A stretch of 46,790 bases of DNA from an uncultured Collinsella sp. (GTDB taxonomy: Bacteria > Actinomycetota > Coriobacteriia > Coriobacteriales > Coriobacteriaceae), in contig CABQLM010000005.1 in NCBI GenBank assembly GCA_902465105.1, positions 1 through 46,790 of the forward strand, read 5' to 3'. Position 1 is the stretch's first letter; each line of letters opens with the position of its first letter. The translations under genes and the position numbers were made by a program. Below the pieces are notes generated by a model that worked only from the letters and a program-made list of their open reading frames with translations, did no database searches and was not told where the DNA came from. Shown here in pieces: positions 1 through 46,790 of the stretch.

Positions 1-566
1 TCCGCGCTCCCGAGGTCACCGAGGCAGTCCGCGACCTGCTCAAGGCCCGCGACGGCCTAATGCTGGGCATCTGCAACGGCTTCCAGGCCCTGGTCAAGCT
101 CGGCCTGGTGCCCTATGGCGACATCGTCGACGCCACACCCGATGCGCCCACGCTGACCTTTAACACCATCGGTCGTCACCAGAGCCGTCTGGTGCGCACT
201 CGCATCTCGTCCAATCTGTCCCCGTGGCTGTCGCAGTGCAGCCTGGACGACCCCTACACCGTCGCCATCAGCCACGGCGAGGGCCGCTTTGTCGCCAACG
301 ACGAGGTGCTCGCCCAGCTCATCGCCAACGGCCAGGTCGCCACGCAGTACGTGGGCGAGGACGGCAAGCCCAGCATGGATCTCTCCGTCAACCCCAACGG
401 CTCCGCACTCGCCATCGAGGGCATCACGAGCCCCGACGGCCGTGTCCTGGGCAAGATGGGCCATGCCGAGCGTCGCGGCGACAACCTGTACCGCAACGTA
501 CCCGAGCATGTTCCCGGCGATAAGTTCATGCCGATCTTTGAAAGCGGCGTAGCCTACTTCGCTTAA
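1..566 (+). CDS. purL: Phosphoribosylformylglycinamidine synthase, C-terminal part (partial)
   Basis: The reading frame is open from base 3 and enters from outside the window. About 187 residues are visible. They form the glutamine amidotransferase domain of the large, single-chain FGAM synthase of purine biosynthesis, which converts FGAR, glutamine and ATP to FGAM. The nucleophile motif GICNGFQAL lies near the start of the visible part, and an SHGEGRF segment and a C-terminal GKMGHAERR segment follow, all typical of this domain. The stop at 564-566 is followed by a strong terminator, so purL is the last gene of its transcript. The synthetase part of the protein lies upstream and cannot be checked here. 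Confidence 0.93.
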   Translation, partial: RAPEVTEAVRDLLKARDGLMLGICNGFQALVKLGLVPYGDIVDATPDAPTLTFNTIGRHQSRLVRTRISSNLSPWLSQCSLDDPYTVAISHGEGRFVANDEVLAQLIANGQVATQYVGEDGKPSMDLSVNPNGSALAIEGITSPDGRVLGKMGHAERRGDNLYRNVPEHVPGDKFMPIFESGVAYFA

Positions 567-603
567 TACGTCCCCATCGGGTACAATCCCCTCGGGTAAC
601 AAC

Positions 604-640
604 ACCCGCCACCGGCACCCCCGGTGGCGGGTTCTTTTTT
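604..640 (+). terminator. Rho-independent terminator after purL
   Basis: A perfect 12-bp stem (604-615 with 621-632, arm ACCCGCCACCGG) has a 5-nt loop and is followed directly by TCTTTTTT. It lies 38 bases after the purL stop and just before the next gene's ribosome site. Confidence 0.93.
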
Positions 641-665
641 GCTTCGCGCATACAGGAAGGACACC

Positions 666-1601
666 ATGGAAAGCCGCAAGCCGTATCTCGCCACCCTGCC
701 CGGACTCATCCTGGGTTGTCTCGTTTGCTGCGCGCTCTGGGGATCAGCCTTCCCCTGCATCAAGATCGGCTACAGCCTCTTTGGCATCCCGGCGCACGAC
801 AGCGCCTCGCAGTTGTTCTTCGCCGGTCTGCGCTTCACCCTTGCCGGCATGTTGGTCATTATCGGCATGAGCGCAGCCCAGCGCCGACCGCTCGTTCCGC
901 AAGCGCGTGATATCAAGCCCATCTGCATCTTGTCGCTCTTCCAGACCGTCGGTCAGTACTTCTTTTTCTACCTGGGACTCTCGCGTGCCAGCGCCATGTC
1001 GAGCTCCATCATCGAGGCCAGCGCCAACTTCTTGGCTATCCTCTTTGCCGCCCTGGCGTTTCGCACCGAAAAACTCAATGCGCCCAAGGTGCTCGGCTGC
1101 GTGTTGGGCTTTACCGGCGTTGCGCTCGTCAACCTTTCGGGCGCAGATGGCACCTTTGGCTTTACGCTCGACGGCGAGGGCTTTATCCTGGCCTCCACCG
1201 TCGCCGGCGCCCTTTCGACCTGCCTCATCGGCATCTTCTCGCGCGAGCACGACGGCGTCTTGCTTGCCGGCTGGCAGTTTTTAGTTGGAGGTCTGGTCCT
1301 CACCGCCATTGGCCTTTTGATGGGCGGCGCGCTCTCCCCCACGGCAATCGTCCCCGCCATCGCGCTCATCATCTACATGGCGCTTATCTCCGCAGTCGCC
1401 TACTCGCTGTGGTCACGCCTGCTTGCCGTCAACCCCGTCAGCCGCGTCTCGGTCTTTGGCTTTATGAACCCGGTCTTCGGCGTGCTGCTGAGCGCACTGC
1501 TACTTGGCGAGGGTGCTGGCACGAGCCCCGTCACCGTAATCGTGGCCCTGCTGTTGGTCTGCGGCGGCATCATTATCGTCAACAGGCCCAAAAAAGCCTA
1601 G
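666..1601 (+). CDS. EamA-family (DMT) transporter
   Basis: This 311-residue integral membrane protein belongs to the drug/metabolite transporter superfamily, with about ten hydrophobic segments and two EamA repeats. Typical signs are the LWGSAFPCIKIG start of the first repeat and the PVFGVLLSALLLGE segment late in the second. Such proteins export or exchange small metabolites across the cytoplasmic membrane; the substrate cannot be read from sequence. An ATG at 666 is preferred over an upstream in-frame start because AGGAAGG (654-660) sits five bases before it and the extra residues upstream run through the purL terminator. A second EamA gene lies at 45265. Confidence 0.88.
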   Translation: MESRKPYLATLPGLILGCLVCCALWGSAFPCIKIGYSLFGIPAHDSASQLFFAGLRFTLAGMLVIIGMSAAQRRPLVPQARDIKPICILSLFQTVGQYFFFYLGLSRASAMSSSIIEASANFLAILFAALAFRTEKLNAPKVLGCVLGFTGVALVNLSGADGTFGFTLDGEGFILASTVAGALSTCLIGIFSREHDGVLLAGWQFLVGGLVLTAIGLLMGGALSPTAIVPAIALIIYMALISAVAYSLWSRLLAVNPVSRVSVFGFMNPVFGVLLSALLLGEGAGTSPVTVIVALLLVCGGIIIVNRPKKA

Positions 1602-1645
1602 CGAGCTCACCTTTTTAGAAAGGGTGTTCGCACACTTTAGCTTAA

Positions 1646-2437
1646 TGGAGTACGCAGCTCAAGATGATGCAGGACCTGGGCTCGACCGTCATCACCGCAA
1701 CCTCGAGCTACACCCTGTTGTTGGCCGAGGAGATCACGAAGCGCGGTCTGCGCGACAAGCTCCACCTGACGCGCGGCGTCATCGGCTCGGAACGTTGGGG
1801 CGAAAAGATGCGCCAGCGCATCCAAAACGAACTGGGCATCGAGATCTTCGATATCTACGGGCTCACCGAGATTTACGGGCCGGGCATCGGCATCTCGTAC
1901 CGCGAGCACGACGGCATGCATATTCGATCCGATTACGTGTACTTCAAGATCGTCGACCTCAAGACCGGCAAGGTCCTTCCCGACGGCGATGTGGACGAAC
2001 TGGCGCTCACCACCCTGCGCAAACAGGGCGCACCGCTTATCCGCTACCGCACACACGACTTGACGCGCATCATCCCCGGCAAATGCGCCTGCGGCCTTGC
2101 CCACCGCGCATCGATACCCTAGCGGGACGCACCGACGACATGATTAAGGTCAAGGGTTGCAATATGTTCCCCGCGCAGATCGAGGAAATCCTTAAATTTG
2201 TAGACGGCGCGAGCTCGGGGTACCAAGTAATGATTGAGGCCGTCAACGGTCGCGATGTGCTTGAGCTGCTGTTCGAAAGCGAGCTGACGAGCGCCGAGCG
2301 CGATGCATGCGAGCGCGAAGTGGCCGCCGTCTTTAAGGCCAAGATCGGCTGCACGCCCAAGGCGACCGCCGTACCGCTCGGTGAGTTGCCGCGTTCCGAG
2401 AAAAAAGACGAAGCGTATCTTCGACAGCCGTTACTAG
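1646..2437 (+). pseudogene. Phenylacetate-CoA ligase remnant (paaK-like), truncated and twice frameshifted
   Basis: Roughly 260 codons of the C-terminal part of a PaaK-type AMP-forming acyl-CoA ligase remain. Visible family motifs in order are KMMQDLGSTVITATSSY, the YGLTE adenylation motif, RYRTHDLT, RIDTLAGRTDDM and VKGCNMFP. The first ~170 residues of a ~430-residue family member are missing; similarity begins near 1646 with a stop just upstream. The frame changes near 2090-2110, between the CACG motif and PRID. It changes again in the A6 run at 2401-2406, after which the expected family ending TKRIFDSRY and a TAG (2435-2437) are still readable. One deletion and two frameshifts make a working enzyme very unlikely. 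The intact gene used phenylacetate or a related aryl acid, ATP and CoA. Confidence 0.88.
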
Positions 2438-2507
2438 TCCCAACTGCTACCGCAAGGGGCGCTTGGCCAGCATATTGGTCAAGCGCCCCTTGCGGTAGCA
2501 GTTGGGA
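2438..2507. repeat. Long inverted repeat (32-bp arms) after the paaK remnant
   Basis: Arms 2438-2469 and 2476-2507 are complementary over 32 positions with a single mismatch/wobble near the loop, leaving a 6-base centre (GCATAT). The repeat begins at the base after the last paaK stop codon. No T-run follows on either strand, so it is not a classical terminator, although such a hairpin could protect or end transcripts from both convergent genes. It may instead be a palindromic mobile unit. The near-perfect arms beside a decayed gene suggest recent origin or selection for pairing. Confidence 0.85.
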
Positions 2508-2567
2508 TTGATCGGCAAGTCGCCGAAAACACGTGAGCGCTGGCGCGCACGACGTAACAGGCGAACG

Positions 2568-2614
2568 TCGGGGCCGCAAATCAAACGTATCTACAGCTTG
2601 GTTCGCGGCCCCGA
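2568..2614. other. Hairpin downstream of kdgT
   Basis: A 10-bp perfect GC-rich stem (2568-2577 with 2605-2614, arm TCGGGGCCGC) has a 27-base loop, 40 bases beyond the kdgT stop. There is no T-run. A smaller 5-bp hairpin lies at 2512-2526. These may end or stabilise the kdgT message; otherwise 2508-2653 holds nothing I recognise. Confidence 0.4.
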
Positions 2615-2653
2615 AGACATGGCTACGCACCTTAACTCAATTGATCGTGGATA

Positions 2654-3676
2654 TTATTCACCATCTATATCGGTCGCGACGGCCTCCTCAATAGCCTCGA
2701 CACCGGCAACCGACAGGTCCTCCTTACCCTGACAGAACTTCTTGTCGACCCAACCGGTCAGAATCGGGGCCATGATTGCCGTGATGATAACGGCGGTGGC
2801 AATCTGGGCATACGCCGTAGGCGCAAGCTCGGCATAGCGCGGCGCGACCTCAGCAAGGGCAACCGGCGTGGTCATAGCGGTACCGGCGATGGTGGAACAA
2901 GCCACGGCAGCCCTTCCGTTGCCGCCGCACAAGCGCTCAAAGGCAAAGGTGATGGGACCGACGATAAAGAGTGTGATGAGGCCCAGCAGGATGCCCGAGA
3001 TGCCGCCGGTAATAAAGCTCGACAAGCTCATGGACGCACCGAGCTGAAAACCGATGACAGCAATTGCAGGATTGGCGCCGGGAACCAGCAGGTTCTTAAT
3101 GAACGGAAAGAGGTTGCCCAGAACCATGCCGATCACGAGTGGCAGGATGGAGCCGATGATGGTGCCAACGGGAATGTTGGCAAGACCAGAGACACCAAGG
3201 ATGATCATGGTAACCGCGGGGCCTGCCGTAAAGAACAGGATGCCCACGGCGCCCTGCTCGGACTCATCGCCGAACTCGCCCATGATGCCCGTGTAGAGGG
3301 CCATGTTGCAGAAGGTGATACCGCCGATGATAGAAACGGAACTCAGACCCAAAAAGTTGTCGTTGAAGAAATATGCCACACCCAGACCGAGCGCCGCCGC
3401 GACGATAAGTTTGGGAATCAGCACAACGATGCCGGTCTTAATGGCGCCCGGCGTAGACTTAAAGCTAATGCCAGCGCCCACAAACAGCAAGATGGCGGCA
3501 ACGATGGTGTTGGAGCCGCCGCGGCAGGCAGCGGTAAAGAAGCCGCCGATTTCGAAGACCTGCGGGCAGAAGGTATTGAGCAAAAGGCCGACGATCATCG
3601 GGTAGATCATGATGTCGCCCGGGATGCGTGGTACCTTGAATTTCTTTTGCTCGCTGGCGGTTGCTTCCTGTGCCAT
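2654..3676 (-). CDS. kdgT: 2-keto-3-deoxygluconate permease family transporter
   Basis: This 340-residue, very hydrophobic protein of the KdgT family is expected to import 2-keto-3-deoxygluconate or a related sugar acid by proton symport. Family features are the N-terminal RIPGDIMIYPMIVG segment, GGSNTIVAAILLFVGAG, the GITFCNMALYTGIMGEFGDE segment and TIAGTAMTTPVALAEVAP near the C-terminus. The ATG at 3676 is chosen because the residues before it in the longer frame are not family-like and GGAAATGGGG precedes it on the minus strand. No kdgK/kdgA or pectin gene is adjacent, so the physiological substrate is open. The region upstream (3677-3817) contains the palindrome TGGTACCA near 3742. Confidence 0.88.
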   Translation of the reverse strand: MAQEATASEQKKFKVPRIPGDIMIYPMIVGLLLNTFCPQVFEIGGFFTAACRGGSNTIVAAILLFVGAGISFKSTPGAIKTGIVVLIPKLIVAAALGLGVAYFFNDNFLGLSSVSIIGGITFCNMALYTGIMGEFGDESEQGAVGILFFTAGPAVTMIILGVSGLANIPVGTIIGSILPLVIGMVLGNLFPFIKNLLVPGANPAIAVIGFQLGASMSLSSFITGGISGILLGLITLFIVGPITFAFERLCGGNGRAAVACSTIAGTAMTTPVALAEVAPRYAELAPTAYAQIATAVIITAIMAPILTGWVDKKFCQGKEDLSVAGVEAIEEAVATDIDGE

Positions 3677-3817
3677 GAAACCCCATTTCCGCTGACACGG
3701 GACAAAAGCCCACGTCATGCTTTGCTACAGTAAAGTTTGACCATGGTACCAGAAGAAGCAGACCAGCTCAGTGAGAAATTCGATTCGTTGAGTCAGGATG
3801 GTAAGCGCGCCCTGCTT

Positions 3818-4141
3818 TTAAACAAGGCTCAAAACGATATAGAGCACGATACCCAAGACGCAGCACCACAACATCGACTTTGTCTTGATTGCCACCGCCA
3901 CGACACCGGCAGCCGCAATCCAGGGCATCAAGCCCTGCCACAAGCCGGCGTCGAAAGCGCCAGGGCTTATCAAATCGTTAGCGACCAGTGCCGCAAAGGC
4001 GGCGGGCGGAATATAACCCAAGGCCTCGGTAACGCGGGGCGACAGCGTTCTCCCGCGCAAGGCATACGCCGGGGCGATGCGGAAAAACGCGATGGCCGCC
4101 CAAGACGACAGCCACAGGACCAAAAACTCATTAACGGGCAT
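3818..4141 (-). CDS. azlD: AzlD-family branched-chain amino acid exporter small subunit
   Basis: This 107-residue protein has three to four hydrophobic segments (LWLSSWAAIAFFRIAPAY, ALGYIPPAAFAALVAND, and LYIVLSLV at the end). It matches the AzlD family, whose members partner AzlC to export branched-chain amino acids and analogues. The ATG at 4141 lies inside the end of azlC, overlapping by 11 bases, so the pair is translationally coupled. Upstream in-frame starts would add residues encoded deep in azlC and are less likely. Confidence 0.88.
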   Translation of the reverse strand: MPVNEFLVLWLSSWAAIAFFRIAPAYALRGRTLSPRVTEALGYIPPAAFAALVANDLISPGAFDAGLWQGLMPWIAAAGVVAVAIKTKSMLWCCVLGIVLYIVLSLV

Positions 4142-4823
4142 CGCGAGCACCCCTTCCTTCGGCGAGAGCATCGCACACAAGCGCCGCGGCAACGCCGACG
4201 AGCACGCTTGCCGGCACGGCGATATTCGTCCACCCCAAGAACTTGCATATGGCGACGGACACCGCGGCCAAAACGGCAGCTATGATATTGCCGCGCGACA
4301 GCCTCTGCGAAAAGAGCAGGCAGATAAAGAGCGAGGTACAAACAAACCCTGCGATAGCGGTGGGAACATCGACAACGGCACCGACAGCGGCGCCCATCGT
4401 GCACGAGACGCCCCATGTTGCGATAAGGATCGCGTTGAGCACGAAGGACTCGCGCGGACCCCAATCCTCCCCCTCAACCAACTTGGCAAGCGAGATACCG
4501 TATGCCTCCTCGGTGAGCGTCGCGGCAACGGCCAGCGTCTGACGCTTCGAGGCACCCCTCAGATGCGGTGCGATCGATGCCGAATAAAGCGCAAACCGCG
4601 AGGAGATTGCGGCCACACTTGCGACAATCGATGGCGCCGGTACACCCGCCAGCCACAGGTTGCAGACCATAAATTGGCCGCAACCCGTCACAAACGTGCT
4701 GCTCAGGGCAAAGACCATCCAGGGTTCCATCCCTGTCTGCGCCATAATCATTCCGCACGGCGCGCCTATCGCAACATAGGTAAGCATCACCGGCCAGACG
4801 GTTTTAACGATCCTAGAGACCAT
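4131..4823 (-). CDS. azlC: AzlC-family branched-chain amino acid permease large subunit
   Basis: This 230-residue membrane protein has the AzlC hallmarks: PCGMIMAQTGMEPW, the STFVTGCGQFMVCNLWLAGVP region and the TLTEEAYGISLA segment. With AzlD it should form an exporter of branched-chain amino acids. I take the ATG at 4823 because GGGAGCGG precedes it on the minus strand. The open frame continues upstream to a TTG at 4892, but that stretch lacks family similarity and would run into the leader of the divergent HD gene. The divergent start region shared with the gene at 4949 is about 125 bp. Confidence 0.87.
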   Translation of the reverse strand: MVSRIVKTVWPVMLTYVAIGAPCGMIMAQTGMEPWMVFALSSTFVTGCGQFMVCNLWLAGVPAPSIVASVAAISSRFALYSASIAPHLRGASKRQTLAVAATLTEEAYGISLAKLVEGEDWGPRESFVLNAILIATWGVSCTMGAAVGAVVDVPTAIAGFVCTSLFICLLFSQRLSRGNIIAAVLAAVSVAICKFLGWTNIAVPASVLVGVAAALVCDALAEGRGARDAR

Positions 4824-4948
4824 ACCGCTCCCATTCTGGTAAGTCGTCTGCGATGCGCCTCGCAACGCAGCGGAAATATCGACCGGCGGCAATAAAGTTC
4901 GCCTACAATTGCCACCGGATCGAAAGACGTATCTGTAAGGAAGTCATT

Positions 4949-5761
4949 ATGACAGTTATCGATCGAGCTCGGGCGTCCGAGGCCTTTAAAACCTATACCA
5001 ATGCCTATGATGCCGCCAACCCGCGTATCGCCCTCAAGATCGAACATACCTATCATGTGGCCGAGACATGCGATGCCGTGGCGCGCGAACAGGGCTGGGC
5101 GCCAGAGGATATTGACCTGGCATGGCTTTGCGGCCTGCTACACGATATGGGCCGCTTTGAACAGCTGCGACGCTGGGACACCTTTAAGGACGCCGAGAGC
5201 ATGAGCCATGCTGCGCTCGGCGTCGAGGTCCTCTTTGGCGAGCATCCCGCCGATGCACCCGCCACGACAAACATCCGTGACTTTATCGAAACCGATGCGC
5301 ATGACGAGCTCATCCGCGCAAGCATTGCCTATCACAGCGATTTCCGTCTGCCTGCACAGCTCGACATACGCACGCTGCGCTTCTGCGATATCGTGCGCGA
5401 TGGCGACAAGATCGACATTATGCGCACCATCGCCGACAGCACCGTCGACACCATCCTCAAGGTTGATGAGGATACATTTCTCGCCAGCCACTTCTCGGTA
5501 CCGACGCTTGCCGCCTTTGCCGAACACCGCTGCGTCGCACGCGACGAACGCGATGAGTCGGCCGACTACTTGGTGGGCCTCATCTGCTTTATGTTTGAGC
5601 TCGTCTATCCCGCAAGCCGCGCGCTGGCGCGCGAGCAGGGCGATATCTACCGTCTGCTCGACGCGCCCTTTGGTATCACGCGCCCCTTTACCGACCCCGC
5701 CACACAGGCAACCTGGAGTCATCTTAAGGGCGAGCTGCGCAGCTGGCTGGCAAGCGCCTAG
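4949..5761 (+). CDS. HD-domain metal-dependent phosphohydrolase
   Basis: This 270-residue cytoplasmic protein carries an HD domain. The metal ligands are seen as H in KIEHTYHVAE, the HD pair in CGLLHDMGRFEQ, and later histidines including ASIAYHSDF. HD proteins hydrolyse phosphomonoesters or phosphodiesters such as nucleotides; which substrate this one uses cannot be told from sequence. The ATG at 4949 follows a good AAGGAAG site; upstream in-frame residues look non-coding. Its stop overlaps by 4 bases the stop of the convergent etfA-like gene. It is transcribed apart from both neighbours. Confidence 0.82.
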   Translation: MTVIDRARASEAFKTYTNAYDAANPRIALKIEHTYHVAETCDAVAREQGWAPEDIDLAWLCGLLHDMGRFEQLRRWDTFKDAESMSHAALGVEVLFGEHPADAPATTNIRDFIETDAHDELIRASIAYHSDFRLPAQLDIRTLRFCDIVRDGDKIDIMRTIADSTVDTILKVDEDTFLASHFSVPTLAAFAEHRCVARDERDESADYLVGLICFMFELVYPASRALAREQGDIYRLLDAPFGITRPFTDPATQATWSHLKGELRSWLASA

Positions 5762-6963
5762 TGCCCAAGTTGGGCCAGCAGCTCCTCAACGACCTCGACG
5801 GCGTCGCCGACGACCTTGTACTGGGCGGCGCCAAAGATGGGAGCATCCGGGTCCTCATTGATGGCGACAATGCACTCCGCCCCACCGATGCCGGCAAGAT
5901 GCTGGATGGCACCCGAGACGCCAACGCTCACGAGGAGCTTGGGCGAGACCGACACGCCCGTCTGGCCAATCTGGTGGCGATACTCCAGCCAGCCCGCCTC
6001 CACGACGGGTCGTGTGCAGCCAAGCTCGGCGCCCAGGGCCTCGGCGAGCTTTCGCATCAGGGGCAGGTTTTTCTTGGACCCGACACCGCGACCCACCACA
6101 ACCAGACGCTCGGCATCGGCAATCGAAACCTGCTGGCCCCATTCCTCGGCGAGAATCGAGATTTCGACGCGGGCCTTAACGTCATCCGCAAGGCATACCT
6201 GGGTAATCGTTCCGGAGCGGCTATGGTCAAAGTCGGGCGCCTTAAAGATGCCGGGGCGCACCGTTGCCATCTGAGGACGGTGGTTGGGGCAAATAATGGT
6301 GGCCATCAAGTTGCCGCCAAACGCCGGGCGCGTCTGCTGCAGCAGGCCCGTCTCCGTATCCATCGAAAGCACTGTGCAGTCGGCCGTAAGGCCCGTCCGC
6401 AGGCGCACGGCAACGCCAGGCGCCAGCTCGCGGCCAAAGGCGGTCGCACCGTACAGAATGGCTTCGGGCTTGCGCTCGGCTACCAAATCGCAGATGAGGC
6501 GAGCATAGACCTCCGCGTCGTTCTGACGCAGGCGCTCGTCACGACAGACCAGTACTTCGTCCGCGCCGGCGCAAACCAGATGCTCTAGATCTCCGAGCGA
6601 GCCTTCGGGGCCCATGCCGACCAGCGCCACCAGGCGACAGCCGCGTACATCGGCAAGCTCGCGGCCCTTACCCATGAGCTCGAAGGCCACGGATGCCACG
6701 GCATCGTGCTCGTCAGTTTGCACGAAGACCCAAATGTCTCGATATGCGTCAAGGTCTGCCGCACTGGTGGCCTCATCGCGCTCGATCGAGATGGCGTTGA
6801 CGGGACAGGCGTCGACGCACCCGCCGCACAGGATGCAGCCGTCGGTTACGTGGGCACAGCGATTGGGGCGCTCACCCTCCGCCACAATACCGCCCGAGGC
6901 GCAAGCGCGAACGCAGCGACCGCAGCCGATACAGGCTTCGCTATCGATAATCAGTCCGCTCAT
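5758..6963 (-). CDS. etfA: Electron transfer flavoprotein alpha subunit with N-terminal ferredoxin domain (LctC-like)
   Basis: The 401-residue protein begins with two 4Fe-4S motifs (Cys 11-14-17-21 and Cys 43-46-49-53). The N-terminal ETF-alpha domain follows, then the FAD-binding C-terminal domain (VGRGVGSKKNL, near residues 290-300, and the ISPKLLVSVGVSGAIQH-type segment, seen here as VSPKLLVSVGVSGAIQH). Ferredoxin-fused EtfA next to EtfB and a GlcD-type FAD enzyme is the arrangement of the electron-bifurcating or confurcating lactate dehydrogenase LctBCD of Acetobacterium woodii. By analogy it would carry electrons between FAD, ferredoxin and NAD(H). Its ATG directly abuts the etfB stop, so the genes are co-transcribed. 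Confidence 0.92.
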   Translation of the reverse strand: MSGLIIDSEACIGCGRCVRACASGGIVAEGERPNRCAHVTDGCILCGGCVDACPVNAISIERDEATSAADLDAYRDIWVFVQTDEHDAVASVAFELMGKGRELADVRGCRLVALVGMGPEGSLGDLEHLVCAGADEVLVCRDERLRQNDAEVYARLICDLVAERKPEAILYGATAFGRELAPGVAVRLRTGLTADCTVLSMDTETGLLQQTRPAFGGNLMATIICPNHRPQMATVRPGIFKAPDFDHSRSGTITQVCLADDVKARVEISILAEEWGQQVSIADAERLVVVGRGVGSKKNLPLMRKLAEALGAELGCTRPVVEAGWLEYRHQIGQTGVSVSPKLLVSVGVSGAIQHLAGIGGAECIVAINEDPDAPIFGAAQYKVVGDAVEVVEELLAQLGH

Positions 6964-7779
6964 CTATGCCATCTCCTCGATAATCTTGGCGAGTTTTGCC
7001 GCCTGCTCGGACGCCGTGCCCTCAACGGCCTCACACGTTTGGTCGCGGTCGGGCACAAACGAGCACACGACCTGCGTCGGCGAACCGGCAAGACCGCAAC
7101 GCGAGGGATCGGCGTTCACGTCGGCAGCGCCGACCACGCGCACGTCCGCTTCCTCGGCCGCGCGAATGCCAGCAATACTCGGCATGCGCAGCTGGCCAAT
7201 CTCCTTGGCAGTCGTCATCGCGCATGGCATCTCCAGATATACCGTTTCCTCGCCGGCGTCACAGCCGTGGACAAGCGCCAGCGAGCCGCAAGTCGTAAAG
7301 CCCGCGCTCTGCACGCAACTCACGTCGGTCACGCAGGGAATCTCAAAGGCTCCGGCAAGCTCGGGACCAATCTGGGCCGTATCGCCGTCAACTGCCATCT
7401 TGCCGCAAATGAGCAGGTCAAAGTCCTCGTCGAGCGCCTCGATGCCACATTTGAGGGCATAGGTGGTAGCCAGGGTATCGGCACCCGCAAAGGCGCGATC
7501 GGTTAGCAACAGCGCGTCATCGGCGCCGCGGGCGATGCAGTCGCGCAGCAGCGACTCGGTCGCGGGGATGCCCATCGACACCACCGTCACGCGCACATCC
7601 ATGCCAAAGCCGATAAAGTCGTCCTTGAGCGACAGAGCGCATTCCAGAGCGCTTGCATCGAACGGATTGATAACCGCCTGCTTGCCGTCACGCACGATGG
7701 TATTGGTTTTGGGGTCCATCTTGACCTCGGTGCTTCCCGGCACCGCCTTGACGCACACCACCATATGGAATTCGCTCAT
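6964..7779 (-). CDS. etfB: Electron transfer flavoprotein beta subunit (LctB-like)
   Basis: This 271-residue ETF beta subunit starts with the conserved VVCVKAVPGSTEVK and NPFDASALECAL segments. The AVDGDTAQIGPELA signature and the C-terminal MPCAMTTAKEIGQLRMPS region also fit. It should pair with the EtfA at 5758. In bifurcating members this subunit holds the second FAD and contacts NAD(H). The ATG at 7779 is preferred to the GTG at 7785 because a GGGGG-rich site lies about nine bases before it. It starts three bases after the stop of the upstream FAD enzyme. Confidence 0.92.
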   Translation of the reverse strand: MSEFHMVVCVKAVPGSTEVKMDPKTNTIVRDGKQAVINPFDASALECALSLKDDFIGFGMDVRVTVVSMGIPATESLLRDCIARGADDALLLTDRAFAGADTLATTYALKCGIEALDEDFDLLICGKMAVDGDTAQIGPELAGAFEIPCVTDVSCVQSAGFTTCGSLALVHGCDAGEETVYLEMPCAMTTAKEIGQLRMPSIAGIRAAEEADVRVVGAADVNADPSRCGLAGSPTQVVCSFVPDRDQTCEAVEGTASEQAAKLAKIIEEMA

Positions 7780-7781
7780 CT

Positions 7782-9383
7782 TCACGCGCCCCCTTTCTGG
7801 ACGAGTTCATCCAAGAGCTTCTCCGAAAATAGGTTGCCGCGGCCGAGCTGTCCAGCAGGGTCGAGTTGGAGCTTGAGCCGAGCCGATTCGACCATGGCCT
7901 CGTGGCCGTACATCGTCTCCAAGAAGCCCGCCTTGATCTTACCGACGCCATGCTCGGCAGAGACGGCGCCACCCATGGCCGTGACCTCGGCCGCCCACTG
8001 GGCAAAGAGCTCGCCGCCGGCGCGATAATCCTGCGCGTCGCGCGGCAAGATGTTCACATGTAGGTGGTTATTGCCGATGTGTCCCCAGGCGGCAGACTCA
8101 AGCCCGCTATCGGCCAGCGTGCGGCGATAGAGGGCAACGACATCGGCCAGGCGTGCATTGGGCACCGACATGTCCGAGCCCAGCTTGGTAATGGTGGGGT
8201 CCGTGCGGCGGCGCTCGTCGATGAGCATGTTGACGCTCTCGGGAACCGCGTGGCGGAAAAACCGCTGGCATTCGCGATCGACCTCGGTGCGCGCGACCCA
8301 AGTCGCGTCGTCGCGGCCGCCCGCAAGTTCCAAAACCCACCCCAAGTGGTACAGCTCCTCGGTCGCCTGCGCCTCGTCGTCGCAGTCGAGTTCCACGTAG
8401 ACGCAGACCTTTGCCTCCTTGTCGAGCGCCGGCAGCGAGGCAAACGCGGTCGACCGCTCGCGCTGGCGGCGAAGGATATCTAAGGCGCCGGCATCGAAAT
8501 ACTCAATAGCGGCAGCATGGGACAGCACGGGGCGCACGGAATTGGTAAAGGCAACGGCCTTGTCCTCGCTATCGAAAAAGCAGCTCACGCCCCACACAAC
8601 CGCAGGAGCAGGCTGCAGGGCGATCTCGAGCTCGGTGATAACACCGAGCGTGCCACATGCGCCGATAAAGAGATCAATGACGTCCATATCGTCCGCAACA
8701 AAATAGCCCGAAGCATTTTTGGTCTTGGGCATGGTGTAGTCAGGAAGGTCTAGCTCAATCGAACGACCTTGCGCCGTCACAAGTGACAGACGACGGCCCT
8801 GAGCAAAAACCTCACCGCGGTGAAGTTCGAGCAGGTCGCCATCCGCCAGCGCAACGTGAAGACCCGTGATATGCGGACGCATGGGGCCGTAGGCATAACT
8901 GCGGGCGCCGGAGGCGTTGCACGCCGCCATACCGCCCAGACAGGCAGATGCCTCGGTGGGGTCGGTGGGAAAGAACTGCTCGGGGGCAGCTTGGAACTCC
9001 TCGTATGTCCGAAGCGACGCCTGGTCCCAACCGCCTGTCGGCAGCACCTTTTTGCCCAGCTGTTTGCGCAGCTCCGAAAGCACAACGCCCGGCTCCACGC
9101 GCAGCAGAAACCGGCCCTCGTCATCGCAGCGAAGACCAAGGTAGCGATTCATGCGCGAGGTGTTGAGGATATGCCCTCCATGAGGCACGGCGCCGGCAGC
9201 GAGGCCCGTTCGGGCACCCTGAACGGTCACCGAAACACGGTCGACATGGAGCTGCCGCAAGATAGCGCGCACCTCGTCTTCCGACATCGGAAACGAGATG
9301 CTCGAAGCCTCGCCCGATGCGCGGGACTCATCGCGGCCATACTCTTCGAACTCGTCGGTGAAGGGCTTGATGGTTGCAGACAC
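7782..9383 (-). CDS. FAD-linked oxidase, lactate dehydrogenase of the Etf-coupled (LctD) type
   Basis: This 533-residue protein of the GlcD/VAO family has an N-terminal FAD-binding domain (VQGARTGLAAGAVPHGG; the TDPTEASACLGGMAACNASGAR segment follows). Its C-terminal catalytic domain includes WGHIGNNHLHVNILP and SAEHGVGKIK, which hold the usual histidines. It should oxidise a 2-hydroxy acid, most likely D-lactate, at FAD and pass electrons to the EtfAB pair encoded immediately downstream. Gene order here is D-B-C, whereas A. woodii has B-C-D. The GTG start follows an AAAGGGGGAG site. No lactate permease or racemase is adjacent, so the substrate is inferred. Confidence 0.85.
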   Translation of the reverse strand: MSATIKPFTDEFEEYGRDESRASGEASSISFPMSEDEVRAILRQLHVDRVSVTVQGARTGLAAGAVPHGGHILNTSRMNRYLGLRCDDEGRFLLRVEPGVVLSELRKQLGKKVLPTGGWDQASLRTYEEFQAAPEQFFPTDPTEASACLGGMAACNASGARSYAYGPMRPHITGLHVALADGDLLELHRGEVFAQGRRLSLVTAQGRSIELDLPDYTMPKTKNASGYFVADDMDVIDLFIGACGTLGVITELEIALQPAPAVVWGVSCFFDSEDKAVAFTNSVRPVLSHAAAIEYFDAGALDILRRQRERSTAFASLPALDKEAKVCVYVELDCDDEAQATEELYHLGWVLELAGGRDDATWVARTEVDRECQRFFRHAVPESVNMLIDERRRTDPTITKLGSDMSVPNARLADVVALYRRTLADSGLESAAWGHIGNNHLHVNILPRDAQDYRAGGELFAQWAAEVTAMGGAVSAEHGVGKIKAGFLETMYGHEAMVESARLKLQLDPAGQLGRGNLFSEKLLDELVQKGGA

Positions 9384-9729
9384 GCAAACTCCCCCTTTAG
9401 CTAACTACAGTGTTTGCAGGGAGATGTTACCGCATCGTTTCATGGACGCGACCGAGAGCGCCTCCATATTTGACGAATTTAACGTTTGCGCAATTCGGTG
9501 AACGGCGCTCTACATCGGCGAGCGTGGGAGTAGACGCAGGTCGCCCCGCCGCCCATCTCGTGTCCAATCGACATCAAAAAATAATTGAATAATTTTTCAT
9601 GGCCTTTTAGCTGCGCCGATAACAAGCCGTCAAGTACCTGGCCGGAAATCGGTCAAGCCGTGGCTGATATGGTCGCCATCGAGAGCCAAAACCAACGGTA
9701 GTTTTGGCATAGGAGCAGGGAGGCTCACC
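9384..9729. other. 346-bp gene-free region between divergent units
   Basis: No open frame with a ribosome site is seen. The left end must hold the promoter of the lactate dehydrogenase operon. An AT-rich patch near 9577-9600, with an imperfect A/T palindrome, is the most promoter-like part. An 8-bp stem (9685-9692 with 9701-9708) around CAACGGTA lies just before the start of the gene at 9730 and could act as a leader hairpin. Confidence 0.5.
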
Positions 9730-10026
9730 ATGGCATATTACTGGCCCCAGTACGGCTTCGCCATCGAAGTTGACGATGACCCCTATCTCTTGCCTTTCGA
9801 TGAAGAGGCATTTCCGAATACGACGGTCTACCACGTCACAACCGACGTGATCTGCAACCCCGAATCTTTTTCGGTATTTGCCCACCGCATCGCCAAAACC
9901 CATGGCATCAAACTCGATCCCAATTTTGATGAGCTCATCTACTCGCGCCGCATCATGCTACACATGCTCTTTGGGGCGGACCCGTCCACATTTGCACGTA
10001 TTTACACAGCAAAGGACATCGCATGA
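9730..10026 (+). CDS. Unknown 98-residue protein
   Basis: I do not recognise this family. The protein is soluble and acidic in its first half (VDDDPYLLPFDEE), rich in aromatic residues and histidine, with no signal or membrane segment. A good GGGAGG site lies seven bases before the ATG. Its stop overlaps the next gene's start by four bases (ATGA), so the two are translationally coupled and probably act together. A short protein in this position could be cytosolic partner or regulator of the membrane-anchored product that follows, but nothing in the sequence shows this. Confidence 0.7.
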   Translation: MAYYWPQYGFAIEVDDDPYLLPFDEEAFPNTTVYHVTTDVICNPESFSVFAHRIAKTHGIKLDPNFDELIYSRRIMLHMLFGADPSTFARIYTAKDIA

Positions 10027-10529
10027 AGGCGCGAGTTCGGCTAAACGCCCTAGACGCGTTGCGTAGAAAACGCATCGTCATCGCTGGTCTCGCCATCGCC
10101 TGCGCCCTAGCTTCCGCATATCTATACACCCAGCAATCGCATCTCGTCGCCAAGGCGAAAACCTCGTATTCCGCGGCCAATGGCGGGACACACGAAATGT
10201 CCAGGACTCAGCCTGATGCCATCGCCCGCGACGGCGCCATGACAATCTCGGTCTCACCACGCGCTCAGCTTCAGGCAAACGGCAAGCTCTGCATTAATGT
10301 GCGCAACGTGCGAAAAAACAAATGCCCCTTAAGGTTTCGCGTAATTCAAGGCGATGCGTCCATCTACGAGTCAGATGTGGTCGCAACGGGAAAAACAATC
10401 AAGACCTGTCCCGCCAAAACCGCCGAGGAAGGCGAAGCGTATATCGAAATCCAACCTCTCGATTCCACAACCCACCACGTTTGCGGCAATCCGATTCGCG
10501 TCAAAGTGCAAGTTATCAAGGCGAATTGA
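10023..10529 (+). CDS. Unknown membrane-anchored protein with a beta-rich outer domain
   Basis: The 168-residue protein begins with basic residues (LRRKR), then one hydrophobic segment (IVIAGLAIACALASAYLY, about residues 18-35) and a mostly outward domain. That domain has alternating polar/hydrophobic strands (TISVSPRAQLQ, GKLCINVRNV, YESDVVATGKTI, NPIRVKVQVI). It resembles small beta-sandwich surface proteins of Gram-positive bacteria, with four cysteines that could form disulfides. I cannot name a family. It is coupled to the 98-residue gene before it by an ATGA overlap. Confidence 0.7.
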   Translation: MKARVRLNALDALRRKRIVIAGLAIACALASAYLYTQQSHLVAKAKTSYSAANGGTHEMSRTQPDAIARDGAMTISVSPRAQLQANGKLCINVRNVRKNKCPLRFRVIQGDASIYESDVVATGKTIKTCPAKTAEEGEAYIEIQPLDSTTHHVCGNPIRVKVQVIKAN

Positions 10530-10626
10530 TTTTTACACCACCAAGAAGGCAATTGGCTATGATCCCTATCTGGGTAACGAGACGTTCTGCTACGATTTCC
10601 CGGTTGGCATCAATGCGGGAGGGTTC

Positions 10627-11343
10627 ATGCCGGGTTTAGGAACGATTATCAACGTCGCACTTTTGATTGCGGGCGGCCTGCTGGGTCTGATAGGCGGGCG
10701 CTTTATCACGCCCCGCATCCAAGACACGCTCATGAAGGCGTCGGGGCTGTGCGTTCTGTTTATCGGCTTGGGCGGCGCCATGCAAAAGATGCTCGTTATC
10801 GATGGGGAGACACTGGCGACCACCGGCACCACCATGCTCATCGTCTCGTTTGCCCTCGGCTCGCTCATTGGCGAAGCCATTAACCTGGAAGCCGGCATTG
10901 AGAAACTGGGCGAATGGCTCAAGCGCAAAACCGGCAGCGAGGAAGACAACGAGTTCACCAATGCTTTTGTCTCGACATCGCTGACCGTCTGCATCGGTGC
11001 CATGGCCATCGTGGGCTCAATTCAAGACGGCCTGCTCGGCGACTGGTCCACACTCGCCCTCAAGGGCGCGCTGGACTGCATCATCGTCTGCACCATGACA
11101 GCTTCACTCGGCCGCGGCTGCATCTTCTCGGCCCTGCCCGTTGCCGTATTCCAGGGAACGATCACGCTCTTTGCCGGCGCACTCTCCCCCATCATGACCG
11201 CCGCGGCCCTCGACAGCCTTTCGCTCGTGGGCTCCATGCTCATCTTCTGCGTCGGTGTTAACCTCATCCGCCCTCAGACCTTCCGCACGGCCAATATGCT
11301 CCCCTCCGTTGTCATAGCCGTCATCTACGCCCTCTTGTTCTAA
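10627..11343 (+). CDS. DUF554-family membrane protein
   Basis: This 238-residue integral membrane protein matches DUF554 (YdfK/YqgA group). It has an N-terminal GLGTIINVALLIAGGLLGL, the LCVLFIGLGGAMQ and LIVSFALGSLIGE segments, and the diagnostic CIGAMAIVGSIQDGLLGD motif. About six to seven membrane segments are visible. The family is thought to be transporter-like, with unknown substrate. The ATG at 10627 is chosen because GGGAGGG lies just before it and DUF554 proteins start with this motif; the longer open frame upstream overlaps the previous gene out of frame. Confidence 0.85.
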   Translation: MPGLGTIINVALLIAGGLLGLIGGRFITPRIQDTLMKASGLCVLFIGLGGAMQKMLVIDGETLATTGTTMLIVSFALGSLIGEAINLEAGIEKLGEWLKRKTGSEEDNEFTNAFVSTSLTVCIGAMAIVGSIQDGLLGDWSTLALKGALDCIIVCTMTASLGRGCIFSALPVAVFQGTITLFAGALSPIMTAAALDSLSLVGSMLIFCVGVNLIRPQTFRTANMLPSVVIAVIYALLF

Positions 11344-11349
11344 CCACTC

Positions 11350-11382
11350 GGTAGATTTTTGGGACATGCCTAAAAAACTACC
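11350..11382. repeat. 33-nt hairpin with GGGACA loop
   Basis: GGTAG (11350-11354) pairs with CTACC (11378-11382). TTTTTGGG then pairs with CCTAAAAA across one A-A mismatch, leaving ACATG. It lies seven bases after the DUF554 stop. Symmetric T and A runs mean it could end transcription in either direction. Its GGGACA centre resembles the hairpins at 14519 and 28633. Confidence 0.6.
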
Positions 11383-11462
11383 TGAAAACGGTATCTCGAA
11401 CACCTGTTTGATGCTGTGCTATGATATGAGGTCGCCGTAGCTGCGTAGAGAGAGGAGAGACG

Positions 11463-13223
11463 GTGGCCGATCAGGACATCAAGATGCTCATCGAGCGCAT
11501 TATGGCCGAGGCCCGAACCCATCAGTCCGCCCGTTTCTCAAACGAAATCTATGCTGACGAGCCGATTCTCAAGACCGGCCGACAGATGCAGAACTTCCTC
11601 CCCGACCAGTACCGCAAGATGCGCGAGATATCGCGCTGGCAAGACGACCCCAAGGGCGGTGCGGGCCGCTGGCTTTCGGAAGCCGAACTTTTCTACCGCC
11701 AAGGCCTGCTGATGGCCGACTTTGAGGACGACTGCCCCTACAACGGCACGTTCAAGTCGTATTTTCCCACCTACAACGCCATGAGCGATCGACAGCTGCG
11801 CGGCTATTTTACCTGGCGTGCACAGGTGCGCCGCGAAACCGTCGAGGAAACGTCTACGTCCTTTGCCTTCCTGTATCTCTATGAGCTGATCTGTGGCATT
11901 GGCGTAGATGACCCGCTCGATGGTTTTAACAAAATCAAAGCCTTTTGGAATGCCTATCGCGTCTTCGAGCCCGGCATCGACCGGTTTGCACGCGTATGGC
12001 TGCAGGATTACGCCGTATTCCACGGGCTCGACCCCAAGCTGCTTCGCGACTCCAAAACCGTCATGTTCGACAACGCCCTTATCGAACTGCGACGCGCCGC
12101 GCGAGACCTTGCACCTGCACCGACGCCGTCGACCCAAGCCCCCAAGCGTCGCAAGGCCTCCGAACCCACACTCCCCCTTCCGCCCGATGAGGAGCGCGAG
12201 GAGCGACTCATGGCCGCCATCAACGCGCTCTCCACGTACAACCTCAATAACTCACGGCTCGATCGCAGCCACCACCGCGATCTGCGCCACGTGGCATGCG
12301 CCGTGTACGTCCGCATGGCGCGCTACTATGACACGCACCGAAAGACCGGTATCGTGGCGAGCTTGTTTGGGGAGGAGACGGCCATGCCCTATACCATGTT
12401 TGCATCGGCCGTGTTCTTTGCACCCGAGCGCCACGAGGACTGCGAATACCGTCTTGACCCCATCCATATCTACCGCTGTCAAAACGGCTTTTGGGAATGT
12501 ATGCGGATTCATGGCAGCAGGCAAAAGAGCAGCAAGCTTGGTGAGATGATGCGCGCCTGTGATCGGCGCCTGCGCCTGGCCTTGGACCCCACTCACCCCC
12601 TTAAGGAAGAAAAGGTCCCCAAATATTTGGCCAAGATCATCGATGACGAGATCGTGGCATGGCTGTCGTGGGATGCCGCGCACCAGCCCGTCAAGATCGA
12701 TATCGACCTGAGCCAGCTGGGGCACATTCGGAGCGCCGCCGCGCAAACGCGCGAAGCGCTTTTAATCGATGAGGAGCGCGAGGACGATATACTCGCAGAG
12801 GTCGATGAGGCAGGCTCCGAACAGCCGGAAGCCGAGCCCTCGGCAGACGTGTTTGTCGAGGCGGTCGCGGCGGCCACGGAGCAGAACGTGGACGACGAGT
12901 CAACCATTTCCACCGAACAGTTTGGTGTCGTGGCGCCGCTTCTCGTGCCGACGCCCCCGCCCGCAGCGGCTGCGCCCACCGACGCCACGGACGAACTCGC
13001 GCCTGCCGCAACCACGTACCTGCGCGCACTGCTCGAACAGAACACGGCGCAGGCGACATTGGCGGTAGAGAGGTCGGAACAGAGCGAGGACATGCTCGTC
13101 GACACCATCAACGAGGCGCTCTTTGACCTGGTGGGTGACACCGTAATTGAATTTGGTGCGGCAGGACCGCAAATTATCGAGGACTACGAAGCAGACGTGA
13201 GAGGATACCTAGACCATGAGTGA
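11463..13223 (+). CDS. TerB-N/TerB-C domain protein
   Basis: The 586-residue cytoplasmic protein has a TerB-N domain (about residues 45-210). Its signature segments are FYRQGLLMADFEDDCPY, the PTYNAMSDRQLRGYFTWRAQVR region and FAFLYLYELICGIG. A TerB-C domain (about 440-586) ends the protein, and an Ala/Glu/Pro-rich linker (about 425-520) separates the two. TerB-family domains are linked to tellurite-type stress systems and phage resistance and have been noted beside helicases and ATPases. The GTG start follows GAGGAGA. The stop overlaps the next start by 8 bases, so it is the first gene of a three-gene operon. Its role is unknown; an adaptor or sensor for the ATPase and helicase is my inference. 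Confidence 0.85.
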   Translation: MADQDIKMLIERIMAEARTHQSARFSNEIYADEPILKTGRQMQNFLPDQYRKMREISRWQDDPKGGAGRWLSEAELFYRQGLLMADFEDDCPYNGTFKSYFPTYNAMSDRQLRGYFTWRAQVRRETVEETSTSFAFLYLYELICGIGVDDPLDGFNKIKAFWNAYRVFEPGIDRFARVWLQDYAVFHGLDPKLLRDSKTVMFDNALIELRRAARDLAPAPTPSTQAPKRRKASEPTLPLPPDEEREERLMAAINALSTYNLNNSRLDRSHHRDLRHVACAVYVRMARYYDTHRKTGIVASLFGEETAMPYTMFASAVFFAPERHEDCEYRLDPIHIYRCQNGFWECMRIHGSRQKSSKLGEMMRACDRRLRLALDPTHPLKEEKVPKYLAKIIDDEIVAWLSWDAAHQPVKIDIDLSQLGHIRSAAAQTREALLIDEEREDDILAEVDEAGSEQPEAEPSADVFVEAVAAATEQNVDDESTISTEQFGVVAPLLVPTPPPAAAAPTDATDELAPAATTYLRALLEQNTAQATLAVERSEQSEDMLVDTINEALFDLVGDTVIEFGAAGPQIIEDYEADVRGYLDHE

Positions 13224-14520
13224 TACCACATCCGCAGCACCCCGCGTGCCCAAGCGCGTCGCCGCCGTCATTCTCAACTCGCTCAAGGGCGGCGTGGTCC
13301 CGCGCATCGGCCTTCCCTACATCACCGTAGGACGCGAGGTCGAGATTCGCGCCCTGCTCACCGACCTGAGCCTCATCGCCGACGGTGGCGCGAGTTTCCG
13401 GTTTCTAGTCGGTCGCTACGGCGCAGGCAAGAGTTTTTTGCTCCAGACCATCCGCACGCACGCCATGGGCGAGGGGTTCGTCGTCGCCGATGCCGACCTA
13501 TCCCCTGAGCGCCGTCTGCAGGGCGGCCAGGGACAAGGCCTTGCCACCTACCGCGAGCTCATCCGCAACATATCGACCAAGACGCGCCCCGAAGGCGGTG
13601 CGCTCAACCTTATCCTGGATCGTTGGGTCGCCTCGTGTGCCGATGCCGACGAGTCTGCCGTCAATGCCCAACTGGCCCCGCTCGAGGAGATGGTCCACGG
13701 CTTCGACTTCACCCGCATGCTTCGCCGCTATCGCGCGGCCGTATCCGAGGGCGACGAAGAGGCCATGAGCCGCGTGACCAAATGGATACGCGGCGAATAC
13801 CGCACCAAGAGCGAGGCTCGCGCCGAACTGGGTTCCTCAACCATCATCAGCGATGACGACTGGTACGACTACGTTAAGCTCATTGCGCGCTTTTTGGTCT
13901 GCAGCGGCTACAAGGGCATGCTGGTGCTCATCGACGAGCTCGTGAATCTGTATAAGATTCCCAACGCCATCACGCGCCAGTACAACTACGAGAAAATCCT
14001 GACCATGTACAACGACACGCTTCAGGGCAAGGCGCAGTACCTGGGCATGATCATGGGCGGCACGCCAACCTCCATCGAAGACCGCCGCCGCGGCGTGTTC
14101 TCCTACGAGGCCCTGCGCAGCCGTCTCGCTCAGGGCCGTTTTGCGCGCGATGACCTCAAAGACATGCTCGCGCCTATCATCCGCCTGCAGCCGCTCACCT
14201 ACGAGGAGCTGCTGGTGCTCATCGAAAAGCTCATGCAGATCCATGCCGGCTACTTTGGCTGGACGCCCACGCTTACCGAGAACGACTTAGTAGACTTCCT
14301 CAAGATCGAGTTCGGTCGCGTGGGAGCCGACACGCACCTGACGCCCCGTGAAGTCATTCGTGACTTTATCGAGCTGCTCGACATCCTATGCCAAAACCCC
14401 GACGCCAACGTGGCCGAGCTACTGCAAAGCGTCGGCGGCGACGCGCTGGCGCCGGCAGCCGCAACAGGCGACACCGATACCGCAGGCGGCGACCGTAACT
14501 TCGCCGAATTCACCATCTAA
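13216..14520 (+). CDS. BREX-type P-loop ATPase (BrxD-like)
   Basis: This 434-residue P-loop protein has Walker A GRYGAGKS at residues 66-73 and Walker B MLVLIDE ending at Glu 241. Other family-like segments are GREVEIRALL before the P-loop, an MIMGGTPTSIEDRRRG region, the YEALRSRLAQGRF segment and the C-terminal LTPREVIRDFIELLD. The length and motif pattern match the BREX ATP-binding family (DUF2791), specifically BrxD, which in type 2 BREX is found beside the helicase BrxHI. The neighbour downstream here is also BrxHI-like, but no PglX methylase, PglZ or BrxC-type gene is present. It probably remodels or loads a DNA complex using ATP. Confidence 0.85.
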   Translation: MSDTTSAAPRVPKRVAAVILNSLKGGVVPRIGLPYITVGREVEIRALLTDLSLIADGGASFRFLVGRYGAGKSFLLQTIRTHAMGEGFVVADADLSPERRLQGGQGQGLATYRELIRNISTKTRPEGGALNLILDRWVASCADADESAVNAQLAPLEEMVHGFDFTRMLRRYRAAVSEGDEEAMSRVTKWIRGEYRTKSEARAELGSSTIISDDDWYDYVKLIARFLVCSGYKGMLVLIDELVNLYKIPNAITRQYNYEKILTMYNDTLQGKAQYLGMIMGGTPTSIEDRRRGVFSYEALRSRLAQGRFARDDLKDMLAPIIRLQPLTYEELLVLIEKLMQIHAGYFGWTPTLTENDLVDFLKIEFGRVGADTHLTPREVIRDFIELLDILCQNPDANVAELLQSVGGDALAPAAATGDTDTAGGDRNFAEFTI

Positions 14521-14555
14521 CCTGCCAAAAAGGGACAGGTTTATTTTGGCAGGTT
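14519..14555 (+). repeat. 37-nt hairpin with GGGACAGG loop between ATPase and helicase genes
   Basis: A perfect 12-bp stem (14519-14530 with 14544-14555, arm AACCTGCCAAAA) starts on the last bases of the ATPase stop. Its loop holds AGGGACAGG. Only TTATC follows, so it is at best a partial terminator that could lower helicase expression. A hairpin of the same 37-nt length and the same loop, with a different stem, lies at 28633-28669 on the other strand. Confidence 0.75.
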
Positions 14556-14636
14556 TTATCTGGGCAAACGTTGAAGCAATAATGCAGCAAGCCACTGCCC
14601 GCAGCGTTGAGAGATTCGCTTTTGAAAGGAGGCCTC

Positions 14637-17081
14637 GTGAACGCCTTTGACCGCTACGCCCCGTTTATCCAAGACTTCATCTACTCCCACGATTGGGAGA
14701 GCCTGCGCTCCATTCAGGTTGCGGCGGCAGATGCCATCTTTAACACACAAGACAATGTACTCCTGACGGCATCCACAGCTTCCGGCAAAACCGAAGCGGC
14801 CTTCTTTCCTATCCTGACCGAGTTTTGGGAGAACCCGCCCGCAAGCGTTGGCGCCCTCTACATTGGCCCCCTCAAGGCACTCATCAATGATCAGTTCGTC
14901 CGTCTCAATGACCTGTGCGAAGAAGCCGACATCCCCGTCTGGCACTGGCATGGCGATGTCTCGCAGTCGCACAAGACCAAGCTCATCAAAAAGCCGAGCG
15001 GCATCTTGCAGATTACGCCCGAGTCGCTCGAGGCGCTCCTGATCCATAAGCACATGGCGATCCCGCGCATGTTCTGCGACCTGCGCTATGTGGTCATCGA
15101 CGAGGTCCATTCGCTCATGCGCGGCGACCGTGGCGGGCAAACGCTCTGCCTTATCGAGCGACTCTCGCGCATGGCCGGCGTGCAACCTCGCCGCATCGGC
15201 CTTTCGGCCACCATCGGTGACCCCGAGCGCACGGGTGCTTTTCTCTCACAGGGAACGGGGCGCGACTGCGTTATCCCCCGCTTTGAAGAACCGCGCCGCG
15301 TGTGGCGTATCTCCATGGAGCACTTCTACAACTCGGGCCCCCAGGCGCAGCAGCGGGGATTCGAAAGAATGGGCCCTCAAGAGGCCGAAGTGCTTGCGTG
15401 CGAGCGCATTGAGGCAGTGGCACCCGCGGCACTGCCGGCCGACACCCAAGACATGCGCCACAGCGGACAGCTCACACAGGAGGAGCGCCGTCAACGTCGC
15501 GAGCGGGCACGGGGCAAGGCCGCACCCAAGGACCGCCGAACTTCCTCGGCCCCCGAGGGCGAAGTCGACATCCCCCGAGCACCCGAACAGGCATTACTCT
15601 GCCCCACCGACACAGCACCAGACAACGCCGACCCCGGCATGGGCTATATCTTTGAGCACACGCGCGGCCGCAAGTGCCTGGTCTTTGCCAACTCGCGCGA
15701 GGAGGCGGAGGCCGTATGCTCCATGCTGCGCAGCTACTGCGAGAGCCGACACGAGCCCGACCGTTTCCTCATCCATCACGGCAATCTTTCGGCATCGTTG
15801 CGCGAGACGGCAGAAGAGCTTATGCGCGACGAGGAACAGGCACAGACGACCGTCACCACCTCTACGCTTGAGCTTGGCATCGATATCGGCCGTCTGGAGC
15901 GCGCCTTCCAGATCGACGCGCCGTTTACCGTCAGCTCCTTTTTGCAGCGTATGGGCCGCACGGGACGCCGCGATCTTCCGCCTGAGATGTGGTTCGTCAT
16001 GCGCGAGGAAGAGCCCGAGCCGCGCACGATGATGCCCGAGACCATTCCGTGGAAGCTCCTGCAAGGCATCGCGCTCGTACAACTCTATCGCGAGGAAAAA
16101 TGGGTCGAGCCGCCCGAGCTCGATCGACTCCCCTACAGTCTGCTCTACCACCAGACCATGTCGACCCTCGCCAGTACCGGAGAGCTCACGCCGGCCGAAC
16201 TTGCCCAGCGCGTGCTCACACTCAGCTATTTCCATCGCATCTCGGCCGATGACTATCGCATACTGCTGCGTCACCTCATCAAGATCGACCACATCCAGGT
16301 CACCGAGGGCGGTGGGCTCATCGTGGGTCTCGCGGGCGAGCGCATCATTAACAACTTTAAGTTCTACGCCGTATTCCAGGAAAACGAGGAGTTTACCGTT
16401 CGCAGCGAATCGGCCGAGCTGGGCACGATTGTCAACCCGCCACCACCTGGCGAGCGCATCGCCATCGCCGGACACTGCTGGATTGTCGAGGAAGTGGACT
16501 GGAAGCGCCATACCGTCTTTGCCACGCAGGTCAGGGGCCGTGTGCCGGCCTACTTTGGCGACTGCCCCGGCGACATCAACACACATGTGCTCGAACGCAT
16601 GCGCAAAGCGCTCAATGAACATGCCACGTATCCGTACCTCATGGGTAACGCGCGGGCCCGCTTGGCGCAGGCTCGCCATACGGCCGAGATTTCGGGTGCG
16701 GGAACCAAGCCACTCATCAACCTGGGTGGCGACACCTGGGTACTCTTCCCCTGGCTGGGCAGTTACGCCTTTTTGGCACTCGAGCGCATGCTCAAGATTA
16801 AGTGTGCCGCGGAGCTGGGCCTTCGCGGACTCGACCCATCGCGCCCGTACTTTATGCAGTTTAAGATGAAGGCCGACGAGGAGACGTTCTTTGAGGTGCT
16901 CGCCGCCGAGGCCGAGAAGGACTTCAATCCCATCGAGCTCGTCTATCCCGGCGAGGTGCCTTATTTTGATCGCTACGACGAGTACGTTCCCGAGGAGCTC
17001 GTGCGCAAAGGCTTTGCCGAAGGCGTGCTCGACATAGAGGGCATGAAGCAGCGTGTCCGCAGCTGGGGCGACCACACATAA
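14637..17081 (+). CDS. Superfamily 2 DEAD/DEAH helicase (Lhr/BrxHI-like)
   Basis: The 814-residue helicase has motif I TASTASGKTEA (Lys 51), GPLKALINDQ (motif Ia), DEVH at 155-158 (motif II), LSATIG (motif III) and QRMGRTGRR (motif VI). A long charged insertion lies between the two RecA folds (about residues 260-330). A C-terminal region of more than 350 residues follows, with the winged-helix-like layout of Lhr-type enzymes. It resembles BrxHI of type 2 BREX and Lhr-core helicases that move on DNA or RNA:DNA hybrids. The GTG at 14637 follows AAAGGAGG. It is the third gene of the TerB/ATPase/helicase operon, separated from the second by a hairpin. Confidence 0.9.
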   Translation: MNAFDRYAPFIQDFIYSHDWESLRSIQVAAADAIFNTQDNVLLTASTASGKTEAAFFPILTEFWENPPASVGALYIGPLKALINDQFVRLNDLCEEADIPVWHWHGDVSQSHKTKLIKKPSGILQITPESLEALLIHKHMAIPRMFCDLRYVVIDEVHSLMRGDRGGQTLCLIERLSRMAGVQPRRIGLSATIGDPERTGAFLSQGTGRDCVIPRFEEPRRVWRISMEHFYNSGPQAQQRGFERMGPQEAEVLACERIEAVAPAALPADTQDMRHSGQLTQEERRQRRERARGKAAPKDRRTSSAPEGEVDIPRAPEQALLCPTDTAPDNADPGMGYIFEHTRGRKCLVFANSREEAEAVCSMLRSYCESRHEPDRFLIHHGNLSASLRETAEELMRDEEQAQTTVTTSTLELGIDIGRLERAFQIDAPFTVSSFLQRMGRTGRRDLPPEMWFVMREEEPEPRTMMPETIPWKLLQGIALVQLYREEKWVEPPELDRLPYSLLYHQTMSTLASTGELTPAELAQRVLTLSYFHRISADDYRILLRHLIKIDHIQVTEGGGLIVGLAGERIINNFKFYAVFQENEEFTVRSESAELGTIVNPPPPGERIAIAGHCWIVEEVDWKRHTVFATQVRGRVPAYFGDCPGDINTHVLERMRKALNEHATYPYLMGNARARLAQARHTAEISGAGTKPLINLGGDTWVLFPWLGSYAFLALERMLKIKCAAELGLRGLDPSRPYFMQFKMKADEETFFEVLAAEAEKDFNPIELVYPGEVPYFDRYDEYVPEELVRKGFAEGVLDIEGMKQRVRSWGDHT

Positions 17082-17085
17082 AACC

Positions 17086-17108
17086 AGTCTTTTTGGGACG
17101 GGGAGACT
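17086..17108. other. Short hairpin between convergent genes
   Basis: AGTCT (17086-17090) pairs with AGACT (17104-17108) around TTTTGGGACGGGG. It is the only structure in the 26-bp gap between the helicase and the convergent spermidine-synthase-like gene. The T-run and GGGAC centre recall the hairpin at 11350, but the stem is weak. Confidence 0.3.
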
Positions 17109-17986
17109 TACTTGTCGTGAAGGACGGTGCCGAGGAAGTCCGTGTCGAAGGGCACGGCTTCGGCAAAGGCGTAGTCGCCGTCGCTGGCGATGAGCAGGTA
17201 GTTTTCCTCGCCGCCGAACTCCGCATCGCCACAGGGGACCACCCAGGCGTGGACGAATACCTCAAGTGCCGTGGCAGCGCAGTCGCGCAGGAACGTCACA
17301 TCGCTCCCCTCGTTTGCGCTCACGATATTGGCCACGTAGATGCCGCCGGCATTCAGGCTGCCCCGCACCAGGCGCAGCGCCTCAACGGTCGCCAGCTCAC
17401 GCACGGGCTCGGCACCGCCAAAGCAATCGCTCACGACCACGTCGTAGCGACGATGGCCCACGCTCGTCACACCCAGATACGAGCGAGCCTCAGCGGTTAT
17501 TACCCGCAGGCGATCGCCCACCGTGTGCTCCAGCTCATCCAGGTAAAACCAACGGCGCGCCAAGCGCGTAATCTCTGCGTCATACTCGATGACGTCCATG
17601 TGCAAGCCTTCGTGCGACATCAGCGCAAACTTGGGATAGGCAAACCCACCACCGCCCAGCATAAGCATGCGGTCGATACCGTGACCATAAGCGTCACGCA
17701 TTGCATCCTCAGCCTCAAACACATCGTCAAACGCACGATAGTACGCAAAGGCGGGCTCCGCCCAGCGCTCGCCAACGTGGCTCGCGCTTTGGTAGACACC
17801 GCCTTGCACCAACACGCGAATCTCATCGCCGCGCTCATCGTGCACGCGCTTTACACGCGCCAACCCATTGCGGGTTCGCGCAACCTGCAGACAGGCAGCA
17901 CGAACAGCGACAGCGGCCGCACCAAGCGCCGCAGCTCCCAGAGCAACGCCGGCAACGACACCAGCAGAAACACTCGGCTTGTTCAT
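17108..17986 (-). CDS. Spermidine-synthase-like SAM-fold protein with N-terminal membrane segment
   Basis: The 292-residue protein has an Ala/Gly/Val-rich hydrophobic N-terminus (about residues 8-33, likely one membrane anchor), then a spermidine-synthase-type Rossmann fold. Visible motifs are YQSASHVGE, the nucleotide-binding MLMLGGGGFAYPKF, VIEYDAEITRLAR and VVSDCFGG. The usual polyamine-site DxxD pattern is not intact as far as I can see, so it may not make spermidine; many such proteins have unknown substrates. Its ATG directly abuts the elp3 stop, so both should be on one transcript. Confidence 0.8.
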   Translation of the reverse strand: MNKPSVSAGVVAGVALGAAALGAAAVAVRAACLQVARTRNGLARVKRVHDERGDEIRVLVQGGVYQSASHVGERWAEPAFAYYRAFDDVFEAEDAMRDAYGHGIDRMLMLGGGGFAYPKFALMSHEGLHMDVIEYDAEITRLARRWFYLDELEHTVGDRLRVITAEARSYLGVTSVGHRRYDVVVSDCFGGAEPVRELATVEALRLVRGSLNAGGIYVANIVSANEGSDVTFLRDCAATALEVFVHAWVVPCGDAEFGGEENYLLIASDGDYAFAEAVPFDTDFLGTVLHDK

Positions 17987-19894
17987 CTAGAGCTCCTTTT
18001 GCAGATAGAGACTATGGTCGCAAAAACCCAGGTGACGATAGTACTCGCGCGTACCAATTGCGCTGATCACGTTGATGTGCGTATAGCCCGCGTCCCGAGC
18101 AATATGGCATGCACGCTCCACCAGCGACCGGCCCAGTCCATGGTGCTGGGCCGCCTGGCCCTGATCACCAACGCGCGCCGCCATGCCATACACGTGCACC
18201 TCGCGAATCATCGCCTCGTCCGGCGTCGTCGGCAACTCGTCCGCATGCGCGGCAACAAAAGCGCGATCGGGAAGCGACAGCCGCAAAAAGCCCGCGATCT
18301 TGCCCTGCGGTGTCACCCACTGTAAAAAGCGCTCGTGCGTCACCGGCGTCTCGTACGCCACCTCCTCGTCAAGGGTCAGCTCATCCAAGTCGGCACCCGC
18401 TGTGCTGATCTCGCGATAGCGAATCTCACGCACCGTCGCGCCTTCCCCACGGGCCGCCAAGCGGTTTTCGACGAGCTGGCGCAGGTTGGGTTTCTTGTTG
18501 CCCACCATGATGTCATCGGAGCTAAAGTCGCGAATCATGCGGCTGATGCGACAGAACGCCGGCGTCACCACGATGTCGTCGGCCAACACATCGAGCAGTT
18601 CTTCCTCGGTATAGGGGCGCCACTCGCCGCGCTCGTAGCAGCCCACCAGACGCGAGCCCTCGATGAGCGCACACGGGTAGACCTTGACCTCGTCGGGCAT
18701 AAAGGCCCCCTCGGTCATAAAGCGCTCGTAGTCGCGCTTGTCCCCCTCGGGTATGGCGCCCAGCAAGTTGAGCATAAAATGCGCATGGATCTTAAAGCCA
18801 AACAGGCGCGCAAGCGAAAACGCCCGCTCGACCTGCGCCACCGAAATGCGACGCTCGTTGATATCGAGCAGGTGCTGGTCGAGGCTCTGGATACCCATCT
18901 GAATCTTGGTGCAGCCCAGGCGGCGGATGAGCGTGAGGGCCTGCGGCGTTACGGCATCGGGACGCGTCTCGATAACGAGTCCCACCACACGATGCTTCGC
19001 CGTCTCGTTGATGCGCTGCTGACGCTCAAGCTCCTCCATCGTGGCGGTCTGCCACTCGGCAACCTCGCCCCACGGCGTGCCAGGGCCGTACAGACGACGC
19101 ACCGCGCGGTTATAGCCGCCCACGGCAGTATCCACACGCCCCTGCTCGCCGGCAACACCTGCTGCAAGCTCAGCCTCGTCTGTCGCAATGCCGGCAGCCC
19201 GATAGCGCTCGCGGCGCTCTGTTACCACCGGCGGCAGGGCATCGGCGGGAGCGTCATCGAGCAGGCGTCCCGCCTCGGCACGGCTGATGCCCGGACGCGC
19301 CAACATGGGGTTGGCCGCCACGCCGGCGACGGCATCGTCATTGAGCGCACGGAAAAGTTCCGACATAAACCACGTCTGATACCCTTGCGGATAGTCGCTC
19401 CAGGTGCCACCGAGCACGATGAGCTCTATCTTGTCGGTCGCATGCCCCATCTGCGAAAGCGCCGTCAAACGGGCACTCACCTGCAGATACGGATCGAAGC
19501 AATTTTGCTCCGCACGGGCACACGCCGGCTCAGCGTGCAGATAGCTCTTGGGCATGCGCAGGTCGTTGGGGCAAAACAGGCAATCGCCCGAGCACGGCCA
19601 CGGCTTGGTGATGACGGTAATGGTCGCCACGCCCGAAGCCGTGCGGCGTGGCTTCATGCGCAACACCTGCAGCAGTTGACGCTCCAGATCGGAATCGACA
19701 TTCCATCCAGCCCAACGTGCCGGCTCCTCGCGCTTCACCCGCTGGTAAAACGGCAGCAGGCGGCGCTTGGCCAAATCGCGTTTGTCGGCACCCTCACGGC
19801 GCGCCTCGGCATGTATCAGTTTGACGAGCGCTTTGTCGTCCACGGTCTCGCCGCGACGCAGAGCCTCGAGTATGTTCAAGATAATCTGTTCCAT
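17987..19894 (-). CDS. elp3: Elp3 tRNA uridine-34 acetyltransferase, radical SAM/GNAT
   Basis: The 635-residue protein has a radical SAM domain with the CSGDCLFCP cluster motif near residues 100-108 and an Elp3-type PKSYLHAEPACARAEQN region after it. The GGTWSDYP and IETRPD motifs follow, and a C-terminal GNAT domain (about 510-635, HHGLGRSLVERACHIA for acetyl-CoA). Bacterial Elp3 works alone, without the other Elongator subunits, to make 5-carboxymethyluridine-type modifications at tRNA position 34. Length and domain order are complete. The start is the ATG at 19894. It is followed without a gap by the spermidine-synthase-like gene. Coriobacteria and some other anaerobes carry this archaeal-like enzyme. 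Confidence 0.93.
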   Translation of the reverse strand: MEQIILNILEALRRGETVDDKALVKLIHAEARREGADKRDLAKRRLLPFYQRVKREEPARWAGWNVDSDLERQLLQVLRMKPRRTASGVATITVITKPWPCSGDCLFCPNDLRMPKSYLHAEPACARAEQNCFDPYLQVSARLTALSQMGHATDKIELIVLGGTWSDYPQGYQTWFMSELFRALNDDAVAGVAANPMLARPGISRAEAGRLLDDAPADALPPVVTERRERYRAAGIATDEAELAAGVAGEQGRVDTAVGGYNRAVRRLYGPGTPWGEVAEWQTATMEELERQQRINETAKHRVVGLVIETRPDAVTPQALTLIRRLGCTKIQMGIQSLDQHLLDINERRISVAQVERAFSLARLFGFKIHAHFMLNLLGAIPEGDKRDYERFMTEGAFMPDEVKVYPCALIEGSRLVGCYERGEWRPYTEEELLDVLADDIVVTPAFCRISRMIRDFSSDDIMVGNKKPNLRQLVENRLAARGEGATVREIRYREISTAGADLDELTLDEEVAYETPVTHERFLQWVTPQGKIAGFLRLSLPDRAFVAAHADELPTTPDEAMIREVHVYGMAARVGDQGQAAQHHGLGRSLVERACHIARDAGYTHINVISAIGTREYYRHLGFCDHSLYLQKEL

Positions 19895-19918
19895 GTCCCC
19901 ATTGTAAAGGCAAAGGCA

Positions 19919-19940
19919 CCGAAGCCCGTCACGGCTCCGG
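19919..19940 (-). terminator. Probable weak terminator of the XRE/DUF4097 unit
   Basis: An 8-bp stem (19919-19926 with 19933-19940) pairs fully only when read on the minus strand, where one pair is a G-U wobble. It lies 53 bases beyond the DUF4097 stop and about 25 bases before elp3. The tail TGCCTTTGCCTTT is only moderately T-rich. Confidence 0.45.
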
Positions 19941-19992
19941 CGCCTCCATCAAAGAGCGCGGCTATGGTTTATAAGTCTTCGATAGCCGTCTG

Positions 19993-20892
19993 TCACTCCG
20001 GATCAAACGACATGTCGCCCGAACCGACCTTAAAACGATACGTGGCAGACTTATCGCCGTTATCGAATTCAAGATTCAAAATGGTCTCGCCGTCGTAGTC
20101 AAGCGGAAGGAAATCGCTCTCGAAGTCACCGCTGCCCACGGTGAGGCTCGCCTTAAAGCCCGTAGAGTTCGGAACCGTCATCTCCACATCGCCCGAGCCC
20201 ACACTCACGTCCATCGACTTCGCGGGGGCCTGGTAGAGCTCGAACGCTACATCGCCCGACCCGACCTCTGCACTAAGCGCATCAGTCACGCTGCCCGCAA
20301 ACTCTACATCTCCCGCACCCAGGAAAAGGTCGAAACCATCACAGGTGACACCGACAATCTGCAGATCACCCGAGCCCACGTGCGCGTTGACTCCCTTCAG
20401 ATGTTCGGCAACACGGCGCGGCAGCTCAACCGTAACCGAGCGGTCAATTGCTTTACCGTCATCACTTCCAAACTGAGAAACCTTGAGCGTCGAGTCCTCG
20501 ACGGATGCGATGTTCTGCGTCGCGGCCTTGGAGGCATCCATACCATTGGCAACGCGTCCCCGCTCGATAACGCGAGCCTTGTTGCCATCAACAACCTTGA
20601 CGTCCACCGTAGCCGCATCGATATCGAAATCGAGGTAGCGAAACTCATCGGCATCAAAGGTCGTACACGAAAGCCGCTGAGGCCGAACGGAATAGTTACC
20701 GCTATCCAAGAGATCATCGTCGTCAACCGCATCGTCCAAACCAGACAAGCCGGATACAACATCGTCGAGATTCCACGGACCATCAAAATGAATCAATGTC
20801 CGCGAAATGCCGAAGACAAGTCCGATGATGAGCACGAACGCTCCGATGCCGACGCCCAGGCGCAGCTTGGATTCATGCGAAAGCTTCATCAT
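19993..20892 (-). CDS. DUF4097-type membrane-anchored beta-helix protein with VGSGD repeats
   Basis: The 299-residue protein has a short inside end and one membrane segment (VGIGAFVLIIGLVFGIS, about residues 13-30). An acidic linker (DDAVDDDDLLD) and an outward DUF4097 domain follow. The domain contains the motif (V/L)GxGD six times (HVGSGDLQ, FLGAGDVEF, EVGSGDVAF, SVGSGDVEM, TVGSGDFES, KVGSGDMSF) at roughly 16-35-residue spacing, one per beta-helix turn. Such proteins often pair with a membrane-linked regulator, as here, and are proposed envelope-stress or adhesin-like factors. Its ATG overlaps the upstream gene's stop (ATGA), so the two are coupled. Confidence 0.85.
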   Translation of the reverse strand: MMKLSHESKLRLGVGIGAFVLIIGLVFGISRTLIHFDGPWNLDDVVSGLSGLDDAVDDDDLLDSGNYSVRPQRLSCTTFDADEFRYLDFDIDAATVDVKVVDGNKARVIERGRVANGMDASKAATQNIASVEDSTLKVSQFGSDDGKAIDRSVTVELPRRVAEHLKGVNAHVGSGDLQIVGVTCDGFDLFLGAGDVEFAGSVTDALSAEVGSGDVAFELYQAPAKSMDVSVGSGDVEMTVPNSTGFKASLTVGSGDFESDFLPLDYDGETILNLEFDNGDKSATYRFKVGSGDMSFDPE

Positions 20893-21611
20893 TCATCACC
20901 CTCTTTGGCAATCGGCTCAGCGGTAGTCGCGGTAGCCACGTCAGTATCAGGTTCCGCAGAAGTATCCTTCCCCTGGGCCCTGACCGCCACCGGCGCCGGA
21001 CCAACCTGAATATCCCCACGCGCCCAATCACCATCGAGCGCACGTGCCACCCAGTGATAGATGGGAATCGTAAAGAAGATCAGTGCGGCAAAGGGGCCGG
21101 CACCAAACAGGAACATCAGCAAAAAGAACAGCAGCCAGCACACGGCCCAATACGGGAACGACTGGAACGGGCCCTTCACCGGAGTCGAGCCAACCGCGCC
21201 GCCACTCGTCGCCTGCGCCGTAGCGGCATTGGCGGCCTGCGCACTCCAGCTTGCCGCTTGCGCCGCCTTGGCGGCAGCATCACTCGCCTGCGTTGCCGCC
21301 TCAGTAGCTCGTGCCGCCGCCTCATGGGTACGGGCGCGCTCCGCCGCCTCGGCCTCGCGTTGGCGAGCGCGGTCCTCGTTCTCAAACTCGATATCGTCCT
21401 CGATCTCATCGCTCGGATTGAGCAACTCGTCCAAGCTCACACCGTAGAGCTTGGCGAGCGAGATCAGGTTCTCGGTATCGGGCGAGCTCTCTGCACGCTC
21501 CCATTTACTGACCGCTTGGCGCGACAGCCCCAGCTTTCGTGCCAGTCCTTCTTGGCTAAAGCCTTTGCTACGGCGAAGGTCGGCGAGCCGCTGCGCAGTT
21601 TCTACATTCAT
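20889..21611 (-). CDS. XRE-family regulator with two C-terminal membrane segments
   Basis: The 240-residue protein starts with a complete helix-turn-helix of the XRE family (LADLRRSKGFSQEGLARKLG, then SRQAVSKWERAESSPDTENL). An Ala-rich, possibly coiled-coil linker (about residues 85-140) follows, then two close hydrophobic segments (YWAVCWLLFFLLMFLFG and FAALIFFTIPIYHWVA). It would bind DNA while held at the membrane, and probably senses envelope state together with the DUF4097 protein encoded next. The ATG at 21611 follows GGAGG; the longer open frame upstream lacks family similarity. The divergent intergenic region 21612-21878 should hold its operator; I saw no clear palindrome there. Confidence 0.87.
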   Translation of the reverse strand: MNVETAQRLADLRRSKGFSQEGLARKLGLSRQAVSKWERAESSPDTENLISLAKLYGVSLDELLNPSDEIEDDIEFENEDRARQREAEAAERARTHEAAARATEAATQASDAAAKAAQAASWSAQAANAATAQATSGGAVGSTPVKGPFQSFPYWAVCWLLFFLLMFLFGAGPFAALIFFTIPIYHWVARALDGDWARGDIQVGPAPVAVRAQGKDTSAEPDTDVATATTAEPIAKEGDE

Positions 21612-21878
21612 GGTTCCTCCTATGTGATGCCAGCCGTGCCGCCGGACCGTTTTTGTTCTTAAGGCGCCTTGCACAGTTAAAAATGTATCCGCCACCGCCA
21701 AAAGCATGCCACCTATTCTAGTGAGATTTTTGACAACCGGAGGTTGCGGGTGCATATGAGCTGCGGAAATGTGTCCAAACAAAGCAATGACCCGCAGCTC
21801 GGTTGTCCCCGTTGCAGCGTTAACGGTAGTATGGTCGTACTGTTTATTCCGCACCGCCAACGGAGGGAGTTCCGCGTC

Positions 21879-22751
21879 GTGAACCGCGATTTCGCCTCAT
21901 CGCTCATCCAGCTCAACAACACGTTCTATCGCGAGCACTCCGCCTCCTTTTCCGATACGCGCCAGGCCCCGTGGCCCGGCTGGGTGCGCACCATGGACAT
22001 CGCGCTCGAACAGCTCGACGTCGCCACGATCGAGCATCCCGTCCGCGTCTTCGATCTCGCCTGCGGCAATATGCGATTCGAGAACTTTGCCGCCGGCGGC
22101 ACGCTGGCTGCCAAAGGCGTGGACGGCACGAGCCCCTCGGCAGACGCCAGCTGCCCCTTCGAGTTCTATGGCGTCGACTCGTGCCAGGACCTGGCCATCG
22201 ATGCACGCGGCCACGCCCTGCGCATTCCTAACTTGCACTTCCAAGAACTCGACGCGCTCGATGCCCTCATGAAACTCAACCCCGCCGAGACGCCCGACGT
22301 GCTTTTCGACGCCCCGCTCGCCGACATCTCGGTCTGCTTTGGCTTTATGCACCACGTGCCGTCGTGCGAGTACCGCGTACGCGTGCTCGATGCCCTGGTG
22401 CGGCAGACGCGCCCGGGCGGCATCATCGCCATCAGCTTTTGGGAGTTTATGAACGACGAGCGCATGGCGCGCAAGGCCGTTCGAGCCGAAGCCCGCGCCG
22501 AACTCACCCCGCCGTTTGAGGGTTACGATTCCACGCAGTTTGAAGCCGGCGACCACCTCATTGGCTGGCAAAACGACCGCCACGCCTACCGCTATTGCCA
22601 TCACTTTGACGATCAGCAGATCACCGACCTGGTACGCGGCGTCCGCACGTTCTACAAGAGCGGCGAGGTCCCCGTGCGCGAGCTTGAGCGCTTCCATGCC
22701 GACGGTCGCAGCGGCGAGCTCAACCGTTATGTGATTCTCAAGCGTCTGTAG
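21879..22751 (+). CDS. Class I SAM-dependent methyltransferase
   Basis: This 290-residue cytosolic methyltransferase has the SAM-binding motif I VFDLACGNMRFENF, an acidic motif II YGVDSCQDLA, and the SVCFGFMHHVPS and TRPGGIIAISFWEF post-motifs. The HH pair and layout recall Trm9/ALKBH8-like enzymes, which methylate the carboxymethyl group made by Elp3. Elp3 is encoded 2 kb away, but this link is speculative. The GTG at 21879 is favoured because GGAGGG lies ten bases upstream; the frame upstream of it is probably untranslated leader. Confidence 0.75.
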   Translation: MNRDFASSLIQLNNTFYREHSASFSDTRQAPWPGWVRTMDIALEQLDVATIEHPVRVFDLACGNMRFENFAAGGTLAAKGVDGTSPSADASCPFEFYGVDSCQDLAIDARGHALRIPNLHFQELDALDALMKLNPAETPDVLFDAPLADISVCFGFMHHVPSCEYRVRVLDALVRQTRPGGIIAISFWEFMNDERMARKAVRAEARAELTPPFEGYDSTQFEAGDHLIGWQNDRHAYRYCHHFDDQQITDLVRGVRTFYKSGEVPVRELERFHADGRSGELNRYVILKRL

Positions 22752-22870
22752 GCACCGACGACTCGCCGCCGAGCCGCACCGTATCTTTCGAGCAAACTAT
22801 GCCCACCCTTTTTTCAACCCATTGACGGAATGCGCAGCTATGCGTTCCATACTTATGACTAAGGAGCCTC

Positions 22871-23710
22871 ATGGGAGCCGTCCACGTTCGCACGCCTAAG
22901 AACTTTGTGCTCGAGGAGCGCCTGGAGCGCTACGCCGATGCGATTGAGACAAACCCCGAGGCATATGCCGGAGATTGGCGCGAAGCGTGTGCGCCCGCAG
23001 GCAGCAAGCCCTTCGAACGCCTTCACCTGGATCTTGGCTGTGGCAAGGGAACGTACCTTGTAGAGCGCGCGGTGCGCGAGCCAAACACGCTCTTTATTGG
23101 CATGGACCAGGAGCCCATCTGCATCGCCTATGCCGCGCAGAAAATCTACGAGCAGGAACTGACCAACGCACTCGTCCTGCCCCGAGGCGCCGCATCGCTG
23201 CCACAGCTGTTTGTCGCAGGCGAGCTCGATGCCATCACCATCAACTTTCCCACGCCGCAGCCCAAGGCCAAGTACGCCAAAAAACGACTCGTCCATATGG
23301 ACCATCTGATGCTCTACCGCCCGCTCTTTGCAGCCGGCGCCACCGTCACGCTGCGAACCGACAGCAAGCCATTGCGCGACTACGCCCTGGGGCAGTTTGC
23401 CGCGGCAGGCTATGACACGCTTTGGGTAAGTGACGACGCACGCCGCGACCATCCCGAGCATCCCGAGACCGAGTACGAGTGCCGCACGCGCGAGATGGGT
23501 GCCGCCGTCTATGGCATTTGCGCCATACCCGGCGCGCAGCCCAGCGATGAACAGCTCGCGGCGGGCCGCGCGCAGGAGCAAAGCCTAGCCTGCTACCTGC
23601 CCGATAACCTCGATGAGCTCGCCTATGTGCCTCTGGGCATGGAAGAGGCCGTCGAGAACTTTAGAAACCGTGCCCGCAAGGGCAAGAAGCGTCTACCGCA
23701 AGAGTCCTAG
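22871..23710 (+). CDS. trmB: tRNA (guanine-46-N7)-methyltransferase
   Basis: The 279-residue enzyme methylates G46 in the variable loop of tRNAs using SAM. Family motifs are LDLGCGKGTYL (SAM site), FIGMDQEPICIAYA, the INFPTPQPKAKYAKKRLV segment that corresponds to the catalytic PDPWPKKRH region, and TEYECRTREMG near the C-terminus. In the PDPW position this protein has PTPQ, a divergence from the usual motif. The start follows AAGGAGCCTC. It lies about 120 bases after the methyltransferase at 21879 in the same direction. Confidence 0.88.
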   Translation: MGAVHVRTPKNFVLEERLERYADAIETNPEAYAGDWREACAPAGSKPFERLHLDLGCGKGTYLVERAVREPNTLFIGMDQEPICIAYAAQKIYEQELTNALVLPRGAASLPQLFVAGELDAITINFPTPQPKAKYAKKRLVHMDHLMLYRPLFAAGATVTLRTDSKPLRDYALGQFAAAGYDTLWVSDDARRDHPEHPETEYECRTREMGAAVYGICAIPGAQPSDEQLAAGRAQEQSLACYLPDNLDELAYVPLGMEEAVENFRNRARKGKKRLPQES

Positions 23711-23775
23711 GGGCTTCTGATGGTCGCGGCGTCGACAAACAAGCGCAAATAGGCGCCAGCGAACGGCCCTTAAAC

Positions 23776-23898
23776 CTAAGTGAGTAGACTTTTTTGCAAT
23801 AGCCAAGCACAGTCCGCATAACGAAAACTAAAACCGCAGGTAGAGCCCTTGCGCAAAAGCCATGTGCTCGCGATATTGCAAAAAGTCTACTCACTTAG
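23776..23898 (+). repeat. 123-bp terminal-inverted-repeat element, copy A
   Basis: The ends are complementary: CTAAGTGAGTAGACTTTTT at 23776-23794 and its reverse complement at 23880-23898. Pairing continues inward (GCAAT with ATTGC past one bulged T) to about 24 bp. An inner helix AGCACA/TGTGCT and the conserved core CCGCAGGTA are shared in position with copies B and C. The left arm begins 66 bases after trmB. No coding content was seen. The rest of the 23711-24019 gap holds only the leader of the next gene. Confidence 0.92.
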
Positions 23899-24019
23899 CT
23901 AGCGACTACACTAAACGGCTGAGCAGAACGCCCATTTCCTGCATTTTCTCGCGCGCTGGCACCCCGCGCCGCCGCTACGCCATAATAGTTGGCGGACAAT
24001 CGCGAGAGAAAGCAACCAC

Positions 24020-26701
24020 ATGGCACAGACCACGACAGATACCGCCGCCGGCACCGTCTCCGGCGCCGGCGCCGCCAGTTCATTCTCGGGCGGCACGGGA
24101 ACCGAAGCCGAGTTCGGCTCGCTCGGCGCGCTCTCCCCCACCTGGTGGGAGCCCGAGGATGGCAGTGAGCCCGAACCATGGCTCACGCCCGATCAGGCCT
24201 TCGAACGCTTCTTTGAATGGACGAGCGATCGCGGCATTGAACTGTGGGATCACCAAGAAGAGGCCCTCATGGACCTAGCCGCCGGCGATCACGTCATTTT
24301 GGGCACGCCAACCGGATCGGGCAAGTCGCTTGTCGCGCTGGGCATGCTCTTTATGGGCATGGCACAGGGCAAGCGCTGCTATTACACGGCGCCCATCAAG
24401 GCCCTGGTCAGCGAAAAGTTTTTTGACCTGGTACAGGTGCTCGGCCGCGATAACGTAGGCATGATCACCGGCGACACGCATATCAACACCAAGGCTCCCG
24501 TCATCTGCTGCACGGCCGAAATCCTTGCCAACGACGCACTGCGCGAGGGCGAGGACGCCGACGTGGGCTGTGTGGCCATGGACGAGTTCCACTACTTTGC
24601 CGACCCCGATCGCGGCTGGGCCTGGCAGGTGCCGCTGCTCACCCTGCCCCACACGCAGTTTATGCTCATGAGCGCTACGCTCGGCGATGTCACTGCCATC
24701 GCCGCCTCTCTCGAAGAGCACACCGGCGCTGCTTGCGACCTGGTTGTCGACGCCCCGCGCCCCGTGCCCCTGAGCTATGACTACGTGACGACCTCGCTCG
24801 AGGGCACCGTCGAGCTCGCCATGCGCCGCGGAGAGGCCCCACTCTACATCGTGCACTTTAGTCAGGACGCCGCGCTTGCCACGGCACAGTCGCTTGCCAA
24901 CTTTGGCATCGCTAGCAAGGAGCAGCGCGAGGCCATTAAGGAAGCTGCCAAAGGCACGAGTTTCTCCACCGCCTTCGGCAAGATTCTCAAGCGCCTGCTC
25001 GGCTGCGGCGTCGGCGTGCACCACGCCGGTATGCTGCCGCGCTATCGCCTACTGGTTGAGCGCCTGGCGCAGCAGGGCCTGCTGCCCGTCATCTGCGGCA
25101 CCGATACGCTCGGCGTCGGCATCAACGTACCCATCCACACCGTGGTGCTCACCGCGCTCACCAAGTTCGATGGCTACAAAATGCGTCGTCTGCGCGCCCG
25201 CGAGTTCCATCAGATTGCCGGTCGCGCCGGCCGCTCGGGCTTCGACACCGAGGGCATGGTCATCGCCGAGGCGCCGGAGCACGAGATCGAAAACGCCAAG
25301 CTTATGGTCAAAGCGGGCGACGACCCCAAAAAACTCCGTAAGATTAAAAAGAAAAAGGCCCCCGAGGGCTTTGTCACCTGGAACAAGCAGACCTTTGAGC
25401 GCCTAATCGAGACGCAGCCCGAGACGCTTAAGCCGCGCCTGCGCATCACGCACTCCATGGTGATTAGCGTGGTCGAGCAGGGCGGCGATGCCCGCGCCCG
25501 CGTACACGACCTCATCGAGACGAGCCTACAGACTCCCGAGGAAAAGGCTAAGCTCGAGGTTCGCGCCGACGAAATCTTCGCCACGCTCATCGATTCCGGC
25601 GTCGTCGTTCGCACCGAGGTGCCGCCCGCGCCTGACGCCCCGGCTGACGCCGCACCAGACATCGACTATGCGCTGACGGTCGATCTGCCCGAGGACTTCG
25701 CGCTCGATCAGCCGCTCTCGCCGTTCTTGCTTGCCGCGTTGGAGCTGCTCGACCCCGAGAGCGAGACCTATACCATGGATCTGATCTCGATGGTCGAGGC
25801 AACGCTCGAGGATCCCAAGCAGGTGCTGCGCGCACAGGAGCGCGCAGCACGCGATCGTGCTATGGCCGAGATGAAGGCCGACGGCATCGAGTATGAGGAG
25901 CGCTTGGAGCGCATCCAGGACGTCACGTACGAAAAGCCGCTCGAGAATTTGCTCGACGCCGCCTTTGACAAGTACTGCCAGGAAGTGCCCTGGGCCAACG
26001 ACTACCAGCTCTCTCCCAAGAGCGTCCTGCGCGACATGCTGGAAAGCGCGAGCGATTTTAAGGGTTACATTCAAAAGCTCGGCATCGCCCGCTCCGAGGG
26101 CATTTTGCTGCGCTACCTCGCAGAGGCCTACCGCTCACTCGATCGCACCGTGCCCATCGAAAAGCGTGACGAGCGCCTACGCGACATTATCTCGTGGCTC
26201 GGCTTTGTGGTGCGCTCGGTGGACTCGAGCCTGGTGGACGAATGGGAAAACGCCGGCAACCCGGCAGCCCTCGACGCCGCGCCACCGCAAGGCATCGACG
26301 AAGTCGTGACGGACCGCCGTGGCTGCACGCTGTTGGTGCGCAACGCGCTCTTCCGCCGTGTGACCCTTGCCGCCCGCGAGCATGTGCGCGACCTAGGCGA
26401 GCTCGACGACGACTGGGGCATGAGCGAGATCCGCTGGCAAAAAGCCCTCGATGCCTACCACGAGCAGCACGAGGAAATCCTCACCGACGGCGACGCCCGC
26501 AGCTCCGCGATGTTCACCATCGACGAGAGCGACGAGAAGACCGATCACGTGTGGCACGTGCACCAGATTTTTGCCGACGAAGATGGCGACCACGACTTTG
26601 GCATCATGGGCGATGTCGATCTGGACGCCACGCAAGACGGCGGCGAGGCCATCTTCAAAAACTACCGCGTCGGCTTTATCGAGGACCTGCTCGAGGACTA
26701 G
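24020..26701 (+). CDS. Ski2-like DEAD/DEAH helicase with DUF3516 C-terminus
   Basis: The 893-residue helicase has a low-complexity Gly/Ala/Ser N-terminus (about residues 8-35), motif I GTPTGSGKS (95-103), motif II DEFH (188-191), motif III MSAT (217-220) and motif VI QIAGRAGRSG. A long C-terminal region of the DUF3516 type follows; this pairing is common in Actinobacteria. Ski2-like enzymes unwind RNA, and some act in RNA decay. It is a single-gene unit preceded by the copy A repeat and ended by a strong terminator. The ATG at 24020 is the first in-frame start, with CGCGAGAGAAAG before it as a modest site. Confidence 0.9.
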   Translation: MAQTTTDTAAGTVSGAGAASSFSGGTGTEAEFGSLGALSPTWWEPEDGSEPEPWLTPDQAFERFFEWTSDRGIELWDHQEEALMDLAAGDHVILGTPTGSGKSLVALGMLFMGMAQGKRCYYTAPIKALVSEKFFDLVQVLGRDNVGMITGDTHINTKAPVICCTAEILANDALREGEDADVGCVAMDEFHYFADPDRGWAWQVPLLTLPHTQFMLMSATLGDVTAIAASLEEHTGAACDLVVDAPRPVPLSYDYVTTSLEGTVELAMRRGEAPLYIVHFSQDAALATAQSLANFGIASKEQREAIKEAAKGTSFSTAFGKILKRLLGCGVGVHHAGMLPRYRLLVERLAQQGLLPVICGTDTLGVGINVPIHTVVLTALTKFDGYKMRRLRAREFHQIAGRAGRSGFDTEGMVIAEAPEHEIENAKLMVKAGDDPKKLRKIKKKKAPEGFVTWNKQTFERLIETQPETLKPRLRITHSMVISVVEQGGDARARVHDLIETSLQTPEEKAKLEVRADEIFATLIDSGVVVRTEVPPAPDAPADAAPDIDYALTVDLPEDFALDQPLSPFLLAALELLDPESETYTMDLISMVEATLEDPKQVLRAQERAARDRAMAEMKADGIEYEERLERIQDVTYEKPLENLLDAAFDKYCQEVPWANDYQLSPKSVLRDMLESASDFKGYIQKLGIARSEGILLRYLAEAYRSLDRTVPIEKRDERLRDIISWLGFVVRSVDSSLVDEWENAGNPAALDAAPPQGIDEVVTDRRGCTLLVRNALFRRVTLAAREHVRDLGELDDDWGMSEIRWQKALDAYHEQHEEILTDGDARSSAMFTIDESDEKTDHVWHVHQIFADEDGDHDFGIMGDVDLDATQDGGEAIFKNYRVGFIEDLLED

Positions 26702-26722
26702 CCGAGCACAATGGGCAAAACG

Positions 26723-26764
26723 AAGCGGGGCCGCTGGCAACATCGCCAGCGGCCCCGCTTTTGC
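26723..26764. terminator. Bidirectional terminator
   Basis: A perfect 16-bp GC-rich stem (26723-26738 with 26745-26760) is followed by TT on the plus strand. It is preceded by an A-rich stretch (GGGCAAAACG), which reads as T-rich on the minus strand. It sits between the convergent Ski2-like and DUF2130 genes and can serve both. Confidence 0.9.
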
Positions 26765-26779
26765 ACTATATGCTATGCC

Positions 26780-28537
26780 CTACTCGGCATCCTCGACCTC
26801 ATACGAATCTGCCTCGGCAGGCTCATCGCCCGCGTCTGTTGCACCCTCGCGCGCCTCGTCAAACGCCGCCTTCATGGTCTTGTTACCCCAGGTGAGCTTA
26901 CGAATGGTAAGCTCATCGGCCTTGTTGTGGGCCAGACGCAGATTCTCGGTACTGCGACGCAGGTCATCCTTGGTCTTCTCGAGCTGCTTAATGGCAGCAT
27001 CAATCTCCCTGATTGCCGACTCGAACTGCTTGCTCGCCAAGTTGTAGTTGCGCGAGAAGCCGTCCTTGAACTTCTCCATCTTGGTTTCGAAGTTTGTGAC
27101 GTCGATATTCTGCTGTTTGTACTCCGCCAGTTCCTGCTTATAGCGAAGCGAACCCATAGCGGCATTGCGAAGAAGTGTGATCATGGGAATAAAGAACTGC
27201 GGGCGAATCACGTACATCTTCTCGTAGCGATAACTCACGTCCACGATGCCGGCATTGTAAAGCTCGCTCTCGGGCTCGAGCAGCGTGCAGAGCACCGCGT
27301 ACTCACAGCCTTTCTGGCGACGATCGTGATCGAGTTTCTTAAAGAAGTCCTCGTTTTTATGCTTGGTCGCGGTCTCGTCGTTCTCGTTTTTCATCTCGAA
27401 CATAATCGAAATGACCTCGTTGCCGCTTGCGTCGCACTCGCGGAAGATAAAGTCGCCCTTGGTGCCCTCGGACGCATCGTTATCCTTCTCGAAGTACGCG
27501 TTGGGAAACGCCGTCATGCGCAGACGGTTAAACTCGGTCTCGCAGTGCTGCTCGAGCGACTCGCCCACCATCTTGGTGGACAGGCGGACCTTCATGTCCT
27601 TAAGGCGCTCAATCTCCTCATCCTTGTAGCGAATCAGCTCATCGCTCGCGCGCTTGGCCTGCGCAAGCTCGAGCTCGTGAGCCGCCTTGGCCTGCTCCTC
27701 GCGCGAATCGCGCACTGCCAGCTCGCTCGTCAGCTTGGCACGTGCCTCGTCGCGCTCACGCTCCGCCGCGGCAACTGCTTCCGAGAGCTCCATTTTGGCA
27801 GCCAGTTCCTGCTCGCGCAGCTGGGCGCGCAGACTCTCGGCCTCACGCTCGGACTGCACCTTAGCGTTCGAGAACTTCTCACGCGCTTCTGTCTGGTAAT
27901 CGGAAAGCTTACGATTCGCTTCGTTTTGCGCAGCCTCGAGCTTACGCTGCGCCTCGGCCGCAGCAGTTGCGAGTGCCATTTCTTGAGCCTTATCTGCGGC
28001 GGCAAGCTTTGCCTGTAACGCCGCAATCTGAGCATCGCGCACGGCGAGGTCATGTTGAGTTGCGTTGCGAACCGCCGCCTCGGCGATTTTAGCTTCGTCG
28101 GCCTTATGATTGAGCTCCGCCTTCAGAGCATCGATCTCGCGCTGGAGCTCCACATTCTCCTTTTGAACATCGGCGCGAGCCTCAACTGCCGCACGCTGGC
28201 TTGCACTCTCGCGCTCTGCGGCAGCACCCTCGAGCTTGGCGCGCAGCTCGGCAAGCTCAGCATCGCGCTTGGCAACCTCTTGTGCCAGCTGTTGAGCCGC
28301 AGCGTTCTTCTGCTCGACAAGTTGAGCGTTGCGCTGAGCCTCTGCCTCCTGCAGGGCAGACGCCGAACGCGAACGCTCAAGCTCCAGCGCCTGCTCGCCC
28401 TCGCGTCGAGCAGCCGCTACGCGGTCATCCAGGTCGCGCGAGAACTCGGCATCACGCACTTGTTTGACGATATCTGCATAGCCAGACGCATCGACCTTAA
28501 AAACTTCGCCGCAATGCGGGCACTTGATCTCATTCAT
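26780..28537 (-). CDS. DUF2130 coiled-coil protein with nuclease-like C-terminal domain
   Basis: The 585-residue protein opens with a single zinc-ribbon knuckle (CPHCGEVF, residues 6-13). A long Ala/Glu/Arg/Lys-rich coiled coil (about 30-310) and the DUF2130 domain (about 325-510) follow. Within that domain KGDFIF and the later MFEMKNEND, about 20 residues apart, fit the D...ExK pattern of PD-(D/E)XK nucleases. The architecture is like RmuC, which limits DNA rearrangements. An acidic tail (EADSYEVEDAE) ends it. The ATG follows GAGGAG. It appears to be a single-gene unit, because a terminator lies between it and the phosphoesterase upstream. Confidence 0.85.
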   Translation of the reverse strand: MNEIKCPHCGEVFKVDASGYADIVKQVRDAEFSRDLDDRVAAARREGEQALELERSRSASALQEAEAQRNAQLVEQKNAAAQQLAQEVAKRDAELAELRAKLEGAAAERESASQRAAVEARADVQKENVELQREIDALKAELNHKADEAKIAEAAVRNATQHDLAVRDAQIAALQAKLAAADKAQEMALATAAAEAQRKLEAAQNEANRKLSDYQTEAREKFSNAKVQSEREAESLRAQLREQELAAKMELSEAVAAAERERDEARAKLTSELAVRDSREEQAKAAHELELAQAKRASDELIRYKDEEIERLKDMKVRLSTKMVGESLEQHCETEFNRLRMTAFPNAYFEKDNDASEGTKGDFIFRECDASGNEVISIMFEMKNENDETATKHKNEDFFKKLDHDRRQKGCEYAVLCTLLEPESELYNAGIVDVSYRYEKMYVIRPQFFIPMITLLRNAAMGSLRYKQELAEYKQQNIDVTNFETKMEKFKDGFSRNYNLASKQFESAIREIDAAIKQLEKTKDDLRRSTENLRLAHNKADELTIRKLTWGNKTMKAAFDEAREGATDAGDEPAEADSYEVEDAE

Positions 28538-28595
28538 AGCAGCTCCTCGATGGACGCATATTTCAACCGCCTACACTCTACCGCGCCGCGCGGAC

Positions 28596-28630
28596 AAAAA
28601 AGGCGCCGCCGCCATAATGGCAACGGCGCC
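28596..28630 (-). terminator. Rho-independent terminator of the phosphoesterase unit
   Basis: On the minus strand a GC-rich stem (GGCGCCG, 28630-28624, with CGGCGCC, 28608-28602) and inner GCC/GGC pairs are followed directly by six T residues (28601-28596). It ends transcripts coming from the metallophosphoesterase gene. Confidence 0.88.
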
Positions 28631-28632
28631 AG

Positions 28633-28669
28633 AACCACCACAAAGGTGCCTGTCCCCTTTGCGGTGGTT
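28633..28669 (-). repeat. 37-nt hairpin with GGGACAGG loop
   Basis: On the minus strand AACCACCGCAAAGG pairs with CCTTTGTGGTGGTT, with one G-U pair, around GGACAGGCA. Length and loop match the hairpin at 14519 while the stem sequence differs and stays paired. It lies between the phosphoesterase stop (28688) and the terminator at 28596. Confidence 0.75.
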
Positions 28670-28687
28670 TGAGTGACGGTTTGAGAA

Positions 28688-29233
28688 TTACAGTCCAAAG
28701 AAGTCAAGGATTTGATCACGGCTTACGGGCTTGTACTCGTTGGCATCGAGGCCGACATCGTAGCGAAAGATAGGACGTTCGCGGTCGCGGTTGCGCGCGT
28801 TGGTGCGGTCTCCCCTGCTGTGGATATGTCCGTGCAGCATGATGGCGCCACGCGCCTTGCCATTCCAGCTGAGCATGGGGTAATGGCTCATCACCAGGCG
28901 ATGTCCCTTGGCATAGCCGGGAGCAATCTCCAGATAGTCGCGCACGTCATCCCATATTTGCGGCGCGTCCGGATCTTCCCAATCTCCGTCATGGTTGCCA
29001 CGGATGAGCGTTACGTTCTGGCATGCAATACGTTCACGTAAGCGCACCGCCTCCGCCATGGGCAAGCGATACGTAAAGTCTCCCAGGATATAGAGGCGGT
29101 CGTCCGCAGCCACACACTCGTTGATGGCATCGATAACCTTGCGGTTCATATCCTCGACCGAGGCAAACGGCCGGTCCATGTCGCGCAAGATATTCGTATC
29201 GCCCAGGTGCAGGTCGGCGGTAAACCACATCAT
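28688..29233 (-). CDS. Calcineurin-like metallophosphoesterase
   Basis: This 181-residue single-domain enzyme has the full metal-site motif set: FTADLHLGD (D-x-H), YILGDFTYR (GD), LIRGNHDGD (GNHD), VMSHYPM and LHGHIHS (GHxH). Two divalent metals should be bound. The substrate is unknown; small bacterial members hydrolyse phosphoesters or cyclic nucleotides. It appears to be the third gene of a cluster with the HIRAN protein and a 59-residue protein upstream, with a 66-base gap to the latter, and is followed by a hairpin and a terminator. Confidence 0.88.
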   Translation of the reverse strand: MMWFTADLHLGDTNILRDMDRPFASVEDMNRKVIDAINECVAADDRLYILGDFTYRLPMAEAVRLRERIACQNVTLIRGNHDGDWEDPDAPQIWDDVRDYLEIAPGYAKGHRLVMSHYPMLSWNGKARGAIMLHGHIHSRGDRTNARNRDRERPIFRYDVGLDANEYKPVSRDQILDFFGL

Positions 29234-29299
29234 CGTCTATACCCTCATTTCGCAACGTGTTCAACTCGTGCTAAGTATACAGACGCAGCGATGCGGCAG

Positions 29300-29479
29300 T
29301 TATCCAAAGAGCCCACCGAACAGACCTCGGCGGCGCTTGTCTTGCTTTTTCGAAGCGTCATCCTGAGTTTTCTTGTCCCGCCGCTTCTTACGGTCCCGCT
29401 CCAGCTCATCGTCATCGAGCAACAGATCCCACTCAAACGGATCATCCGTCAGATCGAACAGGTCATCGTCGTCAAACAT
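29300..29479 (-). CDS. Small acidic-basic protein (59 residues), unknown
   Basis: A short frame with a GGGAGG site seven bases before its ATG encodes 59 residues. The first half is very acidic (MFDDDDLFDLTDDPFEW, LLLDDDELE), the middle is strongly basic (RDRKKRRDKK, KKQDKRRR), and it ends in the Gly/Phe-rich RGLFGGLFG. It starts 18 bases after the HIRAN gene and is read in the same direction. I do not recognise a family. The charge split suggests an RNA/DNA or protein-binding peptide, and its position suggests work with the HIRAN protein or phosphoesterase. No membrane segment is seen. Confidence 0.72.
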   Translation of the reverse strand: MFDDDDLFDLTDDPFEWDLLLDDDELERDRKKRRDKKTQDDASKKQDKRRRGLFGGLFG

Positions 29480-29497
29480 GGCAGCCTCCCTTACCGA

Positions 29498-29824
29498 TTA
29501 GCGGGCATCCACCACATAGAGGCCAACGCGCACCTGGTGCCACGGGTTACGCTCGGGGGCAACCTGCTGCACGCGTGCCTCAAATACATCCCCGTGTCCG
29601 TAATACATCATCAAGGACAGCGGGCCGGCCTCGTTTCCCGGAACATAGCCAAGCTTGGTCTTGCCATAGTAGATCGCAACTGCCTCGGGGTCATGAGGGT
29701 TATCGCGCTCGGCACACATCGTCAGCTTATCACCCGCTTGAAGATCGCCCAGGACCAAGGCGCCATCGGCATACTGAAATCCTGCGATATGAAACGACAA
29801 AAGAACACGCGAAGGCTCGTACAT
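29498..29824 (-). CDS. HIRAN-domain protein
   Basis: The 108-residue protein is a stand-alone HIRAN domain: FHIAGFQYADG, the AGDKLTMCAERDNPHDPEAVAIYY core and KLGYVPGNEAGPLS. HIRAN domains bind single-stranded DNA 3' ends in eukaryotic remodelers, and stand-alone bacterial forms occur in many genomes with unknown role. The ATG follows AGAGGAGCTGCT. It heads a likely operon with the 59-residue protein and the metallophosphoesterase. The 85-bp gap upstream separates it from the lipoprotein gene. Confidence 0.87.
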   Translation of the reverse strand: MYEPSRVLLSFHIAGFQYADGALVLGDLQAGDKLTMCAERDNPHDPEAVAIYYGKTKLGYVPGNEAGPLSLMMYYGHGDVFEARVQQVAPERNPWHQVRVGLYVVDAR

Positions 29825-29909
29825 AGCAGCTCCTCTAACGGCCGGATAAACCGGCGCTTAACCTTACTGAGAAGTCTACAAACTCGTGCGGACATAAATA
29901 CGCTCTCCG

Positions 29910-30611
29910 CTAGGCAGCGTTTCCGCACCAATAGTCATAAGCGGATTGCCAAGGGTCGCTCGCACCGTTTGAGGCAAACGCTGTCTCGTTATTGTCGGCA
30001 TATTCCTCTGGGCTCGCATAGTCTGTCGGATCGTCGGGCACTACATCAAGAGAGCCCTTTTCAACCATCGCGCCACTCGCCGTCCGATCGGGCAGGTCTC
30101 TGCCGAGGATTTGGCCAGGCACCGCCCAGTAGTTCCTCCCTTGATTAAATTTACTCACCTTTATGACTCGACCATCGCGGACAATAGCTTCAAAAACCAA
30201 GTCATCCGTTCCGTTCTGAGCACGCCAATAAAACGGCGTTCCGCCAGAAAAAAGACTACCGCTGCTAATAATCTCCCCCTTTTCGTCATGCACGCCGAGC
30301 CAGGTTTGGTCAATCAGGCTCGCATCCATATCTATAAAAGGAAGGCCCTCGGCAATCGCCTTCCCATCAGGGCGTTCTGTCAAAGGTGCCTCTAGCTCCG
30401 GCTTTTGCCCAGACTCAAGCTCGGCCAGTATCGCCTCAATTTCAGCGGCTGTATGAACTGATGGGGAGGAACCTGTCTTCTCCTGGGCGGACGAGGCCCC
30501 GTCTCTACTCGACCCCGATACAGCAGGCGAGCACGCCGTCAGGCAAAGCGATGCCATTGCTACCGCCAAAGATGCGCCGGCAAATCTACGGATATCATCC
30601 ATCAATCCCAT
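29910..30611 (-). CDS. Predicted lipoprotein, unknown
   Basis: The protein has a basic start, a hydrophobic stretch (GASLAVAMASL) and the lipobox LTAC, so it should be cleaved and lipid-anchored outside the membrane. A Ser-rich linker (SGSSRDGASSAQEKTGSSPS) follows, then about 170 residues of an unrecognised domain with aromatic and acidic residues and a Trp/Tyr-rich C-terminus (DPWQSAYDYWCGNAA). I take the ATG at 30611 (233 residues) because GGGGCGGGG precedes it; starts at 30602 or 30647 are possible. Confidence 0.72.
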   Translation of the reverse strand: MGLMDDIRRFAGASLAVAMASLCLTACSPAVSGSSRDGASSAQEKTGSSPSVHTAAEIEAILAELESGQKPELEAPLTERPDGKAIAEGLPFIDMDASLIDQTWLGVHDEKGEIISSGSLFSGGTPFYWRAQNGTDDLVFEAIVRDGRVIKVSKFNQGRNYWAVPGQILGRDLPDRTASGAMVEKGSLDVVPDDPTDYASPEEYADNNETAFASNGASDPWQSAYDYWCGNAA

Positions 30612-30805
30612 TGACCCCGCCCCGTGCCTTTCGCTCATTTGTCGCAACGCTCACATGGCAGAGCGCTTGCAAATAAGATAGGAATACGCAGATGGCACCC
30701 GTTGCAGCGGGCCTTGCCAACTCCGATACACGTTTTCTTCGCGAGAAATGGCCGTCTTCGCTTACGCGGGGGCGGCCACTTTGTTTGTCCCTATCTCAAC
30801 TAATT

Positions 30806-32185
30806 CTAATGCACAAACATGCGAACGAACTTGTGCTTCCAGCTTGCATAGGGGGCGTAGCGGAACGGCACGTCCAGCCATGTTGCTTTGTTCACGATGC
30901 TCTTCTTGTGGCTAAACGTATCGAAGCTCTCGCGGCCATGGTACTGCCCCATACCGCTCGCACCCATGCCGCCAAAGCCCATATGGCTCGTAGCCAAGTG
31001 CATGATCGTGTCGTTAACGCAGCCGCCGCCAAAGGGCACGTAGCGCACAAAGCGCTGCTGAGCCGCGCGGTCCTGGCTAAAGATATACAGGGCCAGCGGC
31101 GTCGGACGATCCGTAATAAACGTCTCGGCCTCGTCTAGGCTCTCAAACGTCAGCACCGGCAAGATGGGACCGAAAATCTCCTCCTGCATCACGGCGTCAT
31201 CGGGCGTCACGCCATCCAAAATCGTCGGCTCAATTTTGAGCGAGGCTTCGCGCGCGGTGCCGCCAAGCACAACCTTATCGGGATCGATCAGCCCGCACAC
31301 GCGCGCAAAATGCTTGGCGTTGACGATATGGCCGTAGTCCTCGTTATCGAGCGGATGCTCGCCAAACATATGGCTGACCTCCTCCTTGATGAGGCCCAGC
31401 AGCTCGTCGTGCACGCGTGCATCGACCAGCAGGTAATCGGGCGCCACGCAGGTCTGTCCCACGTTGAGCCATTTACCAAAGGCAATACGCCGTGCCGCAA
31501 CCTTCAAGTTTGCCGTCGCATCCACGATGCAGGGGCTCTTTCCGCCCAGCTCAAGCGTCACGGGCGTAAGGTTTTTACTTGCGCGCTCCATGACGAGCTT
31601 GCCGACCGGAACGCTACCGGTAAAGAAGATCTTGTCCCAGCACTCATCGAGCAGCGCCTCGTTCTCGGCGCGCCCACCCTCGACAACCGTCACCAGGCGC
31701 GGATCGAACGCCTCTTCGCAAATTTGCTTGAGCACCGCGCTCGACGCCGGCGCATAGGCACTCGGCTTGATAACCACGGTATTACCCGCGGCAAGGGCAC
31801 CGGCAAGCGGCTCGAGTGTTAGCAAAAACGGGTAGTTCCACGGAGCCATGATGAGCGTTACACCATAGGGCACGGCTTGCGTTTTGCACACACTCACGGC
31901 GTTGGCAAGGTCACACGGACGCAGGCGCGGACGACTCCATCGAGCCACATGCGCAATCTGATGACGAATCTCGGAAAGCGACGTGCCGATCTCGCACATA
32001 TAGGCCTCGTCATGCGACTTTCCCAAATCGGTCTTGAGCGCATGGGCAATATCGGCCTCGTGGGCCCGTACCGCATCGCGTAAACTCACGAGCGCGCGAC
32101 GTCGAGCATCGACATCAAACGTGGCGTGCGTCTTAAAGTAGACGCGCTGGTCGCCGACGATGCGCGCAATTTCCTCGGTGTTCAT
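30806..32185 (-). CDS. Aldehyde dehydrogenase (class 3 type)
   Basis: This 459-residue NAD(P)-dependent aldehyde dehydrogenase has the PWNYPF motif, an ELGGKSPCIVD motif with the general-base Glu, the catalytic Cys in NVGQTCVAPDYL and the QEEIFGPILPVL motif. Length and the C-terminal SHKKSIVNKATWLD tail match class 3-like fatty or aromatic aldehyde dehydrogenases. It lies 8 bases after the stop of the iron alcohol dehydrogenase, so the two are probably one operon that interconverts an alcohol, its aldehyde and the acid. The substrate is not evident from sequence. Confidence 0.92.
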   Translation of the reverse strand: MNTEEIARIVGDQRVYFKTHATFDVDARRRALVSLRDAVRAHEADIAHALKTDLGKSHDEAYMCEIGTSLSEIRHQIAHVARWSRPRLRPCDLANAVSVCKTQAVPYGVTLIMAPWNYPFLLTLEPLAGALAAGNTVVIKPSAYAPASSAVLKQICEEAFDPRLVTVVEGGRAENEALLDECWDKIFFTGSVPVGKLVMERASKNLTPVTLELGGKSPCIVDATANLKVAARRIAFGKWLNVGQTCVAPDYLLVDARVHDELLGLIKEEVSHMFGEHPLDNEDYGHIVNAKHFARVCGLIDPDKVVLGGTAREASLKIEPTILDGVTPDDAVMQEEIFGPILPVLTFESLDEAETFITDRPTPLALYIFSQDRAAQQRFVRYVPFGGGCVNDTIMHLATSHMGFGGMGASGMGQYHGRESFDTFSHKKSIVNKATWLDVPFRYAPYASWKHKFVRMFVH

Positions 32186-32193
32186 GGACCCTC

Positions 32194-33414
32194 CTAGTTC
32201 TCATCCTCAAACATACCACCCGCGACGACCTCGTACATACGCTCGAGCTCCAAACGGTCCATCAAAAGCGGAACGGGGTACAACGGATTGGCCTCGGAAT
32301 CGGCATGCGCCGCCATCTCAGGTATGTCGGAGCGGCGAATGCCCGTCACATATTGGGGAATGTCCAAGGCGGCGTTCATGCAATCGATCCAATCGATAAA
32401 GGCCTCGGCCGCCAGGCTGTCCCGCGCGTTAGCCGGCGCGATACCGGCCATGCGGGCGAGATCGGCGAGTTTAGGGGCAGCAGCTTCGCCATAGGCGCGA
32501 AGCATATGCGGCAGGATGATGGCGTTGGCCAAGCCGTGCGGAATTCCGTATCGGCCGCCCAAGCTGTGTGCGATGGCATGAACGTATCCAACATAGGAGC
32601 GCGTAAAGGCAACGCCCGCCTTATACGCCGCCGAAAGCATATTGCGACGCGCACGCATGTCGTCGCCATGCTCATAGGCCTCGAGCAAATTGTCGTGGAT
32701 GAGCTGCACCGCCTGTCGCGCCATCTTGCGTGTATAGGGCGTGGTGCTTCGCCCGATAAAGGCCTCGACGGCATGCGTCAGGGCGTCCATGCCCGTCTGC
32801 CCCGTAATGGAGGCGGGCAGGCCGCGCGTAAACTCGGGGTCGTGCACCGCAAAGCGCGGGATAAGCACAAAGTCGTTAATGGGATACTTGTAGTGTGTCT
32901 CGTCATCGGTAATTACTGCCGCAAGCGTGACCTCGCTTCCCGTACCTGCCGTGGTGGGAACGGCGATAAGCAGCGGCAGGCGACGATGAATCCGCAGCAG
33001 ACCGCGCATCTTGTTGATGGGCTTGTTTGGCTGCGCGATGCGTGCTCCCACGCCCTTGGCACAGTCCATGGCCGAGCCACCGCCAAAGCCGATAATGGCC
33101 TGGCAGGCGCTCTCTCGATACAGGGACGCCGCTTCCTCTACGTTTGAAACCGTGGGGTTCGCGCACGTTTTGGCATAGACCGCAACGTCGATTCCCTTGG
33201 ACGCGAGCGCTGTCTCGAGCGGTGCCGTGAGCCCCAGACGGGCAATACCGGGATCCGTCACGATAAGAACCCGCTGTATCGAACGCTTTTGAAGAACTGT
33301 GGGCACATCCTCAGCGTGTTCTAGAATGCGTGGCTCGGTATAGGGCAGCACCGGCAATGCGATGCGAAAAACCGTTTGATACGTTCGGCACCAGGCGCGG
33401 CGGGCTAGATGCAT
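32194..33414 (-). CDS. Iron-containing alcohol dehydrogenase
   Basis: This 406-residue group III (Fe) alcohol dehydrogenase has the nucleotide-site GGGSAMDCAKGVGARI, the TTAGTGSEVTLAAVI motif and metal-ligand histidines in TGMDALTHAVEAF and in YGIPHGLANAI. The N-terminal ~30 residues before the LPVLPYTEPRI segment are variable. The ATG follows GAAGGAG. An inverted repeat at 33432-33447 lies 18 bases before the start and probably controls the alcohol/aldehyde dehydrogenase pair. Confidence 0.91.
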   Translation of the reverse strand: MHLARRAWCRTYQTVFRIALPVLPYTEPRILEHAEDVPTVLQKRSIQRVLIVTDPGIARLGLTAPLETALASKGIDVAVYAKTCANPTVSNVEEAASLYRESACQAIIGFGGGSAMDCAKGVGARIAQPNKPINKMRGLLRIHRRLPLLIAVPTTAGTGSEVTLAAVITDDETHYKYPINDFVLIPRFAVHDPEFTRGLPASITGQTGMDALTHAVEAFIGRSTTPYTRKMARQAVQLIHDNLLEAYEHGDDMRARRNMLSAAYKAGVAFTRSYVGYVHAIAHSLGGRYGIPHGLANAIILPHMLRAYGEAAAPKLADLARMAGIAPANARDSLAAEAFIDWIDCMNAALDIPQYVTGIRRSDIPEMAAHADSEANPLYPVPLLMDRLELERMYEVVAGGMFEDEN

Positions 33415-33431
33415 AAAGGAAACTCCTTCAT

Positions 33432-33447
33432 TTGTTGATAGGTCAAC
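33432..33447. promoter_or_regulatory. Candidate operator of the alcohol/aldehyde dehydrogenase operon
   Basis: A perfect inverted repeat TGTTGA-N4-TCAACA is centred 25 bases before the alcohol dehydrogenase start. Symmetry and position fit a dimeric repressor site. The regulator is not encoded nearby and is unknown. Confidence 0.5.
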
Positions 33448-33528
33448 ATTTGCTCGACCGATTGTACTCAGCGGCGGTCAAAGACGGCCTGCCAATCGTT
33501 AATCAATCAACATCTTCATATCTCAAAA

Positions 33529-33556
33529 TTGTTTTATTAAAAATCATTCCTAATAG
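33529..33556 (+). promoter_or_regulatory. Candidate promoter of rubrerythrin
   Basis: TTGTTT (33529-33534) and TAATAG (33551-33556), 16 bases apart in an AT-rich patch, give a plausible -35/-10 pair about 115 bases before the start. Moderate matches only. Confidence 0.35.
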
Positions 33557-33670
33557 GCTTCACATTTGGTTGCATTTATGGATAATAGAACTCGTCAAGA
33601 CGCACGTCCGGAGAGGGCCCTTACGGGACCGGACAAGCGCCCCATCGCCATCGATCGAAAGGATCGAATC

Positions 33671-34231
33671 ATGAAGTTTGTTTGCCCCGTTTGCGGTTAT
33701 GTGGAAGAGTTCGACGGCGACCAGCTGCCCGAGGACTTCAAGTGCCCCCAGTGCGGCGTTCCCGGTTCTCGTTTCCTGAAGCAGGAGGAGGGTCAGCTCG
33801 AGTGGGCTGCCGAGCACGTCGTGGGCGTCGCCAAGATGGAGGGCGTCTCCGAAGACATCGTTGCCGACCTGCGCGCCAACTTTGAGGGCGAGTGCTCTGA
33901 GGTCGGTATGTACCTGGCCATGGCTCGTGTCGCTCATCGCGAGGGCTATCCCGAGATCGGCCTGTACTGGGAGAAGGCTGCCCACGAGGAGGCCGAGCAC
34001 GCCGCCAAGTTCGCTGAGCTCCTGGGCGAGGTCGTGACCGACTCCACCAAGAAGAACCTCGAGATGCGCGTTGAGGCCGAGAACGGCGCCACCGCCGGCA
34101 AGACCGATCTTGCCAAGCGCGCCAAGGCCGCCGGCCTCGATGCCATCCACGACACCGTGCACGAGATGGCTCGCGACGAGGCCCGCCACGGCAAGGCTTT
34201 CGCCGGTCTGCTCAAGCGCTACTTTGGCTAA
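33671..34231 (+). CDS. Reverse rubrerythrin (N-terminal rubredoxin domain)
   Basis: The 186-residue protein has an N-terminal rubredoxin domain (CPVCGY and CPQCGV, Cys pairs at about residues 5-8 and 29-32). A ferritin-like diiron domain follows, with ligands in [21 protein letters not shown] and DEARHGKAF. Domain order is the reverse of classical rubrerythrin, as in clostridial reverse rubrerythrins, which reduce hydrogen peroxide and oxygen with NADH-derived electrons. Codon use is biased (many GAG, AAG, GGC and GCT codons), as in a highly expressed gene. The ATG follows AAAGGA; a terminator follows the stop. It probably protects this anaerobe against oxygen. Confidence 0.93.
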
Positions 34232-34266
34232 GCCAGCAGCCTGAGAGATAATCTCTAGCTTCATAA

Positions 34267-34296
34267 GGTCCGGACCGCATGGTTCGGGCCTTTTTT
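34267..34296 (+). terminator. Terminator after rubrerythrin
   Basis: A 9-bp stem (34267-34275 with 34282-34290, GGTCCGGAC with GTTCGGGCC, G-U pairs included) is followed at once by TTTTTT. It lies 36 bases after the rubrerythrin stop. Confidence 0.9.
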
Positions 34297-34362
34297 CGTG
34301 TCTCGAGAACTCGTAAACGCCCTGAAATAGGACCGCCTTCGGCATCGGTTTCTCGTCAAAAC

Positions 34363-34485
34363 CTAAGTGAGTAGACTTTTTGGAACTTGCCGTGCAGACC
34401 GTCCGCATTGCTTTATAAAGCCGCAGGTAAATGACTTGTTGCAAAACGGCCTGGTCGCCATCACACCAAAAGTCTACTCACTTAG
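34363..34485 (+). repeat. 123-bp terminal-inverted-repeat element, copy B
   Basis: The ends CTAAGTGAGTAGACTTTT (34363-34380) and its exact reverse complement (34468-34485) enclose an inner GACC/GGTC helix and the shared core CCGCAGGTA. The right half is closely similar to copy C, with CTTGTTNCAAAAC and GCCTGGTCGCCA in both. The right arm supplies the stop codon of the minus-strand gene at 34474. Length is identical to copies A and C. Confidence 0.93.
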
Positions 34486-35601
34486 ATCCGCAGGCGTCCA
34501 CGATCGAGCCTTTTTGTGTCTAACGGGCATCTTTTCGTCGATTACTCCCAATTTTGTCCAGTCAACGAATAGTTCAGATCGGAGTAATGCCTCGGCCCTT
34601 TGCTCATCCGAGCTTTTATCACTATATTCAACATCGAGCATCCTGCATACGGCCTTAACGATCGCGCGGAATCTATCCTCATCGGATATCTGTCCGTGTG
34701 TCAGGAGAAGCACGTCGTAGCCCATGGTCTGAAGCGCCGTCATGCGGTCAGCGTCACGCAAACCATCCCCCGCGCGTCCGTGCGAGGCCTTTCCCTGACA
34801 TTCAATGGCCACCTGCCGCCTCCCGTCCGGCGAAGAAAGAAGTAGGTCGATATATATGTGGGACTTTCCCACAATCGCTCGAGCACTTGTGCTTAGTATC
34901 ACTTCGACATTGAGCTCTATGCCGCAAAAACCTTCGCCCCCCAGAGATCGCGGTAGTCCAAGCAACAAATACGCCTCGACCTCAAAAGGCGATGCGGCAC
35001 CCAATGGAACGAGATGTGATACCGCCATAAATCGATTGCCGTAACGCATCCCACAAACATCCGAACAAAAACGGTCAAGGTCTCCACCCAAAACCAAGGC
35101 GTCGCGACGCCATAAATTTGAGGCGGTGCCGCCCTCGGACGGACAACGCACCCAACCCAACGTTGTCGAAATCGCACCCGAATCAATTGCACGCGAAAGT
35201 TCCGCCTCAAGTGCCGCAGGCAGGGCACACACCGCAAACAAGCCGCACATCTCCGCCAACACAAAAAGAAGCTGGAGATCCGTCAGATGTCGCGACATGA
35301 TGAATGCCGTCAGTAGAGGAGACGTAACCAAAAATCCTTGTTCCGTTTCCAGCACGGATTCCCTGGGAAGCTCACCAAGAAAGAGCCGCTGCCTAATGCT
35401 GGCTGGACAAGTCCGTTTGTTTCTCGTCCGAACCAATGTATACAACGGAAAACCGAGCGCGACCGCAGCCGTCGGGTTGCGGGCGAGATCATATCGCTGC
35501 CGGTCTTCTTCCGGCCGTGGAAGCGGCGGACACAAAGCGCGGACCTGAGGGGGCAGACGCCAGTACCTAAAAGCCGATATGTCACAAACTAGATCCTTCA
35601 T
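34474..35601 (-). CDS. AbiEi-like/Vsr-like predicted endonuclease protein
   Basis: The 375-residue protein has an N-terminal half like AbiEi-type transcription regulators and antitoxins (VTSPLLTAF, then DLQLLFVLAEMCGLFAV). Its C-terminal half has a Vsr/PD-(D/E)XK-like core: YIDLLLSS, then VAIECQGKASHGRAG at about residues 250-275, and MGYDVLLLTHGQI. The pattern fits an endonuclease fold, but activity is inferred. Its last codons and stop (Leu-Ser-Glu-TAG) are supplied by the right arm of repeat copy B, and copy C lies 181 bases upstream of its start. I prefer the ATG at 35601 over a GTG at 35607. Related proteins occur in Coriobacteria. Confidence 0.7.
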   Translation of the reverse strand: MKDLVCDISAFRYWRLPPQVRALCPPLPRPEEDRQRYDLARNPTAAVALGFPLYTLVRTRNKRTCPASIRQRLFLGELPRESVLETEQGFLVTSPLLTAFIMSRHLTDLQLLFVLAEMCGLFAVCALPAALEAELSRAIDSGAISTTLGWVRCPSEGGTASNLWRRDALVLGGDLDRFCSDVCGMRYGNRFMAVSHLVPLGAASPFEVEAYLLLGLPRSLGGEGFCGIELNVEVILSTSARAIVGKSHIYIDLLLSSPDGRRQVAIECQGKASHGRAGDGLRDADRMTALQTMGYDVLLLTHGQISDEDRFRAIVKAVCRMLDVEYSDKSSDEQRAEALLRSELFVDWTKLGVIDEKMPVRHKKARSWTPADLSE

Positions 35602-35781
35602 AGGCACAGGAAAACACGAATTTCACCCCAGCCAGTCACGCATTGGCGCGAACGCACCAAAAATGGCGCCGAACGGACTGCTAAGTTTTCAACAGCCCTC
35701 CCCAACTGGCCAAAAGCTTGCCGAGAGCTGGACGAGGTTCTGTTGAAACCCCATTTTTTTCTCATGCAGAAGCTTTGCGCG
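35602..35781. other. Leader region of the nuclease-like gene with a large imperfect hairpin
   Basis: TTTCAACAG (35687-35695) pairs with CTGTTGAAA (35740-35748), and CCTC pairs with GAGG inside it. A T7 run (35753-35759) follows on the plus strand, so it may end transcription on that strand. No open frame is seen. The rest of the stretch to copy C is plain. Confidence 0.4.
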
Positions 35782-35904
35782 GCAAGTGAGTAGACTTTTT
35801 TAAACATCCCGAGCAGGCCAGTCATCCTGCTTTTCAAAACCGCAGGTAGATAGCTTGTTACAAAACTGCCTGGTCGCCAAAGTGCCAAAAGTCTACTCAC
35901 TTAG
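35782..35904 (+). repeat. 123-bp terminal-inverted-repeat element, copy C
   Basis: The left end AAGTGAGTAGACTTTT (35784-35799; the first two bases of the arm are GC instead of CT) is matched by the right arm AAAAGTCTACTCACTTAG (35887-35904). The inner helix is GGCCAG/CTGGTC, one pair G-U, in the place of GACC/GGTC in copy B. The core CCGCAGGTA is present. The right arm supplies the stop codon of the minus-strand pdxR-like gene. Orientation equals copies A and B. Confidence 0.92.
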
Positions 35905-37332
35905 ATTGCAGAGTGCCCCCATGAGCTGCAATTCCAAGGTATTAAGCACTTTTGGACTCAAATCGTCATACTGAACAAGAATTTGACTTGAGTTTTCAGG
36001 GACAGATGCGCCATCAGCACACCAATAACAGTCACTGATATCGACAAAAGGGATGCTCGAGCGCGTGAGAGCCTGCGCAAAAGAGCTTCCGCCCGTTCCA
36101 CGCTCCGCAACCACGGCGCAGTAAAGGCCCGCGTCTGCATGCTCGATCGAGACCTCCCCTGCCGGAAATGCCTCGCGCACGAGCTTCGCCAAACCATCGC
36201 GTGCCTCACGAGCACGAACGCGCACGCGGTTCACATGTCGCTCGTAATCACCCGATTCCAGCAAACGCGCCAAAGCGACCTGGTCAACAGAGCTCACCGA
36301 CGAGGCGTAGAAACCAAGGTTGCGCCTAAACCGCTCCATTAGCTCATCGGGCAACACCATGTACGCTAGACGCAACGCCGATGATAGGCTCTTCGAAAAC
36401 GTGTTGGTGTAGATAACCGACTGGGCGGCATCGATCGACGCGAGCGCGGGAATCGGCTTGCCGGCAAGGCGAAACTCACAATCAAAGTCATCTTCGATGA
36501 GATACCGGCCCGGCTGCTCGGCAACCCAGCTCAGAAGCGCATAGCGACGCGCAATGCTCGTCACAAGGCCGGTCGGATACTGATGGGATGGCATCAGGTG
36601 AAGGACATCGATCCCGGTTTTCTGCAGAGCGCTCAGGTCCACGCCGTCATCATCCAACGGGATATGTCGTACTTGGCAGCCCATAGCCTGATAGATGCGC
36701 GTCAGACGCAAATAACCCGGGTCCTCAACGGCATACACCTTGTCGGCTCCAAGCAGCTGAACCAACATGGTATCGAGCAGCTGGGCGCCCGCACCGATAA
36801 CAATGTTGTCGGGATCGACATTCATGCCCCTCGTCCCGCGCAGATGGTGAGCAATTGCGCGTCGTAGCCGAGCGGTGCCCTGTGCCGGCGCCGTCGAAAA
36901 GATTTCGCGTTCGTCTTCGGATGTCAGCGTCGCCCGTAGCGCGCTTTGCCAAAGCCGCGCCGCCTCCAAAGCGGAAGGAGAGAGCGCGTCGAATTGCTCG
37001 ACCTGTCCGTTGACACCATGCGCACTGAGACCCGCAGAGACGACATCTCGGTCGATGCCCTCCGCAGCCGAAGCCAAAACCGGTGCATCCGGAAGCTCGC
37101 AAGCGTAGTAGCCACGACGCGGCATTGAGCAAATATAGCCCTCGGCAAGTAGCTGGCTATATGCATTCTCGATGGTAATGACACTGATTCCCAGATGACT
37201 GGCAAAGGCGCGCTTGGACGGAAGATGCTCCCCCGCCGCAATGCGTCCAGCAACGATATCATCTCGAATTTGCTGGTAAACATACTCATAAAGCGATGCC
37301 TCGCCGCGTTTTTCCAAATTGTAGTCAAGCAT
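35893..37332 (-). CDS. pdxR: MocR-family regulator (PdxR), GntR HTH fused to aminotransferase domain
   Basis: The 479-residue protein has a GntR winged helix-turn-helix (LYEYVYQQIRDDIVAGRI, PSKRAFASHLGISVITIE) and a class I aminotransferase fold. The PLP-lysine region is NTFSKSLSSALRLAYM. It should bind PLP and control the divergent pdxST operon, as PdxR does in other actinobacteria. The ATG at 37332 follows AGGTGAC; a GTG/ATG further up lies inside the operator region and is less likely. The last residues (Asn-Leu-Ser-Glu) and the TAG come from the right arm of repeat copy C, so its original C-terminus may have been altered. Confidence 0.9.
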   Translation of the reverse strand: MLDYNLEKRGEASLYEYVYQQIRDDIVAGRIAAGEHLPSKRAFASHLGISVITIENAYSQLLAEGYICSMPRRGYYACELPDAPVLASAAEGIDRDVVSAGLSAHGVNGQVEQFDALSPSALEAARLWQSALRATLTSEDEREIFSTAPAQGTARLRRAIAHHLRGTRGMNVDPDNIVIGAGAQLLDTMLVQLLGADKVYAVEDPGYLRLTRIYQAMGCQVRHIPLDDDGVDLSALQKTGIDVLHLMPSHQYPTGLVTSIARRYALLSWVAEQPGRYLIEDDFDCEFRLAGKPIPALASIDAAQSVIYTNTFSKSLSSALRLAYMVLPDELMERFRRNLGFYASSVSSVDQVALARLLESGDYERHVNRVRVRAREARDGLAKLVREAFPAGEVSIEHADAGLYCAVVAERGTGGSSFAQALTRSSIPFVDISDCYWCADGASVPENSSQILVQYDDLSPKVLNTLELQLMGALCNLSE

Positions 37333-37343
37333 GTGTTTGTCAC

Positions 37344-37394
37344 CTGACCTTATTAAGTCATTCAATCTGGTATTAATCTGACCTTGTTATTATC
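37344..37394. promoter_or_regulatory. Direct repeats in the pdxR-pdxS intergenic region, candidate PdxR sites
   Basis: CTGACCTTATTAA (37344-37356), a shortened CTGG-TATTAA (37367-37375) and CTGACCTTGTTATTA (37378-37392) form tandem direct repeats about 11-23 bases apart, between the pdxR start and pdxS. MocR/PdxR regulators bind directly repeated sites, and position suits control of both genes. Confidence 0.6.
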
Positions 37395-37477
37395 TCGAAA
37401 ACTGAGTATTTCGCCATACCCAGCTCCCCGATAGGATGTTCCGCCAAGCAATGCACATGCCAACCAAGGGAGCAACC

Positions 37478-38368
37478 ATGGCAGAACAGACCAGCAAGGC
37501 CGATCGCGTCAAACTCAATCGCGAGCTCGCGCAGATGCTCAAGGGAGGCGTCATCATGGACGTCACCACGCCCGAGCAGGCACGCATCGCCGAAGAAGCA
37601 GGCGCCTGCGCCGTCATGGCACTCGAGCGCATCCCGGCCGATATCCGTGCCGCCGGCGGTGTGTCACGCATGAGCGACCCCAAGATGATCAAGGGCATCC
37701 AGGAGGCCGTCTCCATCCCTGTTATGGCCAAGTGCCGCATCGGTCACATTGTCGAGGCGCAGGTCCTGCAGGCCATCGAGATCGACTACATCGACGAATC
37801 CGAGGTTCTCTCCCCTGCCGATGACGTCTATCACATCGACAAGGCCCAGTTTGACGTGCCGTTTGTCTGCGGCGCCCGCGACCTGGGCGAGGCACTGCGC
37901 CGCGTTGCCGAGGGCGCCACGATGATTCGAACCAAGGGCGAGCCGGGCACGGGCGACGTCGTCCAAGCCGTGCGTCACATGCGCAAGATCCAAAAGCAAA
38001 TCCGCGACGTTGTTGCCCTGCGCGACGATGAACTCTTTGAGGCAGCCAAGCAGTTGCAGGTTCCGGTCGAGCTGATCCGCGAGGTCCATGCCACGGGCAA
38101 ACTTCCCGTGGTGAACTTTGCCGCCGGCGGCGTAGCGACCCCCGCCGACGCCGCGCTGATGATGCAGCTGGGCGCCGAGGGCGTCTTTGTCGGCTCGGGC
38201 ATCTTTAGGAGCGGCGACCCTGCCAAGCGCGCCGCCGCCATCGTCAAGGCTGTGGCAAACTTCACCGATGCCAAACTCATCGCCGAGCTTTCGGAGGACC
38301 TAGGCGAGGCTATGGTGGGCATCAACGCAGACGAGATCGAAATTATCATGGAGGAGCGCGGGCGCTAG
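37478..38368 (+). CDS. pdxS: Pyridoxal 5'-phosphate synthase, PdxS lyase subunit
   Basis: This 296-residue (beta-alpha)8 enzyme makes PLP from ribose 5-phosphate, glyceraldehyde 3-phosphate and ammonia passed from PdxT. Motifs include [35 protein letters not shown], the first Schiff-base lysine in AKCRIGH, the second in RTKGEPGTG, and [13 protein letters not shown]. Length is normal. The ATG follows AAGGGA. pdxT follows after 20 bases in the same direction. Confidence 0.97.
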
Positions 38369-38388
38369 TCCAGCAGAAAGGATCGCAC

Positions 38389-38976
38389 ATGAGCGATTAT
38401 GCAGACCAAACGGTCGCCGTGCTGGCGGTCCAAGGCGCTTTTGCCGAGCACGAGGCAAGATTAGCCGAACTTGGCGCACGCTATATTGAGCTGAGGCAGG
38501 CGGCCGACTTGCGGCAGAACTTTGACCGTCTGATCCTCCCCGGCGGCGAGTCCACCGTTCAGGGCAAGCTGCTTGATGAGTTGGGCATGCTCGATGAGCT
38601 TCGTGCCCGTATCGCTGAAGGCATGCCCGTCCTGGGCACCTGCGCCGGCTTGATTCTGTTGGCGCGCGACCTTGCCGCCCACGACGATAAGGGAACGCCG
38701 CGCCTGGCAACCATGGATGTGCTCGTTGAGCGTAATGCCTATGGCAGACAGCTCGGCAGTTTTCGCACCAAGGGGCAGGTAGGCGGTATCGACGGTGAGG
38801 TGCCGCTGACGTTTATCCGTGCGCCCCGCATCGTCGAAGTGCACGGCAATGCCAAGGCCTTAGCGAAAGTCGACGGCCGCATCGTCGCCGCCCGCCAAGG
38901 CAACCAGCTCGGCGTCACCTTCCACCCCGAGCTCGACGACGACGCCCGCCTCCACGAAATGTTCCTACAAATGTAG
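38389..38976 (+). CDS. pdxT: Pyridoxal 5'-phosphate synthase, PdxT glutaminase subunit
   Basis: The 195-residue class I amidotransferase hydrolyses glutamine and channels ammonia to PdxS. It has AVLAVQGAFAEHE at the start, LPGGESTVQGKL, the catalytic Cys in GTCAGLILLA and the His-Glu pair in VTFHPEL. It forms a dimer of dodecamers with PdxS. It is the last gene of the pdxST operon, followed by palindromic DNA. Confidence 0.96.
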   Translation: MSDYADQTVAVLAVQGAFAEHEARLAELGARYIELRQAADLRQNFDRLILPGGESTVQGKLLDELGMLDELRARIAEGMPVLGTCAGLILLARDLAAHDDKGTPRLATMDVLVERNAYGRQLGSFRTKGQVGGIDGEVPLTFIRAPRIVEVHGNAKALAKVDGRIVAARQGNQLGVTFHPELDDDARLHEMFLQM

Positions 38977-38997
38977 GCATCGAAATCAACAAACGAA

Positions 38998-39065
38998 ATG
39001 AGAGTGGATAATCTCCCACTTTAAGCTTGAATGCAGGCTCAAACCGGGAGATTATCCACTCTCAT
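38998..39065. repeat. Palindromic unit with perfect 20-bp arms
   Basis: Arm 38998-39017 (ATGAGAGTGGATAATCTCCC) is exactly complementary to 39046-39065, with a 28-base centre. It begins 21 bases after the pdxT stop. No T-run follows. It may serve as a transcript end or be a small palindromic mobile unit. Confidence 0.88.
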
Positions 39066-39071
39066 GCTATG

Positions 39072-39127
39072 TAGTCGTTGGGGACGTTCTTAAACGACTA
39101 GTCAAACAAGAACGTCCCCAACGACTA
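39072..39127. repeat. Second palindromic unit with perfect 20-bp arms
   Basis: Arm 39072-39091 (TAGTCGTTGGGGACGTTCTT) is exactly complementary to 39108-39127, with a 16-base centre that contains a small GACTAGTC palindrome. It starts six bases after the previous unit ends. Confidence 0.88.
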
Positions 39128-39174
39128 TCTTTTAGCAGGTCTGGATCAAGGCAATGCCGATGTTTTGGCACCGG

Positions 39175-39321
39175 CAGCGAGCGCCCACCAGAGCGAACAA
39201 ATTGACATGAAAAGAGGACGGCATAGACCTTCTGGTCATGCCGTCCTCTTTGAATGACAAGTTGTCGCTCTGGTGGGCGCGCAGCGTCAACGAGTTACGC
39301 GGTTTGGTAAAACCGCGTAAC
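39175..39321 (+). repeat. Multi-helix structured element, copy 1 (candidate RNA)
   Basis: A 16-bp outer helix (39181-39196 with 39265-39280) leads through a mismatched section to an inner 14-bp helix (39211-39224 with 39238-39251), capped by GACC-TTCT-GGTC. A second hairpin (39294-39305 with 39310-39321, loop GGTA) follows after GCAGCGTCAA. A tandem G-A/A-G mismatch (209-210 opposite 252-253) sits right under the inner helix. Copy 2 at 42457 has the same layout, loops and flank motifs with other stem sequences. It lies between the convergent pdxT and RGG genes, four bases after the RGG gene's stop. Confidence 0.8.
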
Positions 39322-39325
39322 CCAA

Positions 39326-40195
39326 TTAGAAGCGGTTGCCGCGGAAGCCGCCGCCGTTGCGGCCGCCACGATCGCCACCGCGACCGCCGCGGTCGTTACC
39401 ACGGTTGCCGCCAAAACCGCCACGGTTGCCGCCGCGGTCGCCATAGCCACCACGGTTGCCGCCAAAGCCGCCGCGACCGCCACGATCGCCACCACGATCA
39501 CCAAAGCCGCCACGGCCACCGCGATCGCCAAAGCCGCCGCGACCGCCACGGTCGCCGCCACGGCCGCCACGGTCGTCACGGCCGCCGCGAGGACCGCGGT
39601 CCTCGTCCAGGCCCATGGCGACGAGCGGAGCGATAACCTTATCGAGGGCAGCCATCAGCTCGGTGGCCTCCTCGTAAGAAAGCTCGGGCAGGAGCTTCTC
39701 CTTCTTGTTGGCAAGCTCGACCAGGCCCTCAGCGGCATCCTCGGCAGCGAAGACGACGATCTTGCGCATATCGCCCTCGGCGTCGTCGATGCGACCGACC
39801 AGATCGGCAGCCTCGGCCTCGGCCATCAGGCCATCGAGCTCACGAAGGCGCATGCCCAGCAGGTCGGACATTTCCTTCTGCTCCATCTTGGGCTTGAGGT
39901 CAAGGAGCTTGATGGCGCGCTCGATGTTCGCCATGCGCTCGGCCTTGGCCTCCTCCTCCTTGGAAATAGCAAAGCGACGGCTACGCAGCAGGCGGGCGGC
40001 CTTCTGCATCTTGTCCATCAGCTCTTCGTCATCGTAATCAACGGCGGCCTCGACAACCTCGGCCTCCTCCTCGGCGGAAACCTCGTCAGCAGCCTCAACC
40101 TCGGCAGCTTCGGTCTCCACGGTCTCGACTGCCTCGACCTCGGCAGCCATGGTCTCGTTCTCGGTCTCGTTCATGATCTCTTCGTTCTCGGACAT
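39326..40195 (-). CDS. RGG-repeat protein with MarR-like winged helix
   Basis: The 289-residue protein has three parts. The first is a very acidic Glu/Ala-rich N-terminus (1-58). The second is a helical middle with a MarR-like winged-helix pattern (about 95-165, EMSDLLGMRLRELDGLMAEA then DLVGRIDDAEGDMRKIVV). The third is a C-terminal tail (about 200-289) of repeated RGG/DRGG/GGFG units. RGG boxes bind RNA or G-rich nucleic acid and can drive condensation; an RGG tail joined to a DNA-binding-like fold is unusual in bacteria. The ATG follows AAGGAG. It is a single-gene unit. Confidence 0.8.
   Translation of the reverse strand: MSENEEIMNETENETMAAEVEAVETVETEAAEVEAADEVSAEEEAEVVEAAVDYDDEELMDKMQKAARLLRSRRFAISKEEEAKAERMANIERAIKLLDLKPKMEQKEMSDLLGMRLRELDGLMAEAEAADLVGRIDDAEGDMRKIVVFAAEDAAEGLVELANKKEKLLPELSYEEATELMAALDKVIAPLVAMGLDEDRGPRGGRDDRGGRGGDRGGRGGFGDRGGRGGFGDRGGDRGGRGGFGGNRGGYGDRGGNRGGFGGNRGNDRGGRGGDRGGRNGGGFRGNRF
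39329..39595. repeat. Tandem repeats coding the RGG tail
   Basis: Short imperfect repeats of about 12-27 bases (plus-strand units such as CCGCCACGGTTGCCGCC and CCGCCGCGACCGCCACG) code for the Arg-Gly-Gly tail. They are prone to length change by slippage, so tail length may vary between strains. Confidence 0.8.
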
Positions 40196-40347
40196 GAGAC
40201 TCCTTCTTGGCCCTCTCGGGCATCATCGCCCCATTCGCGGGGCCCGTCGCGCACTCTTTGCGCTTTAAACATTCATGCCTCTCGGCAAAACGTCCATTAG
40301 TTTATGGTGTCGCCATCCAATCTAGCTGCAGAATCTATGTGCACACA

Positions 40348-41763
40348 TTAATGCGACATGTGCGACTCGCGGCGAGCATATACCAGCGACGTCGCGAACC
40401 CGACCACGGCAATTACAGCCGCCACACGCACGGCAGCTGCAAATCCAATCGCCTGGGCAACGTCGGTCGCGGCGCCAGCGGCGCCGGCAGTCGCCGCAGA
40501 ACTCGAGAGCAGGCCGATAAACAGCGACGGGCCAAACGATGCGGCAATCATGTTCCACGTGTTGAGCAATGCCGTTCCGTGAGGATGCTCAGCGGCAGGC
40601 AGCGTCTCCAAGCCGGCCGTCTGCGAGGGGCTCAGCACCAAACCGACTCCGGCATACACCACAACGGTCAGCGCCACGACAACACCGATGTTCATGCTTG
40701 CCGCCGGCATCGAGATGGCAATCTGCCCCACGGCAATCAGGGCAAAGCCGACCGGCAGCAGCGGCCATGTGCCACGGGCGTCCATCACGCGTCCGCCCAC
40801 AATCGAGGTCACGGCGTTGCAGGCAATCGCCGGCAAAATGAGCAAGCCCGCAACAAGTGCGGTCATGCCGTATGCGCCCTCAAAATAGAGCGGCAACAAA
40901 ACGCTCATCGAGAACGTTGTCATCATCGACACCACCACAAGCAAACACGCAGGCCAAAAACGAACGCTCGCCATGGGACGCACGTTAAGCACCGGATGCA
41001 CGAGCTTGAGCTGACGGGCCGCAAACAGGCCGAGCAGCACAACAGCGGCGAAGAACGTCACGATGCCGGCGATCAGATTGGTCGAGAACTCGCCTACGGA
41101 ATACACAAATGCCGTAATGCCGGCGGCGAGCAAAACAACCGACAGAATATCAAGCGTGGTGTTCGAGCGCTCTCCGACATTCTGAACATGCTTTACGCCC
41201 GCTGCAGCGACCGCAATGCCGCCCACCAGCGGCACTACGAACACCGCTCTCCAGCCAAACAACGTGCACATAAGACCGCTGATCACGGGTTCAAACGCCG
41301 GTCCTAGCGTAATGCAGGCACCGCCCAGGCTCAGATACAGACCGAGCTTCTCGCGCGGAGCGCAAGACAGCACCACGTTCATCATGAGCGGGAACAAGAT
41401 GCCCGATCCCGCAGCCTGCAAAATACGGCTTGGCAGCAAAACGCTAAACGACGGAGCGATCAGGCACAGGACTTCGCCGGCGACCATGCATCCGCATGCG
41501 AAAAACAGCAGCTTGCGCGTCGAGAAACGGCCGGACAGGAAGGCCATGATGGCCGTAAAGATCGACGTCACGATCATGTAGCCCGAAACGAGCCACTGCG
41601 CCGTGGTGGCACTCACCAAAAAAGCCGCCATAATGTCGTGCAACGCCACGTTAATGATGTTCTCGTTAAATGCGGCGACAAAGGCTGCAATATACATTAC
41701 GACGAGAAGCGCCGCAGTGGCCGATGGCGTTACTTGAACTTGTTGCTGAGATTTGGTCCCCAT
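40348..41763 (-). CDS. MFS multidrug transporter, DHA2 (EmrB/QacA) type
   Basis: This 471-residue transporter has about 14 hydrophobic segments. Segment 1 (FVAAFNENIINVALHDI) is followed by TTAQWLVSGYMIVTSIFTAI, the LSGRFSTRKL loop motif, and the DHA2-type LLPSRILQAAGSGILFPL. Such proteins export drugs or lipids using the proton gradient. The ATG at 41763 follows AGGAAGGAA; the open frame upstream continues over the deformylase gene in antisense and is not coding. It is divergent from the deformylase gene. Confidence 0.9.
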   Translation of the reverse strand: MGTKSQQQVQVTPSATAALLVVMYIAAFVAAFNENIINVALHDIMAAFLVSATTAQWLVSGYMIVTSIFTAIMAFLSGRFSTRKLLFFACGCMVAGEVLCLIAPSFSVLLPSRILQAAGSGILFPLMMNVVLSCAPREKLGLYLSLGGACITLGPAFEPVISGLMCTLFGWRAVFVVPLVGGIAVAAAGVKHVQNVGERSNTTLDILSVVLLAAGITAFVYSVGEFSTNLIAGIVTFFAAVVLLGLFAARQLKLVHPVLNVRPMASVRFWPACLLVVVSMMTTFSMSVLLPLYFEGAYGMTALVAGLLILPAIACNAVTSIVGGRVMDARGTWPLLPVGFALIAVGQIAISMPAASMNIGVVVALTVVVYAGVGLVLSPSQTAGLETLPAAEHPHGTALLNTWNMIAASFGPSLFIGLLSSSAATAGAAGAATDVAQAIGFAAAVRVAAVIAVVGFATSLVYARRESHMSH

Positions 41764-41968
41764 GAAATTCCTTCCTCTTGGAACGACAGTCGCATCGCCC
41801 CAGAGGAACAGCCCAGGGCGAAAAATGAGCCCTAGACTTACGCCAGACGCCGTACACGACGAGTCTGACAACATGGTCCAACGTCGAAAGATTGTAACGC
41901 GGACGCACAGCTTTCCTTCCGCGCTATTATTAAAAGCCCACGAAAGCATGAGACATGAGGAGCCCGCC

Positions 41969-42379
41969 ATGATTAAGCCCATCATGAAATCCGAGTTCTT
42001 TTTGCGCCTGCCTTCCGAAGACGCGGGACCCGACGATGTCGTGACCGGGCAGGATCTCCTGGATACACTCCACGAGCATGAGCACGAGTGCGTGGGGCTC
42101 GCCGCCAACATGATCGGTGTGCGCAAGCGCATCATCTGCGTAAAGGACGGCAACAGGGTGCTCATGATGTACAACCCTCAAATTCTTGAGCAGGTCAATG
42201 CCTATCAGACGAGCGAAGGCTGCCTCTCACTGACCGGCGAGCGTCCCTGCACCCGCTATCGCCGCATTAAGGTTGAGTATTTGGACGAGAACTTTGTCCA
42301 CCGCATCAAAAACTTCTCGGGCTACACCGCCGAAATCATCCAACACGAAATCGACCACTGCAACGGCGTCGTTATATAG
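41969..42379 (+). CDS. Short variant peptide deformylase
   Basis: The 136-residue protein keeps motif 2 EGCLS, with the metal-binding Cys, and motif 3 HEIDH, with two His and the catalytic Glu. In motif 1 (G-x-G-x-A-A-x-Q) it reads CVGLAANMIG, so the conserved Gln, which shapes the oxyanion site, is replaced by Met. It lacks the N-terminal extension of long deformylases. It belongs to a short, diverged deformylase group of gut Firmicutes and Actinobacteria, and it may act on formyl-Met proteins or on other formyl peptides; the main deformylase may lie elsewhere. The ATG follows GAGGAG. Confidence 0.8.
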   Translation: MIKPIMKSEFFLRLPSEDAGPDDVVTGQDLLDTLHEHEHECVGLAANMIGVRKRIICVKDGNRVLMMYNPQILEQVNAYQTSEGCLSLTGERPCTRYRRIKVEYLDENFVHRIKNFSGYTAEIIQHEIDHCNGVVI

Positions 42380-42456
42380 TTCCGCGAGTCAAGGAAAATG
42401 ATCTGTTTTCCTCCGTCCCTAATGGACCATGGTAACGACGCAGGCTGAGCACACGA

Positions 42457-42600
42457 CAGCGAGCGAGCCGCATTTGCGCCAAGGTGACGTGAAATGAGAG
42501 GGCGCTGACCTTCTGGTCGCGCCCTCGAAATTGAACGTCAGATTGGCGTGAATGCGGCTCGCGCAGCGTCAAGCGGTCCGCCGTTCGGTAGAACGGCGGA
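42457..42600 (+). repeat. Multi-helix structured element, copy 2 (candidate RNA)
   Basis: The outer helix is 42464-42482 with 42543-42561, and two pairs are G-U only if the plus strand is the RNA. The inner helix is 42498-42505 with 42519-42526, capped by GACC-TTCT-GGTC. The second hairpin is 42577-42586 with 42591-42600, loop GGTA, after GCAGCGTCAA. The tandem G-A mismatch (496-497 opposite 527-528) is directly under the inner helix, as in copy 1. It lies between the convergent deformylase and aminotransferase genes, five bases after the latter's stop. The 78 bases from 42380 to 42456 hold nothing I recognise. Confidence 0.8.
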
Positions 42601-42605
42601 ACTAA

Positions 42606-44126
42606 TTAGCTTTGGCGGTAGTGATCGAAGAAGTCGGCGAGGTCTTCGAGGGACTCTTTGAGCACTTCCATGCGCGGCAGGTACACGATGCGGAAGTGGT
42701 CGGGCTCGGCCCAGTTAAAGCCGCCGCCACGCGTGATCAGGATCTTCTTCTCGTGCAGCAGGTCGAGGGCAAACTGCTCGTCATCGGTGATGTTGAACTT
42801 TTTAACATCCATCTTGGGGAAGATATAGAACGCCGCACGCGGCTTGACCACCGAGATGCCGTCGATCTTGTTGAGCGCCTCATACACAAAGTTGCGCTGC
42901 TCGTAGACACGACCGCCGGGGCGGATGTAGTCGTTGACCGACTGATGGCCGCCGAGCGCCGTCTGGACGATCGACTGGGCCGGCACGTTGGAGCACAGGC
43001 GCATGTTCGAGAGCATGTTGATGCCCATGATAAAGTCGCTCATGCAGCGCTGGTTGCCCGAAAGCACCATCCAGCCAATGCGATAGCCCGCAATCATATG
43101 TGACTTGGACAGGCCGCTAAACGTAATGCAGGGCAGGTCGGGAGCGAGTGATGCAATGGAGACGTGCTCGTAGCCGTCCATGCACAGGCGGTCGTAAATC
43201 TCGTCGGCAAAAATCATGAGCTGGTGCCTGCGCGCAATCTCGACGATGCCATCGAGCACCTCACGCGGGTAAACGGAGCCCGTGGGGTTGTTGGGGTTGA
43301 TGATGACGAGGGCCTTGGTCGCACTCGTGATCTTGGACTCCATATCCTCCAGGTCGGGATACCAATCCGCCTGCTCATCGCACAGATAATGTACGGGATG
43401 ACCGCCGGCAAGGGTTGCGCACGCCGTCCAGAGCGGATAGTCGGGGCTGGGGATCAGAATCTCGTCGCCATTGTCGAGCAGCGCGTTCATCGAAAGCTGA
43501 ATGAGTTCGGACACGCCGTTGCCCGTGTAGATGTGCTCCATCTGAACATTGGGCAGGCCCTTGATCTGCGAGTACTGCATAATCGCCTTACGCGCAGAGA
43601 ACAGGCCGCGCGAGTTGGAATAGCCTTCGCAGTCGGGCAGCTGCTGGCGCATGTCCTTAATGACCTCATCGGGCGTGCGGAAACCAAAGGGTGCCGGATT
43701 ACCGATGTTGAGCTTGAGAATGCGCTCGCCCTCGTCCTCCATGCGGGCGGCCTCGTCGACGACGGGACCGCGCACGTCATACAGGACATTCTCGAGTTTG
43801 GTGGATTTAGAAAAAGTACGCATGGTGGTGCTCCTTGTGATTTGAGCCGTGGGACTGGGTTCTGGCTTGGCAACTTTACGGGACGGAGGGGTCTCACCTT
43901 GGTCGGCGTCACCGGCGAGCAGCCAGGTAACATCGACCTCCAAAATGCGGGCGAGCAGCTCTGCCACATCGCGCCGCGGAATCGTCTTGCCGCTCACATA
44001 TTGGCTCATCTGACTCTTGCCGAGTTTTTTGCCGAGCATCTCCGATGCGCGGATTACGTCCGACTGGCGAACGTCGCGATCGGACATAGTCTGTCGCAGG
44101 CGATCGCTAAACGTCTCTTGGGCCAC
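42606..44126 (-). CDS. XRE helix-turn-helix fused to AlaA-type aminotransferase
   Basis: The 506-residue protein has an N-terminal XRE HTH (about residues 5-75, DRLRQTMSDRDVRQSDVIRA, KLGKSQMSQYVSGKTIPRRD). A short Pro/Ser/Thr linker and a complete class I aminotransferase (about 105-506) follow, with AlaA/AlaT hallmarks: LKLNIGNPAPFGF, INPNNPTGSVYP and the PLP lysine in SGLSKSHMIAGYRIGWM. AlaA-type enzymes make alanine from pyruvate and glutamate. The HTH adds about 105 residues not found in plain AlaA. The GTG follows AAGGAGG. A set of GTTCAATTT boxes lies upstream and is likely its own binding site, suggesting a PLP-bound or alanine-responsive autoregulator. Confidence 0.88.
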   Translation of the reverse strand: MAQETFSDRLRQTMSDRDVRQSDVIRASEMLGKKLGKSQMSQYVSGKTIPRRDVAELLARILEVDVTWLLAGDADQGETPPSRKVAKPEPSPTAQITRSTTMRTFSKSTKLENVLYDVRGPVVDEAARMEDEGERILKLNIGNPAPFGFRTPDEVIKDMRQQLPDCEGYSNSRGLFSARKAIMQYSQIKGLPNVQMEHIYTGNGVSELIQLSMNALLDNGDEILIPSPDYPLWTACATLAGGHPVHYLCDEQADWYPDLEDMESKITSATKALVIINPNNPTGSVYPREVLDGIVEIARRHQLMIFADEIYDRLCMDGYEHVSIASLAPDLPCITFSGLSKSHMIAGYRIGWMVLSGNQRCMSDFIMGINMLSNMRLCSNVPAQSIVQTALGGHQSVNDYIRPGGRVYEQRNFVYEALNKIDGISVVKPRAAFYIFPKMDVKKFNITDDEQFALDLLHEKKILITRGGGFNWAEPDHFRIVYLPRMEVLKESLEDLADFFDHYRQS

Positions 44127-44147
44127 AGGAACCTCCTTGCTGGCAAA

Positions 44148-44229
44148 GTTCAATTTATAGAACACGAATTGAACCAAGGTTCAATTTAGGCAGCAGTATA
44201 ACGCGGCACCTCATTCGAAAGTTCAATTT
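44148..44229. promoter_or_regulatory. Operator region: repeated GTTCAATTT boxes and a 20-bp palindrome
   Basis: GTTCAATTT occurs at 44148-44156, 44179-44187 and 44221-44229. The middle copy is half of a perfect 20-bp palindrome, AATTGAACC-AA-GGTTCAATT, at 44167-44186. The set begins about 20 bases before the GTG start of the HTH-aminotransferase gene. Repetition and symmetry fit a dimeric HTH protein, most simply the encoded fusion itself. Confidence 0.7.
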
Positions 44230-44288
44230 CATAAGAAAACGTACCGAACTCCGAGATTTGCCCAAAGCGGACAATGACGTGCACACGT

Positions 44289-45146
44289 TTAGAGGTATTC
44301 GAGAAAACGGGCGGCGGCAAGCGAAACGTCAGCCGTGCGATATATCGCATTGATCTGCCGATGGGGATGCCCCTCGAGCGGACGCACGGCAACATCGAAC
44401 TGACAGCGGCGCAAGATGAGCGCGGGAAGAATGCTCACACCCAAGCTGTCCTCGACCATGGCCATAATCGCATAGTCATCCCAAGTTGACAGTTTTGAGC
44501 GCACTGCCAGCCCCGCCCGACGGAACAGCGGCGTAATCTCGTCATCGGTCCCGCGTTCTAGCAGAATAAACTGCTCGTTAGCCAAATCGGCAAGAGAGAC
44601 GACCTCCGCCGTGGCAAGCAAAGAATCTGCCGGCACTACCGCCATCAACTCGTCGCGCACCAAAGACCGCGACGTCATGCCGTTTTCTCGTGGCTCACGC
44701 GGGATAAATCCCAGGTCACAACGGCCCTCAGCCACCCATTGTTCAATCTCTGAGTAATCGCCCATCAGCAACTCATAATCGACGTCCGGGTGATTGGCGC
44801 GAAAGCGCGCGATCACCGGCGGCAGCACGTGGGTCGCCACGCTCGAAAACGTACCGATGCAGATTTTGCCGCGCATGAGTCCACGCATCTCATCCACCCG
44901 TCGCTGCAAGCAAGTGAATTCCTCGCAGAGTGCCTCGACAGCCGGCATGACCTGCCGCCCGTCGGCAGAAAGAGCCACGCCCTCTCGACTGCGGTCGAGC
45001 ACCTTGAAGCCCCAATCGGCCTCAAGATCGGCCACCATACGACTCACGCCCGACTGCGAATAGCTCAGGCGCTCGGCGGCGCGCGTAAAACTGCCGGCGC
45101 GCACGGTCTCGAGCAGCACCTGCATCTTTTGAATATTCGTTTCCAC
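44289..45146 (-). CDS. LysR-family transcriptional regulator
   Basis: The 285-residue regulator has the LysR winged helix-turn-helix (LLETVRAGSFTRAAERLSYSQ, SGVSRMVADLE) and a periplasmic-binding-like effector domain (about residues 90-285, ICIGTFSSVATHVLPPVI, CDLGFIP). The GTG at 45146 follows GGAGGGG. It is divergent from an EamA transporter gene, the classic layout for a LysR regulator and its target; the palindrome at 45219 lies between them. The ligand is not evident from sequence. Confidence 0.92.
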   Translation of the reverse strand: METNIQKMQVLLETVRAGSFTRAAERLSYSQSGVSRMVADLEADWGFKVLDRSREGVALSADGRQVMPAVEALCEEFTCLQRRVDEMRGLMRGKICIGTFSSVATHVLPPVIARFRANHPDVDYELLMGDYSEIEQWVAEGRCDLGFIPREPRENGMTSRSLVRDELMAVVPADSLLATAEVVSLADLANEQFILLERGTDDEITPLFRRAGLAVRSKLSTWDDYAIMAMVEDSLGVSILPALILRRCQFDVAVRPLEGHPHRQINAIYRTADVSLAAARFLEYL

Positions 45147-45218
45147 GGCACCCCTCCACCTTTGCATGAGTTTTTGTCATGTTATCTATGCATTATATTC
45201 GCTTTTCTTCTAAAGCCA

Positions 45219-45235
45219 GTTCACCCATAGTGAAC
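45219..45235. promoter_or_regulatory. Candidate LysR operator
   Basis: A perfect inverted repeat GTTCAC-N5-GTGAAC lies between the divergent lysR and EamA genes, 30 bases before the EamA start. Position and symmetry fit a LysR site. Confidence 0.55.
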
Positions 45236-45264
45236 ATGCTCGGATATAGAGGGGATGTCAGCGC

Positions 45265-46176
45265 ATGAACAACGGACTGCTTACGTACTTAGCAGCATTG
45301 CTATTGTTTGGCTCCAACGGCATCATCGCCGCTGCCATCGCGCTGCCGAGCTCCGATATCGTGCTACTGCGCACGTTTTTGGGCGCCCTCTCGCTTGTCA
45401 CTATCCTCGCCATCACCCAACGCCATAAACTGCAGGCGCCATCTCGCCCCCGCGAAGCCGCAGCCCTCCTCCTCTCGGGAGCCGCGCTGGGCGCCAGCTG
45501 GATTTTTCTGTTCCGCGCCTACCAGACGATCGGCGTCGGCGTATCCTCACTGCTGTACTACTGCGGCCCCATCATTGTCATGGCGCTCTCCCCGCTCATC
45601 TTTGGCGAAAAATTGACCGGCGGCAAAATCGCCGGGTTTATCGCCGTTGCTTGCGGTGCTTTTCTCATTGCAGCGCAAGGTCTAGGCGGCAATATGCCCA
45701 TTGCGGGTATCGCCTGCGGCATCGCCTCGGCATTTTGCTATGCGCTGATGGTCATCGCTAGCAAGGGTGCGCCACACATCGAAGGCCTCGAGAACTCCGC
45801 GCTCCAGGTGAGCGCTGCCTTTGTGACCGCGCTGGTCCTCACGCTCATCACGCAGGGCACTCCCTCATTCCTGTCCGCCGGCGTCGCCGCCAGTATTGAT
45901 TGGCGCGCCGTCGTCATGCTCGGCGTCGTCAACACCGGCATCGGTTGCCTGCTCTACTTTAGTGCCGTCGCCAAGCTGTCCGTCCAGACCGTCGCGGTCG
46001 TCGGCTACCTCGAGCCGCTTTCGGCCGTCGTGTTCTCCGCCGTCCTTTTAGGCGAAGCCATAACACCGGTCCGCCTGATGGGCGCCGCACTTATCATCGG
46101 CGGCGCGATTTTTTGCGAACTCGCCGGTAAACGCGCAAACGCTAAGGCCGGCGTCGCCCAGGCGGCAAGTGCCTAA
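45265..46176 (+). CDS. EamA-family (DMT) transporter
   Basis: This 303-residue membrane protein has about ten hydrophobic segments and two EamA repeats (LLLFGSNGIIAAAIALPSSD at the start; VAVVGYLEPLSAVVFSAVLLGE in the second repeat). It probably exports a metabolite; the divergent LysR gene and operator suggest inducible expression. The ATG follows GAGGGG about ten bases upstream. The sequence differs clearly from the EamA protein at 666, so they are not recent duplicates. Confidence 0.9.
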   Translation: MNNGLLTYLAALLLFGSNGIIAAAIALPSSDIVLLRTFLGALSLVTILAITQRHKLQAPSRPREAAALLLSGAALGASWIFLFRAYQTIGVGVSSLLYYCGPIIVMALSPLIFGEKLTGGKIAGFIAVACGAFLIAAQGLGGNMPIAGIACGIASAFCYALMVIASKGAPHIEGLENSALQVSAAFVTALVLTLITQGTPSFLSAGVAASIDWRAVVMLGVVNTGIGCLLYFSAVAKLSVQTVAVVGYLEPLSAVVFSAVLLGEAITPVRLMGAALIIGGAIFCELAGKRANAKAGVAQAASA

Positions 46177-46280
46177 CAGCCCCTCTTCAGTTTCGAAGCG
46201 GGGGCGCGTCCGCAATTATCACATTGCAGCAAGCCATTCAGCGGATATGCCGCTGCTTTGAAATGCTACCTGCGTACGTG

Positions 46281-46304
46281 AATAATCCCCAGCTGGGGAT
46301 TATT
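46281..46304. promoter_or_regulatory. Perfect 24-bp palindrome before kup
   Basis: Half-site AATAATCCCCAG is followed at once by its exact complement, with no loop, about 100 bases before the kup start. Loop-free symmetry suits a protein site better than an RNA hairpin. No T-run follows. The rest of 46177-46403 shows no c-di-AMP riboswitch signature that I can see. Confidence 0.55.
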
Positions 46305-46403
46305 GTCTAAAATAACCCGATGTGCCAAACTGCTCTTATATGTATAAAGATGGCATAAAGGTCTACTGCTCGTGGCAGAGGCCAGATGTCCAAGGGAGTC
46401 CAC

Positions 46404-46790
46404 GTGGCACACAACAAGCTGGAGGCAAGCCTCCAAGACCAGCGTAGTCAAGGCGGACACGGAGCCATTCCCCTCTCCGCTGGCATGCTGCTCGTAACGC
46501 TCGGCGTCGTCTATGGCGACATCGGCACGAGCCCTATGTACACCATGAAATCAATCGTCGCCAACAACGGCGGCATCGGCACCGTCAGCGAGGACATGAT
46601 TCTGGGCGCGCTTTCCCTCGTCATCTGGACCATGACGCTCGTGACCACGGTCAAGTACGTGGTAATCGCTATGAAGGCCGATAACCACAACGAAGGCGGC
46701 ATCTTCGCCCTGTTCAGTCTCGTGCGCAAGGTGGCACCGTGGCTGATTCTCCCCGCTATGATCGGCGGCGCGGCGCTGCTCGCCGACGGC
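46404..46790 (+). CDS. kup: Kup potassium uptake protein (partial, runs off the window)
   Basis: The first 129 residues are visible. They show the Kup hallmark [15 protein letters not shown], then [21 protein letters not shown] and [11 protein letters not shown], which match the first three membrane segments of this proton-coupled potassium importer. The GTG at 46404 is chosen because AAGGGAG lies five bases before it; an ATG at 46386 is in frame but lies upstream of that site. The C-terminus is beyond the window. Confidence 0.92.

Follow-up and report, generated by a model that had tools for sequence, protein, structure and literature searches.

A complete Shango-type gene set at a conserved chromosomal place in Collinsella

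The stretch of DNA analysed here (the window; 46,790 nucleotides from an uncultured Collinsella sp., contig CABQLM010000005.1, forward strand) contains three genes at 11463-17081 that encode a TerB-N/TerB-C protein, a P-loop ATPase and a helicase, here called sngA, sngB and sngC after the protein families that they match below. A preliminary description made from the sequence had placed these three side by side, and both the open reading frames and Pfam searches confirmed it: SngA matched TerB_N (110.9 bits) and TerB_C (55.2 bits), SngB matched BrxC_BrxD (499 bits) and SngC matched DEAD (92.9 bits) and Helicase_C (65.6 bits). The genes are adjacent in the order A-B-C with catalytic motifs intact, and sngA and sngB overlap by 8 bases (Table 1). 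The start of sngC is most likely the GTG at 14637 and not position 14607, because an AGGAGG lies just 5' of this GTG, a relative (L001) has an ATG in its place in the aligned rows, and the SngC matches of divergent relatives begin mostly at residues 4-14 of the 824-aa reading frame. This start fits the 814 residues first reported for the helicase.

Table 1. Genes and other features of the sngABC locus (positions in the window).
Feature	Position	Strand	Description
sngA	11463-13223	+	TerB_N/TerB_C protein, 586 aa (ORF list and profile search)
sngA product, parts			Predicted helical body; disordered linker ~442-509; C-terminal winged-helix-like domain ~509-586
sngB	13216-14520	+	AAA+ ATPase, 434 aa; predicted initiator-type fold
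sngB product, motifs			Walker A G66, K72, S73; Walker B D240, E241
sngC	14637-17081	+	SF2 DEAD/DEAH helicase, BrxHI/Lhr-like kind, 814 aa from GTG 14637
sngC, mechanical ORF	14607-17081	+	824 aa
Hairpin	14519-14555	+	12-bp outer stem, begins within the sngB stop codon; short T run after

Alignments were used to assess conservation of key residues; rows below length limits and one further row (G193) were dropped, which left 58, 60 and 65 rows with the window included. The five Walker A and B residues of SngB listed in Table 1 were invariant in 19 aligned SngB, so the motifs are intact as originally described. The helicase motifs of SngC, which we take to be motifs I, II, III and VI, were conserved in 65 rows, window included.

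PADLOC searches returned SngA as the best family for the first protein (254 bits, residues 29-581), SngB with 562 bits against 133 bits for BrxD for the second, and SngC with 916 bits against 409 bits for BrxHI for the third. Two plasmids that were opened, from Aeromonas caviae and Paenibacillus, carry complete trios with the same three profile matches in the same order, and the SngA proteins of both have the same TerB_N/TerB_C pair. Judged by these profile matches and the shared gene order, the trio is therefore a complete copy of Shango (SngA, SngB, SngC), a known anti-phage system, and not a new set. The preliminary description had missed this name and had seen an unnamed, stripped-down BREX-like machine. 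Its view of a compact, defence-type system lacking PglX, PglZ and BrxC was upheld; none of the three is present among the reading frames wholly inside the window.

We also considered a degenerate or partial type 2 BREX locus from which BrxD and BrxHI would be left over. SngB does match Pfam BrxC_BrxD and SngC does resemble BrxHI, and profile matches mark the two as homologous to BrxD and BrxHI of type 2 BREX. However, the family names given at first needed correction: the Shango models exceeded BrxD by 429 bits and BrxHI by 507 bits, and SngB reached 133.6 of the 350 bits of the NCBIfam BrxD equivalog cut-off. Type 2 BREX also has PglX, PglZ and BrxC-type genes. PglX and BrxC are longer proteins than the 893- and 824-aa helicases of the window, and these two helicases are the only reading frames wholly inside the window above 800 aa, none exceeding 893 aa. 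PglZ was found in 10 of 35 Collinsella genomes, away from sngC and never at the Shango locus. The BREX reading is thus very improbable and was set aside. We likewise set aside a tellurite or metal stress operon with the TerB-type SngA as metal sensor; it would account for the TerB_N/TerB_C domains, but it is hardly credible given that none of ten scanned neighbours is another Ter protein and that SngA fits the SngA profile family.

Shango has been published as an anti-phage system; the Shango of P. aeruginosa PA14 gave PAO1 a modest 10-100-fold protection on plates against many, though not all, phages and is reported to lie in a defence hotspot (PMC10250203). E. coli Shango is reported from genomic islands. 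In one review, Shango is tabulated with the Pfam family TerB PF05099 (PMC10952713), a 2024 table classes its mechanism as unknown (PMC10855318), a rumen survey includes it among the systems detected by DefenseFinder (PMC13356809), and the authors of a Hachiman study group SngC, BrxHI, DruE and DpdJ as a helicase clade that may be distinct (PMC12278908). For the SngA studied here, no match to PF05099 was reported. The literature searched, which leaves most subscription journals outside its coverage, contained no paper on the Shango mechanism, nor did any report describe the system in Collinsella. The Collinsella set shares with the Shango of PA14 and E. coli the three proteins by profile and the three-gene TerB-ATPase-helicase layout. 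In contrast to known Shango, Collinsella sngC can stand apart from sngAB. The SngC of the window also exceeds the 720 positions of the SngC profile by 94 aa, and the stretch that separates its two helicase lobes is variable.

The setting of the operon also differs from that of known Shango, which was found in a hotspot, in islands and on two plasmids, whereas the Collinsella set is chromosomal, present in all genus genomes examined and surrounded by housekeeping genes. The ten neighbours scanned with Pfam were two ETF proteins, a flavin dehydrogenase, DUF554, a gene that we take to be SpeE-like (no Pfam match), a radical SAM/GNAT protein that is presumably Elp3, a DUF4097 protein, an HTH protein, a DUF3516 helicase and a DUF2130 protein. 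PADLOC gave a weak RmrA match for the HTH protein and generic helicase matches for the DUF3516 protein, and no defence island was found among these ten; no Rfam family matched the window at gathering scores. The order DUF554-sngA-sngB-sngC-speE-elp3 is common to close relatives, and the full order including the flavin dehydrogenase in front recurs in two genomes of another genus (G072, G079). Parts of it persist further out: DUF554, speE and elp3 in G127, the flavin dehydrogenase and DUF554 in G200, and DUF554 and speE on either side in G133 and G171 of another family (f5). SpeE or Elp3 lies near SngC, at most 4.4 kb off within the fetched stretch, in 29 of the 32 genus loci holding SngC. The question raised at the outset, whether the genes occupy core or defence-island positions, was accordingly answered in favour of a core set at a conserved chromosomal place, anchored in the family; the island half of that alternative did not hold for the ten neighbours scanned.

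The presence of SngC was surveyed with strict limits (E <= 1e-100 in the genus, E <= 1e-150 in a class sample), which gave matches in 0 of 14 controls. They replaced a loose search (E <= 0.001) that had matched all 58 genomes but also 13 of the 14 controls; general helicases match SngC as well, which makes that tally unusable. SngC was present in 43 of 43 Collinsella genomes (as a fragment in one that is 72% complete). SngB was present in 41 of these 43, and SngA in 34 of the 35 genomes searched for it. Within the genus the three genes are thus not rarely found together, and the preliminary description, which had named such rarity as grounds for refutation, is not refuted on this point. SngB was missing from the 72%-complete genome and from G016, where the SngA match stops 9 bases short of the contig end, and the single genome with no SngA (G024) is 87% complete and in about 230 contigs. 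Yardstick genes were patchy in 35 Collinsella genomes: Cas1 occurred in 4, a type I N6_Mtase in 15 and PglZ at the frequency given above.

Of 296 genomes in the class sample, 122 had SngC and 174 did not. The family of Collinsella accounted for 52 of these matches (37 in the genus, 15 in other genera, that of G278 partial); no family member was among the 20 no-match genomes listed with nearest kin first, and the family is therefore taken as 52 of 52. Other families of the order were mixed, with many f5 genera carrying SngC and the listed f5 genera g5, g30 and g36 lacking it. In a phylum sample of 396 genomes SngC was found in 18, and outside the order (the sample minus 35 counted order members) in 1 of 361 (G393). 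Among GTDB contigs, at least 587 pattern-matched stretches encode a relative at E <= 1e-3; the closest of the matches listed were C. aerofaciens and other Collinsella (96-97% SngC identity), followed by C. tanakaei and C. stercoris (77-78%), and the best 80 also included Clostridia, Lachnospiraceae and Ruminococcus records at 66-69%. On plasmids, 681 records (Klebsiella 449, Salmonella 144) had an SngB relative below 60% identity, a count that may include BrxD. A search of viral contigs with two peptide patterns of SngB gave 136 matching stretches, none of them a relative. Collinsella is a common gut genus, and its Shango copy is therefore probably widespread in guts.

All three genes are under purifying selection. 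Against 13 close relatives, median dN/dS was 0.031 for SngB, 0.050 for SngC and 0.122 for SngA, and for the flanking genes 0.056 (Elp3), 0.068 (DUF554), 0.080 (SpeE) and 0.289 (orf19993), with 0.071 for the flavin dehydrogenase from one pair only. Against divergent species, where dS exceeds 1, the values were 0.121 for SngC, 0.146 for SngB, 0.195 for Elp3, 0.216 for SpeE and 0.264 for SngA. SngA evolves faster than SngB and SngC, as is also seen in median identity between the window and divergent family members: 76.8% for SngB (28 loci), 76.7% for SngC (29) and 50.4% for SngA (29), alongside 67.6% for DUF554 (5), 65.9% for the flavin dehydrogenase (6), 63.1% for Elp3 (17) and 52.7% for SpeE (19). 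Within the family, SngC distances followed those of RpoB (Spearman 0.62 over 32 rows, with G016 and G193 left out; none of 199 permutations reached this value). In the SngC tree, a single clade with SH-aLRT 100 held 31 of the 33 family rows. Two rows (G160, G218) fell outside this clade, the AU test weakly rejected monophyly of the family (p = 0.029) and rows of f5 were interleaved with those of f2, another family, so some transfer besides mainly vertical descent is probable.

The trio is not always contiguous. The gap between sngB and sngC measured 1.5-7.6 kb in 11 of 32 genus loci, and sngB did not adjoin sngC in 4 of 32, with SngB on a different contig in G006, G022 and G030 and no SngB found in G016. 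Separation of sngC from sngAB is frequent among divergent species, yet both parts are retained.

Structure prediction offered a view of how the proteins may work. The predicted SngB fold is closest to Orc1/Cdc6-type AAA+ proteins and is of the initiator type; its likeness to Orc1/Cdc6 and TnsC ATPases is one of fold only, with identities of 10-18% in the displayed rows. SngA, modelled from 33 of 41 available rows (near-copies and two others were left out), has a predicted winged-helix-like C-terminal end. Foldseek searches of SngA against PDB and viral libraries returned no match at E <= 0.001, and its fold may be new or merely missed. A sequence search of solved structures found no Shango structure; the match for SngB was a designed repeat protein and was not accepted as real, and those for SngC were the ATP-dependent DNA helicases 5v9x and 7lhl, YprA and Brr2/ASCC3/Slh1-type helicases. 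From these models we propose that SngB, as an Orc1/Cdc6/TnsC-like initiator-type ATPase, would assemble on DNA, and that SngA, with its TerB_N body, flexible linker and winged helix, would recognise or tether the target and couple to SngB. SngC would then be loaded and translocate on or unwind phage DNA or damaged replicating DNA, and its action could block replication of that DNA. The earlier suggestion that TerB senses or bridges, the ATPase loads and the helicase moves agrees with the predicted folds of SngA and SngB.

Systems that act against phages tend to be mobile and patchily distributed. We consider it probable that a complete Shango has turned into a core, mainly vertically inherited set in Collinsella and its family, in which SngB, SngA and SngC would work as proposed, with a putative anti-phage role in this host. 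The trio could instead serve mainly in genome maintenance, for example at stalled forks or damaged DNA, as a relative of mobile Shango that was domesticated or never had a defensive role. Carriage of SngC throughout the genus, neighbours free of a defence island, dN/dS of SngB and SngC below that of Elp3, and retention of sngAB and sngC even where they are apart are all in line with this. However, Shango looks accessory elsewhere, given its near absence outside the order and the complete trios on the two opened plasmids; a related Shango is anti-phage by assay (PMC10250203), and a core defence system could give the same picture. We therefore judge a mainly maintenance role unlikely, and favour a core Shango.

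Shango is present in every Collinsella genome examined, while few other genomes of the phylum sample carry it. The genus is thus a natural setting in which to ask whether a defence system can turn into a household function, and what the cellular role of Shango is. The new element here is this presence throughout the genus together with the chromosomal anchoring in the family. It is conceivable, though on balance we doubt it, that the family's Shango is an ancient, fixed genome-surveillance machine with a housekeeping duty of policing abnormal replicating DNA, for which phage defence is one outcome, and that SngAB and SngC are separately encoded and regulated and both needed. The hairpin at the end of sngB is weakly terminator-like and may split the sngAB and sngC transcripts. 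Its fold (-16 kcal/mol, z -2.5) was equalled by 3 of 200 shuffles, and both arms are present in 8 aligned rows of the window's clade, window included. Among these rows, L214 differs by one base in the left arm and the T run is broken in L207 and L209, so that the hairpin is no more than a possible terminator. The hairpin rows are near-identical, and covariation among them is uninformative. A promoter and terminator scan found no more than expected by chance, with a loop limit that misses the 14519-14555 hairpin. The inserts between sngB and sngC vary and, judged by eye, are mostly metabolic, including an ABC transporter, a methyltransferase, hydrogenase-like genes, an AAA ATPase and an ankyrin protein.

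The boundary between sngB and sngC looks like a recurrent insertion point among the Collinsella relatives, where differing inserts of 1.5-7.6 kb were found at this position in 11 of the 32 Collinsella loci holding SngC (L047-L055, L057 and L058), and sngB lay apart from sngC in four of the 32. In the window the same boundary carries a hairpin, which sequence comparison showed to be almost unchanged in close relatives, and which could attenuate sngC transcription or separate it.

Features at the sngB/sngC boundary and elsewhere in the window
Feature	Coordinates	Remarks
Hairpin	14519-14555	Between sngB and sngC; 5' end in the sngB stop codon
DEAD/DUF3516 helicase, 893 aa	24020-26701	Weak generic matches to HamB profiles

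Compared with the SngC proteins of the two plasmids examined, from Aeromonas caviae and Paenibacillus, the window SngC (14637-17081) has 65-81 additional residues. Its residues ~237-333, between the helicase lobes, are variable and poorly conserved. SngC was observed to be fast-evolving in one Collinsella member (G027, locus L062), with an end branch of 1.98 in the tree and 62% identity to the window protein.

Outside the genus, two loci titled Lachnospiraceae (L250 and L278) depart from the usual A-B-C order: in both, the SngA match is encoded on the strand opposite to SngC and lies downstream of it. In the RpoB tree, genome G114 of genus g22 (RpoB at C9:12343-14214, locus L116) neighbours Collinsella G018; in contrast, the SngC tree groups it with its own genus, a discordance that may reflect a mixed assembly or transfer.
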